This document shows positions 1-64,000 of a DNA stretch of 64,000 nucleotides, in pieces; positions within the stretch are counted from its first letter, which is position 1, and each line of letters begins with the position of its first letter. Below the pieces are notes generated by a model. It searched no databases, was not told where the DNA came from, and worked only from the letters and a program-made list of their open reading frames with translations. A program made the translations under genes and the position numbers. This DNA is from Onthophagus taurus (taxonomy: Eukaryota; Arthropoda; Insecta; Coleoptera; Scarabaeidae), in contig NC_091976.1 of assembly GCF_036711975.1 (NCBI RefSeq), positions 34,224,001 through 34,288,000 on the forward strand. The letters are read 5' to 3'.

Positions 1-1355
1 TATTGCACTAGCACTATCACGAGAACTAACACTAGACCGAGAACTAGAATCATTCGGGTTTAGCCGTCTTGAGAGACGTGCGGCTAAATCCGAATGTTTC
101 TAGTTCTCGGTCTAGTGTTACTTCTAGTATTGCACTAGCACTATCACTAGAACTAACACAATACCTAGAACTAGAATCATTCGGGTTTAGCCGTCTTGAG
201 AGACGTGCGGCTAAATCCGAATGTTTCTAGTTCTCGGTCTAGTGTTACTTCTAGTATTGCACTAGCACTATCACTAGAACTAAAACAAGACCTAGAACTA
301 GAATCATTTGGGTTTAGCCGTCTTGAGAGACGTGCGGCTAAATCCGAATGTTTCTAGTTCTTGGTCTGGTGTTACTTCTAGTATTGCACTAGCACTAACA
401 TTAGATCGAGAACTAGAATCATTCGGGTTTAGCCGTCTTGAGAGACGTGCGGCTAAATCCGAATGTTTCTAGTTCTCGGTCTAGTGTTACTTCTAGTATT
501 GCACTAGCACTATCACTAGAACTAACACTAGACCGAGAACTAGAATCATTCGGGTTTAGCCGTCTTGAGAGACGTGCGGCTAAATCCGAATGTTTCTAGT
601 TCTCGGTCTAGTGTTACTTCTAGTATTGCACTAGCACTATCACTAGAACTAACACTAGACCGAGAACTAGAATCATTCGGGTTTAGCCGTCTTGAGAGAC
701 GTGCGGCTAAATCCGAATGTTTCTAGTTCTCGGTCTAGTGTTACTTCTAGTATTGCACTAGCACTATCACGAGAACTAACACTAGACCGAGAACTAGAAT
801 CATTCGGGTTTAGCCGTCTTGAGAGACGTGCGGCTAAATCCGAATGTTTCTAGTTCTCGGTCTAGTGTTACTTCTAGTATTGCACTAGCACTATCACGAG
901 AACTAACACTAGACCGAGAACTAGAATCATTCGGGTTTAGCCGTCTTGAGAGACGTGCGGCTAAATCCGAATGTTTCTAGTTCTCGGTCTAGTGTTACTT
1001 CTAGTATTGCACTAGCACTATCACTAGAACTAACACTAGACCGAGAACTAGAATCATTCGGGTTTAGCCGTCTTGAGAGACGTGCGGCTAAATCCGAATG
1101 TTTCTAGTTCACGGTCTAGTGTTACTTCTAGTATTGCACTAGCACTATCACTAGAACTAACACAATACCTAGAACTAGAATCATTCGGGTTTAGCCGTCT
1201 TGAGAGACGTGCGGCTAAATCCGAATGTTTCTAGTTCTCGGTCTAGTGTTACTTCTAGTATTGCACTATCACTAGAACTAACACAATACCTAGAACTAGA
1301 ATCATTCGGGTTTAGCCGTCTTGAGAGACGTGCGGCTAAACCCGAATATTTTTAG
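1..1355. repeat. 127-bp palindromic satellite array (11 units)
   Basis: Units begin at 1, 128, 255, 382, 497, 624, 751, 878, 1005, 1132 and 1259. Period is 127 bp, except the unit at 382, which lacks 12 bp. Each unit is a long inverted repeat: one arm reads CTAGACCGAGAACTAGAA, then an inner stem TTCGGGTTTAGCCG pairs with CGGCTAAATCCGAA around a loop containing TTGAGAGACG, then the outer arm returns as TTCTAGTTCTCGGTCTAG. Units differ by few substitutions, so the array is recently homogenised. It is open at the left window edge. One diverged half unit follows at about 1360-1500. The same palindrome is dispersed across the window. Confidence 0.95.
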
Positions 1356-2984
1356 TTTTATTTCAATGAAAAACATACAACATTCTAACGCTGAATAACA
1401 ACTAAACCTAGAACTAACACTAAGTGTAGTACGAGAAACATTTGAGTTTAGCCGTCTTGAGAGACGTCTAGTGTCAGTTTCGGTTTTATTTCAATAGAAA
1501 ATATAAAACAATCTACCGTTGTCCGTTTTAACGAGGTCCGTTATATCGAGGTTTTACTGTATTAAGTTTTCATTATTGTTTCGATTAGCTCATTAAATAA
1601 ATCGAGTAACTGTTTTAAGAAAGGTTTCTAGAAACAAGGGATAGTTCGTTTTCAGACGAATCACGATTTGCCACATTATCAGAAGGAAACATCACCGTTT
1701 CGAGCGAAGCAGGTAGTACTACTACTTCGTTATGGTTTGGTATCAATCAATTGGCTCGCTGGAAAGTAGTAATTTTGCCTCCGCGCGATCGCCAAATCGA
1801 CCGGAAAATCGCCGCTTGGTTTTGCCGGACAAATTAAAATAAACGGTCCCCCTATTGCCAATAACGCGAACTCGATTTTACCTCACTATCTAACGGTTTA
1901 ATCCAACGTTTCATTTCTAATTTCGAATCTAATTTCTTATTTTCAATCGTTCGTATTCGTCTAAGTTCGCGTCATTTTTTAAGGGTTCACTTCTCGTACG
2001 GTTTGCTCTGGATAAGCTTTAGAAGCCTCTCAGATCGATATCGGGGGTGTGAAGTCCGTTCCACACGCTACAAATCTATTTTTAGAAGGGGCGCGAACTC
2101 ATTCATGATAAAAACGTGGTTTTTACCCGGATGGTGAAGAAAATTTATTACGGCGAGAAAAAAAATGATTTAAAACTCGGTAATATAAATTTTGCGTTCA
2201 AAGCTCGGTACAAGATGGTGTTGCCCGTGTAAATCGGACCACAACTTCCTGGCATTGAAAAAGTTTTTGGGTCGGACGATATTTTAATTGGGTTCGTAAT
2301 AAGTTTTCATCTTTTAAGTTGAAAAGTGGAAAGTGGGTTTTTTAATATTGAGACGTAATAATATAACAAGGATAATAACCGTTTTAAAACTGGTTTTAAA
2401 GGCAACAAACGTTCCCTTATAGATTAGTTGAATAATCGAAGGTGAGAAAATTTACGTAAGGCACGCACGCAGCCAGCAGCTTTGCTGCATTAAAGCGACA
2501 AAATTGCATAATTTCCGGTCTCGCGTTGTAAATAATAATGCCGGCCGAGGAAAAGGTTCACTCTCTACGTCCCTTATCGCGTGTCGATCCCGGAGATAAC
2601 AATACCGGAAGCGGCGCTAAACGCGCGTTTCCTGCTCCCCCCAACAGTGCTGGACAGAGTTGCGTCCGGCAATAATCGAGGGCGCATTTGCAAGTCAAAT
2701 ATCGCCCCTGTTTGTAATTACTATTTGGGATATACTGGTAGCGTCTTCTACACAGATTGCATTAAAGACTTTTTGGTATTTAAAATATCAAAAAATTTGG
2801 GTGATCAAATGTTTAACAAACAAAGTTCGATCTCAAATTGTGTTATAAAAGCAATGCAAATTTAGAATAGGAGATTTTTATGGTAAAGCTCCATCTTGTA
2901 TGTACCATTAGGTTTTTGGTACCTATGCTTTTTGAATCCAACCTCAATTTTTATTATTACCATTTTTTCTATCGCTTTTAAAAA
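1356..2984. other. Intergenic stretch with no supported gene
   Basis: After a decayed palindrome remnant (to about 1500) comes a block at 1513-1561 that resembles a pogo/Tigger-type transposon end (CCGTTATATCGAGG). I found no partner end for it. The rest is AT-rich and non-coding by eye. A reading frame at 2581-2865 has no ATG start and no recognisable domain. Confidence 0.5.
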
Positions 2985-5900
2985 ATCGAATTCTTAAGAT
3001 ATCTCAATGAAATATTGGTGATATATAGAGTAAAGTATGTACTTTTGAATGAACAAAACCGCATTTGAATAACTTCGCTAGTTTTTGAGATAATAATTAA
3101 TGAACTCAACCCGAATTTTTAATGTTAATAACTTCTTTAATCATTCTTAAAAAAAATCGTAAAAAATCGAATTCTTAAGATATCTCAATGAAATATTGGT
3201 GATATATAGAGTAAAGTATGTACTTTTGAATGAACAAAACCGCATTTGTATAACTTTGCTAGTTTTTGAGATAATTAATGAACTCAACCCCAATTTTTAA
3301 TGTTAATAACTTCTTTAATCATTCTTAAAAAAAATTGTAAAAAATCGAATTCTTAAGATATCTCAATGAAATATTGGTGATATATAGAGTAAAGTATGTA
3401 CTTTTGAATGAACATAACCGCATTTGAATAACTTCGCTAGTTTTTGAGATAATAGTTAATGAACTCAACCCGAATTTTTAATGTTAATAACTTTTTAATC
3501 ATTCTTAAAAAAAATCGTAAAAAATCGAATTCTTAAGATATCTCAATGAAATATTGGTGATATATAGAGTAAAGTATGTACTTTTGAATGAACATAACCG
3601 CATTTGAATAACTTCGCTAGTTTTTGAGATAATAGTTAATGAACTTAACCCGAATTTTTAATGTTAATAACTTCTTTAATCATTCTTAAAAAAAATCGTA
3701 AAAAATCGAATTCTTAAGATATCTCAATGAAATATTGGTGATATATAGAGTAAAGTATGTACTTTTGAATGAACAAAACCGCATTTGTATAACTTTGCTA
3801 GTTTTTGAGATAATTAATGAACTCAACCCGAATTTTTAATGTTAATAACTTCTTTAATCATTCTTAAAAAAAATCGTAAAAAATCGAATTCTTAAGATAT
3901 CTCAATGAAATATTGGTGATATATAGAGTAAAGTATGTATTTTTGAATGAACAAAACCGCATTTGTATAACTTTGCTAGTTTTTGAGATAATTAATGAAC
4001 TCAACCCCAATTTTTAATGTTAATAACTTCTTTAATCATTCTTAAAAAAAATCGTAAAAAATCGAATTCTTAAGATATCTCAATGAAATATTGGTGATAT
4101 ATAGAGTAAAGTATGTACTTTTGAATGAACATAACCGCATTTGAATAACTTCGCTAGTTTTTGAGATAATAGTTAATGAACTCAACCCGAATTTTTAATG
4201 TTAATAACTTCTTTAATCATTCTTAAAAAAAATCGTAAAAAATCGAATTCTTAAGATATCTCAATGAAATATTGGTGATATATAGAGTAAAGTATGTACT
4301 TTTGAATGAACATAACCGCATTTGAATAACTTCGCTAGTTTTTGAGATAATAGTTAATGAACTCAACCCGAATTTTTAATGTTAATAACTTCTTTAATCA
4401 TTCTTAAAAAAAATCGTAAAAAATCGAATTCTTAAGATATCTCAATGAAATATTGGTGATATATAGAGTAAAGTATGTACTTTTGAATGAACATAACCGC
4501 ATTTGAATAACTTCGCTAGTTTTTGAGATAATAGTTAATGAACTCAAACCGAATTTTTAATGTTAATAACTTCTTTAATCATTCTTAAAAAAAATCGTAA
4601 AAAATCGAATTCTTAAGATATCTCAATGAAATATTGGTGATATATAGAGTAAAGTATGTACTTTTGAATGAACAAAACCGCATTTGTATAACTTTGCTAG
4701 TTTTTGAGATAATTAATGAACTCAACCCCAATTTTTAATGTTAATAACTTCTTTAATCATTCTTAAAAAAAATCGTAAAAAATCGAATTCTTAAGATATC
4801 TCGATGAAATATTGGTGATATATAGAGTAAAGTATGTACTTTTGAATGAACATAACCGCATTTGAATAACTTTGCTAGTTTTTGAGATAATTAATGAACT
4901 CAACCCGACTTTTTAATGTTAATAACTTCTTTAATCATTCTTAAAAAAAATCGTAAAAAATCGAATTCTTAAGATATCTCAATGAAATATTGGTGATATA
5001 TAGAGTAAAGTATGTACTTTTGAATGAACAAAACCGCATTTGAATAACTTTGCTAGTTTTTGAGATAATTAATGAACTCAACCCGAATTTTTAGTGTTAA
5101 TAACTTCTTTAATCATTCTTAAAAAAAATCGTAAAAAATCGAAGTCTTAAGATATCTCAATGAAATATTGGTGATATATAGAGTAAAGTATGTACTTTTG
5201 AATGAACAAAACCGCATTTGAATAACTTCGCTAGTTTTTGAGATAATAGTTAATGAACTCAACCCGAATTTTTAATGTTAATAACTTCTTTAATCATTCT
5301 TAAAAAAAATCGTAAAAAATCGAATTCTTAAGATATCTCAATGAAATATTGGCGATATATAGAGTAAAGTATGTACTTTTGAATGAACAAAACCGCATTT
5401 GAATAACTTCGCTAGTTTTTGAGATAATAGTTAATGAACTCAACCCGAATTTTTAATGTTAATAACTTCTTTAATCATTCTTAAAAAAAATCGTAAAAAA
5501 TCGAATTCTTAAGATATCTCAATGAAATATTGGTGATATATAGAGTAAAGTATGTACTTTTGAATGAACATAACCGCATTTGAATAACTTCGCTAGTTTT
5601 TGAGATAATAGTTAATGAACTCAACCCGAATTTTTAATGTTAATAACTTCTTTAATCATTCTTAAAAAAAATCGTAAAAAATCGAATTCTTAAGATATCT
5701 CAATGAAATATTGGTGATATATAGAGTAAAGTATGTACTTTTGAATGAACAAAACCGCATTTGTATAACTTTGCTAGTTTTTGAGATAATTAATGAACTC
5801 AACCCCAATTTTTAATGTTAATAACTTCTTTAATCATTCTTAAAAAAAATCGTAAAAAATCGAATTCTTAAGATATCTCAATGAAATATTGGTGATATAT

Positions 5901-6250
5901 AGAGTAAAGTATGTACTTTTGAATGAACAAAACCGCATTTGAATAACTTCGCTAGTTTTTGAGATAATAGTTAATGAACTCAACCCGAATTTTTAATGTT
6001 AATAACTTCTTTAATCATTCTTAAAAAAAATCGTAAAAAATCGAATTCTTAAGATATCTCAATAAAATATTGGTGATATATAGAGTAAAGTATGTACTTT
6101 TAAATGAACAAAACCGCATTTGAATAACTTTGCTAGTTTTTGAGATAATTAATGAACTCAACCCCAATTTTTAATGTTAATAACTTCTTTAATCATTCTT
6201 AAAAAAAATCGTAAAAAATCGAATTCTTAAGATATCTCGATGAAATGTTC
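2985..6250. repeat. ~178-180-bp EcoRI satellite, about 18 units
   Basis: GAATTCTTAAGATATCTC recurs about every 178-180 bp from 2989 to 6220. One unit, near 5142, has GAAGTC instead. Units differ in two linked blocks. Type A has AATAACTTCGCTAG with ATAATAGTTAATG. Type B has TATAACTTTGCTAG with the shorter ATAATTAATG. Some units mix the two. Homogeneity is high inside the array. The flanks at about 2880-2985 and 6230-6390 are diverged edge units. No protein-coding signal. Confidence 0.95.
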
Positions 6251-6390
6251 ACGAGTTATAGAGGAAAGTATGTACTATTTCATGAACAAAATCGTACTTA
6301 AAAATCTACATTCATTCTTGAGATATTAATCTTCGAATCTAAGTTGATTTTTTATGATTTCATACTCATTTTCATTTTCCTCAACATTAC

Positions 6391-8652
6391 CATTTCCCCC
6401 TACTGCTATTTCGTAGTTCCTCTGGAAGTATATCTTTCGAATCTCAGTGCCTTCCAATCTGTTACACTTCATTATCTTTATTTTAATATGTAAAGTGCCG
6501 CGTAAGTGATACGAAGTGTTCCCAACTGGTTAACTTTTATCTTGATGGGTTACGCAGAACCATCGTGGCCCTAATGACAGTACAAAGCCACAATCGTGGT
6601 GGGTATTAATCAACCTGAATAATTGAAGCCTTTGTATCAACCCTTAATCTCATTCATTTCAAAGTTTCGAATTCATGTCCAATGTGAAAGAAGACACGAA
6701 GCAAAAAGTCTTTAGTGTCGTGTAAGTGTGGGAAAAAGTATGTATGTAGGTCAACGATACGAACAGCCAAAGTCGCATCAGCATTTTGAAAATTTTTGCA
6801 TCTTATATCTATATAACTTATTTTGAAGTATAACTATTAAGATTGAACTTTTAACATTAATCGTGTAGATTTATTGCAGCTTTGCAACAACCACATTGTT
6901 TGTCAGACGCCGTTTCATGTCGATGTAACCTCGCAGCGATGACGTAGAGTAATTGTAAACCCGGCCTTGAAAAACCGTAATCACGATTACACGGTCGACA
7001 CGACGCCTTCATTGTCGTAGGTCTTTTTTAAAATTACCATGCAAATATTTACGCACATACAAGATATTGAAATTTTTTCCGAAAACGCCATTTCATAAAT
7101 CATCTTAACCTTATTTATAGCAATTAAGAGATGTTTTTTAAGTCGTTTAGTTTACGCAATGAATATACGCTACGTATATATCCGGTGTGTCCTAAATACA
7201 TTTGCGATTCGTTATTTTTACAAGACCATGTAGGGAAGTGTGGCTCTAAACCGACGTGGGACGTTCTTCGTCGGAAAGGTAGCGCGACAGGTGTTCCAAT
7301 AGAATTAATTTTCTAAGAAAGTTGGTCTGTTTCAAATTGTCCGTTGAACTCTGGGGTTTGGGGGGACAAAAAAAAAGGCCGAGAACGAGAGTAGTTTCAA
7401 GTTCGCCGTTCGTGTAACGATGACGCCATTATCCTTCGCTTTCGGAAACCGTTTCGGCGCTACCGCGAAAGAGAAAACTGGTTTCGAAAACCTTGGCAAT
7501 GAACCCGCGCGGTCGTCCGTTGCTGTACCGTTTACTTTTGGTGAACTTAACCCAATTGTCGCGTTGCGGAGCCGGTGTCGACGACTTTATTCTTTATTCG
7601 CGATCGATTTCAGCCGCCAACCAAGCTTCATTAAAGTTGCATAAAAAGCTAACGTTCCAATTTCGCGCGAAAAAACGAAAATGCTCTTCACACCGTCTAT
7701 TTTAAACAATTTATCGACTTAATAGTTTTAACGGCCCGCTATTTTGTAACAAGTTCGCGCCGCGTGTAAATAAACATCGGGGTTTCTTCTCAAAAACACC
7801 AGGACCAGACGAGCGAAGTTTTGGAACCGTTCCAGCTTCAAAACTATCGTTAACTTCCCGTCCCAGTTTTCCGATTATCCCTATACACACACATTCGTAA
7901 ATCACCAGCCTCGGACGTCGCATGAAAACAAACTCGACCGAACTTGTTTGTGTTTCAAAGATGCTTCGATGGATCTCAATTATGCAATATACCATTTAAA
8001 AACACCTCTTCAAGGTTTTGTTATTTATTGTATCGAGTAAACTCGGGAAAGTGAATTTAAAAAATTTCAAATAGAGCGTTCTTTTTAAAGGGGTTTTTTT
8101 AATCAGTATTAACAGGTAGTTGGTCTTCGTTCCGGCGAGTAATTGAATGCGATGGTAATTATTACGTCACATGGTGCGTGAAAACGACTCTTCGGGACGG
8201 CGCATCCATTTGTGGATGAGAGTGTACCGCCGTCGTTTTTAGCCTCGAATGTACCCCACCGGTCTCGGATCAATAACCCCCCCGTATACGATGGTCTCTC
8301 TATACACTCTCCGTGTATATACAGGATAATGCACTAGAACGCGTAGAAAACTGCTGATGGGGGCTCATAGATGCGGGAGAATAATCGCGTGTCGTCGTTG
8401 TTTTCCAGACGACGATGTCGTAAAAAATGGGGATCAAACGGAACCAGACGAAAATTATTAGGAGACAGACGCGACGAAGGGATAATCTAATTCTTCAACC
8501 TCCTCCGGTTATGATGGTTTTGGTGATAATTAAGGGTTGTACGTCTGTTTGTTTAGGGTTTAATATCCGAAGTCCCTTTAAGGGTTCGTGATCTTAAGGG
8601 TGCTTTTTTCTTTCTACATTATCACGTTGATGTAACGATTAATAAACTAAAA
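6391..8652. other. Unique-looking intergenic sequence, no supported gene
   Basis: No repeat structure and no convincing gene. A moderately GC-rich patch at about 7380-7700 and 7850-8300 contains short overlapping reading frames on both strands, which is what elevated GC alone would give. None shows a domain, signal peptide or splice-supported extension. Confidence 0.4.
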
Positions 8653-8654
8653 TA

Positions 8655-9950
8655 CAGGGTTTTCCAATAAGAGGTGTTATTTTGATATTCAAAGAAAAAT
8701 GCCATTTTTTAGTATAAATGATCGGATGTTTATTTCATTATAAAGAAGAAGGTATGCCATTAATAGTGGAAAATAACATTAGGCAAATGACCACCACGAC
8801 CACGCTTACAGGACAATATCCTTTCCATGAAATTTTCCATAACCAAATTGCAAAGTGGCTGCCCTATGTCCTCAATAGCCTCACGAATTCCATCTTTGAG
8901 GTCTTGAATCGACGCTGGGCTGTTGGCATACACCTTCTCTTTCACGTGGCCCCAAAGGAAGAAATCGCAAGGTGTTAAATCACAAGATCTCGGTGGCCAA
9001 TTGTGATCACCTCTTCGAGAGATGACACGGTCCGGAAACTTTTCCCGTAAAAGATCAATCGTTTCGTTGCTTGTGTGGCACGTGTAGCACCGTCTTGTTG
9101 AAAGTAAACGTTGTCCACATTAATACCATCCAATTCCGGCCATAAAAAATCATTAATCATCTCTCGATAGCGCAATCCATTCCCCGTAACTGTTGCTCCA
9201 GCCTCATTTTCGAAAAATGACTCCGCCGGACCATAAACCGCACCAAACAGTCACACGTTGAAGATAGAGAGGCTTTTCAACAATAACTCTTGGGTTTTCC
9301 GAGCCCCAGATGCGACAATTTTGCTTGTTGACGAAGCCACCGAGGTGGAAATGGGCCTCATCACTCAAGATGATTTTTCGATGGAATTCCGGATCATTTT
9401 CATGCATTTCAACGACCCCATCAGCAAAGACACGACGTTGTTGATGATCGGACGGCTTAAGTTCTTGTGTTAACTGAAGTTTATAAGCCTTAAGACCCAA
9501 ATCTTTATGTAAAATACGGTGTAATGACGTTTGTGGAATGCCTAATTCCAAAGAACGACGAAGAATGGACAAACCTGGGTTTTCTTCAACACTTTCGGCT
9601 ACAGCAGCAATATTCTCGGCTGTTCTTGAGCGACGTGCACGGGTTTTATTCTTCACATCACTAACTTGTCCCAACAGCTCGAATTTTTCCACCAATTTCT
9701 GTATTGCGGTCCGACAAGGTGCTTCACGACGACCCAAAAATGTTCGAGTTTTACGAACCGTCTCTGCCAAAATTTTACCATTTTTATAGTGAATTTTAAT
9801 AATTTCAATGCGTTGTTGAAGCGTGTATCGTTCCATTTTTATTAATGGCGTACTTTCTACTTGTCAAATGTCAAAAAATGACAGCTTCAAAAGTGACATC
9901 TACCGAAATAATGGGCTATTCAAAATAACACCTCTTATTGGAAAACCCTT
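8655..9950 (-). mobile_element. mariner/Tc1-type transposon with TA target duplication
   Basis: About 1.3 kb bounded by ~28-bp terminal inverted repeats: AGGGTTTTCCAATAAGAGG on the left and CCTCTTATTGGAAAACCCT on the right. It is flanked by TA at 8653-8654 and 9951-9952. The outermost base pair no longer matches (C on the left, T on the right). It encodes a minus-strand transposase, now broken. Confidence 0.9.
8757..9836 (-). pseudogene. mariner-like transposase, frameshifted
   Basis: The reading starts at 9836 with MERYTLQQRIEIIKIHY, a paired helix-turn-helix region typical of mariner-like transposases. It contains the first catalytic aspartate in ILSDEAHFHLGGF and runs to about 9204. A small deletion and frameshift follow. 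The frame resumes with the second aspartate in YFQQDGAT, shifts again near 9078, and resumes with NWPPRSCDLTPCDFFLWG, which holds the third aspartate. About 36 residues separate the second and third aspartates, so this is a DDD mariner-type enzyme, not DD34E Tc1. At least two frame-breaking lesions make it inactive. I do not assign a clade. Confidence 0.85.
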
Positions 9951-9952
9951 TA

Positions 9953-10650
9953 TTATATTCATGTTAATAAGAAAATTGGTAAACGCACTGGATAAACAGC
10001 GTAAATCGCAGAATGTAATTATAAAGGCCTTAGGTTTCTGGAAGGAATGATCTCTTCAAGGTTTTGTTGTTAATAATAAAGGCTACTCTTTAGATTCTGA
10101 CTCACAAAATTCTTTAATTGAACTATAATCAATGTAACTGCCCCAAGAGGCAGAGGAGTAAGACAGAAATGATGCTTGAATACAACTGTATCTCAATGAT
10201 CGCAAGTCAAATTGAAAGCATCTAATTTCGATTCTGTTCAGTTTTCTATCTAACATGACACTTCCAGTGCACTCTGCCATCAAGATGGAGACCCAGATGT
10301 TTGGTTGATTCTGATGGGGCATCGTCCAAGAGGAACTAGGTTGCTGTTTATTCGCATCTTTTGAAGTTGTAATATCTGGCATATACAGTACATAACGAAG
10401 TCCTAAGACTGCGCTGTAACTTCAGTATGAAGCTTACGTTTATAAAAGATGTATGGATGGGTGAGGTGAGCGGAGACAGTGAGTGGTGTTGGTTGTGATT
10501 CGGTGGATACATTTTGATGGTAAGAATATTATGGTAAGATAGTGTGCGTTAGCTAACTATGGATGGTGGCGTTCTGGTTCGGCGAAGAGTCTGTCTCGTT
10601 CCTCAGAGACAGATTAACCGTTTCCGGGCTTAAATCATTAAGATATTTTT
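9953..10650. other. Intergenic; 99-codon minus-strand frame, not assigned
   Basis: A minus-strand frame at 10083-10382 begins with an ATG, but I do not recognise its product and see no domain. The stretch at 10440-10650 is also unassigned. It leads into a decayed palindrome copy that starts near 10650. Confidence 0.3.
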
Positions 10651-10704
10651 CATTCAGAAACATTCGAGTGATTCTTGTTCTAGGTCTTGTGTTAATTCTA
10701 GTGA

Positions 10705-11643
10705 GGGCTGCGGAAGACATTATAAGCACTGATACTGTGCTATCAATGCCGTCAGATTTGGCGGTATCACTATCAGTGATTAACGCTCGATACCAGATTG
10801 TACTGCCTGAGCGGCAGTCCTGGATCGAAAATGAAAATTCTCTGGTTCGGGCAGACATTTGCTTGTACACAGATGGATCAAAAACGACTGAAGGGGTAGG
10901 AGCAGGAGTATACTGCCAGACACCTCGAATTAAGCAAGCCTACAGCCTGGGTACGTACTGTACTGTATTCCAGGCGGAAGTATTTGCTATTGACATGGGT
11001 GCTAAAATCCTTCTTGAAAGAGGGGTGAAGAACATGACAGTACGAATTTTCTCAGACAGTCAAGCCGCTCTCCAGGCGCTGCAAGCCGTGAAAACGGTGT
11101 CGGCTCTGGTTAATGATTGTAAGAGAACATTAAACACACTGAGTTGTGATAACAGAGTCTCTCTGATCTGGGTCCCGGGTCACTCTGGGGTTGCTGGCAA
11201 TGAAGCGGCAGATAAGCTAGCACGAGATGGCAGCGCTGAAGCGTTTGTGTGTTGGTGTATCATTTGCGATGGCCAAATATAGGATTGGACTGTGGGCTGA
11301 AGAGAGACTTCGCCTACTGTGGACCAGTTCTCCTGGAATGAGACCCGGGAATATTTTAGGACTTGCCCGTAGTAGCATAAAAGTTCTAATGGGTGTTTTT
11401 ACTGGGCACTGCCGATTAAAAGCACACCTCAACTTGTTGGGTTTAGCCGACGATGTTGAATGCCGACTATGTGCGGAGGAAGCAGAGACGGTTGAGCATG
11501 TTTTATGCCACTGCCCTGCCGTTAACCGTATCACATTCTCGATTTTTGGGTCGCAGTTTATCTTCTCAAAAGATCTGAATGACCTTTCGCCGAGCAAGGT
11601 ATTAATGTTCGTTAAGAGCATTGGACTGCACGGTGAAATTTGA
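10705..11643 (+). pseudogene. RNase H and CCHC C-terminus of a LINE polyprotein, frameshifted
   Basis: The first segment carries an RNase H domain: YTDGSK (first D), FQAEVFAID (E), FSDSQAALQAL (D) and WVPGHSGVAGNEAADKLAR (H and last D). A frameshift near 11240-11260 moves the frame. The second segment (to 11643) contains VLMGVFTGHCRLKAHL and the zinc-knuckle-like CRLCAEEAETVEHVLCHCP that usually ends these polyproteins. The ATG-initiated frame at 10563 lies partly outside the element, so that start is artefactual. Confidence 0.85.
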
Positions 11644-11744
11644 TAACGATATCTATCGGGGTACAGTAGATACTTAGGGTCGCGGTGCAAGGTTAGTTGG
11701 TTCGCCTACCCGATATGTATTCTATGTAATGTAATGTAATGTAG
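10705..11744 (+). mobile_element. 5'-truncated RNase H non-LTR retrotransposon (I-like)
   Basis: This is the 3' end of a LINE-type element. A 9-bp target duplication TTCTAGTGA sits at 10696-10704 and 11745-11753, and the 3' terminus is a short TAATG-type tandem tail. Truncation by incomplete reverse transcription has removed everything 5' of the RNase H region. It is inserted in a palindromic repeat. Confidence 0.85.
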
Positions 11745-11990
11745 TTCTAGTGATAGTGCTAGTGTAAAACTAGAACTAACACTAAAGAACTAACACCTAG
11801 AACTATAAAGTATCGATTTTGGTCTTCAGACGCACGGCTAAACACGAATGTTTCTAGTCCTAGATTTAGTGTTAGTTCTAGTTTTAGTTCAATAAAAATA
11901 TGTAACATAGTGATATCTTATGTTAACTACCGTTACCTACCACTATCACTAAAACAAACATTAGACCTACAACCTGAAACAACCAGTAAT

Positions 11991-14611
11991 TAACATGTTC
12001 TAAGTTTTCTTTTCTTGCAGGTCACAAAATCAATCGCAAACATTGAAGTCATGCTTAACATAAGTCTTGGACCTACTTTTGCAAACGAAAGGCAATTTAA
12101 TCCATTTCTTATGGTGGCTTGCATATTATGTTTCTGATCTCTTCTTGGAACCTAAGTTATGTTTTATGATTGCAGCTGTACCTCATCAAGCACGTTTACT
12201 CGTTAAGTATATTTATTAAATGGAAAATGGTTGAGTTGAGTTGGGTTGGTCCAATCAAGTCCACATAAACGAAAACGTCACCATGGAGCAACTACATTAC
12301 AACAATATGGAATCTTATCTTCATGAAAACATGGAGCAAGATGAATTAATATTTGTTTTATTGATTTAATTATATATATATATTTTGAAATAAAGTTTTT
12401 AAAGAAACCAGTTAAATTCTCGTATTGATATATTATGTTAAGCTATCCCGAGAAAGAATAATAATAATATGCTCTAGGCGTCCTCATTAATAATGTATAA
12501 GGCGCGAATTACACTTGCAAACCGAGTATATAACAGCACGGATACCGGAAGCAAAATTCGAACGCGTACTAACAAACACACACACACGAAGGTCCTACAA
12601 AAATGCCGGATTTAACACAACATCGTTTCCTTTTTGATTTGCGGTCGGTACTTCACGGTTACTGCGACTCTGATATTATTATATTATTCACGGCAATTTC
12701 CGGTTGTAGTAACAAGAGTTATTAACGTGGCGGAATCATTAATTAGTTTTTTTTCTAGTGGGTTGCTAATTGCGCTCTTAAAAGCTTGGGTAAAAATGCA
12801 ACAAAACAATGAGGTGTGTCCAAACCAGGAAGTATCCATCAGGTTGTAAAGTTACAACTGTATATTGGGGTCCCCTTTTTTTGCTTTAACACCTCTCTTG
12901 CTTGCGCGAATGGGAGATACCATTAGCGATACGTTACTCTTCGCAACCTCTTCGGCAAACGTATAAAGCGTGATGAATAATTTATGTGCATGTTTTCACA
13001 TGGTTAATGAACCGCTCACATATAGATATATCGAGCGGCATGGCTCGGTATTTATTATAAAAGCGACTTCCATCAGTCTCCAACATTTATTTTTTTTTAC
13101 TCGTCGAATTTTTTGGTGAGTTTGGAGCGGGATAATAAGGAGATGTCCGGATTTGCATGAAAATAACCTGTCGCCGTTAAAGTTAACGATAATTTCGTCA
13201 TTTGAATAACGAACGATTTATGTACGTTTGAGTCTCGATAAATTTTAATCCTACATTAATCGATTATACTTATTAATTAATTATATTAATTAACCGCTTG
13301 TCTAGACATAAGCTTTAACGTTAAGTAATGTTAGAACACCAAGTAGAAAGTCAATATCAAATTACAATTTTTTTTATATGTAATACGAACTCGATTAAAC
13401 GAACACTTAAAAAATGGCGATAAAAAGTTATTTAGAATACTTGTATAGTTGTATAGTAGATAATATCGGTTAATAAAAGCGATAAGATATTTCACGGTAA
13501 ATAATTACATAATGTTTGGATTAATAATAATAGTACTTGTCAATGTATAAATAAGTTTCAATTAATTTTAGCGTTGTTTATTACATAACGGAATTAAAAA
13601 ATATTTTTGTAAGCAACTTATTAAGTACGCAATAAAGGTAACGAAATTTTGTTATTTCAAATAACGATTTATGAATCAATTAAATCGGGTAACCCAACGG
13701 CTATTATTCAAATCAAATCATTGTTTAATAACTGTCGTAAACTGATCATAAATCGTCAGCTTGTGCCAGCTATTAAATGTCTCCGTGACCATGAAAATCT
13801 ACTCCCAACAAATTTAAACGATTTCGGTTGATGACAAGTTTACAAATAAATAATTAACTTTATAAAAATTTCATCGCGATTTATTAGCTTACCTACTCGA
13901 ATTATGCAGCCAGGAAGCGATCGTAACTCACCTGTAATAAAAAGAGAAAATTGTTATTAAATATACGGTGGTGTGGCATGAGCCGAGACCCCAACAGTGC
14001 CCTCAAGGTACCCGCTACAAGAGCCCCATCGCATGTTATTACAGTCGATACACGAAGTTATTTAACCATATAATATAGGGGCCGTAGTTTAACCGGAAGC
14101 GATGTAAATTTCTTTATGCAAATAACACTCAAATATTTTAGTGAAAATTGCATGTCATCAAATTTAAAAAATAATTCCAATATTATGAATGTTGCAATCT
14201 CAAATTTTTATTACTATCTACTAAAAGCCCTTCTAAAGCATCTATTACTCCTTCTGAACGCCATTTCGTTTCAAATATGCCGTCCCCAAGAACCTCAGCT
14301 ATGGGGAGTTAAGATATTGAAGCAGTTTTGTAGAAAGACCGAGTTATTTTGACCGACACATATAATAGTCGAGATCGCTTGCGGGAAAGGCATTAGAATT
14401 GCGGTTATCTGTACTTATTACAACAGGAAGTGAATGAGAGTTTAACCGGCTTTATAACCGATTACAGAAAAGAATTGTCACCTCAATTATATTTTTTGAC
14501 GTTTTAGTTGACATTTAATTTGACGTCTAATTTGACATTTGACTTTATTTTGATTTTTAACACTTAATTTTAACTTTTGAATGATTTTTTATTTTGTTAT
14601 ATACCGAGAAT
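11991..14611. other. AT-rich intergenic sequence, no supported gene
   Basis: A splice-acceptor-like TTCTTTTCTTGCAG occurs near 12020, but I cannot connect it to a coding exon. There is a short (CA)n run near 12571-12586. Short frames such as those at 12634-12849 and 13649-13831 have no recognisable content. Confidence 0.4.
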
Positions 14612-14768
14612 GACATATAACTTGCAACCTAGAAATGTAGTAATCATAGTTACAAAACTACTATGCACTTGCACTCTCCCACATAAAATGCAACATACCT
14701 TAATAGTACAGACATTGGGTAGTTTTGAAAAGGAAAAGTATTGCTTGGAAAAAGGTAACGTCCTTATA
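14612..14768. repeat. ~160-bp dispersed repeat, copy 1
   Basis: This sequence is closely similar to 21609-21772: both share TATAACTTGCAA, ACTATGCACTTG, GGTAGTTTTGAAAA and GGAAAAAGGTAACGTCCTT. Both copies directly abut palindromic-family sequence on the right, so they may be the flank or an extended part of that family. Related TGCAACATG-type fragments occur near 23730, 36055 and 46915-47000. Confidence 0.7.
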
Positions 14769-15090
14769 ACCCTGACTTTTCGGCCGTCTTAAGAGACGTA
14801 CGACTAAACTCGAATGTTTCTGGTTCTAGGTCTACTGCTAGTTCTACTTTTCGTTCAATAAAAATACACCATAATCTAACACTAAATAACAATTAAAACT
14901 AGAACTAGAAAGATTCGGGTTTAGCTGCACATCCCTCAACACGGCTAAACTCGAATGATTCTAGTTCTAAAATTTGTTTTTTATTTAAATCAATTGTCAT
15001 TGCCAAATTTTCATGAAAAACGGTCTGTACCACGCTAGATACCATGTTCTATGACCACGCTTTATAATATTTTCCACTAAATAATAAGTA

Positions 15091-15507
15091 TAGTTCGTTT
15101 TTTTTGTATAATACTTGTCAATGTAAATTATTTAGGGTTTCTGTTGGTATTATCTAGGACCCTTATAAAATTTATGTTGTTTTCATGATTTTTAGTAACA
15201 TTGTCAGTAACTAATTAGTTGAGGTTAAAATACTAATACATTTTTAGATAAATACGATTTTGACGAAGTACATATTTGTTATAAAAACGTGCTACAAAGT
15301 AATTAAATAGAATAAAATACCTTTTCTAGGTAAGTAAATGGCAAATAAACACCCCACAACACTTTTTATGCACCTTTTCTTTTTGAATAACGAAAGCTAA
15401 AACGTCAATGTGACATATTTACTTCAAAACATGATAAAACAAAACTCCCTGTTAATTTTGCCAACTTTACAACAATTTGACAGGTATTATAGAAAAAAAA
15501 TGAACTA
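15091..15507. mobile_element. 417-bp TA-flanked MITE inside Sailor copy 1
   Basis: It is absent from the second Sailor copy, whose sequence is contiguous across this site (near 37417). The ends are inverted repeats: TAGTTCG...TATAATACTTGTCAA on the left and TTGACAGGTATTATA...GAACTA on the right. TA is present at both borders and only once in the empty site. It has no coding capacity. Tc1/mariner-type non-autonomous element. Confidence 0.85.
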
Positions 15508-15661
15508 TAAGGTTGTGTATATTCTAAACGAAGTTGTCACTTTAAAGACGAAGCCACTAATCTCTCGTCACTTGGCTAATATCTACGTTTTGAAATTAAA
15601 ACTCGTGAGCAATATATTAAGATAACATAATTAAGTGCTATAACTAAAATTTGAATATTAT

Positions 15662-17060
15662 TTAAAAATCAGAATTACTGGAAGAATCTGAGTCTTCCGC
15701 TAGTTGGATGATGACGGGAGGTAAATCAGTTATTAATGAATTTCCCATTAATGTTGTCCAATCTTTTTTAATTAGTTCTTCACAGTGGCGAACACTGTTT
15801 GCCCATATCTCCGGAGTGTAATGACCAAGAGCTTTTTGCCAAGTCTCCTTGACACGACAGATCTTTTTCTCCGAGCTGGACTGAACATGTTTATTGTAAT
15901 AAGTTTTTAAGAACGCCCAACATAGTTCAATGGGATTATATTGGCAATTGTATGGAGGAAGGCGAAGAACAGTATGGCCATGGTTTCTTATTAATTTGTC
16001 AATTTCAAAGGATTTTTCGATTTGAGGCTTGTAATAACGGATTATTTCCCATAACGATTTTTTATTTAAGGTTGGTTCAAACTATATATTATGTTCAGTT
16101 AACCATTTTTTCATATCATTTTTTTTTGTGCAGAAACTTGGAGCTTTCTCGATTTGTTCTGAGTGACATGGAGCATTATCCATTACTACCGCACACTTTG
16201 CACCCAAATTATTTAATGCTGGAAGTAATTGATTTTTCACCCATTCCATAAAAATAATTGACGTCATATTTTTATGATAATCTCTGTGCTCCGTGTTGTC
16301 ACTGAGCAAGAGATCGCAATTTGGCAAAAACCCTGACGAAGTGCCTGCGTGCAAGATTGTAAATCTTTTTCCTTCGCCTTCTGCTCTTTGCGGAATACCG
16401 AATCTTTCATTTTCATTTACCCATTGATAAACTTGGGTGCCATTTTCGTAAATCCAAGTTTCGTCAAGAAAAACAAAAGTATACTCTCCGGATTCTAGGT
16501 ATTGCAAGTATGTCTTTAAAAATGTATTTCTTTTTGAAACTATATGTGGTTGTTCAATTAACACTTTTCTATTGCTAATCTTTTTATATCTATATCCCAT
16601 AGATTTTATAATTTTATGTAATTTTGATCTACCATTAGTAAAATCACATTCATTTCTTGCAAAATTAAGTAAATCATTAAGATTAAAATACTGTTTCTTT
16701 TCATGCAATTTTTGTATTTGTCTTCCTAACTCTTCTTTAATAAAATATAAATTATTATCCGTTTTGTAGTTCATTTTACAACGCCCTTGTGTTTTTGGTT
16801 TTTTTACAGTTTGATATTTTTTGTAGGTTTGAATAATTTTAAAAACCGTCGTGCTGTGAACCTAATACAATTATGTTGAATATAAATTTAATTTTAAAAC
16901 TCAAGTGCAATACACATACATCAAAAATACGTGAAGCTTTATTACATATATATTTTAAATTCGTATTTGGTGTCTCCGTCTGTACTTCTTCACAAAACCT
17001 AATTATAGAGTTTTTTTCACGTTTAGACAGTTGACATCCCGTTCCACCCTTTCTTAACAT
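15662..17060 (-). pseudogene. Sailor/DD82E-like transposase, one amber codon
   Basis: Two exons. Exon 1 (17060-16920) starts MLRKGGTGCQLSKREKNSII. A 58-bp GT-AG intron spans 16919-16862. Exon 2 (16861-15662) continues as VHSTTVFKIIQTYKK. About 446 residues in total. Catalytic residues are the D of FVFLDETWIYENG, the D of VVMDNAPCHS and the E of YNCQYNPIELCW. I count about 83 residues between the second D and the E, which matches the DD82E (Sailor) group and not DD34E Tc1. The only lesion I find is a TAG at 16084-16082, where copy 2 has a glutamine codon. The C-terminus is acidic and serine-rich. Function when intact: TA-targeted cut-and-paste transposition. The name Sailor rests on this spacing and on recall. 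Confidence 0.8.
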
Positions 17061-17360
17061 TTTTATGGTAGATTTAGCAGCAAAAAAATTATATGAAAAT
17101 TCTTTTTTAATCAATCTTAACAAATTTGATAGACAGTGGTGGCACACAATTAAAGTAAAAGTCACGACATGCGCTTTTACTTTCAATACCAACTTGACGA
17201 CACTTTGACAATTGATTTAAATAAAAAAACAGATTATAGGTCTTGTGTTAGTTCTAGTGCAAAACTGCAACTAACACTAGACCGAGAACTAGAATCATTC
17301 GGAGTTAGCCGTACGTCTTCAGTCTTAGAATGTTAGTTCTAGTTTTAATTCAATAAAAAT

Positions 17361-19700
17361 ATGCAACATATTTACATTTTTTGATAAAATAAAGAATGCA
17401 TATCCGGGATATACAAAAACGACAAAACGTTGAAAAATAGAACACGCAATATTTGCCAGGATGTTAGCAACGGTCCCCGCAATTTCCTGAGAAAGATACA
17501 TATCGTGTACCGGATTTTTTCTTATCTAACGTGTATCCATAGGTTACAAGACGGCGACGTCATAACTAGTAAACCGTCTGCTAATTAACTTTTAATCTGA
17601 CGGCGCGAAAAGCGGAAATTTATTATTACGATAGTCGGGGCGTTATTACGGTGGCTTATCTTCTCGTTGCCCTCTTCTCCTACTATTCTACGGTCATTAT
17701 CGGCACGCGAAACATCGCCGTCGATGTAATAGAAGAACTAAAACACGGCGTGGCGCTTAAAACTAAAAACTCCATGAAGATTACCTTGAAGTGCACTTCT
17801 CCTTGACTATTCGCCTTTTCTTTTGCAAACCGCGTCAAATGCAACCGTGCGGCGACAGAAGAGCCTTTTACTAACTCTGCAAGGTTCTTCTTAATGTTGC
17901 ATTTTACCTCGAATTGAGGTTAATCTGATCGTTATTATATACTTTAAGAAAACTAACAAAAACAACTTTGTTTATTGATCTTTAACTGAAATAAGAATTT
18001 AAATATCAACTTCAAGAACGACTTAAATAAGAACTTAAAAAATACTATTCAGTAATTAGTAAAGTAAAATTGCTTTTAGGTAATCTGCCATTTCGTATCA
18101 ACGTTAGTAGCCAATATAGTTATCGTCATAAGAAATCTCGCAATCGTCGAGAGTCGTAAAGTTTGTTCGGTCATTTAAATTTTATTGCTTCGTTTTCGCT
18201 TGGTAGACGCTCGCCTGTAACCCGTAATGAACATTGGGTTGGGTTGGGTTGGTAAACTCGTTGTTGCAACTATTTAATGCGTTTTTGTTAACTTTTCTTC
18301 ATAAATAACATCCAATTTTTATGTCCAATCAAGCAAAGTTCCATAATATTCATAGATTTAATATGGAAATTGAGCCCCGATCGGAAAAATTTCAAAATCA
18401 AAAGAAACCGAGCGTTTTAAAAACCGTTTTGTAATTTAAATGCGAATTTTTATCCCCCGAAGCTTAATTCGCAACAAACTCAACAACGTGAACGGTATTT
18501 TAAATCCTTTAGGAGGAAAAAAAGGAAATTTCCATTATGGTATATACAAATCGAATTTTAGTTTCAGCCAGCGCCAGTTGCGTGCATCTTATCGGGGGGG
18601 CCACGAGTTTCGTGCATTGAACTGAAACCGCGTAAATAATAAATAAACAATAGTTCAACGTCCCCTGAGCGATTAAATAGAATCCCTCTAAAACCAATAA
18701 GACAGTTCGAAAGTAGAACACAAAAGTTAAAAAAAATGTCCCGTTTAAGATTTCGGACCACGGCTCAGGATCATTACAACAGCTGACGAGGCGACTGTGA
18801 CGGTGGCGTCGGGGGATTCGGGGGGCGCTAAAAAACAATCGCGCCTGCTGTCCCATACAGCTGTTTCACCGCTGCGATGCTCTCTTCTGGTAGTGTGGTG
18901 CTGTGTACGTGTGTGTGTGACCTCCACAAGCCTCGAAGCTCGTGCCTCTATTCCTCTTTTTCTCACTCTCCCAAACTATATCACCTTCTCTTTCCACGAC
19001 CTATCGATCTCTCCGAGGCTCTGTCTGCGATGATACCGAAAGGATCTCTGTGAAAGAGTTAATCTTTCAACTAATAACACCGCAACATCGAAAGCGAAAT
19101 TTATGTTTGTTGAAAAATAACGAAAACAAGATCGAGTAACGAATTCAACGGAGCGTAAAACACGTTGCAGTAAAATGTGGTTTTTAAGTAGTAATGCTCG
19201 GGGGGCACGAAATTGAATGGGTGTGTTCAAGAAATAAAATAAAAGTTTGACCATTTTGAAGATAATTTTTTTCGTTTTCTATGAAAATCAATTTGTCGAC
19301 AAATTCCACTCTATTAGTTCCCGTCAAAATCACTTTACCACGGGTGAACCTTTCCTTTGATAAATATTGACCAAAAAAATCTCTCTCTACCTGAATCGTA
19401 TACCGTAGATAACATCACGATAACAAAGATTACACAAAGAATAACGTTTTCTGAGTATACTCGGATTTATAAAAACTTTATTGCAAAATAATTTAACCAA
19501 TAACAATATCATTATTTATACCAGGATTTTCATCGGTAATTCTATAGAAACTATCATTTTTGCTGTTACCGGTAACAATTTCGACAAAAAATTACTTTCT
19601 ACAAATATCGTATTGTTTCTAGAAAAGTATAGACCAGCTATATTGAGTTCTTAAAGAGTTAATGAAATCATACTTATTATTATTAAATTATAGTAAAAAA
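17361..19700. other. Intergenic, with a GC-rich patch at 18740-19050
   Basis: No gene supported. At 18740-19050 GC content rises and overlapping frames open on both strands. It could be a promoter or 5' UTR of a gene outside my recognition. I see no splice-supported coding exon. Confidence 0.35.
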
Positions 19701-19713
19701 TCATGTCAAAATA

Positions 19714-20323
19714 TCATTCCTCTGGCATGTTATAACTGGAGACGTCTAACATTATGTACATATTAGACAAAAATCTATTAACATTCTTCATTTGTAATTT
19801 TACATTTTGATTAAGCAAACCTGAACTTTCAGTAAAACTAATATAAAAATATGTTTCACTTTAAAACTCCCCTCAAAAAGATGATAGAAACTATGTTACC
19901 ACCTTTAGCGGTCATTCCTCTGGCTCGCAAGAAGTACGTAAATAATATGATGGTAGATATGTCTTCGCACGCAACCAGATATGCTTTTCCTAACCTAGTT
20001 CTTGCAGAGTGTCAGTAAGCAAATGTTGTCGAACTAAAACAATACGTCTTCTTTTTAACATTTTGTTCCCAAATTGTTAATGTCACACACAGATTGACCA
20101 TTCCTCTGATAAGTGTATTTACTTTATTTATATTTTTGTTGCATCCATTCCCTCATTTAAATACGAAATAATGAGTTTCCTTTCCGTGGACCAATTTGTA
20201 GGTTAGGATGCATCCAATTTCCTAAACTAAAAACTAATAAACGAAGAAGTCGTCATTCCTCTGGCACCATTCCTCTGGATTACTGAGATCCAGAGGACTG
20301 ATGACAGGCACAGAGGAATGACC
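19714..20323. repeat. Cluster of CATTCCTCTGG motifs
   Basis: (T/C)CATTCCTCTGG or a one-base variant occurs at 19714-19725, 19912-19923, 20098-20109, 20253-20264 and 20267-20278. It occurs inverted at 20311-20323 (CAGAGGAATGACC), with a partial inverted copy at 20290-20297. Spacing is irregular, so this is not a tandem repeat. It lies immediately upstream of the transposase-like pseudogene. Confidence 0.6.
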
Positions 20324-21493
20324 AGTTCTAGAGATGCGATAAATGTATTTCTACGCAAATATCATTCCGTGAATACAACCCTAGGGAACGCAGTTACTAC
20401 TTCAAATGGATGGCAGAAAAATGCACGTATGTTGACAAGACATCACAAAAAGAAAAGCAGGTTAGAAAGACATCAAAGAAGAAAGTTGAATGCCAGGATT
20501 CTGATATTATAGCTGATTTTAAGCAAAGTATTATACCATTTCTGAAGCACAAAGGCACATCCTTACATCAGTACAAATAACTCAAAGAACTTAAAGAGAA
20601 TCTTCGAATTACCGAGGCGGTTATTCACATGGATTTTAGTGAAAACTACAACATGAAATATGCAGAAGAGATACAAGCATTCCACTTCGGAGGATCAAGA
20701 AAACAGATATCTCTACATACTGTTGTTGTATATACCAAACAAGATGAGGTACAGCAACAATGCTTTTGCACTTTATCAGAATCGCTTCTACATAATGTCC
20801 CGGCCATTTAGACCCAATAATAAAGTGCATAACAAACTCTTACCCAACAGTTGATACGCTTCACTTTATTAGTGACTCACCGTCGACTCAATACCGTAAT
20901 AAAACCATGTTTTATTTCCTAGCAATCGAGTTGCCAAAATTGCACCCAAAAGTAAAAAATTTTACTTGGAACTATTTAGAAGCTGGTCACGGAAAGGGGC
21001 ACCTGACGGGATAGGAGGAGTTACTAAAAGGACGTTAGATAGATTGGTTGGTCAAGGAGCAGATATGGTCAAAATAAAAGCTATGTTGAATAACCTGTGC
21101 CAAAACATTCAGAACATAACTTACTATCAGATTGATGCAGACAAAATTGATGAAATGTCCCAAAAACTTAAGAATGTTTTGCTACAAACCTTTAGAGGAA
21201 CAATGAAAGTACACCAAATAAAAAAAGAAGATTATGAAAGTAGCATCAGATTAAACTTTTATGAACTTAGCACTTTCATAAACGGCAATAAAAAATACTT
21301 CATTGGTTCCCTTGAATTCAACAAAATTGGGCTTAATGATGAACTATCTTCTAGTGACACGTCTAGTGATGATGAGGACACTCCTTTAAGCAGATATATC
21401 AGCGGTTCCATAAAAGTTCAAAACAAGCTACAGTTTGAAGACGTTTATTCTGACGAAGATGAAGAAGCTGCTTGTTCAAGTGTAAAACGTTAA
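20318..21493 (+). pseudogene. Transposase-like gene (DFSENY family), broken
   Basis: The pieces read, in order: a basic N-terminal region (20318-20512, with HHKKKSRLERHQRRK); FKQSIIPFLKHKG, then an in-frame TAA; HMDFSENYNMKYAEEIQ with SLHTVVVYTK (20629-20811); DTLHFISDSPSTQYRNK; YLEAGHGKG; APDGIGGVTKRTLDRLVGQGADM; and a C-terminus to 21493 with an acidic, serine-rich stretch. The D of DFSENY, the D of ISDSP and the E of EAGHGKG look like a DDE-type triad in an RNase H fold; this is my inference. I have seen the same motif series in uncharacterised arthropod and cnidarian proteins but cannot name the superfamily. There are at least two frameshifts (near 20815 and 20990) and one or more stops. 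Confidence 0.6.
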
Positions 21494-21608
21494 CGTTTTT
21501 TCGTTATTGCATTGAATATTCTTTTGTTTTAAGCAAGTTTGTATTTTAGTTTTCCCTATTCACTGTTTTGGTTTTAACATGCATATTATGCCTAATATTG
21601 TATTATTT

Positions 21609-21772
21609 TGCCGTATCAATATAACTTGCAATACATGAACGCAGTAACCATAGTTACAAAAGTACTATGCACTTGTACTGTCCCATACAAAATGCGACAT
21701 AGCTTAATAGTACAGGCATTGGGTAGTTTTGAAAATGAAAAGTTTTGCTTGGAAAAAGGTAACGTCCTTCGT
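21609..21772. repeat. ~160-bp dispersed repeat, copy 2
   Basis: Second copy of the sequence at 14612-14768, in the same orientation and also followed directly by palindromic-family sequence (GTTCAATAAAAATATA). Confidence 0.7.
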
Positions 21773-21786
21773 TCAATAAAAATATA

Positions 21787-23415
21787 CCGGCGAGACGATA
21801 GCAACAAACCGCTCAGCAACAAACTTTTTCCTTTATATTTCCACCTACTTCTAGGGCCCATATCTTCGTTATCTAGAAAGATAGCGAAAAACTAAGCACA
21901 CGGTTGGAAAGCTTGGTCTTGTCTCTATGTTGATGTTCTATGTCCGATATGTTGATAATAAGAGCAAGAAAAAATAAGAAACGTCGAGCTGCATTCAATT
22001 TACCTCAGAATTACCAAACTTGTGCAACCGTTACCAGATGGAAATTCAATAAATGGTTTACATATTCGGAAAGAGCTGACCTTGGACTATCTTATTCCGA
22101 GTTTTCGTCCGCCAATATCTATCAGCGTCTGTAAGAAAAACCCACCTGAAAAAGCCCCTACCGATAAAAACACGCAAATATTTCTTGCACTAATAACTTT
22201 CCTATTTGACAGGGAGAAAACTCTACAACTATATTCAGCTTATGGAAAATTTCCTGCTCTTTCCAACGATGTGTGACACATCGTGATCGCACGTTTGCAC
22301 AATCCTTTTTTCTGACTATGAACTACCTAAACCACGAATTTTTGCCGCGGCTAAACCACCCTTAGGTCAATAACTCACTCTCTTGTATGACGGGGAGAAA
22401 ACTCTAGAACTGTATTCATCTTATGGGAAATTTTCTGCTCTTTTCAACGGTTCCAACGCGTTTTTTAAATTGATGAACTGAGTTAAAATGCAAAGTTGGT
22501 AACGTTACCAGATTCAAAACCATCAAGACACAATTCAACAATTCGAGTCTAAAATCACTCAAATTCTTCCAGATTCTGATAAAATAGGTGTAACATGAAA
22601 TAATCTTTCCTTTTTGAACAGTTTAACATGTTTCTAAACGTAAAACTAAAACTAGAACTAACACTAGCACTATCACTAGAACTAATACTAGAACTAGAAA
22701 CTTTCGGGTTCGCTTCCAACTTGTTTTCTGAAGAAGGTTGCAACATGGCACCCGAAACGTCATTTTTTCAAAAAACGCACGGCTCAACCCGAAAGTTTCT
22801 AGTTCTAGGTCTAGTGTTAGTTGTAGTGATAGTGCTAGTGTTAGTTTTAGTTTTATTAACACCGGCCGTGAAAGCCTTCGTACTTATATGTTTTTAAACG
22901 GTTTTAAATAAATTAAGAGTGAATGAAAAATTATCTGTCAACATGAAATGAAGTTAGGATTCTCTCTCGGGTAAGACTTTGTTCCAATTTTTCCTTCATC
23001 AAATAAGAAAGTTAGGATAAGAAGTGATTGCGTTCTGCTACCTGTAGGTTGTCTTTCAGGTGCGTTTCTTTTACAGACGCTGGCAGATAGTGACGGACGA
23101 AAACTCGGAATAAGATAGTCCAAGGTCAGCTCTTTCCAAATATGTAAACCATTTATTGCATTTTCGTCTTGTAACGGCTGCACAAGGCCGTGAAGTTTGA
23201 ATGCAGCGCGACGTTTCTTATTTTTTCTTGCTCTTATTATCAACATATCGGTGGACGAAAACACGGTTTAAGATAGAGAAAAGACCAAGCTTTCCAACCG
23301 TGTGCTTAGCTTTTCGCTATCTTTCTAAATAACAAAGATATGGGCCCTAGAAGTAGATGGAAATATAAAGGAAAAAGTTTGTTGCTGGGCGGTTTGTTGC
23401 TATCGTCTCGCCGGT
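21787..23415. mobile_element. Foldback-type element with ~430-bp inverted arms
   Basis: The left arm (21787 to about 22215) starts CCGGCGAGACGATAGCAAC. The right arm (about 22985-23414) ends GTTGCTATCGTCTCGCCGG. The arms match through landmarks such as TAGGGCCCATATCTT / AAGATATGGGCCCTA and AAGAGCAAGAAAAAATAAG / CTTATTTTTTCTTGCTCTT. A 10-bp target duplication TAAAAATATA lies at 21777-21786 and 23416-23425. The middle, about 0.75 kb, contains another palindromic-family repeat. No intact transposase. A duplication of 9-11 bp with long arms fits a Mutator-like or FB-like element; which one is open. Confidence 0.85.
22625..22860. repeat. Palindromic repeat variant inside the foldback element
   Basis: AAAACTAAAACTAGAACTAA on the left pairs with TTAGTTTTAGTTTTATTAA on the right. 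The inner stem is AAACTTTCGGGTT / AACCCGAAAGTTT. The loop is longer than in the array units and contains GAAGAAGGTTGCAACATGG. It is a diverged member of the satellite-related palindrome family. Confidence 0.8.
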
Positions 23416-23425
23416 TAAAAATATA

Positions 23426-23740
23426 GCATAATCTAACGCAAAATAACAATTAAAACTAGAACTAATACTAGAACTAGAATGATTCGGGTTTAGCCGCACG
23501 TCTCTCAAGACGGTTAAACTCGAATAATTCTAGTTCTACGTCTTGTGTTAGTTCTAGTACAAATCTACAACTAACACTAGACCGAGAACTAGAATCATTC
23601 GGATTTAGCCTTACGTCTGTCAAGACGGCTAAACCCGAATGATTCTAGTTCTAGGTTTTGTGTTAGTTCCAGTGGTAGTACAAGTGTAAAACTAGAACTA
23701 GCACTAGACCTAGAACTAGAAACATTCAGACATGTTGCAT
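23426..23740. repeat. Palindromic-family repeats (two hairpin modules)
   Basis: Two successive hairpins share ATTCGG(G/A)TTTAGCC stems and CTAGAACTAACACTAG-type arms. They continue the family sequence interrupted at 21776 by the foldback element. Confidence 0.8.
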
Positions 23741-23974
23741 TTTATGGAAATATATTTTTGTATATTGCATTTTAAGTGATATTCACTGTATAATACGCCA
23801 AACGTTAATTTAACCTCTACATTGATAAAAATATGATGCCATTCCAAGGTCACTCAGGTATAAAACAGTATCATGGAGGAACATGGGAACTAAACAACAC
23901 TCAGTTGCCACTGACGTTGTTTTGGAGTTATCTGAAAACCTTCTTGATTCAAGTAGAACCACTATAATCCACAA

Positions 23975-24083
23975 GCTTTTATCTCTTTAACAGTGCAGAT
24001 TGTAGTGCCTCGGCCGCAAGCGACCTCGGCTTTTATCTCTTTAACGGTGCAGATTATAATGCCTCGGTCGCAAGCGATCTCGG
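23975..24083. repeat. 54-bp tandem repeat, two units
   Basis: GCTTTTATCTCTTTAAC begins at 23975 and again at 24029, followed each time by GTGCAGATT and GCAAGCGA(C/T)CTCGGC. The same 54-bp unit occurs four times at 27989-28190. Confidence 0.75.
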
Positions 24084-26395
24084 CGTTCCTATTTTTAATA
24101 TAAAGTTTTAAAAACTTTTTTGAAGTATTTTATCATAAATAAGTAGTAATTAAAAGAAATTAGATGTTTCCACTTTTGTTTCACTCTGTATATATGTATA
24201 TTCTTTGTTTTAATATATTGGATGACTTGAGTTAAAGTTGTTTGTATGCACATAGCGCAAGAACGTGTTGTTGCGTTAGTATTTTCTTGAGGCCAAACCT
24301 CACCACTACCGTCGTCGTCGAGTTCTCTATCGACGACGTCACTTCATTACTTCTTGAACAACCGGCAGCAATGCGCTGCGTTGCGCAATGGTGAATTTTT
24401 GCGCCGACGCAACTGGGTTAATTGCCATTCGGAGAGAGTGTCCCGAACGCCGAAGAGAATAAGAAGAAGAAACTAACGATGCAGAGGTGGTCGAGGTGAA
24501 GGAGGAGAAATATCGACCCCCGCGAGTGCGAAAGTGAGGCGCCGCGCATTGTTGCACTTTTCAAACGGCGCGGTTGCGAAATCCAATTTATGGCTCAAGG
24601 ATGTTCAATTATTTACGGAAAACCGACGGTCGTTCTTGGAATCGGACACAATGAAACGTATGTCACTTCATATTTCAAGAGTAATTTTCCGTTTATTACG
24701 TCGCCGCAGTAAACCGCGTTCGATGTAGAATAAAAAAAAACCATAGAGAAAGAGATGAAAGGATGGAAGAAAAAAAAATATTGGAAATCTAATAATAGCC
24801 CACCCCCTTCGTTTTTAATATCCACGGCACACGTCCAACGTGCATTTGCATATAAATAGAGGCTGTACTCGACCATTGGGTCGATGGATCTCCATTGGGG
24901 AGGAGAGAAATTCATCGGTTTAAGAGAGAGGCCAACCCCAACGTTGCAGTTTCCCCGGGACAATAACAAATGAATCATACGGCGATAAACGGATCAAGTA
25001 ACACATGTATGCCCTTCCACAAAGTAGTCTATTGTACGGGAACCCTCTCCTACTTTAATTAAACTGACAAATTCACCATGGAATTTATTTCGAAACTAAA
25101 TCCCAAATAAGATAATTACAAAACAAAAAGTTTTCAATTAATTTTATTTCCCACTAACCTATATATTTGGATGGAAAATATTAAAAATTGTGATTGTAGG
25201 TTGTTTTTGGGGAGGGGTTTTAAATATAGAACACGCAACGACAACGTGTTTGCTTTGTTGCGTCGTAAAGGGTGCGAAGGGTTGGGTGAGGGTAGTTTCA
25301 AAAAAGGGTTGTTATAAATTCCCGACCCTTCTTCGACTAGTTTCAAACGATAACGTGTCTATGAGATTTATTTTTTTGAATCGAATTATTAAACTTTGCG
25401 ATTTCCTTTGTGTTTTGACTTATTTACGATGTATCGGCTAAACAATCCTCGGTTATCCTTGCAACTTTGAGCGGTTTTCTATTAGGCGTTGTTTGCGATC
25501 GCAAAATGCAGCACAACTTCTACATTCACTGCCGCATTACGCAACATACAAGGTTAACAATTATTCGGCTTGTAATTAAATATCAACATTTATTAGGATA
25601 TATTAAGTGTTTATATTTTCATTTTGAATTTTAATGTTTAGTTGTGTGTAAATAAAGGTGGAGCTTTTCTAAGAAATTTAGGTTATTAATAGGCGTATTC
25701 AAGTGTTTCTTAATCGGGTGGTTGATTTTTTTTTTCGTTCAAAATCTCGAGCATGCAATAATAATCCAATATGGCCGGGTGCACAGCTTCGAAGAACATT
25801 GTTACGCCGAGAGCGGAATAGGTGAAGGTCGCGGAGTTTTGCAATAAGCGCTTAGCTAGTTGCATTTCACCGAGGCAGCACGACAACACGCTGCAGCCCA
25901 TAATAAATCGCGCGCTTGTAATAAATTGCAAAACTCGCGTCTGTTCCTTCTTACGGTTGGAGCGAGGTTGGTTTGGCCTCTTTGATTGCCGCAACAACAA
26001 ACCAAAGATGAGAAGAGGCCCGACCAGATTCTTCTTCATTTTGCTTTTATTCAACGACTAATTACACGGCGGCCGACGAACATTAACGACCCATCTTATC
26101 AGTTTTTCGGTTGGAAACGGTCAATTAACGGTATTAATCCCAATCATCATCGTCGGAAAACTGGTTCGATGTTTTACAGATTCCCAACAAGATACTTCAT
26201 AACTTTAATAAATTAATTTTTTTTTCTTAAACTCATTTTTAAAGATAGTGGGATAATTCAAACAAAGCGTGGCCTTAAAATAGTAGAGTTGGAGACGTAA
26301 AAGGTGAGAAGGTAAAACAGGGTCCACCTGTCCTCTTAAATCATCAACACCGGACGTGCAGCGTGTGCGAGCACCTAACCAGCTGTTTCTCTGAT
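24084..26395. other. Intergenic; GC-richer patches, no supported gene
   Basis: The patch at 24240-24720 is relatively GC-rich with GACGACGTCAC and several short frames. The patch at 25700-26060 has open frames on both strands, including a 114-codon minus-strand one. I recognise no product in any of these and see no splice-consistent extension, so none is called. A promoter or 5' UTR role is possible. Confidence 0.35.
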
Positions 26396-26396
26396 A

Positions 26397-26565
26397 CTTC
26401 CACGATATTGCCAGGTACTTTAAATTTTCGATTCATTAAGAATCTGTCCGTAATCTAAGATAATGATGCGGGGCAATAAACGACGACGTAGATCTCGCAG
26501 GTGTACCTGCACCTTAATTCTTTTTCATTTACAAATATAAAATGTTACAATTAAATCAAAATAAT
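26397..26565. repeat. Diverged direct repeat, left copy
   Basis: Matches 28186-28300 through TTCCACGATATT, GGTACTTTAA, GATTCATTAAGAAT, CACCTTAATTCTTTTT and ACAATTAAATCA. The left copy carries about 45 extra bases in the middle. The pair brackets the secreted-protein ORF and the gypsy RNase H fragment. Confidence 0.7.
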
Positions 26566-26716
26566 ACAATGTATTGTAACGTCTTAGTTGAAATCTTTTT
26601 AATAATAGTAGCTTTTTAACTGTCCTGATTATAAGGTGTTAACTAATATCTCTTTAATAAGTTACGTTATTAGTAGTGTAAGAATGCCGGTTCTAGAGCG
26701 GAAGTTGCTCCTGCGG

Positions 26717-26724
26717 TGACGTCA
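26717..26724. promoter_or_regulatory. Perfect CRE-type palindrome TGACGTCA
   Basis: TGACGTCA is the full CREB/ATF consensus, here inside GCGGTGACGTCACGCC. The neighbouring sequence is GC-rich relative to the region. No adjacent start codon or transcript can be tied to it, so a regulatory role is only possible. Confidence 0.25.
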
Positions 26725-26963
26725 CGCCTCAATGTATTAGGTATAGGGGGGATACCAACTAAAGTTTGGGGGGAAAAAAATTAGGTTGGTATTAAAAGTA
26801 ACTAGAGATCTAGGGATTTTTAGAAAATTAAATAGAAAAATTTAAATACAATGGCGCCACCTAGATTTGAGTGGTGTAAGTAGGACTGAGTTATGCGCAC
26901 TCTGGTGTGCGGTGGATAAATAAAACACAAAATTAATAAATAAAAATTAATATTATATTTATT

Positions 26964-27344
26964 TTAAAACACAATTAACCCTAATATATTTAAACATATT
27001 AAAGACACTGAACCTCTGATGATCGAAGATGCATCTTTCATCGCTGTGGTTGTTGTAGGTTGATCTTGTTTTGCGGAGGTTCCTCCTCCTTTCTTAGGAT
27101 TTTTAACTTTAAAACTTACTTTAGGATCTGTCCTCAACCGGAGTAGTTGATAATGAAAATTATTTATTTTTCGAATATCAGCTGGAGATGATGCTAATGT
27201 AGTAGTAGTAATCTCTAAGGTTTCAGCTGAAGGTGATGCAGTAACTGCTACGGTTGTTTCTCCTTCTTCTCCGCTATCGCACAATGTTGTCGTAATAAAA
27301 AGAAAGAAGAGGAAGACCGTTGTACTTGAAATTGTACTAAACAT
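26964..27344 (-). CDS. Small Thr-rich secreted or GPI-anchored-type protein (126 aa)
   Basis: I do not recognise a family. Residues 1 to about 22 (MFSTISSTTVFLFFLFITTT then LCDS) look like a cleavable signal peptide. A Thr/Ser-rich middle follows, with two TTTT runs suited to O-glycosylation, plus a basic patch (KVKNPKKGGG). The C-terminus is a short hydrophobic tail (GSVSLICLNILGLIVF), as in GPI-anchored precursors. A polyadenylation hexamer AATAAA directly follows the stop codon. The ORF starts 34 bp after the stop of a gypsy RNase H fragment on the same strand, where integrase would be expected, so it is not a standard part of that element. It may be a host retrocopy, a captured exon, or chance. 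Confidence 0.4.
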   Translation of the reverse strand: MFSTISSTTVFLFFLFITTTLCDSGEEGETTVAVTASPSAETLEITTTTLASSPADIRKINNFHYQLLRLRTDPKVSFKVKNPKKGGGTSAKQDQPTTTTAMKDASSIIRGSVSLICLNILGLIVF

Positions 27345-27378
27345 TTTCTTTTATATCGTGATTTACGAACTAGACGCA

Positions 27379-27815
27379 TTAGCAGCGGTTAAAAACAATA
27401 TAGTCCACTAAATAATTCTCATGAATTTGCTCATTACTAAATTCTTTACATGGAAGTCTAGATAAAAAATCCGCTGTGTTATCTGCGGACTTAACATATT
27501 TGATTTCAAAATCATAACCAAGTAATGAATATACGTATCTCTGAATTCTGTTACTGGCCATTAATGGTACACCTTGCTTAGGTGAAAAGATATACACTAG
27601 TGGTTTATGATCAGTCAAAATAGTGAACTTACGCCCATACAAATATTGATGAAACTTTTTAATACCAAAAACAATGGCAAGTGCCTCTTTATCAATTTGA
27701 GAATACTTTTTCTCTGCAAATCCTAGTGTTCTAGATGCGAACGCAATGGGCTTAACATCATTAGACTGAAAAGAATGTGCCAATACAGCACCTATCCCAT
27801 CCTCGTCGCCAGTTG
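27379..27815 (-). pseudogene. Ty3/gypsy RNase H fragment
   Basis: Reading from about 27815: GDEDGIGAVLAHSF, then PIAFASRTLGFAEKKYSQIDKEALAIVF, KKFHQYLYGRKF, LTDHKPLVYIF and a tether-like ADFLSRLP near the end. This is the RNase H domain that follows reverse transcriptase in gypsy Pol proteins. RT is missing on the 5' side and integrase on the 3' side, and I see no LTRs, so it is an isolated scrap. Confidence 0.8.
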
Positions 27816-27988
27816 TATTATTCGTATTTAGGATTTTGTGAATTAAAGTAAAAATTCAAACTTTCCTAAATTAACTCTTTATTACAAGCACGTTGACATG
27901 TTACACACCGAGGTGAAGTGATCATTCCTCTTCGACGGTACTCACATCACACCCACGCATGCGCAATATCGATAACTTTCAATACATT

Positions 27989-28190
27989 ACAGTGTAGATT
28001 CCAGTGCCTCGGCCGCAAGCGACCTCGATTTTTATCTCTTTAACAGTGCAGGTTGTAAAGCTTCGCCCGCAAGCGACCTTGGGATTCCTCTCTTTATAGG
28101 TGTAGAACCAGTGCGTCGGTCGCAAACAACCTCGGCTTTTATTTCTTTAACAGTGGAAATTGTAGTGCCTCGGCACTAGTCTAGTTCCAC
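27989..28190. repeat. 54-bp tandem repeat, four units
   Basis: Units start near 27989, 28043, 28097 and 28150, with GCCTCGGCCGCAAGCGACCT as the best-preserved core. Same family as 23975-24083. Confidence 0.75.
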
Positions 28191-28300
28191 GATATTTCAC
28201 GGTACTTTAAGTTTTTGATTCATTAAGAATGTTTGTGAAGATAATGCACCTTAATTCTTTTTATTTTGAAAGATATAATGTGACAATTAAATCAGAAAAG
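28186..28300. repeat. Diverged direct repeat, right copy
   Basis: Partner of 26397-26565; see that entry. It begins immediately after the 54-bp tandem repeat. Confidence 0.65.
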
Positions 28301-29700
28301 TAAAATGAATTATTTAAAAATAATTTTTGCTTAATGCATAAACCATAAGAGAATATATAACTTTCCTCACCTAGAACAGTGATTTTCATATAAGATCGTA
28401 GGAGTTAAAAGCCGCCATGAAGCGTGGGTCGGATTTCGAAAGAGTTCTTCGCCTAACCAAGCGGTGACTCAACGAGATTTAAGCATTTCGAAGCAATCCC
28501 GACTTCGAAATGGTTTTCTACCTGAACCGGGCTTCCGAAATACGCGTTTTAACCAAGTGGATCGAGCAAGTAACGAACTCGCCAATCGAGATTAATTAAG
28601 TTTATATTTCCCACGGCGAGATTATTTTCTACGTCCGTTTCTCTTCTTATCAAAACGCTTCCTCACATAGAGTTACCCGTTTTCTACCTTACTCTTTTTA
28701 TGTACGGAGAGCAGTCAAGTAGATGCAATTATGGACAAGTGCGGTGTGTTCTCTCCTGCCTAAAGGCAGCCGACCGTGTCCAGCTTAGCCCGTTACTTAC
28801 TACCTGCAACGACGACGACGAAGAGGAAGTCGATGCACCTAGACTAGACTATGCATAGGGTTCGTGAGAATATTACCTACCGGGGCCTTTCCATCCTTGA
28901 AAAATCACAAACTAGTAAAACAAGAAAAAATGTTAAAGATGATAACTTTACTTGCATCACGTTATGAGCTATCCTACATTTAAAAAAATCGTTTTATGGT
29001 TATTAAATCACATGGTTAATTGATTTAATCGAAAAGTAATATGCCTCATTACGGTTGTGATTCAATGTCTCTTTCGAGACTCCGGGTATTAATGCAAAAG
29101 ACTTCGCAAACAAATCACCTTTGAGTTAACCGATAAATAACAATAATCGGTGTAGTAAGTTTTGCCTCGGTGCTCGTTTATTTCGACGTGTGAAACTCGC
29201 CGTAAGATATTGCACAAATTCCTTCGATAAAAGAATCTCAATAAAAAGAAATCTTTATATTTTTGCAATGCGGACGTATTTTGCATTTTTATACGATCTA
29301 AAATATATTATATGGTTTAAAACGGACAGGTTCATTAGGAAGCGCGCAAATGTAAAAAACTTATAGGCGCCCGACGTTTCTAACTGTAGAGCACGCCCTC
29401 AGGCGTTAAGCAGGAGCGGCACGTCTGATTATCCCGACTTCCTGCCGACGCGAACGAACGCTTAAACTACACTCGATTATCATTTAACCTATTTCCGCAG
29501 AAAATTTAGTAATCGAGAGAAATTCTTATTATTTTACATCTGTCTACGAAATGGAAACGGCAGAAGTTCGTTCTGGTAAACACCTGCAAGCGCATTTAAC
29601 ATACTCTTATGTAAAATGTTATTATTTAAAAAGTATATAGATTAAATATTATCCCAAATACAAGAAAAACTTTGATCTTTATTTTTACTTTTGTATAGCA
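28301..29700. other. Intergenic, no supported gene
   Basis: Moderately GC-rich around 28400-28860, including CGACGACGACGAAGAGGAAG near 28810. No frame here has a recognisable product. Confidence 0.35.
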
Positions 29701-29713
29701 AAAGCAAGACTGC

Positions 29714-31619
29714 GTGCCAATCGCTGATCTGTACTACAAACTTGAGAGACGCTCAACAAGATGTATCAAAACAAATCCTATCTCCACGTTGTATATTGCA
29801 GGTAATGCAATATGGACACTAATTACCTCCAGGTTGGAGGTTAAGCATGGGTTAGCACCACATCATAAAAAAATCTATAAAATACTAAAATATAAAGCAG
29901 GAGTTACTCGAGGCTGTCCACAAGGGGGTGTACTATCCCCACTTTTGTGGAACCTCATCCTGGATAGCCTCTTGAACCGCCTCGCCGAAGCCAACTTTAT
30001 CACAGTTGGTTACGCAGATGATTTAACTATTCTCGTCAAAGGCAAGTATATAAACGTGCTGTTTGACAGGATGCAAGTAGCTCTCAAACTGATAGAGACT
30101 TGGTGTGACGAACAAAGACTCTCTGTGAATCCTAAGAAGACAGAGTTGATTCTTTTCACACGGATGAGGAAGGTTGGCAATCCCAGAATGCCATCCCTTG
30201 CTGATACTCCATTGGTATTGTCAAAAGAAGTTAAATATCTGGGCATCACACTTGACAATAAAATGACATGGAGAGCCCACCTAGATAATAGAGTAAAAAA
30301 AAGCGTACGTTGCATTCGGTCAATGCCGGAGGGCTATAGGTAAGACATGGGGTTTGTCACCCAGAAATGCCCTCTGGATTTTCACGGCTGTAATCCGACC
30401 TATGCTTACTTATGGTGCAGTAGTATGGTGGTCAAAGACCCTACAGTCCACATCCACTACTGCACTTAATAAAGTACAGAGACTTGCGTGTTTGTATGTT
30501 ACAGGTGCGCTGCGGACTACCCCCACTGCAGCCATGGAAAACATGTTAAACCTAACGCCACTTCATTTGTTCATCCAAGAGGTGGCATTGGTGACCATGA
30601 CTCGACTGCGAGCAGCAGGAATTCTAATGGGTGAGAGAAATAGTAAAAATGCCAATCTCTGGAATGAAATGGTGGATTACTCACCAATTCTGGAGTGTGT
30701 AACGGACTTTACACCCCTACAACACATTTTTACGAAGAAATATCTCACCCACCCAAGCTCCACAGAAGTAGAGGTAAAAAACAGCCTTAAAATCTACACT
30801 GATGGTTCAAAGAGACGGGAAGGAGCTGGAGCCGGAGTCTTCTCGTACGATCTCCGACTCCACGTATCTGAACCTTTAGGTATAAGTACCACCGTCATAC
30901 AGGCGGAGTTAATCGCCATACAACTTGCCGCTGACGTTATTGTCAGATCCAACTTGGTAGGTAAGACTTTTACAATTTATACTGACAGTAGACAAGCTAT
31001 TTTAGCCCTGAGTAGAATAACAATTACCTCAGGACTTGTTATGGGTTGTCATCTGACATTGGAGAAGGCCGCAGTGCATAACTGTGTCATACTTCAATGG
31101 ATAAAAGGACACTCGACTTGTTCAGGTAACAAGCACGCTGAGAGGCTTGCCAAAAGGGCTGCCAAGCGAGCGCCATGTTCGCTTGAACCGATAATCGCTC
31201 CGTCCTTATCAACTCAGATTGAGATAATTAAAGATTTTACCCACAAAAAGTTCATGAACTGGTGGGATAGGGTTAAGGGTTGCCATCTGTCTAAGGAAGT
31301 ATTACATTATCCTTCAGCAGAGGCAGCCTTGTCTTTCGTAAGGCTTGGTAGAAACGCTCTACGAACTGTAACGGGACTCGTCACGGGTCACTGTAAGGTA
31401 AACAAGCATCTTTATAACCTTAAGCTTGCTATTAGTCCTCTCTGTCGCCTCTGTAAAGAGAGCGAGGAGACGGTCCGACACATCTTGTGTGAATGCCCCA
31501 CTCTGCAAGACCTCAGAATGAGAGACTTCGGAGAGGAATGGCCGACCACAGATGGCATCAGGAACACACCTCTGAGCTGTATCCTAGCCTTCGGAAATTC
31601 CTTAGGCTGGTTGATGTAG
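29714..31619 (+). pseudogene. LINE ORF2: RT C-half, RNase H, CCHC; one frameshift
   Basis: The segment to 30343 holds RT palm motifs RGCPQGGVLSPLLWNL and VGYADDLTILV (catalytic YADD), then VKYLGITLDNKMTWRAHL. A frameshift at about 30320-30350 breaks the frame. The second segment, open to 31619, has the thumb-like VIRPMLTYGAVVWW, then RNase H with IYTDGSKRREGAGAG, VIQAELIAIQLA, IYTDSRQAI and WIKGHSTCSGNKHAERLAK. It ends with LCRLCKESEETVRHILCECP, a zinc-knuckle-like motif. The GNE..AD motif of RNase H is altered to GNKHAE. An alternative 'start' at 30354 is only where the second frame happens to open. Confidence 0.85.
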
Positions 31620-31710
31620 CCGGAGACAGTGTAGGAGGATGTACAAGGGGCCCGTTGGGGCCTAGGTGCTGTGTGCGTAGCATACCCTCCGCTTTCCTAC
31701 ATACATACAT
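29714..31710 (+). mobile_element. 5'-truncated LINE with RT and RNase H
   Basis: Non-LTR retrotransposon of the RNase H-bearing (I/R1-like) type. It keeps the second half of RT and everything downstream. The 3' end carries a (TACA)n-type tail near 31700. I could not identify a clean target-site duplication. The 5' edge is approximate. Confidence 0.8.
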
Positions 31711-31727
31711 ACATATAAAGCATTGTA

Positions 31728-31900
31728 GAAGTATACGTAGATGATCTGGATATCATGAGCAGAACAGAAAGAGATGTTATAGGCACTTTTACAAGTTCAA
31801 AAAGGACTGGAAAAACATGGATAAAAAGAAAGATCCCCAGGGAGAGTAAAAAAGGGGAGGCCAAAACTATGCTACATGGACTGTTCATGAAAGGACATCC
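31728..31900 (+). pseudogene. Reverse-transcriptase scrap (VDDLDIM)
   Basis: The plus-strand translation contains VDDLDIMSRTERDVIGTF, resembling the catalytic Y(A/V)DD motif region of a second, different retroelement. It is too short to classify. It lies between the LINE tail and the truncated piggyBac-like gene. Confidence 0.5.
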
Positions 31901-33042
31901 TTAACCTCACAGCTAATCATTCTGTCAATGAGGTCAATACCTCCCATAGAGTCATTGTAACTCTTTATTATGTTGGGACGTGGGACTTGTAGATACTTCG
32001 ACTCCTTTTTAGACCACCTCTTACAATTATCTGATGGATGTAATTGGTTTTTGGTCATACCATTGCACAACATTTATTTTTCCATCGCTGCGAACAGTTT
32101 TCTCAAAAACCTCTAGGAAACTTTTTTATCGTTTTTTCTGGTGTTAAATGCACTGCAGCAGGTACTCTAGACTTCATAATTGTTCCAGTGCACAAGATAT
32201 TTTTGTCTAGCAAATACTCCAACAATCGAACAGTTGTAAAATAACGGTCAATAAATACATGAGTTCCAGGACTTAACGACTGTATCAATCGTATTACCGC
32301 AGATGGTCCTACTCCTAAATCTACATCGCACACTTCTAGCAATGTGCCTTTACCTTGATAGATTTCAAAATCTAACACTAATCCTTGTGGTGTTGCACAT
32401 ACAAAATTCTTTAGACCTTCAGGAGTAGGTTCGCCTCTGACAAACTGTTTGATCCCACATACTTCTGTAAATGGGATCATCTGTTCATCTATGGCCACTA
32501 TTTGGCGCCGTTCTAAAGATAAACAACCATTTCGAATTTTATTTATCGGTGGCCTAATTTTCCACAGTTTATCTTTTCTTTTGATTTCTTCTGGTACATC
32601 ATTATCGACAACAACTTTTAAATGGGTTCTGAGAGAGAAGAACCTTCGTCTAGACATAATTTTTTGTATGTTGAAAGTTTTTTACATACCTTTCAGTCTT
32701 TTTCCAAGTTTTTCGCCCATAGCGATTCTTCAATTCACTTATTGGAATATCAAATTCCGGGTCAGAATCTGAACTTGATTCATCTGACGATTGCTCCTCA
32801 GCTTGTTGTTCAGCATTTGCTTCAATAGGACCTTGATTGCCGAAATTTCCAACCGTTTCCGGCTCTTCATTTTCAGAGTCATCATTGTCCTCATCAAAAC
32901 CTTCAATATCAGAGACATCCAAACACGCTAGTAATGCCTCGTCATCCTCTCCAGGTCTAAGATGAGTTTTGTTGCCAAATATTGCTATGGTAGAAATAAA
33001 TAAAATTGTTTTGAAATGTAGGCAAAAAGATTCCATGTACAT
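31885..33042 (-). pseudogene. piggyBac-like transposase, broken and C-truncated
   Basis: The N-terminal segment (33042-32650) is acidic and ends with DIPISELKNRYGRKTWKKT, a piggyBac N-domain signature. The central segment (32657-32103) has the first catalytic aspartate in VAIDEQMIPFTE and the second in THVFIDRYFTTVRLLEYL. Frameshifts follow after PRGF and again near 32030. The last segment holds the third aspartate in NDSMGGIDLIDRM, then sequence is lost at about 31900, so the C-terminal cysteine-rich domain is missing. No TTAA-bounded ends could be assigned. All three catalytic positions survive, but the frame does not. Confidence 0.8.
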
Positions 33043-33210
33043 TTAAATGGACGTGAACTATTTCTAACCTTACAATGTGGATGTAGCCATAAATTGGTTT
33101 AATTAATATGTAGAAGTGAAACTACTCCGTAGTACTGATTTTGCACAAGATATTGAAAAATTTTACGTAAAACTTACCGTCAAAAGTTGCTTGTTTAAAG
33201 GCACTCATGT

Positions 33211-35277
33211 TCTTGCACGTTAAAACATTAGTCATCCGTTAAACTTGCACATTAAACCCACAGATGGCAGCAACAGCCTGTACATTTTGATGGACACACG
33301 GTTCCCAAAGCATAGAACAATAATTTAACATTATAATGGTATAAAAACAAAGTGTCCATTAAAATGGACCTGGGATCTGAAGATGTTAAGAAAGGCCTAC
33401 ACAGAGCTGTAGCACCAGTAAATGATGATAAGATGAATATATAGCACTACAACAGGTTTTGTGTCCACCGTTATACCACTGGCTTTCTGGAACTTACTAG
33501 TTGCTTCTTGTATTGCTAATCCAGTAACAAGTTGCCGAAGTCTAGAATTTCAATTGTTTTCAATCTAATTGGTGTTGAGACATTGTGGCTGAGATTACTT
33601 GAGGCCAAAACAATTTTGGCAATGTTAGGCTTAACGAGTCAGAATGTCGTTGCAAATTATATTATAATTCTTCTTGACATATTTGATATTAACTCTAAAA
33701 GATCACACATTCAATGAACGATATTGTTGAAATACTTCCTTCATGAAACTTTACGATGCTTGTTTAGTATTTACTGATATCAATGTAATGGACAATAAAA
33801 AAAATCATGAATCTCTCTTTTCATCTCGAAATTAGTGTTTAAGTTGTTTTTAAATTATTATAAATAATATTTTAAAGTAATTTTCTCCATATTCCTAATG
33901 AAAAACACAAACGATACTAAAGAAGAAGAAAGACACGGTTCGTCTTTCGGAGTTTCAGATTTTAGTCGTCCCAAAAATAACAAAAAAGAAATAAAAGAAA
34001 GAAAGATGGACGAAGTGGCTAAGCAAACTGGTTCTCTAGAATACCATGGGGCTGCATTCTCGTGCAGTCCTCCTTTGTGAAATAGGTATTAACGTATTCT
34101 CGGGCAAAAAAAAAGATAATAATAAAAAAAAAAGTTATAAAACCAAACTTAGTAATGAAATAAGCACTATTTTAAAGGGCAAGATGTCATTTTCGATACA
34201 TACTCGGGCGTAAATCGTTACGGAATCAGATTATATGGCTAGTTGTTGGGTTGGTAAGACCTGGAAAGCGGTGATTACGGGCGTTTATTGTGTTTCGGGG
34301 CGGGGACATGGACGTACCGGAAACTCTAAATATAGGTGTCCGGGAATAGTGACACGTTTAAACTTGGAATTGGACGGTCACCTATGATGCTAACTGCGCC
34401 TCGAGTTCGAAGAACCGCTTCACTTGAATGTTTCGTATTATTTAACACAACCTAAACAATAAAAAAAAACTAAAATGTTATGAAGAATTATTATTTAGGG
34501 TTTGTTTATTTCTTTTAGGGCGTACGTGATCTTTGGTCTTCGTCTTTCAAAAGGAAATATTCGGTTTCATCATCGTTTGAGAAACGATCTGTTATCGTTC
34601 GTCGCCAGTTTCTCGTACGTAATCATCTGTTGAGAATTCACGATAAGAATCCCATTGTAAATAAACACTGCTCTCTCATAATTCCTTTTTTAGATTTTCG
34701 TTTAAAACAAAAAAATTCTTGACCCTAAAACACTTTTTCCTCAAAAAATAGGAAAAGAGAATAACGCCTGATTTTCTTTCTCACTCTTTTCTGATCGATA
34801 GGTTGTCGGTTCGAAAAAAAAAAAAAGACTCCCCATCTACACTCTAGGGGGGTTTCTGCTTAAAAAATAAAAGACTTTGACCAGTCTGGGTATACCGAAA
34901 AATCCCAAATCGAACAGTACGCTTCTTTACTTCCTGTAATAAAACTTTTAACGTGAGTTTTCGGATTACTTTTATTCTTTTTGATGCGACCAAGAAGTAA
35001 TTATTACAAAAAAATAAATAAATTGAACACCATATAAAAACTTTGAATTATTCATGAGAATGTATTTTAATTTTGCCCATCCCCTTTTACCGTGATTATT
35101 TATACGTTATTAATTGCGATTTATCGATCGCTTATAAAGATTGGGTTTGATGATGAAAATGGTCGAACAATCTTCATTTACATTGCCTATTTAAATATGA
35201 TATCCCACGTATTTGCATTCATTTTCAACTTAATTCTAAAAGAACCTAATCCTAATATACAATGAGAAGAAAGTAGA
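33211..35277. other. AT-rich intergenic, no supported gene
   Basis: Nothing recognisable. A lysine-rich 60-codon frame at 33898-34080 has no domain. Poly-A and poly-T runs are frequent. Confidence 0.4.
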
Positions 35278-35425
35278 ACCCGAATGATTCTACATAGTTC
35301 TTGGTCTAGCGCTGCATAACAATTAAAACTAGAACTAACACTAATGATGTTTCTAGTTCTAGGTGTAGATTTAGTCTAGTTTTATTTGTTATTCAACGCT
35401 AGATTGTTGTATATTTTTTTGTAAT
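35278..35425. repeat. Palindromic-family repeat, degraded
   Basis: Contains AACCCGAATGATTCTA, AACTAGAACTAACACTAATG and TTTCTAGTTCTAGGTGTAG, the shared arms of the satellite-related palindrome, but without a complete inner stem. Confidence 0.7.
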
Positions 35426-35879
35426 TCACGACGGTAATGAAAGCTATTACAGTACTCAAACGGGTGCTGTAATGACACTCTTTACAGCATCCGATGCTGT
35501 AATGAGATTTTAGTAACATTTTACGGAATTAGTTCAAGTTGGTGACATTGGGTCATTAATTTTTCTAGTTGTCAATGTGGCAATGTTTATCTATGGATGT
35601 TTAAACACGTTCTTAACATCGAATACAAGGTCCACAATGATGAGGACATTGAACTCTGAGCAATTTCTCTTATTTTGGGAGGTGTACATGAAACATTTTT
35701 ATCAGGTGAATACGTTTTATGTTTTGACAGTTTCTAATTGTCAATTCAAATTTCTATTTTCAAGTGTTACAGTGTTACCAACTGCTGCATACCTATTTCC
35801 CTACATTGTCAAAATTTATTTTATTTTTGAGAAAAAAAAGAGGATAAAAACGCGAATTACAAAAAATAGCATAAAAAAC

Positions 35880-35990
35880 ACGTTTCATAAGACTTAAAGC
35901 ACTCATTCATTAAAAAACTCGTGGCTTCGCCACTCGTTTTTCAACTTGAATTCGTGAATTTCAAACATGTCTTACGAAACTTGTTTTTTA
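35880..35990. repeat. Short inverted repeat with CTCGTGGCTTCGCCACTCG core
   Basis: CGTTTCATAAGAC on the left is the inverted counterpart of GTCTTACGAAACTTG on the right with one mismatch. Between them, GTGGCTTCGCCAC is a perfect small hairpin. Probably a MITE fragment or terminal hairpin; full borders were not found. Confidence 0.45.
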
Positions 35991-36149
35991 ATATACTATT
36001 ATTGAGCTGTAATGGACACTGCGTGATCCGTTATATCGATGTCAAATTATATTGACATGTTGCATTTTATGTGGGACAAAGTAAGTAGGTACTTAGGTGA
36101 AATTCACTGTAGAGAAAACGAAAATAATGATGTTAACTAGGTCGGGCAG

Positions 36150-36830
36150 AGTCGTGTGTGTTGGTCTCACAATTCGTATATCTTGGAATGGAGCTGGCGA
36201 GGGATGGCAGCCAGTATAAGCAAATACGAAGAAGACTACTGCTGACCAACAAAACTTACTATTGCAATAGCCAATCTAATCAAATCTAAATAATTTTAAG
36301 ACCTATAATGACACATGGCTATAAGATCTGGACGGTAACTCAGAAACTGGCTAACAGCATAGACTTCTTTGAAAGGAAGATCCTGAGAATACTATCGGAG
36401 TACATCAGGATTAAGGAGAGAAGGATATCGACAAGCCTGACCAAAATACTGATGATATGGAGTGCTCCTTTGATTATATATAATATGGATTGAGCTAACT
36501 GAATATATCCACTAACAAAAATGTTGCTCAAGGTGAATAGACGCAGATGGAAAGCGATAATGTGAAAGTGTAACAAAGATAGATATATTATATGTCAGTA
36601 CGCTTCTAAATCTATCTCACTTCTATCAGTACACCCATTATATGGCAGTACGCTTCTATGTCTATCTCGGTTCGATCACCTTGCGCAAGCTATCTCTCTC
36701 GTTGGCTCAATCCATATTATATATAATCAAAGGAGTGCTCATATAGGGTCAAAAATTCTAATGGAGATGAGAGTAAAAGCTGTCAGTATCAGGAATGACA
36801 GCCTCAATGATCGTGTATGGTCCCTTTTAC
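36150..36830 (+). pseudogene. LINE reverse-transcriptase C-terminal scrap, split by a MITE
   Basis: Translated fragments include GSQYKQIRRRLL, PIMTHGYKIWTVTQKL and FFERKILRIL, matching the region after RT in RTE/jockey-like polyproteins (LL.YG.E.W....... FE...LR.L). The coding resemblance stops at the MITE at 36467. Confidence 0.5.
36467..36733. mobile_element. 267-bp MITE with ~30-bp inverted ends
   Basis: The left end CCTTTGATTATATATAATAT and the right end ATATTATATATAATCAAAGG are exact inverses and extend on through GGATTGAGC / GCTCAATCC. The flanks share AGTGCT (36461-36466 and 36734-36739); because of the neighbouring GG an 8-bp duplication is also possible. The interior has short repeats of CAGTACGCTTCTA. 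Non-coding. Confidence 0.85.
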
Positions 36831-37569
36831 TGTTTGTTTATTTTATAAACGAACCAAAATTTGCAATAAAGTTTAAAAAAAGGAAACTTTGAAAATAGTT
36901 AAAAATAGGTGTCATTCACGAGGTTAATTGCGAAAATTGTCGGTTCGCGCTAATTAATGCCATTAATTTTTTTTTTTTCCGGTTAAAGTCAAATTTAAGG
37001 TAAAAATTAAATAATTTAAAAGTTGTCTGAAGGATAAATCGTTCAATTTTAAGTTTTAATAACAATAAACTGATGTTATCACCATCGCCAACATCGCCAG
37101 CAAAAATCACCGAAACTGCTGAAACATCGTTTATTCCCCAACCTAATAAAATACAGGGATTGTAAACATTGGATACAGCATAATTGTGTGATATCTTAAC
37201 GATTTCTAGACGACGTTTATGTGTTGTTACGCACATCAATCCAAAATGTATATTATTATAATGATAGGGAAGAGAATTATGCGAAATAATTTGGCTTACA
37301 AGTATAATATTTGTTTTTTATTTAAATCAATTGTCATTGCCAAATTTTTATACAAAAACGGTCTGTACCACCCTAGATACTACACGCTTAATAATATTTT
37401 CCACTAAATAATAAGTAAGGTTGTGTATATTCTAAACGAAGTTGTCACTTTAAAGACGAAGCCACTAATCTCTCGTCACTTGGCTAATATCTACGTTTTG
37501 AAATTAAAACTCGTGAGCAATATATTAAGATAACATAATTAAGTGCTATAATTAAAATTTGAATATTGT

Positions 37570-39633
37570 TTAAAAATCAGAATTACTGGAAGAATCTGAG
37601 TCTTCCGCTAGTTGGATGACGACAGGAGGTAAATCACTTATTAATGAATTTCCCATTAATGTGGTCCAATCTTTTTTAATTAGTTCTTTACAGTGGCGAA
37701 CACTATTTGCCCACATCTCCGGAGTGTAATGACCAGGGCACGGAACTTTTGTAACAAAACGATTTCCCCCCTCCACTCGTTCTCAGAAAATCTTGATTAA
37801 AAGAATACCATACTGTTCAGTGGGAAATTAAAATTTCAAGTAAGAAAAAAATTGTGTTACCAAAAATTGTTCCTGAAACAATTCTAAACAAACTTTGTCA
37901 ACAACTTTTTTTGATTTAATCAATAATTAAGGAGATAACCTTAAAATAATAATTTTTAAATTTTTATACATAATTACACTTAGATGGTTAATTAATAGAG
38001 ATGTAAAAATTTTTTATTATGATAATTGATTCAAAATCGAAATTGAAACAAATTTTATTTAAAACATTTTTTAATAAAAACAATAATTGTTGAGATAAGT
38101 AATTTTGATAGCATACTATTCAGAGGGAAATTAAAATTTCAAGTTAGCAAAAAATTGTATTAACAAACACTGTTCCTGAAGTAATTCTAAACAAATATTG
38201 TTAATAAAAATTTTTGATTTGATCAATAATTAAGAACATAATCTCAAAAAAATTTTTATATATATATTATATATATTTTTTATTGAGAAAATCGTTTTAG
38301 AATTTAATTTAGAACAACTTTTGTATGAAATTTTCTGCTGAGAACGAGTGGAGGGGGGAAACCGTATCGTTTTGTTACAAAAGTTCCGTGCCCTAGTAAT
38401 GACCAAGAGCTTTTTGCCAAGTCTCCTTGACACGACAGATCTTTTTCTCCGAGCTGGACTGAACATGTTTATTGTAATAAGTTTTTAAGAACGCCCAACA
38501 TAGTTCAATGGGATTATATTGGCAATTGTATGGAGGAAGGCGAAGAACAGTATGGCCATGGTCTCTTATTAATTTGTCAATTTCAAAGGATTTTTCAATT
38601 TGAGGCTTGTAATAACGGATTATTTCCCATAACGATTTTTTATTTAAGGTTGGTTCAAACTGTATATTATGTTCAGTTAACCATTTTTTCATATCATTTT
38701 TTTTTGTGCAGAAACTTGGAGCTTTCTCGATTTGTTTTGAGTGATATGGAGCATTATCCATTACTACTTCGCACCCAAATTATTTAATGCTGGAAGTAAT
38801 TGATTTTTCACCCATTCCATAAAAATAATTGACGTCATATTTTTATGATAATCTCTGTGCTCCGTGTTGTCACTGAGCAAGAGATCGCAATTTGGCAAAA
38901 ACCCTGACGAAGTGTCTGCGTGCAAGATTGTAAATCTTTTTCCTTCGCCTTCTGCTCTTTGCGGAATACCGAATCTTTCATTTTCATTTACCCATTGATA
39001 AACTTGGGTGCCATTTTCGTAAATCCAAGTTTCGTCAAGAAAAACAAAAGTATACTCTCCGGATTCTAGGTATTGCAAGTATGTCTTTAAAAATGTAATT
39101 CTTTTTGAAACTATATGTGGTTGTTCAATTAACACTTTCCTATTGCTAATCTTTTTATATCTATATCCCATAGATTTTATAATTTTATGTAATTTTGATC
39201 TACCATTAGTAAAATCACATTCATTTCTTGCAAAATTAAGTAAATCATTAAGATTAAAATACTGTTTCTATTCATGCAATTTTTGTATTTGTCTTCCTAA
39301 CTCTTCTTTAATAAAATATAAATTATTATCCGTTTTGTAGTTCATTTTACAACGCCCTTGTGTTTTTGGTTTTTTTACAGTTTGATATTTTTTGTAGGTT
39401 TGAATAATTTTAAAAACCGTCGTGCTGTGAACCTAATACAATTATGTTGAATATAAATTTAATTTTAAAACTCAAGTGCAATACACACACATCAAAAATA
39501 CGTGACGCTTTATCACATATATATATTTTAAATTCGTATTTGGTGTCTCCGTCTGTACTTCTTCACAATACCTAATTATAGAGTTTTTTTCGCGTTTAGA
39601 CAGTTGACATCCCGTTCCACCCTTTCTTAACAT
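37570..39633 (-). pseudogene. Sailor-like transposase, copy 2, several lesions
   Basis: Same two-exon gene as copy 1; exon 1 begins near 39633 with MLRKGGTGCQL. Lesions: a TAG in the N-terminal part near 39270 where copy 1 has lysine; an 8-base deletion near 38766 that shifts the frame just before the second catalytic aspartate (MDNAPYHS); and the MITE at 37736-38395, which separates GHYTPEMWANSVRHC from the upstream coding sequence. The codon that is TAG in copy 1 is CAG here. Between them the two copies show the ancestral reading at every damaged position I noticed. Confidence 0.85.
37736..38395. mobile_element. 660-bp MITE with ~50-bp TIRs and 10-bp target duplication
   Basis: The left end GGGCACGGAACTTTTGTAAC and right end GTTACAAAAGTTCCGTGCCC are inverse; the match continues through CCCCCCTCCACTCGTTCTCA with a small gap. 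GTAATGACCA flanks it at 37726-37735 and 38396-38405 and is single in the empty site of copy 1 (near 15820). Two extra bases, TA, sit before the right duplication. The interior is an AT-rich ~160-bp sequence repeated directly twice. The duplication size suggests a Mutator-like affiliation. Confidence 0.85.
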
Positions 39634-39810
39634 TTTTATGGTAGATTTAGCAGCAAAAAAATTATATGAAAATTGTTTTTTAATCAATCTTAACAAATTT
39701 GATAGACAGTGGTGGGACACAATTAAAGTAAAAGTCACGACATGCGCTTTTACTTTCAATACCAACTTGACGACACTTTGACAATTGATTTAAATTAAAA
39801 ACAGATTATA

Positions 39811-40398
39811 TATATATTAGATCTTTCGAAAATCTTAGCACAAATTCATTTTAATACGTTTAGGATTAAAAATTTACGAAGAAAATTAAATTCTAAATTG
39901 TTTTCCAAAAGAAATGTTACGGTATCAATCATCTAATTTAGGTTGGTGGAAAAAAAACTCCCTAGTGGTAATTAGTTGACGTTTGACAGTTGTGTTATCA
40001 GTTGATTCCTGTCACATTTATAATAGAAGAAAAACACTTTCAATGTGGTAAATATTTATTTTTTTATTTATTAATTTATTTTTTTAACTTAAACGTAAAG
40101 TATAATATAAACTAAGAGAGAAAGAAGTTAGATTTCTTTGCATTTGTGGTCACGTGAATGGAATTCAATAATCCGAGTTTCGTTAAAAACAAAGGAAATT
40201 TGTTCTTGTAGTGATATCTTAATGATAACGATGTAAAAGTACCGAAATCCTAATGCATTATGTTAATAAGAAACTTGGAATAAAATTTTTTTTCCCAACA
40301 TGGTCAAAACAACGTAGAATAGTTTAGGACCGTTACAAAAACCATTTTCGAGCCTAGGTTTGAGGACGGCTGAGAGTAGTCCCTCGGCAATTCTATGT
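39811..40398. other. AT-rich intergenic, no supported gene
   Basis: No repeat or coding signal recognised. GC content rises sharply at about 40390, where the GC-rich block leading to the exon at 40873 begins. Confidence 0.4.
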
Positions 40399-40874
40399 TT
40401 AGAATCTTCTTCGACCGCGCTTCGCACACACCAGCAGCAACGGCGCGGCGCGGCGGCAGCACGTTCCTTCAGATTTCCAAAAAGAACGGCACGAAGAAGT
40501 GAATCGCGCGGTCGTCGTCTGCGCTAAACGAAGTCCGTGGCGCAACTGCGCCGCCGGAAGAAAACAAAACAGGACCGCGACGACCGTACAAGTAACAGTG
40601 TCGTTGACTTTTCTTCTTCGTCTTCTTGTATGTGTGCGTATCGCCCGCGAAAACAAAAACGCGAATACTCTCGATTTCGTTTTTGCACGTAAGGATTACG
40701 TTGTTTTAAAAGAAGGTTAAGGACACGCCCAGGAAACTTTTTCAAAAATCCCAAACCAAATTAAGAAAATAAAACAGTTTCCACTAAAAGATGGAGTTCA
40801 AATTTTAGAGGAAATTCTTTTTTGATCAAGTGATTTAAAAATAAAACAAAATGTTGATTGTTTTTTTTAAACTC

Positions 40875-41280
40875 ACCTGTCTGAAGATTCCGAACTGTCG
40901 TATCTATCAACACAACGTTTTTTTCTGCAATCGTCGTCTTGTAGAAGTCGTATCTCTCCGTCGTTGACAACGGCGTCTTCTTCAACTTCCTTCCTCTTCT
41001 TCACATCATCATCATTACTACTACTACTATTACTATTTGGGCCCGTCGATGCGCCCTCCACAACAATAACACCACCGCGCAACATCCCGATCACTTGTCT
41101 TCGACAATCACTCAAAATCCGCGCGGCGGCGACATCCCGATGATCACTGTGTGTCCTCGCGGCGACGACGTCGCGACGCCCAAAAGCCACTGGTTCGCTA
41201 CTACAACAACTAGTCCTCTTGCGACCAGCAGTGTTCAAGTCCTCCTCCGTCGTGTCCGCAGCACGTAGACCGTCTGCCAT
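40875..41280 (-). CDS. First coding exon of an unidentified nuclear-type protein
   Basis: ATG at 41280 opens a 135-codon frame, MADGLRAADTTEEDLNTAGR, through SNSSSSNDDDVKKRKEVEED to CRKKRCVDRYDSSESSD. A strong splice donor (GTGAGT) sits at its end near 40874, on the strand that reads left. The composition (Arg/Asp/Ser-rich, basic cluster KKR followed by an acidic serine patch) suggests an unstructured nuclear protein with a phosphorylation cluster. I do not recognise the family, and no downstream exon is evident in the left part of the window, so the next intron may be long or the exon may be spurious. A GC-rich, CpG-rich block with a CRE lies just upstream, as expected for a promoter. Confidence 0.5.
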
Positions 41281-41350
41281 TTTGAACGCACTGAACGGCT
41301 GAACGGCGCGGACGACCGCCGCCTCGGCCCGATGGATGGCGCTCGCGCCG

Positions 41351-41358
41351 TGACGTCA
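41351..41358. promoter_or_regulatory. CRE (TGACGTCA) upstream of the GC-rich exon
   Basis: A perfect CREB/ATF palindrome, 71 bases upstream of the candidate ATG at 41280, in the densest CpG region of the window (about 41280-41500). Position and context fit a proximal promoter of the minus-strand gene. Confidence 0.4.
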
Positions 41359-41519
41359 CCGCCCCACGCCTCTCCGGACGACCGTCGAACGACGTCGCTT
41401 CCCTCCTCCCTCGTTGCCTCCCTTCGCCTTTGGTTCTCTCGTTCGTTGGCCCGCCGGCAATTACATAATTTACTTACGCCGGGTAATGACACTGCTGCTA
41501 GCTGCTAGTGTGTTGCGCG

Positions 41520-42150
41520 CGATCTACAACCTACAACGACCTAAGCGGTATTACTACGAACTAATAGTTATTACTATACTATAGTTAGGTTACTATTTTT
41601 TTTATTTATTATAACTGTCAATAAAGTGTTAAGGAATTTAGTTGCTATCAGAATTATCGATGAACCATTGATTATTAACAACGAAGCACATTTTGAACAC
41701 TTAAGTATAGACAAAGGGCTACCACCAGGAGCATAACAACGATTATGGTCAGTTTTTGATCAATTCTCTTGGTAATTCTAAATGCATAACACGGGTTGGT
41801 TCCATATTGTTTTTATTCCCAAACCAACCCAACCTTAACATTTTTATTGGAAAGGTTAGGTTGAGAAATGTCCATGTACCGAGAACTGCACTACCAATAG
41901 ATGTCAAAGAGCATTTTATTAACTTTATTAACAGCTGAGTATTATTGCAAAATTGTAGAGTCCAAGAATATAATAATACTTGACGACACATGATTATTTT
42001 TTCACTGGAATTTTACCCTAAGACATACAGCATCTTCTTATGTTCAAGGAAAATTTTTCTTTAGTTTGCCACAAAACACTTTGAAATGAAAAAAAAAGCA
42101 CTCTATTTACCAGAATGCCAATCAAAGATGCTTTTGGCCAGAACTTCAAA
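41520..42150. other. Intergenic, no supported gene
   Basis: No coding or repeat structure recognised. The sequence returns to AT-rich after the CpG block. Confidence 0.4.
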
Positions 42151-42164
42151 TTTTGAAAGATATA

Positions 42165-42475
42165 TAGGGTGAGTCACAGGAAATAGATGTTGATCGCTAC
42201 GTACTTAGGTTGTGACGGAGAGAGAGAGGTCTCCAATTGCCATTTAGTATCCTTCATACTGCTGTGGACTCAAGAACACTGCATGTTTGCAACGACTCTT
42301 TATAGCAACCCAACGTCTCTTTGGGCACCAATTCCACATGGCTCGTCATGGTGATATCACCAACCGCAATACCATTCTTAGGTGGGTTAATACACTGAGA
42401 TCAACTGATTTTTTAAAGAAAAAACGGCTCTGCCATAACCGTCAGAACACCGGTAAATGTGGATCGAATAAGATT
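42165..42475 (+). pseudogene. DUF4817-type helix-turn-helix transposase scrap
   Basis: The plus-strand translation reads LQRLFIATQRLFGHQFHMARHG, NRNTILRWVNTLRST and KKKRLCHNRQNTG, matching the N-terminal DNA-binding region of many insect mariner-like transposases annotated as DUF4817. It is preceded by AGGGTGAGTCAC, a common transposon-end sequence. It is cut at 42488 by a LINE; I recognise no clear continuation on the far side at 45213. Confidence 0.55.
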
Positions 42476-42488
42476 GACAATGATCCAA

Positions 42489-45199
42489 TTATTATTATTA
42501 TTATTGCTGCCGGGCTGAGGAGGGCGGCCCCTCTCGTTACCGCGACCTATAAGATCTATTGTAACTTTAGCCCTCCAAAGGTTTAGGGCAAATGTAGGTC
42601 CTTAATGAACCTTAGTATTGTCCTGAGGTCTTGAACCTTTATGTCGGTAGGTAACAGGGGAGTTTTACCGAAGACTTTGTGCCTTAGACTGCCTCTGGCG
42701 ACGCAATTGCACAGTATATGTTCAGCAGTTTCTGACTCGTCGTTGCATAGTCGACAAGTTTGATCCTCAGCTTGTCCAATGTGGAAGAGGTGGTATTTTA
42801 GGGGCACATGGCCGGTTAGGTAGCCTGAGAGCGTTCTTAGATCCCCTTTGCTGAGGCATAAAACCTCTTTGGTTTTGTTTTGCGACGGAGTTATCATACT
42901 CTTCGCTTGTCTGTGACCTGGAAGTTCTTTCCAACGTAAGTCTATCTTTGAAGCCTCCCAGTTGTTGATTATTTGTTTTAGGTGGCTTTTTTGTAGTCCA
43001 CATCCAGGTTGGGGTCCAATGAAGGGCGTGTTGCTGTGTCCTGGAACCCACCATAGGGTAACATCATTGCCCCTAGCGAGTTCTCTCAGGTTGTTGGTGC
43101 ACTCTCTGATCAGTGCGGAGCCACACGTGTAGGCCTGTTTTGCCTTTAAGGCGGCCCGACTGTCTGTGAAAATGTTTATGGATGCACCTTTTTGTCCCTT
43201 CTGTAGGTTCAAAGCGGTGCAGAAGTTTATAGCAAGAACTTCTGCTTGGAAAATTGTTAAGTCCGAGCTAAGGGGCAATTTGATGTGGCTATTTGGTCCA
43301 CTGATGCCCATGCCTACTCCAGATCTTACTGTCGTTGAAGCATCGGTGTACCAGGCTAGGGCTCCTCTTTTTAGTTGAGGTCCTCCTTTCGCCCAATCAT
43401 CCCTGCTACTAAATATGACCTTATACGGTTGGTTGAAATTGTATTCCGTCGGTATAAGGTCCGTTTTAATTTCAATCAGGTGATTTAGACATGGGTCTTT
43501 GAGGATCTCGAGGTGTCGTCTGAGGTTACCCTGCATCAACTTGAGTGAAGAAACTGTTTTCAGTGATAAGGCACTTAAGGCTGCCTCCTTTTGTATATAT
43601 ATGTGGAGCGGTGTGAGATCGAGTAGGGCTTCCAAAGCAGCCGTCGGACAGGATCTCATTGCACCCGTTATGTTAAGACATGCTAACCGCTGGATTTGTG
43701 CCAGCTGTTGTTGAGCTGTCTTATGTTTTGTTTTTGGCCACCAAACCAATGAAGCGTAGGCGACCATGGGTCTGATTATTGCTACGCAGGCCCAATGAGC
43801 CATTCGTGGTTTGAGACCCCAGTTCCTTCCTAGGAACCTGCGGCAGATCTGGTTTGCCATGATGGCCTTTTTCCTCACCTTATCTAAGTGTGTGTTCCAG
43901 TTTAGTTTACTGTCAAGTATTACCCCTAGGTATTTAGTTTCTGTTTTGAGGTTAATAGTTCTGCTTTCAATGGAGGGTGCTTTTATTTGTAGCTTCCTTC
44001 TCCGAGTGAAAGGGACTATTTCGATTTTATTGGCATTGATGCTGAGCCCATTGCTTCTGCACCAAGTACTGGTGAGTAGTAGGGCTTTCTGCATTAGCTG
44101 AGTTATGATTGAATCATATTTACCTCGGATTGTGATTACCAGGTCATCAGCATACCCTTGTATCTTAAATCCGTTTTTAGTTAGGGTGTTCATCAAGTCA
44201 TCAACTACCAGGCACCATAATAGAGGTGATAGCACTCCCCCTTGGGGACATCCTCTTAGCGCCTTTATAGTCAGCGACTCGCCTCCCAGACTGGCTGTGA
44301 TCTGCCGACTTTTCAACATGGCTATACACCACTTGATTGTCGACGGATGTATGTCTTTTACGTTTAAAGCCTTCTCTATGGATTCATATGAGGTGTTATC
44401 AAACGCACCCTCTATATCTATGAAAGCACAAAGGGCTATCTCTTTGGTTGCAATTGTCAAAGCATGGAGAGCGGTAATTGTTGATTTTGCTTTCTGGTAA
44501 GCATGTTGGCTAGGGTGGAGTGGATTTGTGAGAAGCACTCCATTCCTTAGGTATTGATCGATTGCCTTTTCCATCCCTTTGAGGAGAAATGAAGTTAGGC
44601 TAATTGGTTTGTACGCCTTGGGGTCTGCGTTTGAACGCCTACCACCTTTAGGTATGAAGACCACCTTTACTTTCCTCCATAGAGTGGGTATATAGCTAAA
44701 GCTGTAGCTAGCTATATATAGGGATATTATTATTGGGAGAAGGTCTTCTAAGCCTTTTTGCAGAAAGATAGGCAGAATTCCATCTCCTCCAGGTGATTTT
44801 AGGGGCTTGAAATTCGAGATAGCCCACCTTACTCTGTTGGGTGTGAAAATATTCCCAGCTGTGCTGCGAACCTTACCTGATGGACGGGTTATGTCCATTA
44901 CTTCAGGGTCGGCATCTGCATGGGGGCAGACTTTTGAGGAAGGAAAGTGTGTACTCGGTAGGAGCTCCAACGATTCCTTAGCATCCTCTGTATATTTACC
45001 ATCTTGTTTGCATAGGTGGCCTAGATCAGTGTTGTGATCTTTTGCCAAGATCTTATGCAGACGAGCAACTGTAGGCGTATTGTCTATGCCTTCACAGAAG
45101 CTGCGCCAGGTTTTTCTTTTGGCTTTGCGGATAGCCAAGTTATATTCCGTTAGGGCTTTTCTATAGACTCGAGTTTGAAATTCCTGACTTTATTATGTA
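42489..45199 (-). mobile_element. I-like LINE with 13-bp target duplication
   Basis: 2711 bp on the minus strand. GACAATGATCCAA is duplicated exactly at 42476-42488 and 45200-45212. The 3' end is an (ATT/AAT)n tail at 42489-42506, typical of I-type elements. It is 5'-truncated, so ORF1 and the endonuclease region are missing, but the remaining ORF2 is open almost end to end. Confidence 0.9.
42583..45138 (-). CDS. LINE ORF2 fragment: reverse transcriptase, RNase H, CCHC
   Basis: An uninterrupted 851-codon frame. The 45138 boundary is a TTG codon, not a real start, and the frame continues open toward the truncation. RT motifs in order: KSPGGDGILPIFLQ, KVVFIPKGG, AYKPISLTSFLLKGMEK, LCAFIDIEGAFDN (catalytic D), RGCPQGGVLSPLLW and GYADDLVITI (catalytic DD). 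RNase H follows: YTDASTTVRSGVG, IFQAEVLAINF, IFTDSRAAL and WWVPGHS. Straight after GHS the sequence jumps to NTPFIGPQPGCG, so the GNE..AD..A block with the last catalytic aspartate is deleted in frame. The C-terminal zinc-knuckle-like CRLCNDESETAEHILCNC remains. RT could be functional as read; RNase H should not be. Confidence 0.9.
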   Translation of the reverse strand: MAIRKAKRKTWRSFCEGIDNTPTVARLHKILAKDHNTDLGHLCKQDGKYTEDAKESLELLPSTHFPSSKVCPHADADPEVMDITRPSGKVRSTAGNIFTPNRVRWAISNFKPLKSPGGDGILPIFLQKGLEDLLPIIISLYIASYSFSYIPTLWRKVKVVFIPKGGRRSNADPKAYKPISLTSFLLKGMEKAIDQYLRNGVLLTNPLHPSQHAYQKAKSTITALHALTIATKEIALCAFIDIEGAFDNTSYESIEKALNVKDIHPSTIKWCIAMLKSRQITASLGGESLTIKALRGCPQGGVLSPLLWCLVVDDLMNTLTKNGFKIQGYADDLVITIRGKYDSIITQLMQKALLLTSTWCRSNGLSINANKIEIVPFTRRRKLQIKAPSIESRTINLKTETKYLGVILDSKLNWNTHLDKVRKKAIMANQICRRFLGRNWGLKPRMAHWACVAIIRPMVAYASLVWWPKTKHKTAQQQLAQIQRLACLNITGAMRSCPTAALEALLDLTPLHIYIQKEAALSALSLKTVSSLKLMQGNLRRHLEILKDPCLNHLIEIKTDLIPTEYNFNQPYKVIFSSRDDWAKGGPQLKRGALAWYTDASTTVRSGVGMGISGPNSHIKLPLSSDLTIFQAEVLAINFCTALNLQKGQKGASINIFTDSRAALKAKQAYTCGSALIRECTNNLRELARGNDVTLWWVPGHSNTPFIGPQPGCGLQKSHLKQIINNWEASKIDLRWKELPGHRQAKSMITPSQNKTKEVLCLSKGDLRTLSGYLTGHVPLKYHLFHIGQAEDQTCRLCNDESETAEHILCNCVARGSLRHKVFGKTPLLPTDIKVQDLRTILRFIKDLHLP

Positions 45200-45212
45200 G
45201 ACAATGATCCAA

Positions 45213-46047
45213 AGTCTCAGTCGGAAGAGGAGGCAATAAGGCAGCAAGAGATTCTATGACAATTGCTTAAAACTGCAGTTCCTAATCATCGATGAAGAAA
45301 GTACAACAAATTTGTGCTCGTAAGAATGGTTGTCATTTGTCAGACGTAACTTATCGATTATAAGCAAAGTCTGCAGAGGAAGTCTACTAAGCAAAGATAT
45401 TCCACTAAATCAATTATCAAAAAACAGTTCATAACTTCCGTTTTTGAGTATCGTGTTTGCCAGCTTGAGAATTACGTTTCTACTTGCTCCAAGCTTAAGT
45501 TGTTGGGCTACACGTTCATTTATATGGTTTTTTGGATTTTATTGCCTTAGACTTGAGTGTGCTTTAAACTAAACTATAACCAAGCATTCTTTTTTTTGCA
45601 TCAGCAAAACTCGATCTCTATATTTAGTAAAATTTGTTCTCTTGAACTGATAATGTTTTTTTCACATCAATATGGGGTAGAGATAATAAAAGAATTAATC
45701 GTATAAAATAATTTTATTACTTATTTTAAATTGAAAAAAAAATTATAAAAAATAATTATAAATGCATTTAGTTATAAATAAACAACATTAAAACATCTTA
45801 TCTAACCCAATTTAAGCTTCCAATATTAATTTAATTTTAAAACAATTTATAACTTCCTTTTTCTATTATCACATTTAAATCTCGCCATATGTAACAATTT
45901 TTTTAAATAACAATTTCATCGTACAAATTTGACATACATATAAACAGTTAACTGTATCTAATCATACAAAACATTTAAGAGTTAGCGTTGTGAGTGTTTC
46001 AATGATCATAATGAAATGACATCGTCAACGTGTGAAATTTATAGATT
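45213..46047. other. AT-rich spacer and probable Pld 3' UTR
   Basis: The segment from 46047 leftward follows the Pld stop codon. A minus-strand AATAAA (plus-strand TTTATT at about 45711) could be its polyadenylation signal, giving a ~330-base 3' UTR. 45213-45650 is unrecognised sequence beyond the LINE. Confidence 0.5.
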
Positions 46048-49000
46048 TTAAGTCCATAAAGCAGTTGGCATAATTCCTTCTACTGAACTAACAGCTGGTG
46101 AAAGATTTTCTTGGCACAAAAATTTTAATGGAAACAGCACCAAATGACCCTCAATACTTTGCAGCATAGTTTCCGACCTTGATATTTCACTTAAATAAAA
46201 CGGTTTTTGATTAATATACTCTTTCAGCGCGCTAAAAGTTTCAACGTTATCACTCGGTATGCAATGGAATACTTTATCGTAAAACTCGGTGTTGAGAGAA
46301 GCCGTTTTATACCAAATTTCGTTATAAAAATAATCGGAAATCGGATCTTCAACATCAACATCAATTCGTTCGTGTTCCCTACCGATCAAACCTAAATGTT
46401 CTTTGAATAGGTGTTTTCGTAAACTTCCGGCATATTTCCCCGATGGAAAACTGTTCCCATTCATTACCCCATCGTTAAATTCTTCATCCTAAAATAATTT
46501 TTTTCTTAAATATATCTTAGATAATTAATTTTAAGTTAGTACCTCAAGAATTACAGCTATTTCTGAATCTCTTTTTCCAATTAACGACCTATCGTTGATA
46601 TTGGCAGACCCGCAAATAACAACTTTATCATCGACAATCATTAATTTCGAATGAACGTAAATTAATTCCGTTATCGGCTCATTATTTAATTTCGAATGAT
46701 TTCTAAGACCATAAAATGTTATGTACTTTGAAGGATCTTCAATTCCGGCTTCAGTGAGGCGACTTAATAACGAATCTTTACCTCTATTAAAAAAAAAATT
46801 AATTATTTTTAGGTTAATTGGAAAGTAATGAGTAATGACGTTTGTGCACATGTCAATATTTGATTGCCATCTATCGACGAATTGAGTACTACAATGACGT
46901 TTAATGATATACAGCGAATTTCACTTAAAATGCAATATACAAAAACATTTCCACAGAAACCAGGGTACCTACTTACTTTGTCCTACATAAAATGCAACAT
47001 GTTTGAATGTTTCTGGTTGTTGGTCTAATGTTAGTTCTAGTTTTACACTGGCACTATCACTAGAACTAACACAAGACCTAGAACTAGAATCATTCGGGTT
47101 TAGTCGTCTTGAAAGACGTGCGACTAAACCCGAATGTTTCTAGTTCTAGATCTTGTGTTAGTTCTAGTGACAGTGGTAAATAGCACTAGTTAGCATAACA
47201 TATCATTATGTTGCATATTTTTATTGCACTAAAACTAGTACTAACATTAGACCTGGAACTAGAAACATTCGCGTTTAGCCGTCTTGAGAGACGTGCGGCT
47301 AAACCCAAATACAGTAGAGCCCCGATTATCCGCGGAATTGGGTGGCAAGGGCGCCGCGGATAATAAAAATCGCGGATAACCCGAAAAAGACTAAAAATAA
47401 GGTGGAAACACAAAACATAATTCACCATAAAGACTATTTTACTTAAACCTTTCTTCTACATGTAAATCACTAAAGACTAAAGTAAAGACTAGTAATAAAC
47501 AAAAAATAATATGTACATATGTATTGTATCACTGTACTGTAAACAAAACTGTACTGTAGACAAAAACTGTCAGTTACATCTTTTTAAAAAAATCGGTCAC
47601 TGGCTTTTGCTTCTTGCTTTGGAAGCACCTTTTCTTTATTCTGGATTGTACGTTCCTTAGCATAAGTTTTTCTGCCAGATGTGCGTCGTCTTGCTCCTCT
47701 AAATATTGAAGCAATCCGTCTACATGCTGCAAAGCAGTTTCATGTGTCATCCGCGCAAGCACCTCGCCTTCTTCACTTTCAATTTCTTCGTTTTCTTCGT
47801 TCACTCCCATTGCTTTGTTTGTTATTTCTACGTCAGATAGTCGTTCAAACCCTGGCTCATTTTTGTCACATTCCAGTCACTCTTCTATGTTTTCTTGATT
47901 TACATTCTCACCTCCCGGAACGGATGTCACTAAGTCAATAAGTGCAGCGATAGGCATATCTTCATTATGTTCTTCACCAATGTTTTGGTTGACATTTACT
48001 TCAATATTTGGAAAGAGTTTTCTCCACGATTTGACGAGGGTTGACGGTTTAATACAATCCCATGCAAACGCAATATCGTAAATGCTATCCAAAATTGTAT
48101 ACATCTTCCAAAGCTGCTTAAAATCGTAACCTTCTTCAATTTTTGTTTTTACCAACTTTGTTCTGTATATCCTCTTCACAGTTACAATGACCCCCTGGTC
48201 CATAGGCTGTATGAGCGCAGTAACATTTGGGGGTAAAAACTTTGCAAAAATTTGTTCATCAGAAGATTTAAGCAAACTTGCGGCAGGGTGTGAAGGCGCG
48301 TTGTCAATTAATAAAACGGCCTTTCTTGGTAAATTCTTTGAATCAAGGTGTTTACGTACTTGAGGCACAAAAATCTTTTCAAACCATTCTTGAAAAATCT
48401 GCTGGTTCATCCAACCTTTTTTTGATTGAAATAATCGACTGGTAAATTGTCTGCTCTTGTCCCCTTAAAAGACCTTGGTTTCTTAGATTTATCGATTACC
48501 AGAAGTTTCAGTTTGTGGGTACCAGCAGCATTGCTGCACGGTAAGATTGTGATTCTTTCCTTGCTGCTTTTGTGTCCTGCCGCTTTATGTTCACTTTCAA
48601 ATGCTAAAGTGCGAGTGGGAAGACACTTCCAAAAAAGCCCTGATTCATCAGCATTATAAATTTGTTCTGGTGACAAATCTTCCGACATTACAAACTTTTC
48701 AAAATCACGTTGAAAATCGTCAGCTGCTTGTTGATCACCGCTCAGCTTTTCCCCATGAAGACCTATCTCCCTAATTCTATAACGTTTCTTAAAACGATGT
48801 AACCAACCGGACGACGCATCAAAATTTCCTTCCAGTCCTAACAAATCAAAGAAGATTTTTGCTTTAGCTGCAATGTTAGGACCGGATACAGGAGTGCCTT
48901 CACTTCGCTCTTGAGCTAGCCACTCCGCTAATGCCGAGTCAAGTTCACTGTACGTGGATTTCTTCATTGTTTTTCGTTTTTTCATTCCAGAAACACTGTT

Positions 49001-52000
49001 TGAAACTGTTGCAAAAGCCAATAACTTTTCTTTTTGCTTTAAAACATCTCGCACTGTTGTTTCCCCAATCCCGTATTGTAAACACATCTGCTTTCTTGAT
49101 GCGCCATTTTCTATTTTAGAAATCATTTCTATTTTTTGTGGAATCGTTAACACAACCTTCTTTCGTTTTTCAGCCATTATTTATTTCAGGAACAAACTAA
49201 TAATCTGCTAATAACCACCGACAAAGAACACGACTGTAGACGGTGTGACAAGTCGAAACACGCTTTAAAATGAGTCGAAATACACGTTCGTCTGATCAAT
49301 ATCGAGCGCAATTCGCATAAACACACGAGCACACACGAACACATTTCGATATATAACGAAAATCAAATTAAATTTAAAAGAAAAGAATATTTCACGGTAC
49401 TCGCGGATAATCGGGGCTCTACTGTATTTCTAGTTCTAGGTCTTGTGTTAGTTCTAGTGAAAGTGCTAACTAGTTAGCATAAGATATCACTATATTGCAT
49501 ATTTTTATTGCACTAAAACTAGAACTAACGCTAGACTTAACAAAAATAACTTGGTTAATTTCCAGCTACACAAACAATAATTAATTAACAAAATTATTTA
49601 ACTCCTCACCTAGAAATTGTTGAATAATTCCATTGTGTAATCGCCCTTATTGAATTTCCAGAAGGGCCACCAACTTCACCCTCAAATCCAGGTAAAAGAG
49701 GTAAAACTACGTAAACACGAAAAGTTGCATTTTCTCTAAAATAAAAATGCTACTTTAATTTATTTATTTTTAAATATTAATAAATAAATTACTTATGCGC
49801 CCTAATAATTCGTTTAAATAAACTTTCTTGTATTTGATTCCTTGTGTTTCCATTTCCAGCTGGGGAAGAAATAAAAAATTGATTCTCAATATAAATGTAA
49901 TGTTGCGATCGATTAATCGCGTCAACGTAAGCTTCGTGAATACTTTGCTCGACAGTGTTCGGTTCTAAAAAGCCACAAGACCAAGTGCTTACACTCCTTA
50001 TAACTTGACACGACACTTTCGATGCGTTATTGAGGTTATCAACTTTTTCGTTGTTGTAAGATTTCGGTAAAAGATACGGATAAGTTTTATTTAATCGGGC
50101 TTTTTCTAATTTGGTGGCGTTCCAACGTTGAATAAAATGCCTTGCTATGTCTTTAGCGCTTGATCCTTGCACACAAACGGCTACATCATGCCACGGCATT
50201 CTCGGGGTGGTTAATCGATCGATAAAATCAACAAGAGGTGAATCTAATTCGGTCCAATCTTTAACGATAAAGTTACAATAATCTTTTCCGTACCAATATT
50301 TAGCGGAACCGTTTAAGTTTCGCCTTAAAATTTCTTCTTTTAACTCGGATTTATTTTCGTTTTCTAAAGATTCTTCATTTTGGGAGTACACCATATTAAA
50401 AAATTCTTTTCCTTTCGTTTTCATGCGTTTCTTGATCGCTTTTAATCCATGTTTTCTATGCATAGTAGGTGTATTCATTTTAATGTTTTCTAAATTTGAG
50501 GGGATCATTAATTGATCGCCGGGTTGGAGTTGAGGGAGATCTGGTTCGGAGTCGTCGGATTCTTCTTCGTCTAATTCATCATCTAATTCATCGTCTGTAT
50601 TGATTAAAATTTTAATTTCTGGTTCTTTTTGTTGGTAATAAGGATGAGTGGGGATTGGGTAAAAATTATCACCCCCCGGATTAGACGAGGTCTTTTTTTT
50701 TAACGTTGAGACATCCGTTGGGGGTGTAGCACTGCCCAAATCGATTAATCGATGTTCGAAATCATCCCATCTTCCGTAACATAAATCGATTCCACCTAAA
50801 AAAGCGTAAGATTGATCGACACAAACGATTTTTTCGTGGTGGGCCCATAAAAATATCGCAACTTTTACATGATCCGGATGTCGGAGGACTTTTATGTTGG
50901 GGTGAGTTCTCGATAAAACATCTTTGCTGTAATAACTGTTTAAACCCAAAGCCATTTCGAATTCTTTGTATAAAAGAATAAAAATTTTGACTCCTTGTTC
51001 GGCTTTTCTTTGAAGCAATTTATCCAATCTCCAATAATCGCCTTCTAAAGCGGGGCGTTTTAAATAAATTTCGGGACTTAACCACCAATCGGCTATAAAA
51101 ATTTCTTCTTTTGCGTTATTAATCGCATCGGCAACCGCGGACATATAACTCGAACCATCTACGAACCAAGAAGCCGATGTGTTACTTCGTATAGGGGCGA
51201 ATGAATGATACCGATTAGGTTGGGTGAAATCCTTAGCTAAACAAAATCAATTTAATAACTTAATTCTTTAATTGTAATAATTAATACCTAATTCGTTCGC
51301 GTGCAACTTAAGATTATCAATCCATAACTTTCTTTCAGATCTAGTTTTAGCTTTAAGCACGATTTGTCTGCTTAATGTGATTATTTGAAAGCCTTTGTGT
51401 AAACCGGTTGCGTAAGCTGCCGATGATACTTCGAATCCTTGATCGTATAAAATAACACACTTTAAAACTCCCGTATTCGGGTCAACATATCCGAAACATG
51501 TATCTTTTAAGAAAAACCATCGTTCTCGCCATGATGAACAAAAAATTTCTTGGGAAATGTGTCTACATCTAAAAATATACATAAAATATAAATAAAATTC
51601 TTATTATTAATACGTTCGCTACCGCGCCTTCTCGGTACTTTTTCCCGTGTACCATTCGTAGTTTCTTTGACTTCGAGATTTGAGGTTTGTGTTATTTATA
51701 TGTTGGATTATTGTATATGACGTTTTTGTAAAAAAAGATCTAGTCCAGCGCACTGGACTTTAAATTTTTAAGTTCTGTACCAACGTCCAGTCAACTGGAC
51801 ACACCCGAATTTCTTCAAAGTCTCTATTTTCTTTTTCTAAATACAACGTAAAGTGCTATACAAACCAAAATGAATACTACGGCTACCTCAAAATATTACA
51901 AAACATAGTTATCGTGCACAGTGCCAGATTGGATGGATCTACGCATAAACTAGGAATCTGGACATATCGGGCAGTTGTATCTGGATTTCTTGTAAACTCC

Positions 52001-55000
52001 ACCTCTGCTACACTGGCGACACCTCTTCATCGCAGATTTGTCTTTTTGTGGAATTCTGATTCTCATTGACCTATAGCATATCCTTTATAACTTCTTCTCT
52101 GAACCTCAAGAGATCAATTTTGGTTGAACCTCTTTCCTTCTTATACATGTAATAGACATTCCACAGTGCAATATCTATAAGATGAAAGAACACTTTTCTG
52201 TACTATCTTATTGTTTTCGTTGGCAATGAGTCTATCCCGGACATGTACAGTGTGTTAATTAATTATCGTACCCAACGTCATCATTGCAAGTATGCAACCC
52301 ATAACGCGATTTACGTATTGCCATACGAATACTGTGATATTGGTTGCATACTTGCAATGATGACGTCGGGTACTATAATTAATTAACACAGTGTACTTAT
52401 TGTAGGCGACAACACACTCTGGTTTTATTACTTGTTTTCCCTTTCTATGTGTTGCTTCTACTATTCGGTGTTTATGCACTGTTCATCATAGCCACCAATT
52501 TTTTATCTTTCTGGTGTGTAACCAACACTAGACCTTTGCTTTTCCATGCAGCGTCTCCTTTCTTAATTTTTTCGTGAAATAATTGTTTCGGATTTCCCTT
52601 TCTAAATTTTCGCAAAGTTCCTACAGACAAGTTTCGCCTTCCTTTTGAAAAAATATGTTGCTAGCCAGACACTAGTGTAATAATTATCAAGGTATTTATT
52701 TCACGCCCTTTATCCAAATAGTCTTTGTATTAGGACTGAAAAAATTTGGGAATGCTCTTGATCATTGTATATTATAGTGCCTTTTCCAGTCCAGATAAGT
52801 AATCAAATCGCAAAAACCTCAGGATATAGCAAAACCTATTTTAGACATACATTTTCCGAAAACCGGGTGAAAGTAAAGAGAATTTGTACTCCAATGCCTT
52901 GAGAATCGAGGAAAGTGTATAGTTCCAGATAAAAGACAGAGTCCAGTTAATTTTGTTATTTCAGTTGCAACTTTATTTATTGTATATATCATCGTCAAAG
53001 AACAATCTGAAGTAGTCAATAGGTTTGGCATTATTGCCCAAATTCGATATAAACGATGGTACCCCGTGAACGGAATATTTAACCCTATGTGTCCCAAGAA
53101 GTCAAACATTTTGAAACTTTGTGACAGAATCAGACAGAATTAAAACGCTATCAAAATACACTCAGTAAAGGCGTTTGGAATAAAATTTTAGCAAAATATG
53201 CAATCCCCCTATTTTCGCATAGTCTAAGTGTCATAAAAGATGCTAATTCAAAACTTCCTGGAAACCGTCTTTATTGAAATTAAGAAATAAAACTTATTTT
53301 AAATTGAAGCTTGAAGCTTTCTGTTTAAATCGATGTATAACAATCGATAGGTTGAATTAAAAAAATATTGAGAAAAAGCGTATTGAGTTAAAACTAACAT
53401 TTTCGTATAACCTAAAAGTGTCAAAAAAGATGCTAATTTAAAAATTCCTGGAAGCCGTATTTATTGAAATTGAGGAATGAAACTTATTTTAAATTAAAGC
53501 TCAAAGCTTTCTTTTTAAAATGATGTATAATAATTGTTGGGTTGGATTGGAAAAATATTGACAAAAAACATGTTGAAATAAAACTTACATTTTCGTATAA
53601 CCTAAGAGTGTCAAAAAAGATGCTATTTTAAAAATTTCTGGAAGCTGTATTTATTGAAGTTAAGGAATGAAACTTATTTTAAATTAAAGCTCAAAGTTTT
53701 CTCTTTAAAATGATGTATAACAATTGTTGGGTTGGATTGGAAAAATATAGAGAAAAAAAAAGTTGAAATAAAACTTACATTTTCCTATAACCTAAAAGTG
53801 GCAAAAAAGATGCTAATTTAAAAATTCCTGGAAGCCGTATTTATTGAAATTAAGGAATGAAACATATTTTAAATTAAAGCTCAAAGTTTTCTCTTTAAAA
53901 TGATGTATAATAATTGTTGGGTTGGATTGGAAAAATATAGAGAAAAAAAAAGTTGAAATAAAACTTACATTTTCGTATAACCTAAGAGTGTCAAAAAAGA
54001 TGCTATTTTAAAAATTCCTGGAAGCTGTATTTATTGAAGTTAAGGAATGAAACTTATTTTAAATTAAAGCTCAAAGTTTTCTCTTTAAAATGATGTATAA
54101 TAATTGTTGGGTTGGATTGGAAAAATATAGAGAAAAAAAAGTTGAAATAAAACTTACATTTTCCTATAACCTAAAAGTGTCAAAAAAGATGCTAATTTAA
54201 AAATTGCTGGAAGCCGTATTTATTGAAATTAAGGAATGAAACTTATTTTAAATTAAAGCTCAAAGTTTTCTCTTTAAAATGATGTATAATAATTGTTGGG
54301 TTGAATTGGAAAAATATTAAGAAAAAAAATGTTGAAACAACACTTACATTTAAAAGAGTCAAAAAAGATGCTAATTTAAAAATTCTTAGAAACCATGTTT
54401 ATTGAAATTAAGGAATGAGACTTATTTTAAATTTAAGCTCAATGTTTTCTTTTTAAAATGATCTGTAATAATCACACCTAATAACCATTTATCAAAAAAA
54501 TATCTTCTTGAACAACAAAATTCAACAGCACCACTTTTCACTAAACTTCTAACCTCACATCTGGATGAATAAGTTTAAAGTGTACCTAAAAATCCTACAG
54601 TGCGGATTGCGACGTTTTTTATACAGATTATTTCTTGTATACACTTGTATAGTAGAAAGTACAGACAGCTCTAAGAGCGCCGAATAGATAACTACAGTTT
54701 AAAATGAGTGTTTAAAATTACCGGTACTTTAAAATACCGTCGGGACACAAAGGGTTAAGGGATCAGTTTCCGTGTCGGTTCAATCCTACTCATTATCAGA
54801 CTCAAACTGCAAAGCTGGTGTAGCAGGAGGTGTAGAACCATTAGAGTTTATTTCATCATCAGTAGAAGGGGCCGAATCGTTAAGTGATAAGTCAGCCAAA
54901 CTTACTAAATGTGTAGGAAAAATCGTTTTCACTCGAAATTTCTGATAAATGGTCAACAATGTACTCTAACTCAGGTTCAGTTCTTCTTCGTTGTTGTAAA

Positions 55001-57133
55001 TGGTCTTGATCCCTTGCCCTTGTAATTCGCGTACTAGAGCTAACCATAACACAGAATCCTTTATTTGTACAGTTTCAAATAAAGCTATACTCGTACTTAC
55101 CCAGGAACTGCTAAATTCTCAGTTGCACTCATTGTTCTTACACAAGAAATACGACTACAACTAACTAAACACCAAAGGTTCTGGTAAAGAACCAGAACTG
55201 GGTGTACTACTAAATGCACATGCAAAGGGTATGACCCGTATTCGTATTTCAAACATGAGAAAATACATTCCCCATCATCAATCAGCCTATCACCACAGAA
55301 ACAGCCTAGACTTTCAAGTACAGGCTACAATATTATAATTTATTATAAGCACCAGTGAGAGGATTTTTGGGAAAGATGCGGAAAAAAGGAAATCAATGTT
55401 TGAGAGCTTGATAAAAAGCTCTTAGAGAATGTGCAGACCAAGTACTGGAGGTAGGTGTTGGGGTTGGCTACAGGAAAGAAATGAAGGTAGATAAGGTGAT
55501 GGTGGAGACGGGTAAGCTTGCGGTGTGTTTTGAGGAGAGTGCATTGTAAAATCTTGCAGGAGTGCTACAGACAGATTGAGGCAAGTAAGGGGCGTTATGG
55601 GCAGCGAGAAAGGGAGGAATACTACGAAGGGTGGGGTATTCAATGGAAGAAGTGAACAAGAAAAGAAAAGAGAGGATTGAGATGTGGAAACAACTGGAGA
55701 GCAGGGACATGGGAATGCAAGAGAGAACGACGACGATGAGGGGGGTGAGGAGGGGAAGAGGTTGGTAGCCAGGTTTAGGTGTGGGATTGAAAAAAGGGCC
55801 AACAGATATTGGATGGAAGATACAAGCTCTATGGGGAGGGCTGGGAGTCTGGGAGCAATTTGCTGGTGTAGTGTAGTGATTTTAGGGAGGAGGTGATGGA
55901 TTGGAGACAGGTGTTGGGGGAGAGAGTGGAAGGAAGGAGATGAATGGGAGAAGTGGTGGCAGCAAGGAAATGTATTGAGACAGGGAGAGGCTGGATAAAG
56001 TGATAGGATTTGGAGTAGTTATAGATAATGTTGTTCTTTTTTGTAATATTGTAATCTTCTAGAGACATTAAATCATTATTCCAGTAGACAACGCCGGTAG
56101 CGAACGTGTTAAGTAAAATTACTTAATTTACCTAAAACAACAAACAGATTGGAAACATCCAAATAAATTACAACCGCTTTGTCCTGGTTGAGTACTCCCA
56201 GTTCGTTTCCCAATAAACCCCTCTTTACCTTTAATCCCTAAGTTGTAAACAAACGATAAATTTGATACCTCTAAAAAAGCTATCTAAAAATAATTAATAA
56301 ATTATAAAAATAAAAATGAATTAATTTTATTACTCACAGTAGCTTGATGATACCTATAAATATTAATAGCAAGAAGATTCTGTAAATAATCTTGTAATTG
56401 TTTTATTCTATGATCTAATTGATCATAAGAAATTAACATTTCAGGTTTTTTAGGAAATCTAAAAAATGAATTATTAAATTAAATTTTTTCGCTTTCATTT
56501 TATTTTACCTAGGTAAAACAGCTTTTTTCTTCCTTTTTTCGCTCGCATTATTTTTTAAACTTTCTCTGCGCCGCTTATGTTCCTTAGAGGGAAACGGCAC
56601 GTTCAAGCTAGCTCTAAAAATAACCAACTGATGATGTAAATCTTGGATGTGTTTATAACGTTTTTTAATTTTCCAAGTAAAACTTCCATGTGTTAAAGAA
56701 ATTGTGTACCTATTATTGTAAGAAAGAAGTAATTTAACCAATTTATTATTTTAAATGATTCAATTTACACACAAATTCGGGTTGAGTAAGTGTGTTGTGT
56801 GGTGAGTTTCAACATCAACAATTGTAACTTCAATTGGAACGGCTGGTATAAACACTTCTCGATGGAATGTGGTGTATTTCACCGGAGCGTTATGTATTGC
56901 ATTGAAAGGAATCCTTCCTGGAGTGGGTCCTAACATAATTAATAATGATAATTAAAAAAATTTTAATTATTTCATTATGTACCTTCCGCTTCATCTTTAT
57001 TAAGTACTATTTCTGATCCTTGAAATTTAACGATCGTTAATGATTCAGGAACGTCTAAGTTATCATCATAATCTGTATCTGATAAAACTCCCGGTGATTG
57101 CGGTTCTTGAGTACCATTGTTTTGTAAGGCCAT
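46048..57133 (-). CDS. Pld: Phospholipase D (PX-PH-HKD type)
   Basis: Hydrolyses phosphatidylcholine to phosphatidic acid at membranes. Ten coding exons: 57133-56983, 56929-56773, 56709-56509, 56458-56338, 56283-56132, 51568-51288, 51236-49793, 49735-49610, 46783-46543 and 46488-46048. All have GT-AG borders, and the 3315 bases give 1104 codons plus stop with no frame break. The PX domain (about residues 65-190) includes LNPNLYTISLTHGSFTWKIK across an intron. A PH domain follows, with WRERWFFLKDTCFGYVDPNTG. HKD motif 1 is LWAHHEKIVCVDQSYAFLGG (about residue 487) and HKD motif 2 is YVHSKLMIVDDKVVICGSAN (about residue 922). An acidic loop replaces the PLD1 loop. It ends MPTALWT, like the conserved C-terminus of PLD1. 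Length is close to human PLD1 (about 1074). Introns at 51569-56131 and 46784-49609 are expanded by transposons. Confidence 0.95.
47312..49424 (-). mobile_element. Tigger/pogo transposon, full length with TIRs
   Basis: 2113 bp. The ends CAGTAGAGCCCCGATTATCC and GGATAATCGGGGCTCTACTG are exact inverses, extending to about 23 bp. TA is duplicated at 47310-47311 and 49425-49426. The element lies in a Pld intron in the same orientation as Pld and inside a palindromic repeat. Confidence 0.95.
47574..49177 (-). pseudogene. Tigger/CENP-B-type transposase, two lesions
   Basis: Starts at 49177 with MAEKRKKVVLTIPQKIEMIS, a CENP-B/psq helix-turn-helix. A second DNA-binding module follows (SGWLHRFKKRYRI), then the first catalytic aspartate in EQIYNADESGLFWKCLP. 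A one-base frameshift in a run of seven A's (about 48425) separates this from the next part, which has the second aspartate in KAVLLIDNAPSHPAAS and the third in ALIQPMDQGVIVTVKR. A TGA at 47879-47877 then interrupts the frame, which continues as LECDKNEPGFERLSD and ends at 47574 after QKPVTDFFKKM. Only these two lesions are visible, so the copy is young. Confidence 0.9.
52253..52388. mobile_element. 136-bp palindromic MITE
   Basis: TGTTAATTAATTATCGTACC on the left and TACTATAATTAATTAACA on the right begin ~47-bp near-perfect inverted arms (CATCATTGCAAGTATGCAACC / GGTTGCATACTTGCAATGATG) around a ~42-bp centre. CAGTG flanks both sides (52248-52252 and 52389-52393), a 5- or 6-bp duplication. It interrupts the piggyBac-like pseudogene. 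Confidence 0.85.
53083..54754. mobile_element. TTAA-flanked non-autonomous element carrying tandem repeats
   Basis: The ends CCCTATGTGTCCC and GGGACACAAAGGG are inverted with one mismatch, with TTAA on both sides (53079-53082 and 54755-54758): piggyBac-type borders. There is no coding capacity. Most of the interior is a ~190-bp tandem array. It sits inside the outer piggyBac-like element. Confidence 0.85.
53215..54440. repeat. ~190-bp tandem repeat, about 7 units
   Basis: AAAAAAGATGCTAATTTAAA (or a near variant) recurs at roughly 53230, 53425, 53613, 53803, 53993, 54183 and 54361. Each is followed by CCTGGAAGC(C/T)GTATTTATTG and later by TTGTTGGGTTGGATTGG. Middle units are the most similar and edge units the most diverged. 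Confidence 0.9.
55380..55900 (+). pseudogene. Purine-rich block, possible LINE polyprotein remnant
   Basis: Plus-strand translations in shifting frames include ENVQTKYWR, VLGLATG and VMVETGKLA, reminiscent of the C-terminal part of insect LINE polyproteins (KYLRWVLG...V.AGK.A). The strand is strongly G/A-rich (for example GAGGGGGGTGAGGAGGGGAA). Identification is weak; it may only be low-complexity sequence. Confidence 0.3.
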
Positions 57134-57662
57134 TCTATAAAAAAAAATTTATAAAAGTATTTAGTTCAGATTAGATCAATTCAAATAATACCGTAATTAA
57201 CATAATTATACGCATTTTGACTTCTTTATCTAATCGCAATAGCAAACACGAGGGAATAAATTATGTTGTGATGATAACAAAATTGCGAATTCAATTGACG
57301 CAAATTTCTTTATTTATCGATTAAAAAGTACACCAAATAATATAACAAATTAAATTTTGACGTTTTAAATAACCTAAAAAAAAATTAATATGTAAACTTT
57401 GACGTTTAACATAACCTAATAAATTTAAAACTTTATTTAATAAATTAAATCAAATTTATAAACGCAAAATTAATGTAAGCAAATCTAAAAATAGGGTTTT
57501 CAAAAATATTTTCTTTAATAGGCTTATTTAAACTGTTTAGGTTCTAATTAATCCTTAAAAAAAAGTATGACTAATCTATAATAATTGTTTAAGATCTCAC
57601 TAACTCTCTAAAGATCCATTTATATTAATCGAGAGATAAAAAATTAACCCGTATTTTCTTAC

Positions 57663-57780
57663 CTTTCGTTTAAAATTAATTCAAAATAGTTTTAAAACAC
57701 GTCATTATTTTAACTGTAAAGTTTATAATTGAAGTGATCAACAAGTGTTTTTTCGTTGAGAATTAGGTCGCGGAAGGACG
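57663..57780 (-). promoter_or_regulatory. Candidate Pld 5' UTR exon end / promoter region
   Basis: A strong donor, CGAAAG followed by GTAAGA (at 57662-57657), lies about 530 bases upstream of the acceptor that precedes the Pld ATG exon at 57134. This suggests a non-coding first exon ending at 57663. The transcription start is not visible. Confidence 0.35.
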
Positions 57781-58294
57781 GAATAGTTTACGCGTAACGA
57801 TCACAAAACCGACTGATTCATGACGACTATTATAAGAAGAGAGTTTTTGCTAAAGGAACTTACTCAAATAAAGCTCAATTATACTTCCCACTTTACAAAA
57901 TTAGTATAGTTATGAGAAGAATGAAGTTGCTAGTTAATACGAGCCGATTAAATTATTATAAAATATTTGTTAATTTCTTTGTGAAATGATGTTAAATTGG
58001 AAATAGTTGTAATGTTAATTATAAAATTTATATTGTACAACTTTCTTCCAACAAAAGTAAGTTGTGCTCGTAAAGAAGAAGGGTGGGAAAAAATTTTATT
58101 TAATTTTTATACAATATGGAAACAGATTTAATTATTGTTATTATTAATTATTTATAAAAAGATACTTCGGTGCTAATGTTATTGTAAAGTGTAAAATGGG
58201 TTGCCTAAATTCAGTAAAAATATGTCACTTTTAACGTCACTTTCCATCCTCATTTAATTCATAATAAAATAAAACTTTATTTTTCAAACTAAAT

Positions 58295-59694
58295 TTAAAC
58301 ATAATTCCCATCAACCAAATGCTTAAAAAATCCGGCTACTTTTTTGCGATTATTCACATTACTCATTGGTTTTATAATCCAAACATTATCCAAAGTAGTT
58401 ACTTCCTACAAAAAAAAATTAAATTAAATTTCAATATCAAAAAAAAATCATTACTTGAATCTCATCAATATCGGCAATCTCTTCAGCGGCTGACATAATA
58501 ATAGCTTCAGTTCCCATAAGAAAAGTGAACATTCCAATTTTTTTCATTGCATCCTCAACTATATCGACGTTTATAATCCTGGGATTTGATCCCAATTCAT
58601 TTAAATATTCCGAAACGGAATTCGAATATATCTTTATTAATTCATCCCAATTTTTATCACGAATCACCGGATCGACGCAAATATACAAGAAGAAAGTTAA
58701 ATCTGTAACAACAGGGGCGCATCGTGTTAATTGATAATCGATGATTTTTACATCAAATTGATTGGTTTCGGTGGTTTTAACCAAAAAATTAGGGGCCCAA
58801 CAATCACCGTGGGTGACTCCACATAAAACAGTATGGTTTTTACATATTTTGCAACATTCTTTATAAATATCTCGCTTGATCAATTCCTCAAATTTATCTA
58901 AATATTCTTTTGAAAGCTCCTTTTCAATTGAATCTCTTAAAACAGGAAGAAGTTTATTCATCACCGGTGTGTACCAAGATCTAAATTTTTCATCAAAATA
59001 AGTTTCTTGTAAAGTTGAAATGATTTTTTTAAACTCATCAGGTTTTTGATCATTTAAAGCTAGTGAGATGGCATGAAATTTCCCGAAAGTTCGAATAATT
59101 TCGATGGTTTGCTCAAAATTTAAACTGGTGTTTCTTGGTAATCCACCATATTTTGAATAACACAAATCTGTTAATGCAATAAAATCGTTTTTTCCATCCG
59201 TAAATGCTGAAAGGCACCTAAAAAGGGAAAAGTATTTAAATGCGAAATAAATGAATTTATGAACATACTCTGGAACAATATCTAAAGGATTTTGAACATT
59301 TTTCGATTTTTGGAATGCATCTAAACATGGCCAAACTTTATTGTAGAATAGAATTTCGTTTTCAAAGAAGTCAACTGAACGGAATGTTTCTTTTCGAGCT
59401 AAATTGCTTGGAAATGATTTTACGATGATTGGGATTGTTTCAGTTTCTTTGTCAGATCTAAAAACAAAAATGGATTAATTATATTGATTTAAACTTTATA
59501 AGATCTTACCCAGCTTCACATATTTCAATGGAAAATCTGGTCACAAGACTTAAATAAGATTCTCCTTTTGTTGTGGGAGCCCCAAAAGAGATGTTTTTAA
59601 CAATTGGATTTGTGAATTTACTCTTTTTGTTAACTATGTTCGAAATAACGTTCGAATTGAATTTTTCTGATACAGTTTTAGTTAAAATATCCAT
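58295..59694 (-). CDS. CHK/EcKinase-like protein (415 aa), complete gene
   Basis: Four exons: 59694-59510, 59457-59269, 59217-58455 and 58405-58295; GT-AG throughout, 1248 bases, frame intact. It starts MDILTKTVSEKFNSNV and ends KHLVDGNYV. N-lobe motifs include ISFGAPTTKGESYLSLVTRF (ATP-loop-like) and IPIIVKSFPS (lysine). C-lobe catalytic motifs are the Brenner-type GVTHGDCWAPNFLVK (about residue 260) and the metal-binding KIIDYQLTRCAP. The family (Pfam EcKinase/CHK, DUF227-like) is related to choline kinases and expanded in insects; some members phosphorylate ecdysteroids at the 22-hydroxyl, and most substrates are unknown. Its own substrate cannot be read from sequence. It is head-to-tail with two truncated copies. 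Confidence 0.93.
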
Positions 59695-60217
59695 TTTAGT
59701 GTAATTTTCTTTGTTTTTAAGGAGTTAAGTTAACACATTTTAGAGTTAAGTGCCCCCAATTCAGTAAAACTTTTCTCTTTAAGTACTTTATATTATAATT
59801 ATACGATTATATAAAGTAAATATTACGTTTGCAATAAACATTTAAGTAAAATGGAATTCAAGGTGTTTTATTTTTAATTTTTGTTATGAAAAAATAAATT
59901 CACAATTAAATATTTAATTATACGATAAAATAGAAAGATAATTATTTAAAATAAAAAATAAACAAGAATTGTTTATTTTATAAAATAATTTTATAATAAA
60001 TTCTTTTAATAAAGTATTGATACGTCAAATATAAACCTAACCTCACATATTTTTTTATCTCTGACCAGTATTGCCAGATTTGAACATTATACCACAGAAA
60101 AATGAATTAATTGATTATAAAATTTTTTTATAATAATTTAAAACAAATCTATTTTAAAATAAAATTTTATAATTTATAATTTAAGTACAGTTCCCTGTAA
60201 TATATAATATGTCAAAG

Positions 60218-60998
60218 TCAGTTTTGACATAAATAACTCTTTAAAACAGGAAGAAGTTTATTCATCACTGGTGTGTACCAAGATCTAAATTTTTCATCAA
60301 AATAAGTTTCTTGTAAAGTTGAAATGATTTTTTGAAACTCATCAGGTTTTTGATCATTTAAAGCTAGCGAGATGGCATGAAATTTCCCAAATGTTCGAAT
60401 AATTTCGATGGTTTGCTCAAAATTTAAACTGGTGTTTCTTGGTAATCCACCATATTTTGAATAACACAAATCTGTTAATGCAATAAAATCGTTTTTTCCA
60501 TCCGTAAATGCTGAAAGGCACCTAAAATGAGAAAAATATTTAAATGCGAAATAAATGAATTTATGAACATACTCTGGAACAATATCTAAAGGATTTTGAA
60601 CATTTTTCGATTTTTGGAATGCATCTAAACATGGCCAAACTTTATTGTAAAATAGAATTTCGTTTTCAAAGAAGTCAACTGAACGGAATGTTTCTTTTCG
60701 AGCTAAATTGCTTGGAAATGATTTTACGATAATTGGGATTGTTTCAGTTTCTTTGTCAGATCTAAAAACAAAAATGGATTAATTATATTGATTTAAACTT
60801 TATAAGATCTTACCCAGCTTCACATATTTCAATGGAAAATCTGGTCACAAGACTTAAATAAGATTCTCCTTTTGTTGTGGGAGCCCCAAAAGAGATGTTT
60901 TTTACAATTGGATTTGTGAATTTACTCTTTTTGTTAACTATGTCTGTAATAACGTTCGAATTGAATTTTTCTGATACAGTTTTGGTTAAAATATCCAT
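60218..60998 (-). pseudogene. Truncated CHK-like copy B (5' half duplicate)
   Basis: Exons 60998-60814, 60761-60573 and 60521-60218 are offset exactly 1304 bp from the complete gene. Splice sites are preserved and the frame is open for 225 codons, ending VLKSYLCQN. It stops just after the residue corresponding to about 217, so the HGD and DYQ catalytic motifs are absent. The last six residues come from the duplicated upstream region, not from the gene. A catalytically dead N-lobe protein or a transcribed pseudogene is possible. Confidence 0.85.
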
Positions 60999-61521
60999 TT
61001 TAGTGTAATTTTCTTTGTTTTTAAGGAGTTAAGTTAACACGTTTTAGAGTTAAGTGCCCCCAATTCAGTAAAACTTTTCTCTTTAAGTACTTTATATTAT
61101 AATTACACGATTATATAAACTAAATATTACGTTTGCAATAAACATTTAAGTAAAATGGAATTCAAGGTGTTTTATTTTTAATTTTTGTTATAAAAAAATA
61201 AATTTACAATTAAATATTTAATTATAAGATAAAATGGAAAGATAATTATTTAAAATGAAAAATAAACAAGAATTGTTTATTTTATAAAATAATTTTATAA
61301 TAAATTCTTTTAATAAAGTATTGATACGTCAAATATAAACCTAACCTCACATATTTTTTTATCTCTGACCAGTATTGCCAGATTTGAACATTATACCACA
61401 GAAAAATGAATTAATTGATTATAAAAAATTTTTATAATAATTTAAAACAAATCTATTTTAAAATAAAATTTTATAATTTATAATTTAAGTACAGTTCCCT
61501 GTAATATATAATATGTCAAAG

Positions 61522-62302
61522 TCAGTTTTGACATAAATAACTCCTTAAAACAAGAAGAAGTTTATTCATCACTGGTGTGTACCAAGATCTAAATTTTTCA
61601 TCAAAATAAGTTTCTTGTAAAGTTGAAATGATTTTTTGAAACTCATCAGGTTTTTGATCATTTAAAGCTAGTGAGATGGCATGAAATTTCCTGAAAGTTC
61701 GAATAATTTCGATGGTTTGCTCAAAATTTAAACTGGTGTTTCTTGGTAATCCACCATATTTTGAATAACACAAATCTGTTAATGCAATAAAATCGTTTTT
61801 TTCATCCGTAAATGCTGAAAGGCACCTAAAATGAGAAAAATATTTAAATGCGAAATAAATGAATTTATGAACATACTCTGGAACAATATCTAAAGGATTT
61901 TTAACATTTTTCGATTTTTGGAATGCATCTAAACATGGCCAAACTTTATTGTAAAATAGAATTTCGTTTTCAAAGAAGTCAACTGAACGGAATGTTTCTT
62001 TTCGAGCTAAATTGCTTGGAAATGATTTTACGATGATTGGGATTGTTTCAGTTTCTTTGTCAGATCTAAAAACAAAAATGGATTAATTATATTGATTTAA
62101 ACTTTATAACATCTTACCCAGCTTCACATATTTCAATGGAAAATCTGGTCACAAGACTTAAATAAGATTCTCCTTTTGTTGTGGGAGCCCCAAAAGAGAT
62201 GTTTTTAACAATTGGATTTGTGAATTTACTCTTTTTGTTAACTATGTCTGTAATAACGTTCGAATTGAATTTTTCTGATACAGTTTTGGTTAAAATATCC
62301 AT
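61522..62302 (-). pseudogene. Truncated CHK-like copy C (5' half duplicate)
   Basis: Exons 62302-62118, 62065-61877 and 61825-61522 are offset another 1304 bp, with the same breakpoint and the same chimeric end (LRSYLCQN). Few substitutions distinguish it from copy B (for example FRKFHAIS in place of FGKFHAIS, and TDEK in place of TDGK). Splice sites are intact. Same interpretation as copy B. Confidence 0.85.
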
Positions 62303-62931
62303 TTTAATGTAATTTTCTTTGTTTTTAAGGAGTTAAGTTAACACGTTTTAGAGTTAAGTGCCCCCAATTCAGTAGAACTTTTCTCTTTAAGTACTTTATA
62401 TTATAATTACACGATTATATAAAGTAAATATTACGTTTGCAATAAACATTTAAGTAAAATGGAATTCAAGGTGTTTTATTTTTAATTTTTGTTATGAAAA
62501 AATAAATTCACAATTAAATATTTAATTATAAGATAAAATAGAAAGATGATTATTTAAAATAAAAAATAAACAAGAATTGTTTATTTTATAAAATAATTTT
62601 ATAATAAATTCTTTTAATAAAGTATTGATACGTCAAATATAAACCTAACCTCACATATTTTTTTATCTCTGACTAGTATTGCCAGATTTGAACATTATAC
62701 CACAGAAAAATGAATTAATTGATTATAAAATTTTTTTATAATAATTTAAAACAAATCTATTTTAAAATAAAATTTTATAATTTATAATTTAAGTACAGTT
62801 CCCTGTAATATATAATATGTCAAAGTCAGTTTTGACATAAATAACTCCTAAGCCCATTTAGGTCCAAAATATGTCGTAATCGCCCCACGCAGCAAAGAAA
62901 AGACCGCACATGTCCAAGAATTGGGTAAATT

Positions 62932-63327
62932 ATGTTGATAAAAACGCCGAAACCGACTAAATACAAATTTGTTCGTAAAGCTGCTACAGTTTTGTTCGTC
63001 GCTGAAGGATTGTTTTTTGGTGGATGTTATTACGTTTATCATAAATTAAACACAGATAGGGGTAATTTCCTTTATTATTTGTATTTTAATAATAATTCTA
63101 AATAATTAATATTAAAAGATATCTAAATTAAAATCTTCAAATCATTAAAAAAAAAATTGTGTAGGCAACCAACATTACATGTATTTTTTGAAGATTTTAG
63201 ATTTTATATGCACAATAATTTCCCAAAGATTTTAAATTATTATTACTCTTTGGGGGAAAGAATTGGAGGGACTGGCGAGAGAATAAAAGAAATTGACCAA
63301 GCTTATTGGGCGAATAACTCAAATTAA
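62932..63327 (+). CDS. CEBPZOS-like small mitochondrial membrane protein (87 aa)
   Basis: Two exons: 62932-63061 (MLIKTPKPTKYKFVRKAATV, then LFVAEGLFFGGCYYVYHKL) and 63194-63327 (FRFYMHNNFPKILNYYYSLG to ANNSN). GT-AG intron, 264 bases, frame closed. The layout matches vertebrate CEBPZOS: basic N-terminus, one hydrophobic helix, then a DFR...M...FP.IL..YY motif and an I.E.D...W...S. tail. Known in the family: a small mitochondrial protein of unclear role. An upstream ATG at 62910 opens a 16-codon frame that ends before use, so 62932 is preferred. The stop TAA overlaps the start of the next gene by one base. The upstream region is shared with the divergent CHK-like copy C. Confidence 0.8.
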
Positions 63328-63632
63328 TGGCAAATAAACTCTTAAAATCGTTAATTTACTTCACGGGTTTTACAGGTTTGGGTTATTTACTATTAATTGC
63401 CACAAAACCCAGTGAAGCTTCAATCGAACAAATTAAAAAGGTTTTTGTTTTAACACCGTATCAATTAATCTAATAAAAAATTAATTTATTTAATTTATAG
63501 AAATATCCCAATCAACGAGAAACTTCTGCTGAATCATTGAAAAAAAGGGAGCAATTTGCTAAAGTTTTACAATCAGCCGCAGCAGATACACCAATTTATT
63601 TAAAAAATAAAGAACCATCTAAAGACGAATAA
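63327..63632 (+). CDS. UQCC3-like complex III assembly factor (81 aa)
   Basis: Exon 1, 63327-63440 (MANKLLKSLIYFTGFTGLGY, LLLIATKPSE...IKK), and exon 2, 63501-63632 (YPNQRETSAESLKKREQFAK to EPSKDE). The N-terminal membrane helix, the TP(G)/KP(S)E turn, the P..R.... motif and the LQ.AA segment resemble human UQCC3, an inner-membrane assembly factor for cytochrome bc1. Human UQCC3 is 93 residues. If the intron is retained, reading stops after 50 codons. The ATG shares its A with the TAA of the CEBPZOS-like gene, and the stop lies 13 bases before the TBCC ATG. The assignment rests on layout and short motifs. Confidence 0.7.
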
Positions 63633-63645
63633 TTATAATACAAAA

Positions 63646-64000
63646 ATGGAGTCGAATTTACTTCAAGAACGTTGCGATCGTAAAATAGAAATGTTAACAA
63701 AGCGTGAAAATGAGCGAAAACAAGATTTAGAGAAAGGAAACGCCTTAAAAAAATTAACAAACGCCGAAAATGAGCAATTAAGCTACTTCGAAAAGAGTTT
63801 TAATGAGAAAAAATCGAAAATCGAACAAGATCTTAATAAATCAAGTGAAATAAAAATCAAGGATTTGCCCGAACACTTTGATAAAATTTCTAAGGACATT
63901 TTGAGTCTACAAAAATATTTGGCGGGGTCAAATTTGTTTTTACGAGGATACGATATTAAAATTTATCAACAAATCGTTCAAAATTTAGGAAATCAATTCA
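63646..64000 (+). CDS. TBCC: Tubulin-specific chaperone C, N-terminal part (runs off window)
   Basis: ATG at 63646 opens a frame (MESNLLQERCDRKIEMLTKR) that continues to the window end, 118 codons. It is highly charged and helical, like the N-terminal spectrin-like domain of cofactor C. The stretch FDKISKDILSLQKYLAGSNL then FLRGYDIKIYQQ aligns with the human LQ.LI.DS.FFL..YDLR..Q segment. TBCC stimulates GTP hydrolysis by beta-tubulin in the cofactor complex that releases folded tubulin dimers; its catalytic C-terminal beta-helix (TBCC domain) would lie beyond 64000. It is 13 bases downstream of the UQCC3-like stop. Confidence 0.75.
   Translation, partial: MESNLLQERCDRKIEMLTKRENERKQDLEKGNALKKLTNAENEQLSYFEKSFNEKKSKIEQDLNKSSEIKIKDLPEHFDKISKDILSLQKYLAGSNLFLRGYDIKIYQQIVQNLGNQF

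Follow-up and report, generated by a model that had tools for sequence, protein, structure and literature searches.

Three genes packed stop to start in the beetle Onthophagus taurus: CEBPZOS-like, UQCC3 and TBCC on a likely shared transcript

Introduction

How are three genes expressed when the first stop codon overlaps the second start codon and only 13 bases separate the second stop codon from the third start codon? The question is raised by a locus of Onthophagus taurus near the end of a window of 64,000 nucleotides, window being used here for the whole stretch of DNA that was analyzed (contig C11, positions 34224001-34288000; the genome comprises 290.8 Mb in 33 contigs). UQCC3 is an assembly factor of respiratory complex III. 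TBCC, which in the fly is presumably CG31961, is a general tubulin-folding factor without an obvious connection to complex III. CEBPZOS appears among uncharacterised proteins, with a location in the intermembrane space (PMC5404111, PMC7066081), and PMC7066081 also gives a nucleoplasm location, marked (A).

Results

Gene order and exon structure

Splice pairs were enumerated for CEBPZOS and UQCC3 with length filters of 70 and 60 amino acids, and downstream sequence was added to read TBCC to its end. Positions in this added region (L002) are converted to window positions by adding 62800. The following features were found:

62932-63061, + strand: CEBPZOS-like coding exon 1 with start codon, basic N-terminus and predicted single membrane span (exon model, similarity to the human protein)
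63062-63193, + strand: CEBPZOS-like intron, 132 nt, GT-AG (splice pair chosen by the alignment to human CEBPZOS)
63194-63327, + strand: CEBPZOS-like coding exon 2, stop codon TAA at 63325-63327 (exon model, alignment)
63325-63329, + strand: TAATG, the CEBPZOS TAA and the UQCC3 ATG with one base in common (sequence, exon models)
63327-63440, + strand: UQCC3 coding exon 1 with membrane span (exon model, PF15141, alignment)
63441-63500, + strand: UQCC3 intron, 60 nt, GT-AG (exon model)
63501-63632, + strand: UQCC3 coding exon 2, stop codon TAA at 63630-63632 (exon model, PF15141)
63633-63645, + strand: spacer TTATAATACAAAA, 13 nt, from the UQCC3 stop to the TBCC ATG (sequence)
63646-64662 (L002:846-1862), + strand: TBCC coding sequence, intronless, 338 amino acids (ORF reading, Pfam, structure match)

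The order on the plus strand is CEBPZOS-like, UQCC3 and TBCC, and the spliced exon models give stop-to-start spacings of -1 and +13 nt. Both the TAATG overlap and the 13-base gap of the original prediction were thus recovered, and the two GT-AG introns were found in addition. The spliced ORFs comprise 87 codons for the CEBPZOS-like gene and 81 codons for UQCC3. Among the splice pairs that passed the length filters, the CEBPZOS frame is also open with two others and the UQCC3 frame with one more; 63062/63193 was chosen for CEBPZOS because it restores the stretch aligned to the human protein, and 63441/63500 was chosen for UQCC3 because its donor AAG/GT is nearer to the consensus. Like insect polycistronic loci, the locus combines two or more genuine ORFs on the same strand with very short gaps between them.

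Identity of the three proteins

All three gene names given in the original prediction were borne out. UQCC3 matched PF15141 over residues 4-72 (E=1e-8), a narrow pass with 35.4 bits against a cut-off of 33.6. Its alignment to a provisional sequence of human UQCC3 scored 73, a value that was reached by none of 2000 shuffles (mean 24.2, maximum 52). The CEBPZOS-like protein matched none of the Pfam families. Its alignment to a likewise provisional sequence of human CEBPZOS scored 124 (0 of 2000 shuffles; mean 24.9, maximum 50) and extended from residue 21 to the end, i.e., over most of the length. The predicted span of this protein comprises residues 17-35 with a mean hydropathy of 1.5, and in both small proteins the part before the single hydrophobic span is basic and has no acidic residue. 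A search against PDB sequences yielded nothing below E 1.1 for the CEBPZOS-like protein and nothing below E 0.17 for UQCC3.

TBCC was identified by a wide margin over the cut-off, with the N-terminal TBCC_N domain (PF16752, E=1.8e-26) and the C-terminal TBCC domain (PF07986, E=1e-41), and the best match among solved structures was the Tubulin-specific chaperone C (9m1m_C, E 1.3e-62). Positions 63646-64000 of its coding sequence lie within the window and 662 bases lie beyond the window end. Because these identities were found by Pfam matches and shuffle-tested alignments, a chance origin of the three reading frames is very unlikely.

Protein searches of the beetle's own genome, in which only the best candidates were scored, placed CEBPZOS and UQCC3 each at a single site, exon by exon. 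The Pfam profile of UQCC3 was silent in 14 control genomes and also in the own genome, despite the gene being there, probably because it is split by the intron; the silence in the control genomes is therefore uninformative. TBCC was found at one full-length place and as one broken partial copy, which covers residues 206-338 (the last 133) with 64% identity and six stops and lies about 3 kb downstream of the TBCC stop. None of the pattern matches to TBCC, 30 in genome contigs and 4 in viral contigs, was confirmed as a relative.

Neighbourhood of the locus

The 3' end of TBCC and part of the following sequence are present as a direct duplication of 492 bp with 98.8% identity (64458-64949 and 67859-68350), which is surrounded by repeats in inverted orientation. 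An ORF of 62 codons without a Pfam match lies tail-to-tail with TBCC on the minus strand, 65 bases past the TBCC stop (L002:1928-2116), and a second copy with identical translation is found at L002:5329-5517. On the other side, a tandem array on the minus strand of the window (58934-62849) is built of units of about 1304 bp that are about 98% identical and contain EcKL coding pieces; 83 bp separate the end of the array from the CEBPZOS ATG downstream. The EcKL match to PF02958 (ecdysteroid kinase-like) was tested on 61522-62082.

The ends of the contig were also inspected. The last 10 kb contain (TTGGG)n runs at positions 2-766 and 6980-7169 of that piece (L008), which stop short of the contig end, and the first 10 kb (L009) contain 251 copies of CCCAA, while runs of three TCAGG were absent from the end sequences examined. 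This suggests a TTGGG telomere motif, as is known from some scarabaeoid beetles (PMC8233369) and from the lacewing Nineta flava (PMC12564400), so that the motif by itself does not mark a beetle.

Start codons in the spliced RNA

The AUGs of the spliced RNA and their contexts, together with one ORF upstream of CEBPZOS, are as follows:

62910-62960, + strand: upstream ORF, 16 codons, C at -3, overlaps the CEBPZOS start in another frame (AUG survey of the spliced RNA)
62932: CEBPZOS start, A at -3, T at +4
63024: 6-codon ORF, T at -3, T at +4
63208: in frame with CEBPZOS, T at -3, C at +4
63327: UQCC3 start, T at -3, G at +4
63646: TBCC start, A at -3, G at +4

From the CEBPZOS start to the UQCC3 start there are thus two further AUGs, and from the UQCC3 start to the TBCC start there is none. 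The context of the UQCC3 start is poor owing to the T at -3, and that of the TBCC start is strong (ACAAAAATGG). CAAAATG has been described as the optimal context of the fly gene sloth2 (PMC9681215), and the TBCC start, AAAA-ATG-G, agrees with it at -3 to -1 and has an A in place of the C at -4. A strong TBCC start that follows weaker ones fits the pattern of leaky scanning, whereas the weak UQCC3 start agrees less well with it.

A depletion of AUGs would be a further signature of leaky scanning. Two internal ATGs were found in CEBPZOS and UQCC3, whereas first-order base composition would predict 7.9 (P 0.01). With two synonymous-codon controls the expectation fell to 2.6-2.7 (P 0.46 and 0.35). 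The scarcity was rejected as a signature because it is explained by the codon content.

The upstream ORF at 62910 would have a role only if the transcript begins upstream of it. Ribosomes engaged on it would bypass CEBPZOS, and the UQCC3 start, 235 nt further on, could serve them for restart.

RNA features around the TAATG overlap

RNA folding was analyzed in windows along the locus. The 100 nt upstream of the overlap (z 1.03) and the 100 nt across it (z 0.42) did not fold unusually compared to shuffles. One element stood out downstream of the overlap:

63359-63418, + strand: predicted RNA hairpin, the stem of which begins 32 nt after the UQCC3 ATG (folding windows)

The folding window with this hairpin had the lowest z value of 106 such windows (z -3.31, 0 of 200 shuffles). 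However, a folding window inside TBCC that lacks a stop-start junction reached z -3.1, and the hairpin fold was equalled or bettered by 88 of 1000 synonymous permutations and by 189 of 1000 synonymous draws. The hairpin is thus a weak candidate for a coupling element, as its folding does not go beyond what the codons impose. A UGGGA motif of the TURBS type, which pairs with helix 26 of the 18S rRNA, was also searched for, and the last 120 nt of CEBPZOS did not contain an exact TGGGA; the nearest sequences there were TGGGG at -77 and GGGAC at -60.

The distance from the CEBPZOS stop to the exon junction of UQCC3 further downstream is 113 nt. The decay of insect mRNAs may depart from the 55-nt rule of mammals. 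Under this mammalian rule, and taking into account that translation of a downstream ORF can be 'rescuing' (PMC3951408), the mRNA would be a target of decay unless UQCC3 is translated.

Discussion

This gene order is explained most economically by a shared transcript, which is likely and has precedents in insects. That CEBPZOS and UQCC3 are carried by one mRNA appears probable, and the balance tips slightly towards the presence of TBCC on it as well. As a whole, a tricistronic mRNA carrying CEBPZOS, UQCC3 and TBCC is the best explanation, which we hold with a modest preference. A single promoter upstream of CEBPZOS would give rise to a spliced mRNA with three separate ORFs, the first of which would be read by ordinary scanning. 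UQCC3 would be reached mainly by ribosomes that terminate on the UAA and restart at the adjoining AUG, and ribosomes leaking past the CEBPZOS start would add to its initiation. TBCC would be reached by leaky or resumed scanning, and a shorter TBCC transcript may exist in addition.

Our confidence in this division of routes between UQCC3 (restart after termination) and TBCC (leaky or resumed scanning) is low. Termination-reinitiation is favoured for UQCC3 because its weak start agrees less well with leaky scanning and its one-base overlap with the stop matches the UAAUG arrangement. On the other hand, an ORF of 55 codons was predicted to prevent reinitiation (PMC4705651), a length that is exceeded by the 87 codons of CEBPZOS as the first ORF. 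Leaky scanning to UQCC3 is opposed by the A at -3 of the CEBPZOS start, which should not be very leaky and is superior to the UQCC3 context at this position. In addition, the upstream ORF at 62910 overlaps the CEBPZOS start and speaks against the proposal.

Several other explanations have to be weighed. CEBPZOS and UQCC3 might share a dicistronic mRNA, and TBCC might have a separate promoter within the body of the UQCC3 gene, which is possible, if unlikely. It would agree with the A at -3 and the G at +4 of the TBCC start, with the position of this start as the fifth AUG of the spliced RNA when counting begins at CEBPZOS, and with the different role of TBCC outside complex III, but just 13 nt lie between the two ORFs. 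Between 62700 and 64000 the only match to the initiator motif TCAKTY was found at 62826, upstream of CEBPZOS, a result that carries little weight. The original prediction saw no room for separate promoters, but the coding exons upstream or the 132-nt intron might contain one. It is improbable that each ORF is exposed by a mature RNA of its own, through alternative splicing or promoters, e.g., by splicing from a donor at 62925 so that the CEBPZOS start is left out. This donor (TGG/GTAAAT) scores 4 of 7 against the consensus, the same as both used donors and a score reached by 5 of the 30 GT sites, and its joining to the acceptors at 63164, 63193, 63200 or 63228 would eliminate the CEBPZOS start, and no ORF before UQCC3 would then exceed 39 codons. 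However, the donor score is crude and two more unused sites tie with 62925. Moreover, all four acceptors keep upstream AUGs (a 2-codon ORF, then the MSKNW ORF, and the 39-codon ORF in three of the four), and TBCC would still be located downstream of UQCC3 on the same RNA.

That the feature is not real, one of the small ORFs being a chance frame or a decayed copy, is strongly disfavoured. The missing Pfam match of CEBPZOS, the location between the tandem EcKL array and repeats, and the broken TBCC copy nearby could be taken in its favour. They are opposed by the open spliced frames with GT-AG introns, the Pfam matches of UQCC3 and TBCC, the shuffle results for CEBPZOS and UQCC3 against the human sequences, and the lack of a second copy of either gene among the best candidates scored in the genome.

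If the mRNA is shared, the locus would be a natural tricistron that locks two mitochondrial microproteins together, and it would allow UAAUG restart to be studied in a cellular gene of an animal. The fixed CEBPZOS-UQCC3 pair would then coordinate the amounts of two microproteins of the inner membrane and intermembrane space, with TBCC probably being a passenger. The original prediction had called the three genes unrelated, which fits TBCC better and is doubtful for an intermembrane-space protein and a complex III assembly factor. We propose that CEBPZOS may work with UQCC3 in the biogenesis (assembly) of cytochrome b and complex III. It is a candidate biogenesis factor because a common mRNA suggests a common pathway, by analogy to sloth1/sloth2, and this would provide a concrete, testable hypothesis for an orphan microprotein. 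The functional proposal is drawn from the layout in one genome and presupposes that other insects share the adjacency. The most specific version, in which CEBPZOS is an unrecognised assembly factor of complex III (cytochrome b) that is kept at a set ratio to UQCC3 via UAAUG termination-reinitiation on one insect mRNA, is doubtful; if true, a cellular protein pair would use a coupling signal whose other known examples come mostly from viruses and retrotransposons.

Restart at UAAUG has been described for segment 7 of influenza B and for the silkworm retrotransposon SART1, and the pentanucleotide at the present locus is identical (PMC5972666). The known examples are viral and retrotransposon RNAs, whereas the present locus is a cellular gene pair without an exact UGGGA. 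In SART1 the restart needed RNA structure downstream of the overlap (PMC5972666), whereas the hairpin predicted here is not significant under codon control.

The locus fits the existing class of insect polycistronic loci, an arrangement that is uncommon but known. FlyBase lists 159 dicistronic pairs, seven tricistronic and two tetracistronic sets for Drosophila, and 2.5% of the fly protein-coding gene models have at least one polycistronic transcript (PMC4528330). Small proteins are over-represented, and loci with only polycistronic transcripts have stop-to-start spacings of -34 to +319 nt, a range that includes the present values of -1 and +13 nt (PMC4528330). In the text consulted from that survey no locus with CEBPZOS, UQCC3 or TBCC is named, and a fly counterpart is possible. 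Among the matches listed in literature searches that combined UQCC3, TBCC, CEBPZOS or C11orf83 with polycistronic or bicistronic, the arrangement was not described in titles or the beginnings of abstracts, and by the same measure the gene trio was absent from the matches listed for polycistronic genes in Tribolium, insect dicistronic genes, and CEBPZOS together with complex III. Leaky scanning is indicated also for the stoned and Snapin bicistrons of Drosophila (PMC11291117), and an insect tricistronic mRNA with context-dependent scanning is cited in PMC4705651. Conserved upstream ORFs of Drosophila occur preferentially in transcripts for mitochondrial proteins (PMC2276209).

In humans, the STREMI-SLC35A4 bicistron also has a microprotein of the mitochondrial inner membrane upstream of another ORF (PMC13303939). 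It is explained by the insertion of a retroposed coding sequence; for the intronless TBCC gene described here such an origin would be conjecture. A close likeness is found in sloth1/sloth2 of Drosophila (SMIM4/UQCC5 and BRAWNIN/UQCC6), two complex III microproteins that are translated from one transcript and, like the CEBPZOS and UQCC3 ORFs, encode small single-span mitochondrial proteins stop to start (PMC9681215). They belong to other gene families, are proposed to be paralogs, and are separated by a 5-nt gap that is passed by leaky scanning, as tested with reporters (PMC9681215), whereas the present pair has a spacing of -1 nt and is followed by a third ORF. If the mRNA is shared, CEBPZOS and UQCC3 would be a parallel to sloth1/sloth2.
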